DNA of 27,413 nt from Acidimicrobiales bacterium (GTDB taxonomy: Bacteria; Actinomycetota; Acidimicrobiia; Acidimicrobiales; Poriferisodaliceae): assembly GCA_020631315.1 (NCBI GenBank), contig JAHDHM010000004.1, forward strand, positions 4,005-31,417, in the 5' to 3' direction. Below are positions 1 through 27,413 of the stretch, one piece after another (positions within the stretch are counted from its first letter, which is position 1; each line of letters begins with the position of its first letter). The notes beneath the pieces are model-generated. The model saw only the letters and a program-made list of their open reading frames with translations. It did not search any database and was not told the DNA's origin. The position numbers and the translations under genes are program-made.

Positions 1-74
1 CGTCAGATCTCGATGGCCGCGTCAGATCTCGATGGCCGCGTCAGATCTCGATGGCCGCGTCAGATCTCGATGGC
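1..74. repeat. 19-bp tandem repeat at the 3' end of the TetR gene
   Basis: The unit CGTCAGATCTCGATGGCCG occurs three times in perfect tandem (1-19, 20-38, 39-57), followed by a 17-bp partial copy (58-74) that is the true end of the TetR gene. The array starts exactly at the window edge, so it probably continues outside. Read on the minus strand each unit carries ATC GAG ATC TGA, the last codons and stop of the gene. Because 19 is not a multiple of three, successive copies put a TGA in successive frames. Confidence 0.93.
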
Positions 75-728
75 AATGTGCTCGACGAGATAGGCGACGG
101 TCTCGGCCGCGGCGTCGCGGTCGGCGCCACACATGCCGAGCACGGTGCGAGCGAGCGCCGTGGTGGCCTCGTCGACCGGATGTCCGTCGGCGAGCTGGAC
201 GAGCACCTGGCGGATCGAGCCGAGGATCATGCCGGCGACCAGGTCGACGTGTTCACAGTGGAACGTCCCCTCGTCGATGCCGGCGCGGACACCGAAGGCG
301 AGCAGGTTCCGGAGTTCGGCGGTGGCCGGGATGTCACGTCGGGCGAGCGACTCGGTCACGAAGGTGGCCCACACGGGGTCTGCCGCGCCTCGACGGGTGA
401 CGACGATGCAGGCACCGGCCATGCGTTCGGCCTGGTCGGTCGGGACGCGCGGTCGCAGGCGGCGTGCGTCGTCGAACCACAAAGCGATGGCATCGTCGGA
501 GAGCTGCCGGAGGAAGTCGTCGCGGTTCTCGAAGTGGTTGTAGAAGGACCCCAGTGCGACGTCGGCTTCGTCGGTGATCGAGGCGATCGTCAGCCGGTCG
601 ATGCCGCGATCTGCGATGACGACGACACCCGCGTCGAGCAGCGCCTGGCGCGTCTTCGCGCGCCGACGCTCCATGCGGTTGCTCGAAGGGGTGCTCGCCT
701 CGGGCGAGAGCGATCCGGCGCTGTCCAC
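60..728 (-). CDS. TetR/AcrR-family transcriptional regulator
   Basis: A one-component repressor of about 222 residues that would bind operator DNA as a dimer and release it on ligand binding. The N-terminal helix-turn-helix is typical: RRRAKTRQALLDAG, then the ASITDEADVALGSFYNHFENRDD segment split across the recognition helix (the G-S-F-Y-x-H-F signature is visible). The C-terminal ligand domain is alpha-helical and gives no ligand clue. The start is uncertain. The frame is open up to an ATG at 851, but third-position GC is clearly lower between 729 and 851 than after the GTG at 726-728, so I chose the GTG; an ATG at 672-674 (MERRR) is the other candidate. The downstream end is duplicated as a tandem repeat. 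The gene it controls is not evident; it lies alone before the minus-strand gene at 948. Confidence 0.85.
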   Translation of the reverse strand: MDSAGSLSPEASTPSSNRMERRRAKTRQALLDAGVVVIADRGIDRLTIASITDEADVALGSFYNHFENRDDFLRQLSDDAIALWFDDARRLRPRVPTDQAERMAGACIVVTRRGAADPVWATFVTESLARRDIPATAELRNLLAFGVRAGIDEGTFHCEHVDLVAGMILGSIRQVLVQLADGHPVDEATTALARTVLGMCGADRDAAAETVAYLVEHIAIEI

Positions 729-906
729 GGCCTGTTTACTAGCACCTTCGCGCACGCCGATGAAGCATTCCGTGGGACTCCAACCGCTCTGTGTGGTCGG
801 GCTCGGGGTTTCCTGACCGAACGTGCGCTCAGGGTGCTGTTTCGACCGCATCGCGCATGAATTTCTTCAGGTCCACGAACCGATCACGTGACGCTCTGTC
901 TCGCTT

Positions 907-940
907 GGAACGGTGTCCGGGAAGAGATCGGTCCCGTTCC
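907..940 (-). terminator. candidate hairpin downstream of the 948-2129 gene
   Basis: GGAACGG (907-913) and CCGTTCC (934-940) form a perfect 7-bp inverted repeat with a 20-nt loop, starting 8 nt after the minus-strand stop codon. There is no T-tract, so it is either a Rho-assisted or processing structure, or chance. The same gap (729-947) also has to hold the TetR promoter. Confidence 0.3.
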
Positions 941-947
941 GCGGTCG

Positions 948-2129
948 TCAGCCTCGGCGGAAGCGACGCTTCTTCTTCGGTTCGTCCTCGGGTTCGTCGA
1001 CGGTCGGCCACGCGGTCGGCAGATCGGCATGCGCATCCGATCTGACCTCCTCGAGCTCGGCTTGGGTGTAGGGCTCGGGCCGAGGGTCGAGCGCCCGGTA
1101 GCGACGTTCGGCTGCGGCCAGGGTGTCGGGCCCGAGGAGGTCGTCGGCGAGGCGGACCGGTGACCACTCCGAACGTGGTGCGACGTACAGATAGGAGTGC
1201 GCGAGGTCGCCGAGGTCGAACGGCCCGGTGGATCCGTGGGCCACGCCCTTCACGTCGTGGACGCGGACGTTGCCGAGTGTCGAACGATCCAGCGCGAGAC
1301 CGAACGAGGACTCCGGGTCGGGGCTCGCCGCGATCAGCTCTTCGACCCGGACCATCGCGTCGACGTCGTCGAGCGCGCCGTGGAAGACGACGCGGGCGAC
1401 ACCGACGCCCATCCAGTTCGCGAGCAGCACGCCAGGTCCGAGCGACGGGCGACCGTCGACGTACTCGACGAGATCGGTGTCGGTTCTGTCCGCATCGGCG
1501 TACACGACGGCGCGGAGTCCCTGACGCACGACTTCCTGCGTCACGACGTTGGCCAGATGGGTCGCGGTCACGTCGCGGTAGTGCCCACCCAGCCACCAGT
1601 TGCGCAGCTCGATCTCGGCGGCCGAACGCCCCTCGAGCAGATCAGGATCCTCGACGTAGCTCGGGAGACCCGCGGCGACGAGGCGGAACGGTGGCCAGTC
1701 TTCGGGAAGGGATCGGTTGTGACGCCAGATCGCCTCGAGGACCTCGATGTACTCCTCGTAGCCGAAGCCGACACCCATGAGATCGACGAACAGGGCGATG
1801 GCCGTTCGGCGATGCCAGTCAGGAGCGGTCAGCAGGGCATCGACCTCCTCCTGGCGGCGCGAGTTGGTGAACTCCCAGACCAGGGCGGCGACGCCGGCGC
1901 GATGCAGCTCGGGAACGGCGTCGGCGAGCAGACGAAGGTGTTGCGCGACACCGCGCTGGTCGCCGAGCAGGACGAGCTGATGCTGCGACGCCACGTCGAC
2001 GAGGTGGTCGAGGGGCGATGGCAACCCCTTCCTGCCAGCTTTCGGCTGGTCGCGCTCACGACGCTCGGCCGGCTGGTTGTCGGCCGTCTCGCCGTCGTCG
2101 GCGGGACGGACCTCGAAGACCTCGCTCAC
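948..2129 (-). CDS. EreA/ChaN-like superfamily protein with altered active-site residues
   Basis: A 393-residue cytoplasmic protein (no signal peptide) that is a paralogue of the protein at 5746-6933. The shared core runs from about residue 40: VDVASQHQLVLLGDQRG here against VDLMSRHDVVMLGERH there, followed by matching helices. The family fold (erythromycin esterase, ChaN, TraB/Tiki-like) uses a Gly-Glu-x-His motif and a second Glu-His further on. Here the first is G56-D57-Q58-R59 and the second is A213-D214-R215, so Glu becomes Asp and His becomes Arg in both places. It ends in a basic tail (KKKRRFRRG). Start: GTG at 2127-2129, supported by AGAAGG 9 nt upstream. Function is not known; it may be a pseudoenzyme or have a changed chemistry. 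It sits divergent to the acidic secreted protein. Confidence 0.8.
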   Translation of the reverse strand: MSEVFEVRPADDGETADNQPAERRERDQPKAGRKGLPSPLDHLVDVASQHQLVLLGDQRGVAQHLRLLADAVPELHRAGVAALVWEFTNSRRQEEVDALLTAPDWHRRTAIALFVDLMGVGFGYEEYIEVLEAIWRHNRSLPEDWPPFRLVAAGLPSYVEDPDLLEGRSAAEIELRNWWLGGHYRDVTATHLANVVTQEVVRQGLRAVVYADADRTDTDLVEYVDGRPSLGPGVLLANWMGVGVARVVFHGALDDVDAMVRVEELIAASPDPESSFGLALDRSTLGNVRVHDVKGVAHGSTGPFDLGDLAHSYLYVAPRSEWSPVRLADDLLGPDTLAAAERRYRALDPRPEPYTQAELEEVRSDAHADLPTAWPTVDEPEDEPKKKRRFRRG

Positions 2130-2305
2130 GTGGTGTCACCTTCTCGGGCACGGGGAACTGCGCGTCGACAGCACCGGATCCAGTCCTGTGAGGCTAGGCC
2201 GCGTGTGGCCGGCGGCGTCGACTCTCGCCGTCGAGTCGGGTGTCACGTCGTCGACCGCGAAGTTCTCCCAGATTCTTCGGGACCTGACGAGTCCTTCATC
2301 ACTTC

Positions 2306-2329
2306 TTGACAGGTCGATCGTCACGATCG
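2306..2329 (+). promoter_or_regulatory. candidate -35 box with adjoining 15-bp palindrome
   Basis: A perfect TTGACA (2306-2311) lies 103 nt before the acidic protein start at 2414. It is followed at once by the palindrome CGATCGT-C-ACGATCG (2315-2329), with 7-bp arms and a single central base. The matching -10 box is poor, so the promoter is tentative. The palindrome would sit in the spacer, where a repressor or response regulator could act. GATCG is frequent in this DNA, which weakens the case. Confidence 0.35.
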
Positions 2330-2413
2330 GTGCATCAACCGACGGATGGCCACGCACCCCCCCAGGGACACCGGCCCACTCCGACCGGAACCCGATCAGA
2401 ACAGGAGACAGCA

Positions 2414-3364
2414 ATGAACGAGTCCACCCCCACTGGCACATCCACTGGTACCCCCGGAGCCGCCGCCCCGTCGCCGCGACGCTGGCTGGTGCTCGGCGCC
2501 ACCGCCGTGGTGTCCGCCCTCGGCGGTGCCGCAGTCGCCGGCGGCGCGGTGAGCGCCGCCGACGGCCCCGCCACCGCGACCGTGCAGCTCGCCGCTCAGA
2601 CCTCCGAGGCCGAGCCGTCCACCGACGACGGTGCAGGAGTTCCGATCGAGAGTGGCGATGCCGTGTCGCTCGACTGCGAGGCGATCTTCGGCAAGGTGTT
2701 CGTCGACGGCGCGTTCATCGAGGAGTGGACGCCGACCGAGGCCGAGATCGCGGAGATCAACGCCGAGAGCCAGGAGATCGCGGCACTCCTCGACGCCGCT
2801 GGCGCGGCCTACGAGCTGCAGACCGACGACCTCGGTCTCACCTTCCCCGAGCCTGCCGACGAGGCCGGATGGGAGATCGTCGACCAGTACTACGAGGGCA
2901 AGCACGGCGACATGGTCGTCATGGACGAGGACGAGTTCCTCGAGGAGTACCAGCCGACTGCCGAGGAGCTCGCCGAGTGGCAGACCGAAGCCGACGAGAT
3001 CCGAGCACTGCTCGACGCGGCCGGTGTCCAGTACGAGACCGTCACCGAGTTCGGTCTCACCTTTCCCGAGCCCGCTGACGACGCCGGATGGGCCATCGTC
3101 GACGAGTACCTGATGGACAAGTACGGCGATGTACTGACCGAGATCGACGGCTTCGACGAGCTCGACGATCCGTTCGGCGAGATGATCGAGCTCACCGACG
3201 AGGAGATCCAGCAGCTCGAGGACTGCGAGAAGGAGTTCTTCTCCGGCCTCGACGGCTGTGAGCTGATCATCGAGGAGATCGAGGCCGACGAGATCGAGGC
3301 CGAGGAGATCGAGGCCGACGAGATCGAGGCCGACGACGCAGCCGAGCTCGAACCCGCCGCCTGA
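2414..3364 (+). CDS. secreted or membrane-anchored acidic protein with internal duplication
   Basis: A 316-residue protein of unknown function. Residues 22-48 form a positively charged then hydrophobic signal segment (RRWLVLG..., Ala/Gly/Val-rich), either a cleavable signal with a site near VSA-ADG or a signal anchor. The mature part is strongly acidic. It contains two copies of a roughly 60-residue module (about 107-167 and 181-239), each with a helix ending LLDAAG followed by a GLTFPEPAD-AGW-IVD segment. Three Cys (88, 271, 282) are present outside the signal. The C-terminus is a repeat of EIEADE/EIEAEE units. Start: ATG at 2414 with AGGAG at 2403-2407, six nt away. It precedes a two-component system on the same strand, so I infer it could be an extracytoplasmic partner or target of that system. 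The acidity could bind cations, but no EF-hand loop is present. Confidence 0.82.
   Translation: MNESTPTGTSTGTPGAAAPSPRRWLVLGATAVVSALGGAAVAGGAVSAADGPATATVQLAAQTSEAEPSTDDGAGVPIESGDAVSLDCEAIFGKVFVDGAFIEEWTPTEAEIAEINAESQEIAALLDAAGAAYELQTDDLGLTFPEPADEAGWEIVDQYYEGKHGDMVVMDEDEFLEEYQPTAEELAEWQTEADEIRALLDAAGVQYETVTEFGLTFPEPADDAGWAIVDEYLMDKYGDVLTEIDGFDELDDPFGEMIELTDEEIQQLEDCEKEFFSGLDGCELIIEEIEADEIEAEEIEADEIEADDAAELEPAA
3275..3334 (+). repeat. four 15-bp tandem repeats coding for EIEAD/E
   Basis: Four back-to-back copies of GAGATCGAGGCCGAC (the second ends in G instead of C) at 3275-3289, 3290-3304, 3305-3319 and 3320-3334. The unit is five codons long, so copy-number change would preserve the frame and alter only the length of the acidic tail. 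Confidence 0.92.
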
Positions 3365-3370
3365 TCCCTC

Positions 3371-3391
3371 CAGCCCTTTCCCTCCGGGCTG
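3371..3391 (+). other. short hairpin just after the acidic protein gene
   Basis: CAGCCC (3371-3376) pairs with GGGCTG (3386-3391) across a 9-nt pyrimidine-rich loop, seven nt after the stop codon. It is the first of three successive inverted repeats before the response regulator. Confidence 0.45.
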
Positions 3392-3404
3392 CAGCACCCA
3401 ACCA

Positions 3405-3431
3405 GGCAGCAGGACCTCCCGACCTGCTGCC
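3405..3431 (+). other. 9-bp hairpin, second of three
   Basis: GGCAGCAGG (3405-3413) and CCTGCTGCC (3423-3431) are perfect complements with a 9-nt loop. It lies between the first hairpin and the strong UUCG hairpin. Confidence 0.6.
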
Positions 3432-3435
3432 ACAC

Positions 3436-3465
3436 TGGGCCGGCTCCCTTCGGGGAGCCGGCCCA
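3436..3465 (+). terminator. strong 13-bp hairpin with UUCG tetraloop
   Basis: T3436 to C3448 pairs without mismatch with G3453 to A3465, closed by a C(UUCG)G tetraloop, one of the most stable known. No U-tract follows, so this is not a classic intrinsic terminator. In high-GC actinobacteria such stems can still terminate or attenuate transcription or protect an upstream mRNA 3' end. It ends 24 nt before the response regulator GTG. Confidence 0.7.
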
Positions 3466-3489
3466 CCGCCGTCTCGTGGAGGAGTCGAC

Positions 3490-4194
3490 GTGAACACGAC
3501 GAGGAACTCGACGAAGGGCCGCATCGTCGTCGCCGAGGACGATCCTCGGCAGGCAGACCTGATCCGGCGCTACCTCGAGCACGAGGGGCATCAGGTGGTG
3601 GTCGTGCACGACGGCCGCAGCGCCGTCGACGAGGTGCGTCGGCGTGCACCCGACCTGGTGGTCCTCGACGTGATGATGCCCGAGGTCGACGGCCTCGACG
3701 TCTGTCGCATCCTGCGGTTCGAGAGTGACGTCCCGATCATCTTCGTCACGGCCCGTTCGACCGAAGACGACCTGCTGCTCGGTCTGGAGCTCGGAGCAGA
3801 TGACTATCTGACGAAGCCGTATCGACCACGAGAACTCGTCGCTCGCGTGCGGGTGCACTTGCGCCGCACAGCAGCGACGGCCTCGCCCGTGTCGGAACTC
3901 GGCGTGGGTGACCTGACGATCGATCCCGTCCGCCATCGGGTCGAGCTGGCCGGCGAACAGGTGGCCGTGACGCCCAAGGAGTTCGCCGTGCTGGCCGCGT
4001 TGGCGGCGGAGCCGGGGCGGGCCTTCTCACGCGGCGACCTGTTGGAGGCGGCGTTCGGATTCGATCACGACGTGCTGGAGCGGACGGTCGACGTCCACGT
4101 GCTGAACCTCCGCAAGAAGCTCGAAGCCGACCCGTCGGCGCCGCGCTACGTCCTGACCGTCTACGGCGTCGGCTACGCCTTCGCCGAGGCCTGA
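3490..4194 (+). CDS. OmpR/PhoB-family response regulator
   Basis: A 234-residue DNA-binding response regulator. The receiver domain (about 11-125) has the acidic pair E16/D17-D18, phosphoacceptor D60 in DLVVLDVMMP, T87 in FVTARS and K109 in LTKPY. The winged-helix effector domain (about 138-232) has the usual VTPKEFAVLAAL, ERTVDVHVLNLRKKL and YGVGYAF features. Start: GTG at 3490, with a perfect GGAGGAG at 3478-3484. The partner kinase starts four nt after its stop, so the two form an operon. The signal is not known. Three hairpins separate it from the acidic protein upstream, which may uncouple their expression. Likely targets are local genes, but no operator was proven. Confidence 0.95.
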   Translation: MNTTRNSTKGRIVVAEDDPRQADLIRRYLEHEGHQVVVVHDGRSAVDEVRRRAPDLVVLDVMMPEVDGLDVCRILRFESDVPIIFVTARSTEDDLLLGLELGADDYLTKPYRPRELVARVRVHLRRTAATASPVSELGVGDLTIDPVRHRVELAGEQVAVTPKEFAVLAALAAEPGRAFSRGDLLEAAFGFDHDVLERTVDVHVLNLRKKLEADPSAPRYVLTVYGVGYAFAEA

Positions 4195-4198
4195 CGTC

Positions 4199-5752
4199 AT
4201 GAGCCTCGTCACCCGACTCGTCGCCGTGGTCTGTGTCGTCGCCGCGTTGGCGGTCGCCATCACCGGGCTCGTCGTGCGCGAGCTCTCGGCTCAATCGACC
4301 ATCGACGAGGTCGAGCGGCTGTTCGACAGTCAGCAGCTCACCGCCGCCGAGTTGGAGGAAGCGGCCCTCGCGAAGGGCAGCTGGACGGTGATCGACGACG
4401 AGGTCGAGGAGCTCGCCGAGTCCACAGGCCTTCGGATCGTGGTCACCAACCTGGACGGTGGCGTGTTGGTCGACAGCGAGAGCGATGTACCGCTCGAAGA
4501 TCGGACTCTTCTCAGCAGCGAGCCGGTCCAGCTGCTCGACGTGGCCGACGCGTTCGAGGCCGCGTTCGACGAGGTCGACGAGCAGGCCTTCTTCGACGAG
4601 TACGTGAAGTGCCTGGAGACGCAAGGCGCCTTCGCCGGTTTCGAGGTCGATGCATTCGGACAACAGTTCCCCGTGGCGACTGACCTCGCCGCCGAGGAGT
4701 TCTGTCTGGAGCAGATCACGTTCGTCATGCTCGGCGGACCCGAGTTCCAGGTGTTGGACGCTGTCGTGCTCGAACCGACGCTGCTCTACCTCGGCTACTC
4801 GGGTGCGAGCGCGCTCGACACCATCGACGACGGCATCGGTTCGGGGGTGATCGTCACGATGCTGGTCGTGACCGCCGTCGCCGGTGCGGTCATGTGGTGG
4901 TGGGGAAGCCGCACGCTGCGCCCCGTCGGCACGATCGCCGCCGCTGCTCGTCGGATGGGCGACGGTGATCTCGGTGTGCGCGTCGACACCGAAGCTCCGG
5001 CGGAGCTCGGCGATCTCGCCGGCGCCTTCAACGAGATGGCCGCCGGCCTGGCCGGCGAGGACGAGCGTCGTCGACGACTCACGAGCGACATCGCCCACGA
5101 GCTGCGCAATCCGCTGGCGAACGTGTCCGGCTATCTCGACGCCGTGGCCGACGGCGTGATGGCGGCCGACGACGAACTGCTCGGCATTCTGCGCGACGAG
5201 ACCGATCATCTCGGTCATCTCGTCGAAGATCTGCAGACGTTGACGCTCGCCGATGCCGGTGACCTCCACTTCTCCGAGGAGCCGGTGGATGTGGCTGAGC
5301 TCCTGCGCTCGGTGCAGTCCGTGCACTCAGGTCGGGCCGAGCAGGCGGGTGTCGAACTCTCCGTGGTCGGAGCGACCGAGGCCGTCGTCACCGCTGACCT
5401 CGCCCGCCTCCGACAGGTGGTCGGCAATCTCGTCGAGAACGCCATTCGCTACTCCGATGCCGGCACGACCGTCGAGCTCGCCGGTCTCGTCGACGGGTCC
5501 GACGTCGTCATCGAGGTCCGAGACGAGGGCATCGGCATCGACCCCGAGCAGCAGCGTCGGATCTTCGAGCGCTTCCATCGAGTCGATGCATCGCGCACTC
5601 GGGCGACCGGCGGGGTCGGCCTCGGTCTGTCGATCGCTCAGCGGTTCGCCGAAGCGATGGGCGGTTCGATCACGGTGGTGAGTGAGCTGGGGCGGGGTTC
5701 GACCTTCTCCGTTCGGCTGCCGTTGCAGCAGGCCGACCGGGCCGATCAGTAG
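4199..5752 (+). CDS. BaeS-like membrane sensor histidine kinase
   Basis: A 517-residue inner-membrane kinase for the response regulator upstream. TM1 is about residues 4-26. The extracytoplasmic sensor is about 27-215, acidic, with Cys138 and Cys169 that could form a disulfide. TM2 is about 216-236 (ending MWWWG), followed by HAMP (about 238-290). The HisKA domain has phosphoacceptor H300 in DIAHELRNPL. The ATPase domain has the N box NLVENAIRYS, the G1 box DEGIGI and the G2 box GVGLGLSIAQRF, so it looks fully active. A weak GAGG lies 9 nt upstream of the ATG; translation may be coupled to the regulator. The stop overlaps by 7 nt with the stop of the convergent gene at 5746-6933. The sensor domain is not one I recognise, so the stimulus is unknown. 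Confidence 0.94.
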   Translation: MSLVTRLVAVVCVVAALAVAITGLVVRELSAQSTIDEVERLFDSQQLTAAELEEAALAKGSWTVIDDEVEELAESTGLRIVVTNLDGGVLVDSESDVPLEDRTLLSSEPVQLLDVADAFEAAFDEVDEQAFFDEYVKCLETQGAFAGFEVDAFGQQFPVATDLAAEEFCLEQITFVMLGGPEFQVLDAVVLEPTLLYLGYSGASALDTIDDGIGSGVIVTMLVVTAVAGAVMWWWGSRTLRPVGTIAAAARRMGDGDLGVRVDTEAPAELGDLAGAFNEMAAGLAGEDERRRRLTSDIAHELRNPLANVSGYLDAVADGVMAADDELLGILRDETDHLGHLVEDLQTLTLADAGDLHFSEEPVDVAELLRSVQSVHSGRAEQAGVELSVVGATEAVVTADLARLRQVVGNLVENAIRYSDAGTTVELAGLVDGSDVVIEVRDEGIGIDPEQQRRIFERFHRVDASRTRATGGVGLGLSIAQRFAEAMGGSITVVSELGRGSTFSVRLPLQQADRADQ

Positions 5753-6933
5753 GTCGCGATCCCGATCGTCTTGAACCAGGTCTCGAGGTCGGCCGTCGCG
5801 GTGTTGACGACGTCGACCAGGGTCTGGAGGTCGTTGTCGGGTCGGCGGTGGCTGCCGGCGAGCATGCGCCGCCGCAGCCAGTCCACGTCGTCGGCGCCCA
5901 GAGCATCGGCCAGGGCGACCGGTGCCTCCAGGTCGTGGAACGGGTCGAGGAAGATCCACCCGTCGGCCAGGCGGCCGAGCGTGGTGGCGTCGTGCGCGCT
6001 CGACGTCGCCAGGGCAGCGAAGGGGCCCCGCGTGATGTCGAATCCGACCGGCCACTTGGGAGCATCAGCTCGAGCGAAGACCATGTCGATCAACCCGTCC
6101 GCGGGGTAGACCTCGGCAGGGCCTCCGAGACGACCCGGCAGCGACTGGTGCACCAGCACGGTCGCGACGCGGTCGGCCCGCCAGCCGAACACGTGAGCTC
6201 CGGCGCCGTAGACGAGATCGTCCTCGATGTCGACGTCGTAGCGGTCGTGGACGGGGTGCAGCGGCCGGCGGTGGTGGGTCAGAGCGTGCTCCGTCGAGCA
6301 CGAGACGAGGGCTCGTCGGCGAGGACGCATGAACTCGTGCTCGATGACGGTGGCCATGTGGCGCGCCGCGGGGCCGCGGTCACGAAGGTGTGGCCACGCC
6401 TCGGGCGTGTGCAGGTCGGCACGGTCGGTCACGGCGTCGTAGTCGAGGTCGTAGTCGAGCCCGATGACACGGAACCAGGGTGCGTTCGGATCGCGGTGCG
6501 AGTTGACCTCCCACGCAGCCCTCAAGACCTCCACTCGCAGCGACGGGACCACACCGCTGCGCATCGCCCATCGCAGCACGCAGCGTTGCGCGGCGGCCTC
6601 GTCGAACTCGTCACCCGAGACGATCTCGTCGAGCTGGGCCTGGTCTTCCGACAGCAGCCACTCGGCGGCGACGTTCCACACGCCGGCCGACGCCAGCGCA
6701 GGGACGAGGTCGGCGAGCAGTTCACCGGACTGGGTCGAGGGATGACGTTCGCCCAACATCACGACGTCGTGGCGCGACATCAGGTCGACGACGTAGCCGA
6801 TCGGGTCCTTGCCGTGGTCGGCGACGAACGCGCTCAGCTCGGTGACGCGTGCTGCGTCCTCGACGTCGACGATCGAGCGCTGTCGAAAGCGCTCCAGCCG
6901 ACGGAGTGCGTCCTCGTCGGCCTCCCGTCCCAT
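5746..6933 (-). CDS. EreA/ChaN-like superfamily protein, intact active-site motifs
   Basis: A 395-residue cytoplasmic protein and paralogue of the one at 948-2129. It has G61-E62-R63-H64 in VVMLGERHPST, and later RHMATVIEHEF followed by CSTEH (E215-H216). These match the Glu/His motifs of the erythromycin esterase/ChaN/TraB fold, where such residues do hydrolysis or bind a ligand or metal. The N-terminal 35 residues are charged and helical. No signal peptide. The true substrate is not known; annotating it as an antibiotic esterase would go too far. Start: ATG at 6931-6933. The upstream TACGCT lies 8 nt before it, and there is no Shine-Dalgarno, so a leaderless mRNA is likely. Its stop overlaps the kinase gene stop. 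Confidence 0.8.
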   Translation of the reverse strand: MGREADEDALRRLERFRQRSIVDVEDAARVTELSAFVADHGKDPIGYVVDLMSRHDVVMLGERHPSTQSGELLADLVPALASAGVWNVAAEWLLSEDQAQLDEIVSGDEFDEAAAQRCVLRWAMRSGVVPSLRVEVLRAAWEVNSHRDPNAPWFRVIGLDYDLDYDAVTDRADLHTPEAWPHLRDRGPAARHMATVIEHEFMRPRRRALVSCSTEHALTHHRRPLHPVHDRYDVDIEDDLVYGAGAHVFGWRADRVATVLVHQSLPGRLGGPAEVYPADGLIDMVFARADAPKWPVGFDITRGPFAALATSSAHDATTLGRLADGWIFLDPFHDLEAPVALADALGADDVDWLRRRMLAGSHRRPDNDLQTLVDVVNTATADLETWFKTIGIATY

Positions 6934-6941
6934 CGGCGCAG

Positions 6942-6947
6942 AGCGTA
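6942..6947 (-). promoter_or_regulatory. -10 box (TACGCT) of the 5746-6933 gene
   Basis: TAnnnT on the minus strand ending 8 nt before the ATG. With a start site about 7 nt downstream of the -10 box, transcription would begin at or next to the start codon. No Shine-Dalgarno is visible. Confidence 0.45.
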
Positions 6948-6996
6948 GCGAGGTGCAGCGACGTGCTGGAACGCCTGCTCAGGACTTGGGGCGAGA

Positions 6997-7971
6997 TCAG
7001 TCGGCGTCGATCTTGCGGGCGACGAAGCCCAGTGCCGTGCCGAGCAGCGCACCGCCGAGCGCGGCCTTGCCCTGCTGGGACCGGGTCGCGGCTTCGTACT
7101 TGCGGTCGATCTCTTCGCGGTCGGCTGCCGTGCGTCGTGCGGCGAGGGTCTCGCGGGCCGAATCGACCTCGGCACCGAGCAGGACACAGAACGCCGTCGC
7201 ATACAGCCACAGCAACAGTGCGGTGATGGCGCCGAGTGTCGCTGCGCCCCCACTGAACTCGCCCGAGTTCGCCGTGTAGATCGACAGCAGGCCCGAGGCG
7301 ATGATCCAGGCGATCGTGCCCATGATGGCGCCGACGGTGGTCCAGCGGAACCGCGTGAACGGGCGATTCGGGCCGAGGTTGTAGAGCACCGAGATGGCGA
7401 CCGACATGAGCAGGATCAACAGTGGGAAGCGCAGGATGCCGATGGCGATGCGCCCTGCGTCGCCCAGCTCGAGCGCAGCCAGCAGCGCGGGCAGGATCGC
7501 CAGACCGAACACGGCGGCGACGAGCATCACGATGGCACCGAAGGTGAACAGCAGTGCGGTGCCGCGGAGGCCGACGAAGCCCCGAGTCTCGCGGAATCCG
7601 TAGACGTTGTTGAGGGCGGCGATGAGGTGCTTGATCGCCGCCGAGGCGGACCAGATCGAGGCGATGATGCCGATGACGACCACCACGCCGAGACCACCGC
7701 CGGCCGACGAGGCGATGTCGCTCAGCTGGTCGGACAGGAAGTCACGCGTCGACTCGGGTGCGTTCGACAGCACGTCGTTGATCTGGTCGGTGATCTCCTC
7801 AGGGCTGCGGACGAGGCCGTAGATCGAGATGGTCGCCGCCATCGCGGGGAACAGCGCGAGGAAACCGAAGAACGCCACACCAGCCGAGGCGACCGGCACG
7901 TTGTCCTGCTTCAGCTGATCCTTCACCTCGAGGGCGATGTCCTTGATCTCGGCGAGTCGTCCACCGGCCAT
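6997..7971 (-). CDS. YihY/BrkB-family integral membrane protein
   Basis: A 324-residue membrane protein of the YihY/virulence factor BrkB family (often mislabelled ribonuclease BN). It has a short cytoplasmic N-terminus, then the family-typical region around residues 26-52 with A-FFGFLALFPAMAA. Further hydrophobic segments lie near 94-118 (GGGLGVVVVIGIIASIWSAS), 138-168, 180-200, 212-232 and 243-268, giving about six helices. The conserved SIWSASAAIKHLIAALNNVYG stretch includes the family N-x-x-Y pattern. The C-terminus is charged, then has a short hydrophobic tail (GGALLGTALGF). The molecular function of the family is not settled. Start: ATG at 7969-7971 with GGAG seven nt upstream. It is divergent from mshC. 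Confidence 0.92.
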   Translation of the reverse strand: MAGGRLAEIKDIALEVKDQLKQDNVPVASAGVAFFGFLALFPAMAATISIYGLVRSPEEITDQINDVLSNAPESTRDFLSDQLSDIASSAGGGLGVVVVIGIIASIWSASAAIKHLIAALNNVYGFRETRGFVGLRGTALLFTFGAIVMLVAAVFGLAILPALLAALELGDAGRIAIGILRFPLLILLMSVAISVLYNLGPNRPFTRFRWTTVGAIMGTIAWIIASGLLSIYTANSGEFSGGAATLGAITALLLWLYATAFCVLLGAEVDSARETLAARRTAADREEIDRKYEAATRSQQGKAALGGALLGTALGFVARKIDAD

Positions 7972-8093
7972 GTCTGCGCTCCGTGGGTGATGATGCAGGG
8001 GTGCGTGCTGGTCGTCACACAGTCAACACGCTTCGACGGGCGTCGGCGACCACCCCGTTAGGCTGACCGGCCGAAGCAGGGGGTCGCCGCTCG

Positions 8094-9266
8094 ATGAGCA
8101 GCATGAAGTTGTACGACACGGCCCGACGAGCCGTCGTCCCGTTCGAGCCAGGGCCCATCGCCACGATCTACGTCTGCGGCATCACCCCGTACGACTCGAC
8201 CCATCTCGGGCACGCACGGACGTACCTGGTTCACGACCTCATCGCCCGGCGTCTCGCATCGCTCGGACACGAGATCCGCATGGTGCGCAACGTCACCGAC
8301 GTCGACGACTCCATCCTGCCGAAGGCCCGCGAGCTCGGTGTCGACTTCCGCGACCTCGCCCGAACGGAGATGGAGCGCTTCCACGGCGACATGGAGGCCA
8401 TGGAGATGTGGCCGCTCTATGCGGAGCCGTGGGCGACCGGCTCCATCGAGCCGATGGTCGAGCTGCTCCAGCAGCTGGTCGACGGCGGACACACCTACAC
8501 CGTGGACGGCACCACCTGGTTCGACACGACGACGTTCGAGCGCTTCGGTGAGTTCGGCGGCTACTCACACGACGAGATGGTCGAGATCGCCCGTGAGCGC
8601 GGCGGTACGCCGGACGACCCACGCCAGCGCAACCAGCTGGACTTCGTGTTGTGGCTTCCCTCGGCCGACGACGAACCGGTGTGGGACTCACCCGTCGGGC
8701 CGGGGCGCCCCGGCTGGCATCTCGAGTGTTCGGCGATGTCGTCTGCCGCCGTCGGGCTGCCCCTCGACCTGCACGGTGGCGGTGACGACCTCGTGTTCCC
8801 CCATCACGCCTGTGAGATCGCCCAGAGCGAGGCCGTCGGCGCCGCACCGTTCGCCCGACACTGGACCCACGTGGGCATGGTCGGGTACGAGGGCACCAAG
8901 ATGTCGAAGTCGCTCGGGAACCTCGTCTTCGTCAGCGACCTGCGTCGTGACGGTGACGCTCGGGCCGTACGTCTCGCGCTCATGGAGCACCCGTACCGCG
9001 AGGCGTTCGAGTACTTCGACCACGAGTTCGACACGGCGATGACGCTGCTCGACCGTCTCGTCGACGCCGTCGCAGGTGCCGAGAGCGTGCCGGGGTCGTT
9101 CACGGCCGGGATCGGCGCTGCCCTGGACGACGATCTGGACACTCCGGTTGTCATGAACCTGCTCCGAGGTGCCGTCGACGGTGGCGAGGTCGACGGTGCC
9201 GATCTCGCCGCTGCGCTCGAACTGTTGGGAATCGACCCCCGCCGTGCGGTGCACCGCGCCGGTTGA
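8094..9266 (+). CDS. mshC: cysteine--1-D-myo-inosityl 2-amino-2-deoxy-alpha-D-glucopyranoside ligase
   Basis: MshC performs the ATP-dependent joining of cysteine to GlcN-inositol, the third step of mycothiol synthesis. It evolved from cysteinyl-tRNA synthetase. Visible features: C28 in YVCGITPYDSTHLGHA (the CGITPYD form marks MshC rather than CysS), HLGH at 37-40 as the HIGH motif, zinc ligands C28, C212 (HLECSAMS) and the HHACE region at 237-241, and KMSKS at 269-273. At 390 residues it lacks the tRNA-binding C-terminal part of CysS, as expected. The ATG at 8094 is used; a second ATG at 8103 is possible. An AGGGGG sits 11 nt before the first. A TAGGCT -10-like box lies at 8059. Presence of mycothiol supports Actinomycetota. 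Confidence 0.93.
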   Translation: MSSMKLYDTARRAVVPFEPGPIATIYVCGITPYDSTHLGHARTYLVHDLIARRLASLGHEIRMVRNVTDVDDSILPKARELGVDFRDLARTEMERFHGDMEAMEMWPLYAEPWATGSIEPMVELLQQLVDGGHTYTVDGTTWFDTTTFERFGEFGGYSHDEMVEIARERGGTPDDPRQRNQLDFVLWLPSADDEPVWDSPVGPGRPGWHLECSAMSSAAVGLPLDLHGGGDDLVFPHHACEIAQSEAVGAAPFARHWTHVGMVGYEGTKMSKSLGNLVFVSDLRRDGDARAVRLALMEHPYREAFEYFDHEFDTAMTLLDRLVDAVAGAESVPGSFTAGIGAALDDDLDTPVVMNLLRGAVDGGEVDGADLAAALELLGIDPRRAVHRAG

Positions 9267-9272
9267 TCGTCG

Positions 9273-9278
9273 TATCGT
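9273..9278 (+). promoter_or_regulatory. -10 box (TATCGT) for the small membrane protein
   Basis: TAnnnT placed exactly 6 nt before the ATG at 9285, with no Shine-Dalgarno between them. This fits a leaderless transcript. Confidence 0.5.
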
Positions 9279-9284
9279 CTGTGC

Positions 9285-9461
9285 ATGGCCGCCGAGCACC
9301 AGATCGACCCTCGTGAGGGTGCAGCGACCAGTCGCTCGATTCCCGAGCCGGCGGCGCCGCTCGACCGCATGGTCGTGCCGTTGTGGGCGCTCGCCGGAGC
9401 CATCGTCGGCCTCGTGGCGACCGTGTGGTGGCGGCGCTTCCGACGTCGCCCCCTCGACTGA
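9285..9461 (+). CDS. small single-TM membrane protein, 58 residues
   Basis: An open frame of 58 codons starting ATG GCC GCC GAG and ending TGA at 9459-9461, in the gap between mshC and the nuclease. The first 28 residues are polar (MAAEHQIDPREG...). Residues about 30-49 are a clear hydrophobic helix (VVPLWALAGAIVGLVATVWW). The tail is strongly basic (RRFRRRPLD), giving an N-out/C-in orientation by the positive-inside rule. It starts 18 nt after the mshC stop, has its own TATCGT box 6 nt upstream and no Shine-Dalgarno. It overlaps no other convincing gene. Function is unknown; it could be an anchor or regulator of a membrane complex. Its size makes it easy to miss in automatic annotation. Confidence 0.7.
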   Translation: MAAEHQIDPREGAATSRSIPEPAAPLDRMVVPLWALAGAIVGLVATVWWRRFRRRPLD

Positions 9462-9505
9462 CCGTCCGCGCCGTTGTCCCACCGTCCGGCAAGACTCGTG
9501 ACGTG

Positions 9506-10459
9506 ATGGTCGAGCCAACCGCCGAGCCCACCGCCGCGGATGCAGGCGCCAGCGATGCCGGGCTCGCCCCTGCGTCTGCGGGCCTGCCGTCTGCGCCCGT
9601 CGGTGCGAACGGGCTCGCCGTAGCCGTCGATCCGACCGAGGTCGTCGGGGTCACGCCCGACGGCGACACCGAGATCGATCGGGGTCCACATGGCCTGTCA
9701 CCCTCGTCGGCGTCGACCTTCGAGCAGTGCGCCCGGCGTTGGCGGTTCCGTTACGTGGAACGGCTGCCCGACCCGCCGGGCGTGCCCGCTCTCGTCGGCA
9801 CCTTCGTCCACCGGGTGCTCGAAGAGCTGATGGCCGCGGCTCCTGCGGAGCGCACCGTCGAGAACGCACGCGGTGTCGCTCGTGAGCTGTGGCCCGAGAT
9901 CGACCACCATCCTGCGTGGATCGCGCTCGAGCTCGACGACGAGGCGTCGCGTCGTGTGCGCTGGGACGCGTGGCGGTTGCTCGAGAGCTACTTCCGGTTG
10001 GAGGACCCGGCCACGGTCGACGTCGTCGAGCGAGAACAGCGGATCGAGTGCGAGCTCGACGGAGTGCCCTTCGTCGGCGTCGTCGATCTCGTCGAGCGAC
10101 GTGACGGCCAGATCGTCGTGACCGACTACAAGACCGGCAAGGCGCCGACACCCAGGTACGAAGCGGGACGCCTTCACCAGGTGCAGCTGTACGCCGCAGC
10201 GCTCGACGCGACGGGTACCAGGGCCGACACGGCACGGCTGCTCTACGTACGTTCGCGTTCGATCGACGTCGCAATCACCGACGAGTCGATCGCCGCGGCG
10301 ACGGGCGCGTTGCGCACCACGTGGGAGTCGATCGCCACGGCCCGCGAGCAGGATGACTTCCCGGTACGCACCGGTCCACTGTGCAACTGGTGCCCGTACC
10401 AGGAGCACTGTCCCGAAGGTCGTGCCGAGGCCGAACGGCGGTACGGGCCACCGGTCTGA
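9506..10459 (+). CDS. RecB/Cas4-like PD-(D/E)XK nuclease with Fe-S cluster
   Basis: A 317-residue protein of the RecB-family exonuclease type found free-standing in actinobacteria. The first 60 residues are Ala/Pro/Gly-rich and probably disordered. The nuclease core has H102 (GTFVHRVLEEL), D194 (PFVGVVDLVE), then D207-Y-K209-T-G (VVTDYKTGK) and the Q227-x-Y229 (QVQLYAAAL) motif: the complete H, D, DxK, QxxxY set. C75 (EQCARRWRFRY) together with C293, C296 and C302 (CNWCPYQEHC) would hold a 4Fe-4S cluster, as in AddB and Cas4. It probably acts in DNA end processing. No helicase partner is in the window. Start: ATG at 9506; GTG at 9503 is in frame too. An upstream in-frame extension to 9383 overlaps the small membrane gene and was rejected. 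Confidence 0.9.
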   Translation: MVEPTAEPTAADAGASDAGLAPASAGLPSAPVGANGLAVAVDPTEVVGVTPDGDTEIDRGPHGLSPSSASTFEQCARRWRFRYVERLPDPPGVPALVGTFVHRVLEELMAAAPAERTVENARGVARELWPEIDHHPAWIALELDDEASRRVRWDAWRLLESYFRLEDPATVDVVEREQRIECELDGVPFVGVVDLVERRDGQIVVTDYKTGKAPTPRYEAGRLHQVQLYAAALDATGTRADTARLLYVRSRSIDVAITDESIAAATGALRTTWESIATAREQDDFPVRTGPLCNWCPYQEHCPEGRAEAERRYGPPV

Positions 10460-10470
10460 GCTCGACCCGA

Positions 10471-10496
10471 GCTTCCCAGCGCGGCTTCCCAGCGCG
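10471..10496. repeat. two 13-bp tandem copies between convergent genes
   Basis: GCTTCCCAGCGCG occurs twice without a gap (10471-10483, 10484-10496) in the 45-nt space between the nuclease and the RNB gene ends. Probably a slippage product. Confidence 0.9.
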
Positions 10497-10504
10497 ACGG
10501 CGCC

Positions 10505-11941
10505 TCAGACCTGGCGGAACTCGAGACGACTCGCCTCGACGTCGACGCGAGTCAGCTCCACCTCGATCACGTCGCCGGGATCCGCCGACGTACGGACGAC
10601 GGCCGCGATCGCGGGGTCGTCGATCTGGATCGGGGCGGGACGATCACCGCGTCGTGCGGTGACCGTCGCCTGGAATCGCTCGCCGACCCGATGGGCCAGC
10701 AGCACGGCCTCGACACGGTCGACGACTGCCCGGTCGAGACGCGATTCGCGGCGCCGGGACTCTCGGAGTGTCTCTGGCAGTTCGTCGAGCTCCGCCAACA
10801 CCCAGTCGGGTGGGCGCTCACCTGCACAGATCGCCACGGCGATCTCGTTGGTGTAGCGATCCCCGAGACGGCGCAGCGGTGCGGTCACGTGGGCGTACTC
10901 CGCGGCGATCGCCCAGTGCGTCCGTTCGTCGGGGACCTCACCATCGAACGCCACGTAGTCGGCGCCACGGAGCGCTCGCACGGCCGCGGTCAACAGCGCG
11001 ATGTGGCGGGGCTGATCCGGCCGGATGTCGCGGATCCGTTCGGCGTAGGTGACGTCGTCCGGCCACTCGATGCCGAGGGCGCGTGCGGCGCGGCGGATCT
11101 GCTGCAGCGTTCCCGGATCAGGGTCGGGCAGTGTGCGCAGCACACCGATGCGGGCAGCGATCATGAGGTCGGCAGCCGCCATGCCGGTGAGCAGCGAGAT
11201 CTGGGCGTTCCAGTCCTCGACCCGCAGCGAGTCGTCATGGCGCAGCACGTAGTGGCCGTCCTCGACTTCGACCTCCTGCGAGGGCAGGTTCAGCGACACG
11301 CCACCCCTCGACGCCTCGCGTTCGAGGCGGAGCTCGCCGACGGTGCGCAGCAGCGCCAGGGTCGTTCCACCGGTGCCCGCGTCGATGTGCTCCTGTGCTG
11401 TGGCGTAGGAGAGCTTGGCCCTGCTGCGCACGACGGCGCGGATCACCGAGGCGTCCATCAGGTAGCCGGCGGGATCGAGTCGCATCGACCACAGGAATGC
11501 CGGCCGGTCGACGTCGGGAAGCAGCGAGGCGACACCCTCGCCGATGGCGGCGGGGTAGAGCGATGCCCGCGTGTCGGGGGAGTAGTACGTGACGCCGCGA
11601 CGGTGGGCCGCGAGGTCGACGGGATCGCCAGGGGCCACGAACGTGCTCGGGTCGGCGATGGCGTAGGAGACGAGATACCCGTCGTCGAGGGCCTCGATGT
11701 GCACCGCCTGGTCGAGGTCGGTCGAGGTCGGCGGATCGATCGTGACGAGCTCGAGATCGGTGCGGTCGACCGGTGCGGCGCCGGCACGGGCGTGTGAGGT
11801 CGGCGGCTCGAGCGCCACCTCGGCTGCACGGGCCTCGACCTCTGCCGTGAAGCCGACCTCGATGTCCAGATCGGCTCGGATCTCGGCGAACCCGCGCTCC
11901 AGTTCGGAGCGGGCCGGGAGTCGTGGTGCCGGAGTCTTCAC
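10505..11941 (-). CDS. RNB-domain (RNase II/R-like) ribonuclease
   Basis: A 478-residue single-RNB-domain protein of the 3'-to-5' RNase II/R type, cytoplasmic. The catalytic signature is T67-I-D69-P-P-T-S-T-D75-L-D77-Q78-A. The spacing matches D201, D207, D209 and D210 of E. coli RNase II, except that the last Asp is Gln. The Asp equivalent to the key D209 (D77) is kept. The later motif YAHVTAPLRRLGDRYTNEIA holds the arginine and RY residues typical of the RNB active site. It lacks the N-terminal cold-shock domains and ends in a short S1/OB-like segment, so it is shorter than RNase II (644 residues). Start: GTG at 11939-11941, no Shine-Dalgarno, TAACGT 8 nt upstream. It is divergent from mutM. 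Confidence 0.9.
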   Translation of the reverse strand: MKTPAPRLPARSELERGFAEIRADLDIEVGFTAEVEARAAEVALEPPTSHARAGAAPVDRTDLELVTIDPPTSTDLDQAVHIEALDDGYLVSYAIADPSTFVAPGDPVDLAAHRRGVTYYSPDTRASLYPAAIGEGVASLLPDVDRPAFLWSMRLDPAGYLMDASVIRAVVRSRAKLSYATAQEHIDAGTGGTTLALLRTVGELRLEREASRGGVSLNLPSQEVEVEDGHYVLRHDDSLRVEDWNAQISLLTGMAAADLMIAARIGVLRTLPDPDPGTLQQIRRAARALGIEWPDDVTYAERIRDIRPDQPRHIALLTAAVRALRGADYVAFDGEVPDERTHWAIAAEYAHVTAPLRRLGDRYTNEIAVAICAGERPPDWVLAELDELPETLRESRRRESRLDRAVVDRVEAVLLAHRVGERFQATVTARRGDRPAPIQIDDPAIAAVVRTSADPGDVIEVELTRVDVEASRLEFRQV

Positions 11942-11949
11942 GCTCGAGG

Positions 11950-11955
11950 ACGTTA
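11950..11955 (-). promoter_or_regulatory. -10 box (TAACGT) of the RNB gene
   Basis: TAnnnT on the minus strand, 8 nt before the GTG start, no Shine-Dalgarno in between. Fits leaderless initiation. Confidence 0.45.
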
Positions 11956-12012
11956 CCGGCGCGGCGGCGCGGCCACTCGGGCGAGGTCGCTCCGTTCAGC
12001 CAAGCCGGTCCC

Positions 12013-12018
12013 TAGGGT
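12013..12018 (+). promoter_or_regulatory. -10 box (TAGGGT) of mutM
   Basis: TAnnnT placed 6 nt before the mutM ATG. GGGCGG between them is not a convincing Shine-Dalgarno at that distance, so a leaderless mRNA is likely. Confidence 0.5.
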
Positions 12019-12024
12019 GGGCGG

Positions 12025-12831
12025 ATGCCCGAGCTGCCCGAGGTCGAGACCGTCCGCCGGACATTGGAGCCTCACGTCGTCGGTCGTTCGTTCAGCGACG
12101 CCTGGGCTCATCCGAGCGCCAAGTTCGCACCGGCGGTCGAGGCGGTCGGCCCGATGGTCGAGGGAGCTCGGCGCCGTGGCAAGTACCTGCTGTTCGATCT
12201 CGATGACGGGCGGGAGTTGGTGGTGCATCTCGGCATGACGGGCCAGCTGACCTGGCACGGCGCGCCGCCCGACGACGATCCCCATGTCCGGGCCTGGTGG
12301 CGGTGCGCCGACGGAGCGACGCTGCGCTTCCGCGACGTCCGACGTTTCGGCCGACTGTCCGTCGTCGACGCTGGGGAGTACGCGGGTCTGCCGACGCTGC
12401 ACCACCTCGGTCCTGAACCCTTCGACGCCGAGCTGACGGACGAGGTGTTCTGGCGGTCGCTGAACTCGTCGTCGCGGCATCTCAAGACACAGCTGCTCAG
12501 TCAGCGTCCGATCGCGGGAGTCGGCAACATCTACGCCGACGAGGCCTGTTGGATCGCACGCGTCGCCCCGGCGGACCGTCGCATCAGCCGTGCTCGGGCA
12601 GGGGCGCTGTTGGCGGCCCTGCGCGACGTGCTCGGAACAGCGATCGAGCACGGCGGCACGACGCTGCGCGACTACCGGACGGGTGAGGGTGAACTCGGCG
12701 GTCACCAGCATCACCTGTGGTGCTACGGCCGTGGCGGCGAACCTTGTGCTCGATGCGGTGTGCCGCTGTCGAGTCGGGTCCTCGATGCCCGCACCACCAC
12801 GTGGTGCAAGGAGTGTCAGCCTCGCCGGTGA
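12025..12831 (+). CDS. mutM: formamidopyrimidine-DNA glycosylase (Fpg/MutM)
   Basis: Removes 8-oxoguanine and formamidopyrimidines from DNA and cuts the abasic site (base excision repair). Residues PELPEVETVRR give the catalytic Pro2 and Glu3; K53 lies in GARRRGKYLLF. The helix-two-turn-helix part has GVGNIYADEA, and the zinc finger has C241-x2-C244 and C261-x2-C264 with the YGRGGEPC and TTWC surroundings. Length 268, normal for the family. The PELPEVE N-terminus and this finger point to Fpg rather than Nei. The gene faces the nei-type gene, so two oxidised-base glycosylases lie tail to tail. Confidence 0.95.
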   Translation: MPELPEVETVRRTLEPHVVGRSFSDAWAHPSAKFAPAVEAVGPMVEGARRRGKYLLFDLDDGRELVVHLGMTGQLTWHGAPPDDDPHVRAWWRCADGATLRFRDVRRFGRLSVVDAGEYAGLPTLHHLGPEPFDAELTDEVFWRSLNSSSRHLKTQLLSQRPIAGVGNIYADEACWIARVAPADRRISRARAGALLAALRDVLGTAIEHGGTTLRDYRTGEGELGGHQHHLWCYGRGGEPCARCGVPLSSRVLDARTTTWCKECQPRR

Positions 12832-12838
12832 GGCCTGT

Positions 12839-12853
12839 GCCGCGCAGTGCGGC
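12839..12853. terminator. small hairpin between convergent mutM and nei
   Basis: GCCGC (12839-12843) and GCGGC (12849-12853) with a 5-nt loop, in the 29-nt space between the two stops. Could serve both strands; the stem is short and there is no T-tract. Confidence 0.3.
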
Positions 12854-12860
12854 GGGTGGG

Positions 12861-13655
12861 TCAGTCCGGCTGGCAGGTCGGACACCACCAGATCGACCGG
12901 TTGGCCACCGAGCCGATGACGATCGTGTCGGTGCAGCGGCGGCAGGGTCTGCCGTCGCGTTTGTAGGCGTACAGCGCGTCGGCTCGGCGGAGCCGCCCCG
13001 GGGTGACGAAGCCGGCGTCCTCACCTGTGACGGTCACGATCCGATTGAGCCGGACCCCGATGCGGAGCAGTTCGACGGTCAGGTCCCAGATGGCCTGGAG
13101 GGTCTCCCGATCGACGTCCTTGGCAGGGCGAGCCGGGTGGACGCCGAGCAGCAGCAGGATCTCGGCTCGATAGACGTTGCCGATACCGGCGATGACCTGC
13201 TGATCGAGCAGCAGTGCACCGATGGCCTTGCGCGAGCGGCTTGCCCGCTCGATGAACCGCTCGGGTTCGGCACTCGGCCGAAGTGGGTCCGGGCCGAGCG
13301 AATCGATGATCTCGTGGACCTCCATCGGATCGACGAGTCGGCATGTCTGCGGGCCGCTCAGGTGCCAGGCACGCTCAGGGCCTTCGAGCCGCAGGCGAAC
13401 CGCACCGGGTCGATGGACTTCTGCGGCCGTTCGCCTGAACTTCCCGATGAGACCGAGGTGGACGTAGAGCACGTCGTCGCCGAAGTCGAGGAAGAGGTGC
13501 TTACCGGCTGCGTCGGTGGACACGAGCTCGCGTCCGTCGAGCTGCGCGGCCCCTGTGTCGAAACGCCCTTGAGGAGAGGTGGCGAGCACCCGATGTCCGG
13601 ACAGGTCGCGTCCGAGATCGCGCGCGAGCCGGTGGATCGTGTGGCCTTCGGGCAT
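12861..13655 (-). CDS. nei: Nei-type DNA glycosylase/AP lyase (endonuclease VIII, mycobacterial Nei1-like)
   Basis: A 264-residue base-excision glycosylase for oxidised pyrimidines and ring-opened bases. It starts PEGHTIHRLAR, the N-terminus typical of Nei1-type proteins (catalytic Pro2, Glu3); K52 lies in DAAGKHLFLDF. The H2TH segment has IGALLLDQQVIAGIGNVYRAE. The C-terminal zinc finger has PCRRC and WWCPTC. ATG at 13653-13655, 19 nt after the whiB-like stop on the same strand, so it is very likely transcribed with it. No promoter of its own was seen. Pairing a repair glycosylase with a redox-sensitive WhiB suggests oxidative-stress control. Confidence 0.92.
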   Translation of the reverse strand: MPEGHTIHRLARDLGRDLSGHRVLATSPQGRFDTGAAQLDGRELVSTDAAGKHLFLDFGDDVLYVHLGLIGKFRRTAAEVHRPGAVRLRLEGPERAWHLSGPQTCRLVDPMEVHEIIDSLGPDPLRPSAEPERFIERASRSRKAIGALLLDQQVIAGIGNVYRAEILLLLGVHPARPAKDVDRETLQAIWDLTVELLRIGVRLNRIVTVTGEDAGFVTPGRLRRADALYAYKRDGRPCRRCTDTIVIGSVANRSIWWCPTCQPD

Positions 13656-13674
13656 CGCTGGGTGAGGGGTGGGC

Positions 13675-14055
13675 TCAGCCGGCCTCGGCAGCCATCGCTC
13701 GGCGCGCTTCGAGCACCGACCGGCGACCGGTCGACCGAGGCATGTAGCCGGCGCGGGTGCGGTCTTCTTCGGACTCGCCTCCCCAGAAGCCGTGCTCGCG
13801 GTTCAGGCGTGCGTAGTCACGGCATTCGAGGACCACCGGGCACGCCTGGCAGAACATCGCAGCGATGGCTTCACGCTTCTCGCGCTGGTTCTGGGTCTCG
13901 CGGTAGGAGTCGAAGAACCACTGCCGGCGCCCCTTGCAGACCGCCTGGGACACCCACGTTCGTTCGCCGAGCATGACCAGCTCGGTGAGATCCGGCGTGG
14001 TCTCGACCTGGCCGGTCGTCGTAGTGGTGTGCAGATCCGACTCCACGAGTGCCAT
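13675..14055 (-). CDS. WhiB-family Fe-S transcriptional regulator
   Basis: A 126-residue WhiB-like protein. The four cluster ligands are C40, C69, C72 and C78 (AVCKG, then MFCQACPVVLEC), in the usual C-Xn-C-X2-C-X5-C order. The G(V/I)WGG turn appears as GFWGG (89-93), followed by a basic tail (RSTGRRSVLEARR) for DNA contact. WhiB proteins bind a 4Fe-4S cluster sensitive to O2 and NO and usually work with the main sigma factor. I cannot assign it to one numbered WhiB subfamily. Start: ATG at 14053-14055, with no Shine-Dalgarno and a good promoter 7 nt upstream. nei follows in the same operon. Confidence 0.94.
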   Translation of the reverse strand: MALVESDLHTTTTTGQVETTPDLTELVMLGERTWVSQAVCKGRRQWFFDSYRETQNQREKREAIAAMFCQACPVVLECRDYARLNREHGFWGGESEEDRTRAGYMPRSTGRRSVLEARRAMAAEAG

Positions 14056-14062
14056 GTACTCG

Positions 14063-14092
14063 ACTGTACAAAGGCATTTAGCACTAAGTCAA
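14063..14092 (-). promoter_or_regulatory. promoter of the whiB-nei operon
   Basis: On the minus strand: TTGACT (14087-14092), an 18-nt AT-richer spacer, TACAGT (14063-14068), then 7 nt to the ATG. It is the best complete promoter in the window and predicts a leaderless transcript. Confidence 0.7.
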
Positions 14093-14116
14093 GAGAAAGC
14101 GCACAGTGTGAAAACG

Positions 14117-14156
14117 GCCGTCGGCGGGCGCGGGTGAACACAGCGGGGCCGACGGC
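14117..14156. other. 9-bp inverted repeat, upstream of whiB
   Basis: GCCGTCGGC (14117-14125) and GCCGACGGC (14148-14156) are perfect complements with a 22-nt loop. It lies between the whiB promoter and the larger stem at 14159-14228. Confidence 0.55.
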
Positions 14157-14158
14157 AA

Positions 14159-14228
14159 GAGCCCGGCCAGCGGCAGGCATTCGGCCTGCAGTCAGCTCGA
14201 CCTGTGGCCCGTCCGCCCGGCCGGGCTC
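14159..14228 (-). terminator. nested stem structure after the B12 regulator gene
   Basis: GAGCCCGGCC (14159-14168) pairs perfectly with GGCCGGGCTC (14219-14228). Inside lies a second perfect hairpin, GCAGGC (14173-14178) with GCCTGC (14184-14189) and a 5-nt loop. The structure begins 5 nt after the stop of the regulator gene, so termination is the simplest role. It is symmetric on both strands and larger than a usual terminator. Confidence 0.5.
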
Positions 14229-14233
14229 GGGAC

Positions 14234-15082
14234 TCAGGACGCGGTCGAGCGGGCGCGACTCGCGATGCGCTCGTCCAGCCAGTCGAGCAGGCCGAGCGCG
14301 TCGGCGGCCCATGCCGCTTCACCTTGTGGCACCTGCTCGGCGGTGAGGCCGGAGCCACCACAGATGACCGGGATCTGGGGCACCGCGTCGCGGAGATCGG
14401 AGAGCAGCTCGGGCAGCACCAGCGGAGCGCCGGGGGCCGAGCAGCTGACCACGATCGCCACGCAGTCGTCGTGGGCGAGGGCGGCCTGGCTGAACGAATC
14501 CGACGGGGAGTTCGCTCCCAGGGAGAGTGCCTGGAACCCGGCGCCCCGGACGAGGTCAGCGAGGAACTGTGACGGCAGATGATGTTGATCGCCTGCCGGG
14601 GCACCGATCACGACGGTGCCGCGCTTGCGTCCTCGCCGAGTCATTCGCGGTGACAGGCGAGCGAGGAGCCGCGTGACCGTCGCCGAGGCGAGGTGCTCGT
14701 CGGCGACCGTCAGTTCGCCTGCGGCCCAACGCTCGCCGATCTCGCGCATCGACGGTGCGAGCACGTCGAGGTAGAGCGACTGGGGGTCGTGCCCGCTGGT
14801 CAGCGCGTCTTCGAGGAGCTTCCACGCCCCCGACTCGTCCGCGACGACGAGTCGGCTGATCAGCCGACCCTGCACGACCTCGGTGGGGGTCACCGTGCCG
14901 GTCGGCTCGCTCGCCGCGCCCTCCTTGCGGAATCGTTCGAGTGCTGCCGTGGACACCTGCCATCCGCTGCCGACCTTGTGCGCGTCGAGACGCCCTGTGC
15001 GCACGTAGCGGTAGGCCGTCATGTAGTGGACGCCGAGCTCGTCGGCGACCGCGTGCAGCGTGAGGTGGTCGGATTCGGTCAT
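14234..15082 (-). CDS. CarH-like cobalamin-binding one-component regulator
   Basis: A 282-residue regulator. Residues 7-52 are an excisionase/MerR-type helix-turn-helix (LHAVADELGVHYMTAYRYVRTGRL, split at the turn), with a GSGWQVS wing. Residues about 70-148 are a helical cap with W119-x9-E129-H130, exactly the Wx9EH motif of CarH-type photoreceptors that covers the upper face of adenosylcobalamin. Residues about 155-275 form a Rossmann-like B12 domain with D165-Q-H167 (the lower-ligand DxH; the following G of DxHxxG is Pro170). By analogy it would bind DNA in the dark with AdoCbl and let go in light. The His after the Trp that makes the bis-His adduct in Thermus CarH is Ala here. ATG at 15080-15082 with weak AGGG. 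Divergent from a P1 peptidase. Confidence 0.85.
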   Translation of the reverse strand: MTESDHLTLHAVADELGVHYMTAYRYVRTGRLDAHKVGSGWQVSTAALERFRKEGAASEPTGTVTPTEVVQGRLISRLVVADESGAWKLLEDALTSGHDPQSLYLDVLAPSMREIGERWAAGELTVADEHLASATVTRLLARLSPRMTRRGRKRGTVVIGAPAGDQHHLPSQFLADLVRGAGFQALSLGANSPSDSFSQAALAHDDCVAIVVSCSAPGAPLVLPELLSDLRDAVPQIPVICGGSGLTAEQVPQGEAAWAADALGLLDWLDERIASRARSTAS

Positions 15083-15090
15083 GTGTCCCT

Positions 15091-15121
15091 GTCGACGACT
15101 CCGTCAACGGTAAACGTCGAC
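15091..15121. promoter_or_regulatory. nested dyad, candidate operator of the B12 regulator
   Basis: Outer arms GTCGACG (15091-15097) and CGTCGAC (15115-15121); inner arms CCGT (15101-15104) and ACGG (15107-15110). The two centres differ by only half a base. A TACCGT -10-like box for the regulator (minus strand, 15107-15112) falls in the middle, so a bound protein would block it. Autoregulation is inferred. Confidence 0.5.
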
Positions 15122-15176
15122 ATCGGTCAGAGGTGAACTCTCGACGGCGGTTCTCGGGGCGCAGGTGACGGTGGAA

Positions 15177-15182
15177 TAGGTT
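15177..15182 (+). promoter_or_regulatory. -10 box (TAGGTT) of the P1 peptidase gene
   Basis: TAnnnT placed 6 nt before the ATG, no Shine-Dalgarno. Predicts leaderless transcription from the divergent region. Confidence 0.5.
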
Positions 15183-15188
15183 CGACAC

Positions 15189-16094
15189 ATGGCACTGGGA
15201 CTCGACGACGTGCTCGTCGGATGTTGGACCGACACGTCCGCGAGTACCGGAGTGACGGTGGTCCTGCCGCCACTGGGGACCCTCGGCGCGATGGCGGTGC
15301 GAGGCGGTGCACCCGGTACCCGAGAGGCGGCGGCTCTGGGTCCTGCGGGTTCAGGAGTCGAGTGCCACGGTGTCGCGCTCTGTGGCTCGTCGGTGTTCGG
15401 TCTCGCTGCCGTCGACGGTGTCGTCGAGTGGTGCCGTGAGCACGGGCGAGGTCTTCGACTCGCCGGAACCCACGTCCCGGTGGTCGCCGGGATGGTGGTC
15501 TTCGACCTGAAGGGCTCCGACGACGAACCGATCGAACGGGCCATGCCGACTGCTGCGTCGGGTCGTGCGGCGTGCGAGCTCGCCGCCGCATCCGAGCCCG
15601 AGTCGGGGCGAGTCGGCGTCGGCACCGGATGCACGGCCGCGAAGATCGGTGGCCGCCATCACTCGGTTCCAGGTGGTCAGGGATCTGCCGTGGTTCGCCA
15701 GGGCGAGGTCGTCGTCGGCGCGTTGATGGCGGTGAACCCGGTGGGTGAGGTCATCGATGCCGATGGTTCCGTCCTGGCAGGCACCACGGCGCCGGAGGGG
15801 TCACCTCGCTTTCCGGCCGTGCCGATGTCGGAGCTGTCGCTGTGGGACGAGGAACGCGGCAACACCGTGATCGGGTGCGTGGTCACCAATGCTCGGCTCG
15901 ACAAGGCGCAGGCACACCGCTGCGCCGATCTCGCGCACGGCGGCATCGTCCGTTCCATCGAGCCGGCGCACACCTCGATGGACGGCGATGCGATCACGCT
16001 CCTGGCCACCGGCCAGATCGAGGCGTCGATCGATCAGATCGCGGCGATGGCAGTCGAGGCCGTCGCCGAGGCGGTTCGCAACGCAGTGCGCTGA
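15189..16094 (+). CDS. P1 (S58, DmpA/NylC-like) family peptidase
   Basis: A 301-residue self-processing N-terminal-nucleophile aminopeptidase/amidase of the DmpA-BapA-NylC family, cytoplasmic (no signal peptide). Visible marks: VGCWTDTSASTGVTVVL near the start, RGGAPGTRE, the GSSVFGLAAVDGV stretch, and GNTVIGCVVTNARLDK. Autocleavage between N225 and T226 would expose T226 as the nucleophile. The C-terminal IEPAHTSMDGDAI segment matches the family (P-x-HT-x-x-DGD). The physiological substrate of such proteins is mostly unknown; known members act on small peptides, beta-peptides or nylon oligomers. It is divergent from the B12 regulator and shares its control region, which makes it a possible target. 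The stop lies one nt from the stop of the convergent GH26-like gene. Confidence 0.9.
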   Translation: MALGLDDVLVGCWTDTSASTGVTVVLPPLGTLGAMAVRGGAPGTREAAALGPAGSGVECHGVALCGSSVFGLAAVDGVVEWCREHGRGLRLAGTHVPVVAGMVVFDLKGSDDEPIERAMPTAASGRAACELAAASEPESGRVGVGTGCTAAKIGGRHHSVPGGQGSAVVRQGEVVVGALMAVNPVGEVIDADGSVLAGTTAPEGSPRFPAVPMSELSLWDEERGNTVIGCVVTNARLDKAQAHRCADLAHGGIVRSIEPAHTSMDGDAITLLATGQIEASIDQIAAMAVEAVAEAVRNAVR

Positions 16095-16095
16095 C

Positions 16096-17304
16096 TCAGC
16101 GGGGGATGCCGAAGTCCCCGGCGGCGAGAGCGTCGGCGAACGCGGCCGTCGCTGCGTCGCTCGACACGATCCGCCAGTCGGTCTCCTTGTCGACCTCGAA
16201 CCAGATGAAGCCGACGATGTCGTCGCGGTCGTCGATCTCGCTGAGCACGTGATCGATCCACGCAGCCTTCTGCCCACCGTCCTCGGTCGCGCCGATCTCG
16301 GTGATCACGATCGGCAGATCGCTGAACTCGCGGATCTCGTCGATGGTGGGTCCGAACAGCTGCTGGAACGTCGGCACGAAGACCGACGGGTCGATGCCGT
16401 TGCCGAGGTAGCCGACGACGCCGAGCCAGTCGACGTACTCGTCACCCGGATACAACCCGGCAAGCGGCGTGAGCGTGGGCTGGGTCGGGTTCGGACTCCA
16501 GATCCACTTGACGTTGTCGGCGCCGGCGGCCGTGAAGATGTCGTGGACGTGGCGCCACGCAGCGACGTACTCACCGGCCGAGTTGCCGTTCACCGATTCG
16601 GCCCACGGGTACCAGAAGCCGTTCATCTCGTGCGCGAAGCGCATGGCGACAGGACGTCCCCACTCGGCGAGTTCCTCTGCCCAGTCGACGATGAGTTCGT
16701 CGTGGTCGCCGTCGATGATCGTGGACAACGCGTACTCGGGTTGTTCGCCTCGACGCCGGTCGAACGTCGACTCGGCGTCGAAGTCCCAGGGCTCCCAGGC
16801 GATCACCGGGAGGTGACCGGCTGCCGTGATCTCCTCGACGATCGCGAGGTCCGCTGTGGCGTTGGCCCATCCGCGAGAGACCATGACGGCATCGGGCGTG
16901 GCGCCGGCCGCAGCTGCGAAGTCGGCGACCTCGTCGACCGAGCCGGTCTGGGTGCTCACTCCGATGAACGTGCGACCGTCCACGGGGATGGTCTCGAGCC
17001 AGGCGAAGGGGTCCGGCTCGGTGGTGGTCGTGGTCGGCGGCGCAGCCGTGGTCGGCGCGGTGCCATCGGTCGGGGCGGTCGTGATCGCCGGGGCAGCGGT
17101 GATCGTCGGGGCAGCGGTGGCCGACGGAGCAGCGTCGGCGGGTGACCCCGTCGTCTCGGCGAGCCTGGGCACCAGCGTCGAGGTGGTTGCCGCGGCGCGC
17201 TCCTCCTGGAGGAGTCCGCTTCGAGTACTCGCCGTGAACGAGATCGCGCCGAGGCACACGACGGCGATGAACGCGATCAAGGTCCTCGTCATGTCCGACA
17301 GCAC
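16096..17304 (-). CDS. secreted GH26-like glycoside hydrolase
   Basis: A membrane-anchored or secreted glycosidase of about 402 residues. The N-terminal TLIAFIAVVCLGAISF is a signal or anchor helix. A Thr/Ala/Pro-rich linker (about residues 35-95) follows, then a TIM-barrel domain. The family GH26 acid/base is E226 in RFAHEMNGFWYPW and the nucleophile is E336 in IVITEIGATE. GH26 enzymes cut beta-mannan, mixed-linkage glucan or beta-1,3-xylan; the substrate here is not known. The start was set at the GTG at 17302-17304, because GAAAGGA lies 7 nt upstream; the ATG at 17290-17292 has none. The leader folds into a hairpin that hides this site. Divergent from the BcsA-like synthase, so it may trim or release that polymer. 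Confidence 0.85.
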   Translation of the reverse strand: MLSDMTRTLIAFIAVVCLGAISFTASTRSGLLQEERAAATTSTLVPRLAETTGSPADAAPSATAAPTITAAPAITTAPTDGTAPTTAAPPTTTTTEPDPFAWLETIPVDGRTFIGVSTQTGSVDEVADFAAAAGATPDAVMVSRGWANATADLAIVEEITAAGHLPVIAWEPWDFDAESTFDRRRGEQPEYALSTIIDGDHDELIVDWAEELAEWGRPVAMRFAHEMNGFWYPWAESVNGNSAGEYVAAWRHVHDIFTAAGADNVKWIWSPNPTQPTLTPLAGLYPGDEYVDWLGVVGYLGNGIDPSVFVPTFQQLFGPTIDEIREFSDLPIVITEIGATEDGGQKAAWIDHVLSEIDDRDDIVGFIWFEVDKETDWRIVSSDAATAAFADALAAGDFGIPR

Positions 17305-17311
17305 CACGACG

Positions 17312-17359
17312 TCCTTTCGGCAGTCGGCGAGGTGCTGTGGAGGACTTCGCCTCCGAAAG
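17312..17359 (-). promoter_or_regulatory. 5' leader hairpin covering the GH26 ribosome binding site
   Basis: In the mRNA, CUUUCGG (17359-17353) pairs with CCGAAAG (17320-17314), and GGCGA (17351-17347) with UCGCC (17330-17326). The 3' strand of the outer stem contains five bases of the Shine-Dalgarno GAAAGGA (17318-17312). The fold would block translation unless opened. I do not recognise it as a known riboswitch class. Confidence 0.5.
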
Positions 17360-17424
17360 TGCGACGTGATGATCAGTTCTGCTGACGGCCTCACAGCAGC
17401 CGGAATTCGTCCGATCGTGACCCC

Positions 17425-19302
17425 ATGCGAGACGAGCGCGACACGTCTCCCGCCCTGTCGGGCTTGGAGGCTGCTGCCCCGGTGACCGTGTGGTCACCCG
17501 GACAGACCGCAGCGGCGCGCGCCCTCGGTGTCAGCGCAGTGCTGGCAGGTGTGGCCTACGTCGCCTGGCGAGTCGGCTTCACGATCGACTGGAGCGCCTG
17601 GTGGATCGCCGTGCCCTTCGTCGCGCTCGAGGCGCACCTCGTCGTCCGGCAGGCGATCACCGTCTACGAACTGTGGGACCAACACGGCGGGCCGCGAGCC
17701 CCCGCGGTGGACATCGCACCCGGCAAGGTGGCCGTCTTCATCGCCACCTACGACGAGGGTCCCGAGGTGTTGTTGCCGACGATCGCCGCCGCGTGTCGTC
17801 TGCAACCGGCGCACGAGACCTGGGTGCTCGACGACGGCAGACGACCGGAGGTCGCCGAGATGGCGGCAGCGCTCGGCGCCTACTACGTGACCCGTCCGGA
17901 CAACGCCCACGCGAAGGCCGGCAATCTCAACCACGCGCTCGGTCTCTGCGACGCAGAGTTCGTCGCGGTGCTCGACGCGGACCACGTCCCAGAGGAGAAC
18001 TTCCTACGTCACACCCTCGGCTACTTCGCCGATGCCCGGGTCGCTCTGGTGCAGACGCCGCAGGAGTTCTACAACGGCGATTCGTTCATCCACTCGGGGC
18101 CGGCCGGTCACCACGACGAGCAGTTCTTCCATCGGGTGATCATGCCGGGCAAGAACCGGAACAACGCTGCCTTCTGGTGCGGCACCAATGCCGTGCTGCG
18201 GACCGAGGCGCTGCGATGGATCGGTGGCGTGTCGACGGCGACCATCACCGAGGACATGCACACCACCGTGCGACTGCATCGCACCGGTTGGAAGACCGTC
18301 CACCACAACGAGGTGCTCGCTCGAGGCCTGGCGCCTCGCAACTACGGCGAGTTCCAGACCCAGCGTTGGCGTTGGGGTGCTGGGTCGATGCAGTCGATCG
18401 TGGCCGAGAACCCACTGCTCTCCAGAGGCCTGTCACGCGGTCAGCGGATGATGTACTTCGCATCGGCGCTCAGCTGGTTCGACAGCTGGCGGACGTTCGG
18501 TCTGCACCTGATCCCGGCGCTGGTGTTGCTGACCGGCGTGTCGCCGGTGGTGGCCCCGCTGTGGCAGCTGCTGTTGGCCGTCGTGATCGTGCACGGCCTC
18601 TCGGCGTCGGCGACGCGGGTGCTCGGTCGTGGTCGGCTGCGGCTGCTGTCGAACATGGTCTTCGAGCTGCTGAAGATGCCGCCGAACCTGTCGTCGTCGT
18701 TGGTGTTCTTCAAACCGCGCCGTCTCGAGTTCTCCGTGACGCCCAAGGGTCGGTCCGGCTCGGGACGGACGCGCAGCGCAGTGCCGCGTGTGCTGTGGTC
18801 CCTGTTGGTGCTCGATCTGCTGACCTGGTTCGTCGTGACGCTCCAGTTGGCGGGCGTCGTCCCGATGCGTGTCGATCGTGCGTCGCTCGCGCTGTTGGGC
18901 CTCGGCTGGGTCCTGGTCAACTCGATGTTCCTGCTGCTCGCGATCGATCGGATCCGTCGCGGTCAGTTCGGCGGTGAGCGCCGAGGTGGTCTGCGGGTCG
19001 ACCATCAGCTCCCGGCTGCGGTCGGCCCGGTGCGAGCTCGCACGCTCGACGTGTCGCTGAGCGGTGCGTCCCTGCTGATCCGCGGACAGGCCCCTGCGGA
19101 CGGCACCCGCGTCGCCGTGCAGTTCCTCGTCGGTGGCCGGATCGCATCGCTCGTCGGGGTCACCCGACGCGCCGAGGCGACGCGCGTGCGCGGGGTCAGC
19201 CACATCGGCGTCGAGTTCGAGCCCGGCCAGTGGGCCGACGTGGCGGTGCTGGCCGAAGGCCTCTTCCGCGAGGGCGTCAGCACTGCGTTGGTGACGTCAT
19301 GA
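17425..19302 (+). CDS. BcsA-like GT2 polysaccharide synthase with PilZ domain
   Basis: A 625-residue membrane synthase for a beta-linked glycan, cellulose or a relative. TM helices flank the cytosolic GT2 domain: about 37-75 (two before it), and about 345-410 and 460-505 after it. GT2 motifs: D136-D137-G (LDDGR), D184-A-D186 (LDADH), T275-E276-D277 and Q313-R-W-R-W. F436-S-V-T-P-K-G matches the FxVTxKG gating loop of BcsA. The C-terminal PilZ domain has R520-x3-R524 and D542-x-S-x2-G547, the complete c-di-GMP site. Activity is therefore expected to need c-di-GMP. No BcsB or BcsC is present in the window. Start ATG at 17425, GATCGT 6 nt before. The methyltransferase overlaps its stop. Confidence 0.93.
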   Translation: MRDERDTSPALSGLEAAAPVTVWSPGQTAAARALGVSAVLAGVAYVAWRVGFTIDWSAWWIAVPFVALEAHLVVRQAITVYELWDQHGGPRAPAVDIAPGKVAVFIATYDEGPEVLLPTIAAACRLQPAHETWVLDDGRRPEVAEMAAALGAYYVTRPDNAHAKAGNLNHALGLCDAEFVAVLDADHVPEENFLRHTLGYFADARVALVQTPQEFYNGDSFIHSGPAGHHDEQFFHRVIMPGKNRNNAAFWCGTNAVLRTEALRWIGGVSTATITEDMHTTVRLHRTGWKTVHHNEVLARGLAPRNYGEFQTQRWRWGAGSMQSIVAENPLLSRGLSRGQRMMYFASALSWFDSWRTFGLHLIPALVLLTGVSPVVAPLWQLLLAVVIVHGLSASATRVLGRGRLRLLSNMVFELLKMPPNLSSSLVFFKPRRLEFSVTPKGRSGSGRTRSAVPRVLWSLLVLDLLTWFVVTLQLAGVVPMRVDRASLALLGLGWVLVNSMFLLLAIDRIRRGQFGGERRGGLRVDHQLPAAVGPVRARTLDVSLSGASLLIRGQAPADGTRVAVQFLVGGRIASLVGVTRRAEATRVRGVSHIGVEFEPGQWADVAVLAEGLFREGVSTALVTS

Positions 19303-20261
19303 CCGCGGTGCAGCCAGATCGACAAAACCTCAGCACGGCGGCGACAGATGCCGAAGGGAGTCTCGTGGCAACGACGTTGGAGAACCGCGACAGCGGTCAG
19401 ACTTCGGGGAGCCCCGTGACGGACCTGGTCCGTCGGGCGAAGACCTCGGTGGCCCCCGCGTATCGATGGATGTGTTCGACGCCGGCGGTGCGCCGCCGGA
19501 TGGCCCCGTGGCTCGACGCCCCGGTGCACGACTTCAGCCCGAGTGGCCGTGGTCTCGGACCGGACTCGGGTCTGCGTCGGCTCGAGCGTGAAGGCCGCCT
19601 CGATGGCGCTCGCGTGCTCGTGCTCGGTGTCGGCCGTGGTCCCGAGGTCGAGTCGTACTGGCTCGACCGTGGCGCGTCGCACGTGATCGGTGCCGACCTC
19701 TTCAAGTATCCGGAGGACTGGAACGGTCTGCGCTCACTCGCCGACGCACGTGGCCTCCAGGCCGACTTCGGTCTGATGGACGGCGCACATCTCGGTCTGC
19801 GCGACGCGAGCGTGGATGTCGTGTTCAGCCAGAGCGTCCTGGAGCACGTGCTCGATCTGGACGGCTTCCTCGCCGAGTCGGCACGCGTCCTCGACGACGA
19901 CGGCCGGTTCTATGCCTACTTCGGTCCGCTCTGGACGACCTTCGGCGGACCGCACGTCGGTGCGCTCGGGTACGACCACCTGCTGCTCGACGACGCCTCC
20001 TACCTCGAGGCCGCCCGTGAGATCGGTGATGGATGGGAGCATTGGCTCGAAGAGGGTCTGTTCAACCGACTGACGTTCGATCAGTACGTCGAGTTGCTCG
20101 AGCGGCACTTCGTCATCGAGCGCCTGGGCGTCGTGGCGAGCCGTGAGGGAGCAGCGTTCAAGGACCGCGATCCGCAGACCTGGGAACGCCTCCTACGCGA
20201 TCACGACGAGAAGGATCTGATGATCAATCTCGTCAGCGTCATCGCCCGGCCGCGTCGCTGA
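19299..20261 (+). CDS. class I SAM-dependent methyltransferase
   Basis: A 320-residue cytosolic methyltransferase. The first 45 residues are polar and weakly conserved. Motif I is VLVLGVGRG (106-114), with an acidic residue at D133 (VIGAD) to hold the SAM ribose. MDGAHLGL (160-167) and VVFSQSVLEHV (175-185) are motifs II/III. The end (DLMINLVSVIARP) is the usual final beta strand. The substrate is not known; a polymer-related O-methylation is possible from context. The ATG overlaps the synthase stop (ATGA), so the two are translationally coupled. Its end overlaps by 23 nt the convergent glycosyltransferase gene. Confidence 0.9.
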   Translation: MTAVQPDRQNLSTAATDAEGSLVATTLENRDSGQTSGSPVTDLVRRAKTSVAPAYRWMCSTPAVRRRMAPWLDAPVHDFSPSGRGLGPDSGLRRLEREGRLDGARVLVLGVGRGPEVESYWLDRGASHVIGADLFKYPEDWNGLRSLADARGLQADFGLMDGAHLGLRDASVDVVFSQSVLEHVLDLDGFLAESARVLDDDGRFYAYFGPLWTTFGGPHVGALGYDHLLLDDASYLEAAREIGDGWEHWLEEGLFNRLTFDQYVELLERHFVIERLGVVASREGAAFKDRDPQTWERLLRDHDEKDLMINLVSVIARPRR

Positions 20262-21513
20262 CCGGCGCCGAGGTCGCCTCGTCCGCCTGTGGCGACGTCG
20301 CTTCGTTCGCCACGACCTCGTCGCGGTTCGAGGTCGCCGTGACCGGCCTCGCGACCGGCTTCGTGAGCGGCGACATGCCGAGCACGGTCCGATAGACGTT
20401 CTCCACCTCGAAGGTGTGCGACGCACGGTCGAAGTTGGTCGAGGCAGCATGACCTCGCTCGATGAGACGCGTCCGGCGCGGACCGGGCCACATCACGTCG
20501 TCGATGGCGACGTGCAGTGCGTAGGCGTCGTCGGAGGGCACCAGCATGCCGGTGTCGTCGTGGCGGATGAGCGACGCGACACCACCGAGGTCCGTGGCCA
20601 CGATCGGCACGCGGGCCGACTGCGCTTCGATCACGACTCGTCCGAACCCCTCGGGGTGACGGCACGGGTGGACGATCACGTCGGAGGCGCTGTAGAGGTC
20701 GGTGACGTCCTCGACGGATCCGAGCCAGCGGATGTCGTCGGCGACCCGCAGGCGTTCGGCGAGGCGGCGGAGCTCGGTCTCGTACTCGGCACTGCCCGGG
20801 TAGATCTGGCCGCCGGCGATCGCCAGGACGGGGCGGTCGTTCTCGCCCCAGCGGGCGAGGGCGTCGACCATGACGTCATGGCCCTTCGACGGATGCAGAT
20901 GTGCCAGGACGGACACGACGTGGCGGTCGGTGTCGATGCCGAGGGCCTCGCGGGCGAGGTCGCGGTCGACGGTCTCGATGGGGCTCACCGGGTTGGCGAC
21001 CACGTGCATGGACCGATGGTCCATCTGCGATGCGGTGAACGCGGAGTTCGCCACGACGGCAGCAGCAGAGGTCGACGTCGCCTTCAGCAGCGATCGGTGC
21101 AGCTGCCGCGGCGCGCGGTCGCGCAGCGACCACACGATCGGTGGTGAACCCGGCGCGAGGAACGGCGAGAGGATGTGGCTGCGGAAGCCGTTGGAGTGGA
21201 TGACGTCGGGCTCGGTGGCGGCGATCACCTGTCGCAGGCCCTTGACGATCCCCGCGATGCGGGGAGCCGCCGCAGCGGCACCGGTGACGAACCGGCCGAT
21301 GCTGGCGTGACGTGGCGCCACCTGGAGCTCTTCGGCGACGACTCCGGCGATCGTCGCGCCTCGGTCGCGCAGGACGGTCGAGAGGTCGCCCTCGGCCATC
21401 AGCGCGACATGGACGTCATGGCCGCGCTCGACCAGGCCGGACGTGAGCTCGGCGAGGCTGCGCTCGGCACCGCCGTTGGCGTGCCCACCTGGATTGATGA
21501 ACAGAACTCTCAT
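20239..21513 (-). CDS. GT4-family glycosyltransferase
   Basis: A 424-residue retaining GT-B enzyme. The N-terminal domain starts MRVLFINPGGHANGGAERS, the usual nucleotide-fold and Gly-rich loop. The C-terminal domain has HLHPSKGHD and PCRHPEGFGRVVIEAQS, holding the E-x7-E donor-binding motif. The last 35 residues are low-complexity Ala/Thr/Asp-rich and probably disordered. Start: ATG at 21511-21513 with GAGAGG upstream, overlapping the asnB-like stop by 4 nt; an in-frame extension to 21741 is not credible. It is the last gene of the glycan operon and its end is convergent with the methyltransferase. Confidence 0.92.
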   Translation of the reverse strand: MRVLFINPGGHANGGAERSLAELTSGLVERGHDVHVALMAEGDLSTVLRDRGATIAGVVAEELQVAPRHASIGRFVTGAAAAAPRIAGIVKGLRQVIAATEPDVIHSNGFRSHILSPFLAPGSPPIVWSLRDRAPRQLHRSLLKATSTSAAAVVANSAFTASQMDHRSMHVVANPVSPIETVDRDLAREALGIDTDRHVVSVLAHLHPSKGHDVMVDALARWGENDRPVLAIAGGQIYPGSAEYETELRRLAERLRVADDIRWLGSVEDVTDLYSASDVIVHPCRHPEGFGRVVIEAQSARVPIVATDLGGVASLIRHDDTGMLVPSDDAYALHVAIDDVMWPGPRRTRLIERGHAASTNFDRASHTFEVENVYRTVLGMSPLTKPVARPVTATSNRDEVVANEATSPQADEATSAPVSDAAGR

Positions 21514-23297
21514 CGAGTCGCCTCTCGTAGATCGGTGGACACCCGCGCCGTCTGCGGTGCCCGGTGCAGCCAGTGCGACAGCACGATCAGGGACCAACGG
21601 CGGAGCGGATCGGTGGTCGGGTCGTCGGCACGGACGAGCTGGGTTGCTCGCGCGGTGTCGAGGAGACCGAGCCAGGGGTCGGTCGAACGGCCGAGGGTCC
21701 GGTCGGTGAGGTCGCCGGAGTCGAGCAGCCAGCGTCGCCACGGGAGACGGAACGTCAGCTTCGGTTCCGTCGCCTTCTGCACGAGGAACGGATCGTTCCA
21801 GGCGTTGGCGATGTCGAGCTTCGTGGGTGCCGAGCCGGCGGCCAGCACGCTCTCGATGACACGTCGGTCGACGAAGGGCACTCTCAGCTCGACGCCGTGC
21901 GCCATCGAGTGGACGTCGGCGTCACGAAGCAGGGTCGGGCGCAGGTAGGTGCTGGCGTCGAGCGCTGCGAGCTGATGGCGGGCATCAGCGTGGTGGTCGA
22001 CGTCCCAACGGAGGCTGCGACCGGTGGCACCCCGGGTCAGAGCGACGACCTCGTCGTCGGTGAACAGCGTCCGGTAGCCGCGGTGGCGTGCGGCGGTGCT
22101 CGTGCTCGCGAAGACGGAGTCGACGCGGGCTCGGTCGGTCCCGGTGGCGGCAGCGACGCCCGCAGCGAGGCGCGTCCGCAACGACGGCGGCACACGCTCG
22201 AGGATCGGTGAGATCTGTCGAGCACGGCGCTCGGTCCGGTAGTAGCGGTAGCCACCGAGCACCTCGTCGCCCCCGAGTCCGCTCAGCGCGACCGGATGGT
22301 CGTGGTCTCGGCAGATCTCGGAGATGAGTGCGGTGTTGAAGCCGTCGATGCCGGGCTGGTCGATGGCGTCCAGGAACTGCAGGGCCCTGGCGCCGATGGT
22401 GGCCTCGTCGACTGGGACGACCTCGTGCCGTGCGCCGTAGTGGCGGGCGGCAGCGCGGGCCCGGTCGACCTCTTCGCCGTTCTCCGTCGTGGCAAGGGTC
22501 AGACACAGCGGATCGGCACCGGCGTCACGAAGACCGCGCAGCACGACGGCGGAGTCGAAGCCGCCTGACAGGAACAGCGCGACGGGCCGATCGGCGTGAG
22601 CGTGCTGGGTGATCGAGAGATGCAACGCGTCGATCGGGTCGGTGGGGGCGGGGACCGGTGCAGCGGGAATGCGTCCGGTCGTGACGGCACGGCGGTCGAT
22701 GCGCATCCACGAACCGGGCGCCAGCTCGACGACGTCATGGATGACCGGGGTGGTGATGGGGGCGCCGAAGCGGAGGAACTCTCGGATGGCCGACGAGTCG
22801 ACGAGGTCGTCGTGTCGGCGGAGCGGCTCGAGTTCGGAACACCACTCGATGCCGCCGTTGCGGGCCCGCCAGTACAGCGGCTTGATGCCGTGCTGGTCTC
22901 GGGCGAGCGTCAGGCTCGCGTCGCGACGGTCGTGGGCGACGATCGCGAACATGCCGTCGAGCCGGGCGAGTCCGGCGACGCCGTGTTCGAGGAGCATGCG
23001 GGCGACGACCTCGGTGTCGCCCGACGTCGTGAAGGCATGGCCCTCGGCCTCGAGCTCGCGCCGGACCTCGACGTGGTTGTAGATCTCGCCGTTGTAGGTG
23101 AGCGTGATCGGGCCGAGTTCGAAGGGCTGATCCGACCTGGCGGTCGGGTCCATGATCGCGAGGCGCGTGTGGCCGAGCGCCACGTCGCCCTCGACCCACA
23201 CGGCGTCGCCGTCGGGTCCGCGATGGGTGATGTGCCCGGTCAGTCGCCGGGCGACGACCGCTGCTCCGGGGCCGGTGGCTCCTGCGAGTCCACACAT
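21510..23297 (-). CDS. asnB: glutamine-hydrolysing asparagine synthetase-type amidotransferase
   Basis: A 595-residue two-domain enzyme. The N-terminal amidotransferase starts MCGLAG with C2 as the nucleophile after Met removal, then RGPDG (26-30) and TYNGEIYNH for glutamine binding. The C-terminal synthetase domain has the PPi-loop S244-G-G-F-D-S249 and GLGGDEVLGGYRYY. Inside a sugar-transferase operon such enzymes often amidate a uronic acid rather than aspartate (as in WbpS/WbmE-type genes); I infer this from context. The start is set by MCG at 23297, which must be terminal; a longer frame to 23789 overlaps the next gene. Its stop and the downstream ATG overlap (ATGA). One nt separates it from the upstream glycosyltransferase stop. 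Confidence 0.93.
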   Translation of the reverse strand: MCGLAGATGPGAAVVARRLTGHITHRGPDGDAVWVEGDVALGHTRLAIMDPTARSDQPFELGPITLTYNGEIYNHVEVRRELEAEGHAFTTSGDTEVVARMLLEHGVAGLARLDGMFAIVAHDRRDASLTLARDQHGIKPLYWRARNGGIEWCSELEPLRRHDDLVDSSAIREFLRFGAPITTPVIHDVVELAPGSWMRIDRRAVTTGRIPAAPVPAPTDPIDALHLSITQHAHADRPVALFLSGGFDSAVVLRGLRDAGADPLCLTLATTENGEEVDRARAAARHYGARHEVVPVDEATIGARALQFLDAIDQPGIDGFNTALISEICRDHDHPVALSGLGGDEVLGGYRYYRTERRARQISPILERVPPSLRTRLAAGVAAATGTDRARVDSVFASTSTAARHRGYRTLFTDDEVVALTRGATGRSLRWDVDHHADARHQLAALDASTYLRPTLLRDADVHSMAHGVELRVPFVDRRVIESVLAAGSAPTKLDIANAWNDPFLVQKATEPKLTFRLPWRRWLLDSGDLTDRTLGRSTDPWLGLLDTARATQLVRADDPTTDPLRRWSLIVLSHWLHRAPQTARVSTDLREATR

Positions 23298-23298
23298 G

Positions 23299-24438
23299 TC
23301 AGCGCACCGCCTTCTCGAACAGGGTGGGTCGCTCCGGGATCGCCGTCGGAGCGGGAGCGCCGCGTAGTTCGTCCAGGTACGCCCGGGCGGTCGGCACCGT
23401 GTCGAGCGCCATGCCGAAGTCGGCGGCGGCCGCTGCCAGTGCACGACGTTCGGCGGTGTCGTCGACGAGTTCGTCGATCGTCTCGACCCACTGTCGGAGG
23501 TCGTCGGGGTCGACCAGGCGCGACCACTCCGGATGCGCAGCATCGGTCGCGCCGGCGGCGTCACCGACGATGACCGGAAGTCCGGCGGTGGCGAGTTCCT
23601 GGACCACGATGCCGAATCCCTCGAAACCGCCCTCGGCGATCGAGTCCCGGCTGGGGAACAGACCGATGTCGGCGTCGGCGAGCACGTCAGCCATCTCCTG
23701 GTCGTCGAGACGGCCGGCCAGTACGACCGAGTCGCCTGCGCCGAGTTGCTCGATGCGGGCGGCGAGTGCCCCACGGCGAGGTCCGTCACCGATGATCGTC
23801 AGCCGATCGACGGTGCCGTCCTGGGCGAGGATCGCGGCGGCGCGGATGATCACTTCGAGGTTCTTGTAGCCCTCGGCGAGTCGGGTGATGGCGACGAGGC
23901 GGGCGCCGCCGGGTCGCTTGTCGGTCCCGTCACGTGGCGTCGCAGTGACGGGTGCCGGCGGTGTGAGCTCGCACCCGACCCATCCGGTGCGCTCGGGTTC
24001 GATGCCGAGCTCGTGGAGCAGGCGCTCGGAGTGAGAGCTGATGGTGATCACGCGGTGGTCGTGACGCATCGAGCGCAGGGCGAGCTTCTGGTGCAGGCGG
24101 GCGGGCACGAGCTCGCGGCCGTAGCAGAGGGTGCTGACCTGGGTTCGGGTCACCATGCCGACGAGGTGAGCGACCCAGCCGAGGTACACGTGGCCTGAGA
24201 CGATCAGGCGGTCGTCGGCCTCGGCGAGCCAGTGTCGTTGGGCCCAGGTGGCGCGCAGGATGCCGAGCAGACCGGTGGTCCGCACGATGCGTTCGTCGGC
24301 TTCGTCGCTCGGCGCTGCGGTGACGACGCGCCAGTCGACCAGGTCGGTCGTCGCATCGACGATCGAGCTGACGAGCAGCGGCTGGCCGCCGGTCTGTGGC
24401 GCGTAGTCGACGCTGAGGAGCAGGGCGCGGGGCTTCAT
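23299..24438 (-). CDS. GT4-family glycosyltransferase
   Basis: A 379-residue GT-B enzyme. The N-terminal half begins MKPRALLLSVDYAPQTGGQPLL, with the Gly-rich acceptor loop. The C-terminal half has ITRLAEGYKNLEVIIRA, IGDGPRRG, VVLAGRLDDQEMADVLADADIGLFPS and EGFGIVVQELA, with the E-x7-E motif. Start: ATG at 24436-24438, sharing one base with the stop of the preceding gene (TGATG). A GAGGAG lies 10 nt upstream. Confidence 0.92.
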   Translation of the reverse strand: MKPRALLLSVDYAPQTGGQPLLVSSIVDATTDLVDWRVVTAAPSDEADERIVRTTGLLGILRATWAQRHWLAEADDRLIVSGHVYLGWVAHLVGMVTRTQVSTLCYGRELVPARLHQKLALRSMRHDHRVITISSHSERLLHELGIEPERTGWVGCELTPPAPVTATPRDGTDKRPGGARLVAITRLAEGYKNLEVIIRAAAILAQDGTVDRLTIIGDGPRRGALAARIEQLGAGDSVVLAGRLDDQEMADVLADADIGLFPSRDSIAEGGFEGFGIVVQELATAGLPVIVGDAAGATDAAHPEWSRLVDPDDLRQWVETIDELVDDTAERRALAAAAADFGMALDTVPTARAYLDELRGAPAPTAIPERPTLFEKAVR

Positions 24439-25226
24439 CAGGACATCACTCCTCGTCCGAAGCCGATCTGGTCGAGCGCGGGTCGTTCGAGGAACGGCAC
24501 GGCGAGCGCCTGCCCGCGGCGTGCGGCGCGCCACACGAGTTCCGGCACGACCTCGTGGCGGACCCTGTCGAGGACGCGCTCATCGGCGAGTGCTGCCGCG
24601 AGGTTCGCCGGCCGTAGGACCAGGCCGCGGTCGGTCTCGAAGACGTCCTTGGCCCAGTCGTGTCCCACCACGTCCGTCGCGTCGGGCGCGGTCGCGTCGG
24701 GCAGGGGATGTCGTGCGCCGCGAGCAGGACCGCGCTGGTCGACCTCGGCGACGAGGCCCGGGTAGTGGAAGGCCGGGGACGTGTCGGGGACCGGGTCGGC
24801 CCCCCATGGCGCGTCACGGCGGGGCGCTGCGGTGGTGCGAATCCGGTGGTCGTCGGGTTCGACACCGGGACTCATCGACCCGTTGAGCGTCGAGGTCCAA
24901 CTGCCGTCGGTGAGATTCAGGGCCACCGTGGGCCCCGAGACCATCTGCATCGCGCAGGGTCCGAATCGACGGAGGTCGTCTGCCACGTCCGCGTGTTCGA
25001 GCGGCTCGTGATGGCCCCACGGGTCGCGGCTCGGCCAACCGGCGACGAGCCAGTCGCCGTGGGCATGCCAGCTGCCGGCCCAGCCACGGTCGACGGCGAC
25101 GGACGCGACGAGCCATGAGCCCCACGATGCCGTCCGCGTGGTGACCTCCGCGGTGTCGGGGAGGTGGCGGGCGACACGTGCGAACAGCTCGGCGTTGCCG
25201 AGGCCGGTACCGGTGGCGACGAACAC
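24438..25226 (-). CDS. conserved-looking hypothetical protein in the glycan operon
   Basis: A 262-residue protein I do not recognise. Start GTG at 25224-25226, one nt after the stop of the CgeB-like gene, giving VFVATGTGLGNAELFARVA. The middle is rich in Trp and His (SWGSWLVASVAVDRGWAGSWHAHGDW, written in two parts: positions about 31-56). The C-terminal part has PFLERPALDQIGFG, which loosely recalls the PFLDRRV segment of asparagine synthetases. A distant relation to that family, which lies two genes downstream, is only a weak guess. No signal peptide or clear TM helix. Third-position GC and the overlaps on both sides argue that it is a real gene. A longer in-frame extension (to 25574) overlaps CgeB and was rejected. 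Confidence 0.7.
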   Translation of the reverse strand: MFVATGTGLGNAELFARVARHLPDTAEVTTRTASWGSWLVASVAVDRGWAGSWHAHGDWLVAGWPSRDPWGHHEPLEHADVADDLRRFGPCAMQMVSGPTVALNLTDGSWTSTLNGSMSPGVEPDDHRIRTTAAPRRDAPWGADPVPDTSPAFHYPGLVAEVDQRGPARGARHPLPDATAPDATDVVGHDWAKDVFETDRGLVLRPANLAAALADERVLDRVRHEVVPELVWRAARRGQALAVPFLERPALDQIGFGRGVMS

Positions 25227-25227
25227 G

Positions 25228-26238
25228 TCAGCCGATCCCGGCCAGCTCGGCGAGCTCGACGCCGCGACGTTCGTAGGTGTCGCCTTCGGTGAGGAACTGG
25301 CCCTTGCGTGCGAGTTCCGCGGCGGCCACCGGGTCGGCGAGCGCTTCGTCGACGCGGCGACGGAGGTCCTCGGGGGAGTGGAACCACATGCAGCTCTCGC
25401 CGTCGCGCAGCGGCGAGCCGTCGATGCCGGGGTCGGTGATCTGCAGTGCGCCGCTGGCGGTGATCTCGCGGGTGCGCATGTTGTGCGCCTCAGCGCACTG
25501 CGGGTGCAGCAGGTTGATGCCGATCGCAGCCTTCTGCAACACCTCGCCGGCCGAATGCTCGACGATCGGAGCACCGCCGCCGAGGTTGCTGTGTTCGGCC
25601 CAGCCGGTGCCGGCCACGACGAGCGGCAGACCGTCGAGCGCAGCGAGGAATCGCTCGCGTCGCGGCGACCAGGTGCCGAGGAACGCGATGCCCTCGCGGT
25701 CGCCGCCGGGCTCGGTCACGGGGAACCAGTTCGGGTCGTAGCCGAACGGCAGGACCTCGACGCGGCGTGCATCGTCGCGCAGCAGATCGGCCTGACGGTT
25801 GGACCACAGGACGGCGGTGTCACAGGCGATGAGGCGCTCGCGAGCGCCCGGATCGCCGCCACGCCACGCCGGATTGTCCGGGTAGTAGCAGGTGACCTTC
25901 GCTCCGAGACCACGCATCTCCTCGATGGCCGCACCGTCGATGCCACGTCCCTTGACGAGGACGACGTGCTCGGGCCGGAGCTGGCCGACGGCTTCGACGA
26001 GCCGAGCCGCGCCGTCACGAGAGGCGATGCGGCGTCGTACCGCGGCGATGCGGCCGGGTGCGCCGACGAGCTCGCGGGCGCCGGCGAGCGGGTTCAGGAC
26101 CGTGGTCGGTCCGGCCTTCTCGATGCCGGGACGAAGGCTCCACAGCAGCGCGCCGGGAGTGTCCTCGCCGACGAGGAGGATGCCCCCTTCGGGGTCGGCG
26201 GCGACGCCGGGCCGGTAGCGCCAGTGGTTCGTGTTCAT
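25228..26238 (-). CDS. CgeB-like glycosyltransferase
   Basis: A 336-residue protein of the CgeB/Glyco_trans_1_2 type. YYPDNPAW (residues about 120-127), FLGTWSPRRERFLAAL and AIGINLLHPQCAEAHNMRTREI-TASGA are the familiar features; the last corresponds to the N-x-R-x-x-E segment of the donor domain. CgeB-like proteins are inferred to glycosylate spore or surface structures. Start: ATG at 26236-26238 with AGGTG upstream, overlapping by 4 nt (ATGA) the stop of the glycosyltransferase at 26235. Followed after one nt by the hypothetical protein. Confidence 0.85.
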   Translation of the reverse strand: MNTNHWRYRPGVAADPEGGILLVGEDTPGALLWSLRPGIEKAGPTTVLNPLAGARELVGAPGRIAAVRRRIASRDGAARLVEAVGQLRPEHVVLVKGRGIDGAAIEEMRGLGAKVTCYYPDNPAWRGGDPGARERLIACDTAVLWSNRQADLLRDDARRVEVLPFGYDPNWFPVTEPGGDREGIAFLGTWSPRRERFLAALDGLPLVVAGTGWAEHSNLGGGAPIVEHSAGEVLQKAAIGINLLHPQCAEAHNMRTREITASGALQITDPGIDGSPLRDGESCMWFHSPEDLRRRVDEALADPVAAAELARKGQFLTEGDTYERRGVELAELAGIG

Positions 26239-27317
26239 CGTGCACCTGCGATGTTCATGACCTCGTCGGCGAGCTGTGCCGCGATGTCGTCGTAGTCGAA
26301 TGCTTCGGACAGCGACCGGAGGGCGTCACCCGCGGCTCGGGTGGCGATCGCATCGGCCTCGAGCGAGGCGAGTCGTTCACCGAGTCGGTCCGGGTACGTG
26401 TCGTCCCAGTGGCCGACGTAGTCGATGAGGTGGGCGTCGGGCAGCAGGTCGGCAGCGGTGCCGACCCGGCTGGAGAGCACGTGGCGGCCCGACGCGAGGT
26501 AGGTGGGGAGCTTGCCGGTCGTGCGTGCCCAGCTCGACGGGTCGTTCGTCTGGGTGAGCAGCGTGACGTCACAGAGCGAGAGGTACCGAGGGAGCTCGGC
26601 GTAGGGGACCCGTCCGATGACGTGGACCCGGTCGGCGATGCCGTGATGGTCGGCGAGCTTGCGGAGTTCGGCGATGCCGGGACCGTCGCCGATGAACACG
26701 GCGTGCACGCCGAGGTCCTTGCGGCGACCCATGGCTTCGATGAGATCCCAGCCGATCCCGCCGCCGAGCTGCGGGAACCAGGTGAAGTTGCCCTGGACGC
26801 CGACGGTGAGGACGTCGTCGATGCCGAGCTGGCGGCGGAGGGCAGCGACGTCCATCGGTCGGATGGTGTCGAGGTCGACCCCGTCGGGGATCACCGACAC
26901 GTGGTCGTGACCGGCTTCGACGAGCTGCGTCTTGTGGTGCTCTCCGCGGACGACGATGCGTTCGGCACCGCCGTAGGTGACCTTCTCGAGGGCGGTCGCC
27001 AGCCAGCGAGCCGGCAACGAGGCGTCGATCAGGTCGAGGAAGAAGCGTGGCGTGTCGCCGGTGTCGACGATCATCGGGCGCCGTCCGGCGAGCAGCCAGG
27101 CGATGCTCGGGGTCAGGGCGAGGTCCATCGAGTAGACGACCTTCGGGTCGACCTCGTTCACCGAGCGGGCCATGGCGATGGCGTCGCTCAGACGACCGCC
27201 GGTGCGGTACGTCACGACGGTTCGGCCGTCGATGGCCTCGGCGACGCGTTCGGCACGCTCCCCGGCGGCTGAGCCGGGTCCACCGTTCACGAGGAACTGG
27301 GCGAGCACTGGTGACAT
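26235..27317 (-). CDS. GT1/GT4-like glycosyltransferase
   Basis: A 360-residue GT-B enzyme. Features: RFFLDLIDASLPARW, RIVVRGEHHKTQLVEAG, SVIPDGVDLDTIRPM, VQGNFTWFPQ, VFIGDGPGIAELRKLA, VHVIGRVPYAELPRYLSLCDVTLL and TGKLPTYLASGRHVL. The last is the donor-site loop, with Lys and Leu where many family members have Glu. The start is the ATG at 27315-27317 with GGAGGA closely upstream. An in-frame extension to 27365 is less likely. It appears to be the first complete gene of the operon in the window. Confidence 0.9.
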   Translation of the reverse strand: MSPVLAQFLVNGGPGSAAGERAERVAEAIDGRTVVTYRTGGRLSDAIAMARSVNEVDPKVVYSMDLALTPSIAWLLAGRRPMIVDTGDTPRFFLDLIDASLPARWLATALEKVTYGGAERIVVRGEHHKTQLVEAGHDHVSVIPDGVDLDTIRPMDVAALRRQLGIDDVLTVGVQGNFTWFPQLGGGIGWDLIEAMGRRKDLGVHAVFIGDGPGIAELRKLADHHGIADRVHVIGRVPYAELPRYLSLCDVTLLTQTNDPSSWARTTGKLPTYLASGRHVLSSRVGTAADLLPDAHLIDYVGHWDDTYPDRLGERLASLEADAIATRAAGDALRSLSEAFDYDDIAAQLADEVMNIAGAR

Positions 27318-27361
27318 CTGTCCTCCACGACACACGGGGCCGGAGCTGGCCCTGCTGGGGA

Positions 27362-27412
27362 TCACGTCGGCAGCGCGGTCGTCTGCTTCAGCACCCGTTT
27401 CGTGTGTTGACG
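27362..27412 (-). CDS. possible 3' end of a further upstream operon gene (partial)
   Basis: On the minus strand the frame CGT CAA CAC ACG ... CTG CCG ACG TGA is open to the window edge and ends with TGA at 27362-27364. It gives RQHTKRVLKQTTALPT, a basic tail of 16 residues, 44 nt before the next start. Too short to be sure; it could equally be untranslated leader. Confidence 0.3.
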   Translation of the reverse strand, partial: RQHTKRVLKQTTALPT

Positions 27413-27413
27413 G

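What the first reader, a model, noticed from the sequence alone, without database searches (positions are those of the whole stretch)
14234..15188. CarH-like B12 light-sensor candidate with its own nested operator dyad, paired with a P1 peptidase
The regulator has the exact Wx9EH cap motif and a DxH B12 site, the hallmarks of adenosylcobalamin photoreceptors, but an excisionase-type HTH, a Pro in the DxHxxG motif and Ala instead of the His that captures cobalt after light. The divergent region holds a dyad (outer 7-bp, inner 4-bp arms, same centre) covering the regulator -10 box. CarH usually controls carotenoid genes; here the neighbour is a self-cleaving P1 peptidase, an unexpected possible target.
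Basis: partly seen in the sequence, partly recalled or inferred. Interest (0 to 1): 0.7.

Follow-up and report, generated by a model that had tools for sequence, protein, structure and literature searches.

The report
Likely B12 light-sensing photoprotection repressor
A bacterial gene switch that very likely reads light with vitamin B12 sits here beside a WhiB regulator and a DNA-repair gene, and a conserved 14-letter DNA site found near its relatives suggests that it controls protection against light damage rather than the peptidase next door.

Summary
The reported protein features are real: a 282-aa regulator with an excisionase-type HTH_17, a B12 cap with exact Wx9EH and a DxHxxP B12 site; its best fold matches are B12 photoreceptors. 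The interpretation around it needs replacing. Ala and Pro at those positions are common in a large family. The GTCGAC dyad is weak. The P1 peptidase is a bystander: in three relatives with the closest peptidase orthologues it lies directly beside the Nei DNA glycosylase, with no regulator between. Recurrent partners are WhiB and, in some lineages, Nei. A palindrome, ATTTAGYRCTAAAT, recurs near these regulators, tracks their presence (40 of 73 genomes with, 18 of 225 without), lies between genes in 84 of 85 cases and is absent where the recognition helix differs. In the window its only copy overlaps the WhiB-Nei promoter; in relatives it lies at carotenoid, ECF-sigma, tetrapyrrole and WhiB genes. 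Best reading: an AdoCbl-dependent photoreceptor-repressor of a photoprotection and DNA-repair regulon, with an operator unlike CarH's and, here, without the cobalt-capturing His. B12 binding, light response and operator binding are inferred, not shown.

The parts
14234..15082 (-). HTH_17 + B12 four-helix cap + B12 Rossmann regulator (REG), 282 aa (P0001)
14726..14728 (-). Trp119 of Wx9EH; the next codon (14723-14725) is Ala120 in place of CarH His132
14693..14698 (-). Glu129-His130 of Wx9EH
14573..14590 (-). DQHHLP: D165-x-H167 (predicted lower cobalt ligand)-x-x-P170
14076..14089 (.). Proposed operator ATTTAGCACTAAGT (consensus ATTTAGYRCTAAAT); the only copy in the window
14063..14092 (-). 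WhiB promoter TTGACT-18-TACAGT overlapped by the operator; the WhiB ATG follows 7 nt after the -10 (possibly leaderless)
   Evidence: spacing read
13675..14055 (-). WhiB-family regulator (P0003), proposed target
12861..13655 (-). Nei/Fpg-like DNA glycosylase (P0124), 19 nt after WhiB, proposed co-transcribed target
15189..16094 (+). P1 peptidase (S58, P0002), judged a bystander
15090..15122 (.).

Best explanation
REG belongs to a large family of probable adenosylcobalamin-dependent photoreceptor-repressors in Acidimicrobiales-type actinobacteria that use an excisionase-type HTH_17 instead of CarH's MerR domain. In the dark, AdoCbl is held between the four-helix cap (W119, E129, H130) and the Rossmann domain (H167 below the cobalt). 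The oligomer then binds the palindrome ATTTAGYRCTAAAT and blocks RNA polymerase. In the window this is the WhiB-Nei promoter, where the palindrome overlaps the -35 end and the spacer. Light cleaves the Co-C bond, the complex lets go, and WhiB and the Nei glycosylase are made. In relatives the same site controls carotenoid genes, ECF sigma genes, WhiB and tetrapyrrole genes, so the regulon as a whole is photoprotection and repair of oxidised DNA. Because residue 120 is Ala, release cannot use CarH's bis-His state; a CtMerR-like route without His capture is the likeliest. Shown here by computation: domain make-up, key residues, predicted fold, motif, its link to REG, synteny. Inferred: AdoCbl binding, light response, that REG itself binds the motif, repression.
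Confidence: 0.6

Rival explanations
1. REG senses the level of AdoCbl rather than light: a B12-dependent repressor giving feedback on tetrapyrrole/B12 and Fe-S related genes.
For: At five sites in four genomes the motif lies near a 509-513 aa gene; the one copy scanned (L197) is a fused uroporphyrinogen-III methylase/synthase. Ferrochelatase is within 2 kb of REG in all 16 fetched loci of one family. The Pro at 170 and the missing His132 weaken a CarH-type switch.
Against: Carotenoid genes, CMAS/DUF1365/FAD-oxidase clusters, ECF sigma, Nei and ImuB neighbours fit light damage better than B12 supply. Wx9EH, which caps the photolabile adenosyl group, is kept.
Confidence: 0.18
2. Another protein binds ATTTAGYRCTAAAT (for example the co-encoded WhiB), and REG is only one of its targets.
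For: The motif often lies directly before P0003-type WhiB genes, also away from REG (8 such sites). The ImuB-linked REG loci have no site. 18 of 225 genomes without REG have the 12-mer, though 12 of these 18 also have the control pattern.
Against: Sites lie beside REG without WhiB: in eight of nine ECF-sigma loci between REG and the sigma gene (in the ninth, L010, only upstream of the sigma gene), and in several CMAS or carotenoid loci. No site is found in loci whose REG has a changed recognition helix.
Confidence: 0.15
3. One reading: REG acts through the GTCGAC dyad on itself and on the divergent P1 peptidase.
For: The dyad is present and the two genes are divergent with a 106-bp gap.
Against: S58 is near REG in 1 of 99 loci. 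The closest S58 orthologues sit beside Nei without REG. GTCGAC occurs 70 times in the window.
Confidence: 0.04
4. A CarA-like relict: REG binds DNA but no longer binds or responds to B12.
For: DxHxxP instead of ExHxxG, no His132. One family member (P0010) has lost the B12-ligand His.
Against: The cap and the ligand His are kept in 95 of 105 loci, and CarA is described as lacking Wx9EH (PMC8156234), which REG has.
Confidence: 0.1

Closest known systems
CarH / class I LitR (Thermus, Myxococcus, Bacillus, Streptomyces)
   Same: HTH + four-helix cap with Wx9EH + B12 Rossmann domain; cobalt-ligand His; in some relatives carotenoid genes with the motif in the REG locus
   Different: HTH_17 instead of MerR; DxHxxP instead of ExHxxG; Ala instead of His132 (His in 15 of 105 rows, window included); a 14-bp palindrome as candidate operator instead of tandem 11-bp direct repeats; NCBIfam CarH model 69 of the 400 bits required
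CtMerR (Chloracidobacterium, PDB 8JBS/8JBT)
   Different: Published as MerR-like; 26% identity over the aligned part; operator and targets not named in the sections read
Photocobilins SasPcob and AbDPcob (8J2W, 8J2Y)
   Same: Best fold matches; light-responsive B12 domain without His132; AbDPcob is from an Acidimicrobiaceae bacterium
   Different: They carry a bilin domain (AbDPcob also a diguanylate cyclase); no HTH is described in the sections read
Class II LitR (PplR / PmlR, Pseudomonas)
   Same: A light regulon with SDR, FAD oxidoreductase and a furan fatty-acid synthase, similar in kind to the CMAS/FAD-oxidase/SDR clusters seen in some relatives
   Different: No complete B12 domain; light enters through a LOV protein (PMC9758184 passages)

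Membership tests
CarH (AdoCbl photoreceptor repressor) | Wx9EH cap motif | tested here: met
CarH (AdoCbl photoreceptor repressor) | ExHx2Gx41SxV/Tx22-27GG B12 motif (as given in PMC8156234) | tested here: not met
   DQHHLP...SCS...GG read: the His and GG are kept, Glu is Asp, the Gly is Pro (alignment)
CarH (AdoCbl photoreceptor repressor) | MerR-type DNA-binding domain | tested here: not met
   HTH_17 and TIGR01764 hit; no MerR model listed at E<=0.001
CarH (AdoCbl photoreceptor repressor) | NCBIfam NF052513 CarH equivalog cut-off | tested here: not met
   69 bits, cut-off 400
CarH (AdoCbl photoreceptor repressor) | His132 for the bis-His light state | tested here: not met
   Ala120; other residues stand there in CtMerR and photocobilins
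CarH (AdoCbl photoreceptor repressor) | Operator of tandem 11-bp direct repeats nAnnTnnACAn | not tested
   not scanned; the shared motif found is a palindrome
CarH (AdoCbl photoreceptor repressor) | AdoCbl binding, dark oligomer, light release | not testable with these tools
   needs purified protein
Light-responsive cobalamin domain (SignatureFinder signature) | GxxW, EH, GxxH, GxxxP in order | tested here: met
   GERW, EH, GDQH, GANSP; window true, 114 of 121 protein rows, 68 of 105 loci by one pattern with limited spacing
Light-responsive cobalamin domain (SignatureFinder signature) | Fold of the B12 photoreceptor domain | tested here: met
P1 peptidase S58 (neighbour) | Peptidase_S58 Pfam match above cut-off | tested here: met
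   110.7 bits, cut-off 23.9

The most novel reading that the evidence does not exclude
A distinct, widespread branch of B12 photoreceptors has replaced the MerR domain by HTH_17, reads a 14-bp palindrome, and links light directly to a WhiB regulator, tetrapyrrole synthesis, carotenoids, ECF sigma factors and base-excision repair. Within one syntenic orthologue group the cobalt-capturing His is present in some members and not in others, giving natural variants with which to test whether bis-His capture is needed for light release.
Probability: 0.5. Interest if true: 0.75.

Novelty: new variant of a known kind. Interest (0 to 1): 0.62.

Why it matters
If true, it extends B12 light sensing from carotenoid control to DNA repair, Fe-S WhiB regulators and tetrapyrrole flux in a mostly uncultured group, supplies a concrete operator that predicts the regulon genome by genome, and provides orthologues with and without His at the CarH His132 position in the same gene neighbourhood. 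That would make the open question of how light releases such proteins without bis-His capture directly testable.

Tried and rejected
Peptidase as partner: rejected after synteny. GTCGAC dyad as operator: rejected. CarH-style 11-bp direct repeats (nAnnTnnACAn): looked at by eye in the WhiB promoter only, not scanned. Strict CarH membership: rejected on tested features. A WhiB or other reader of the motif: kept as a rival.

Led nowhere: the own-genome search (no genome held); a plasmid search with P0001 gave 78 records, all under 60% identity and none covering 80% of the query, chiefly Thermus and Streptomyces; PHROGs gave only weak excisionase/DNA-binding matches for REG. Literature: in searches no listed title or abstract start deals with an HTH_17-B12 regulator tied to WhiB or Nei. 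Searches found nothing; one search found 55 papers and one search (motif strings) 76, with 20 listed each, so unlisted ones were not seen. Only open-licence PMC text was searched. Papers: PMC11796333 sections 8, 9, 11, 12 and passages; PMC10442372, PMC8156234 and PMC9758184 passages; all others listing only.

Weak spots: 9 of 99 loci got no regulator gene from my gene caller and were left out of the neighbour clusters, but they are in the tblastn counts. The gene caller missed some WhiB genes, so cluster counts of WhiB are low and one search is the better count; 'between genes' rests on the same caller. Queries for WhiB, Nei and S58 came from the window, those for ferrochelatase, glutaredoxin, ImuB and ECF sigma from members of the loci counted. 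L006/L007 hold near-identical regulators, and L020/L112 overlap. Four rows (L124, L126-L128) were left out of the tree. Of the genes queued in the failed only L211 was scanned later.

Full report

The residue oddities are ordinary. A protein search gave 1918 matches at E<=1e-3 among 7997 scored candidates, of which 120 were listed. In the 121 proteins looked at (query included) all have Wx9EH and none has His after the Trp (A 85, E 21, S 9, V 3, Q 2, K 1); a simple pattern finds Pro at the end of the loop in 105, another residue in 3 and no loop in 13. In 105 genomic loci (window included) the Trp is kept in 97, Glu in 96, the second His in 99, the cobalt-ligand His in 105, and all four in 95; the position after Trp is Ala 56, His 15, Glu 14 and others; Gly180 is Pro 77, Val 10, Ala 10, Gly 4, Ser 3, Thr 1. 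Published photoreceptors without His132 exist: CtMerR has Arg, SasPcob Gln, AbDPcob Tyr (PMC11796333 section 11). The signature given there (GxxW, EH, GxxH, GxxxP) is met by the window protein, by 114 of 121 protein rows and by 68 of 105 loci. Against this, TtCarH H132A was reported to stay mostly tetrameric after light, contrary to an earlier report that the same paper cites (PMC10442372 passages).

The peptidase is a bystander. The neighbour is an S58/P1 peptidase. A homologue lies within 3 kb of the regulator in 1 of 99 loci, the window itself (some loci are shorter than that on one side). 46 of 73 regulator genomes have an S58 gene at E<=1e-10. The three with the closest copies (60-63%) were fetched: each shows MshC, PDDEXK nuclease, Fpg, Nei and S58 in the order they have in the window, with Nei and S58 divergent and about 40-80 bp apart; no WhiB or regulator match at E<=1e-8 and no motif was found in those 19-kb stretches. 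So in the window a WhiB-regulator pair lies between two old neighbours, which is most simply read as an insertion. Those three genomes have more distant regulators elsewhere (36-37%).

Recurrent partners. Counting with window queries by tblastn in 99 loci, WhiB lies within 3 kb in 21 and Nei in 11, the window included. The window's MshC is closest to that of genome G304 (68%) among 298 genomes. In the family of G304, 16 of 19 genomes have the regulator at E<=1e-30; all 16 loci have glutaredoxin, WhiB and ferrochelatase matches within about 2.2 kb, and 14 of 16 have Nei. Outside that setting Nei is often elsewhere: of 32 genomes with a close Nei (E<=1e-60), 10 have it beside the regulator, counted by eye. 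Other lineages place the regulator beside ImuB-like polymerase genes, ECF sigma genes (with RskA-type anti-sigma genes in the two loci tested), or CMAS/DUF1365/FAD-oxidase/SDR clusters. A tree of 105 regulators puts the window with P0004-P0007 in its own clade (99), apart from the other Nei-linked ones; neighbour labels are clustered (20 changes against 54.7 in shuffles), and the WhiB-Nei-ferrochelatase label needs five changes (single-test supports, many open forks). Recurrence of the same partners in separate clades suggests a functional tie.

The operator. The only sigma-70-like promoter found in 13950-15260 is TTGACT-18-TACAGT before WhiB. It overlaps TTAGCACTAA (14078-14087), which occurs once in the window and in none of 100 shuffles; the 12-mer TTTAGYRCTAAA with up to two mismatches occurs once too, and in 5 of 100 shuffles. 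Across 105 loci there are 64 TTAGNNCTAA sites in 52 loci (0-4 in five Markov controls), with a central pyrimidine-purine step in 63 of 64. The flanks extend the consensus to ATTTAGYRCTAAAT. Over 125 stretches, 20 of which were chosen because they hold the motif, 84 of 85 TTAGYRCTAA sites are between called genes although 87% of bases are called coding. In 298 genomes of the order, the 12-mer occurs in 40 of 73 with the regulator (E<=1e-30) and 18 of 225 without (Fisher 3e-16); the tool's reversed control occurs in 10 of 73 and 36 of 225; 12 of the 18 also hold the control pattern. In the G304 family it is in 15 of 16 with and 1 of 3 without. Loci whose recognition helix reads HYMT hold a site in 50 of 88 cases, HYQT/HYTT in 0 of 15, which points to the regulator as the reader of the site. 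Several loci carry two sites 16-19 bp apart, as for a multimer. Against it: 33 of 73 regulator genomes lack the exact 12-mer, 29 of 50 listed sites in regulator genomes lie more than 5 kb from a regulator, the ImuB-linked loci hold no site, and the genomes are related, so the p-values are optimistic.

Targets. Sites precede P0003-type WhiB genes near and far from the regulator: 29 of 63 close WhiB matches (E<=1e-17) lie within 2.5 kb of a regulator or 700 bp of a listed site, against 0 of 52 weaker WhiB matches that I entered. In L086 one site lies between a run of polyprenyl synthetase, FAD desaturase-like and phytoene-synthase genes and a lycopene-cyclase gene, and another just upstream of the regulator. 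In L085 one precedes polyprenyl synthetase and a desaturase-like gene. Sites also lie near a fused uroporphyrinogen-III methylase/synthase (five sites in four genomes next to genes of 509-513 aa; one protein scanned), fasciclin, P450-ABC1, sigma-70, glycosyltransferase, DUF4397 and FAD-oxidase genes.

How it likely works. Dark AdoCbl-bound protein sits on the palindrome over the WhiB-Nei promoter; light cleaves the Co-C bond and lifts repression, giving WhiB plus repair of oxidised bases. The case for 'light' is inference from cap residues, fold and the nature of targets, including carotenoid genes as with CarH and clusters like the light regulon of Pseudomonas class II LitR (PMC9758184 passages). 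Sensing of B12 level is the main rival, because tetrapyrrole genes are among the candidates.

Verdict.

Noticed in passing
L158, L159, L162, L163, L077, L087, L093, L094: Syntenic orthologues (Grx-WhiB-REG-Nei-ferrochelatase) have His at the CarH His132 position, while others in the same family do not: natural variants of the light-capture residue.
   Followed up: partly
L001, L003, L005, L009, L012, L019, L071, L075, L089, L090: A REG branch sits next to an ImuB-like polymerase gene, often with a 181-309 aa gene (the one copy scanned has no Pfam match; ImuA-like by position only) and in several a NUDIX gene, but has no copy of the palindrome.
   Followed up: partly
L065, L077, L092, L096, L158, L159: Tandem palindromes 16-19 bp apart, suggesting cooperative binding of a multimer.
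   Followed up: no
L108:7732-10653, L119:4077-7001: A cytochrome P450-ABC1 kinase fusion of about 973 aa with the palindrome 18-44 bp upstream.
   Followed up: no
L196-L200: The palindrome lies near a 509-513 aa gene (the copy scanned, in L197, is a fused uroporphyrinogen-III methylase/synthase), with a P0003-type WhiB match within 700 bp of the same sites.
   Followed up: partly
L126-L128, L130-L141: Related regulators with recognition helix HY[QT]TAYRWVR and no palindrome in their loci; their operator is unknown.
   Followed up: no
window 12025-12831 (+): A second, convergent Fpg-type glycosylase beside the Nei gene; the Fpg/Nei pair is kept beside S58 in three relatives.
   Followed up: yes
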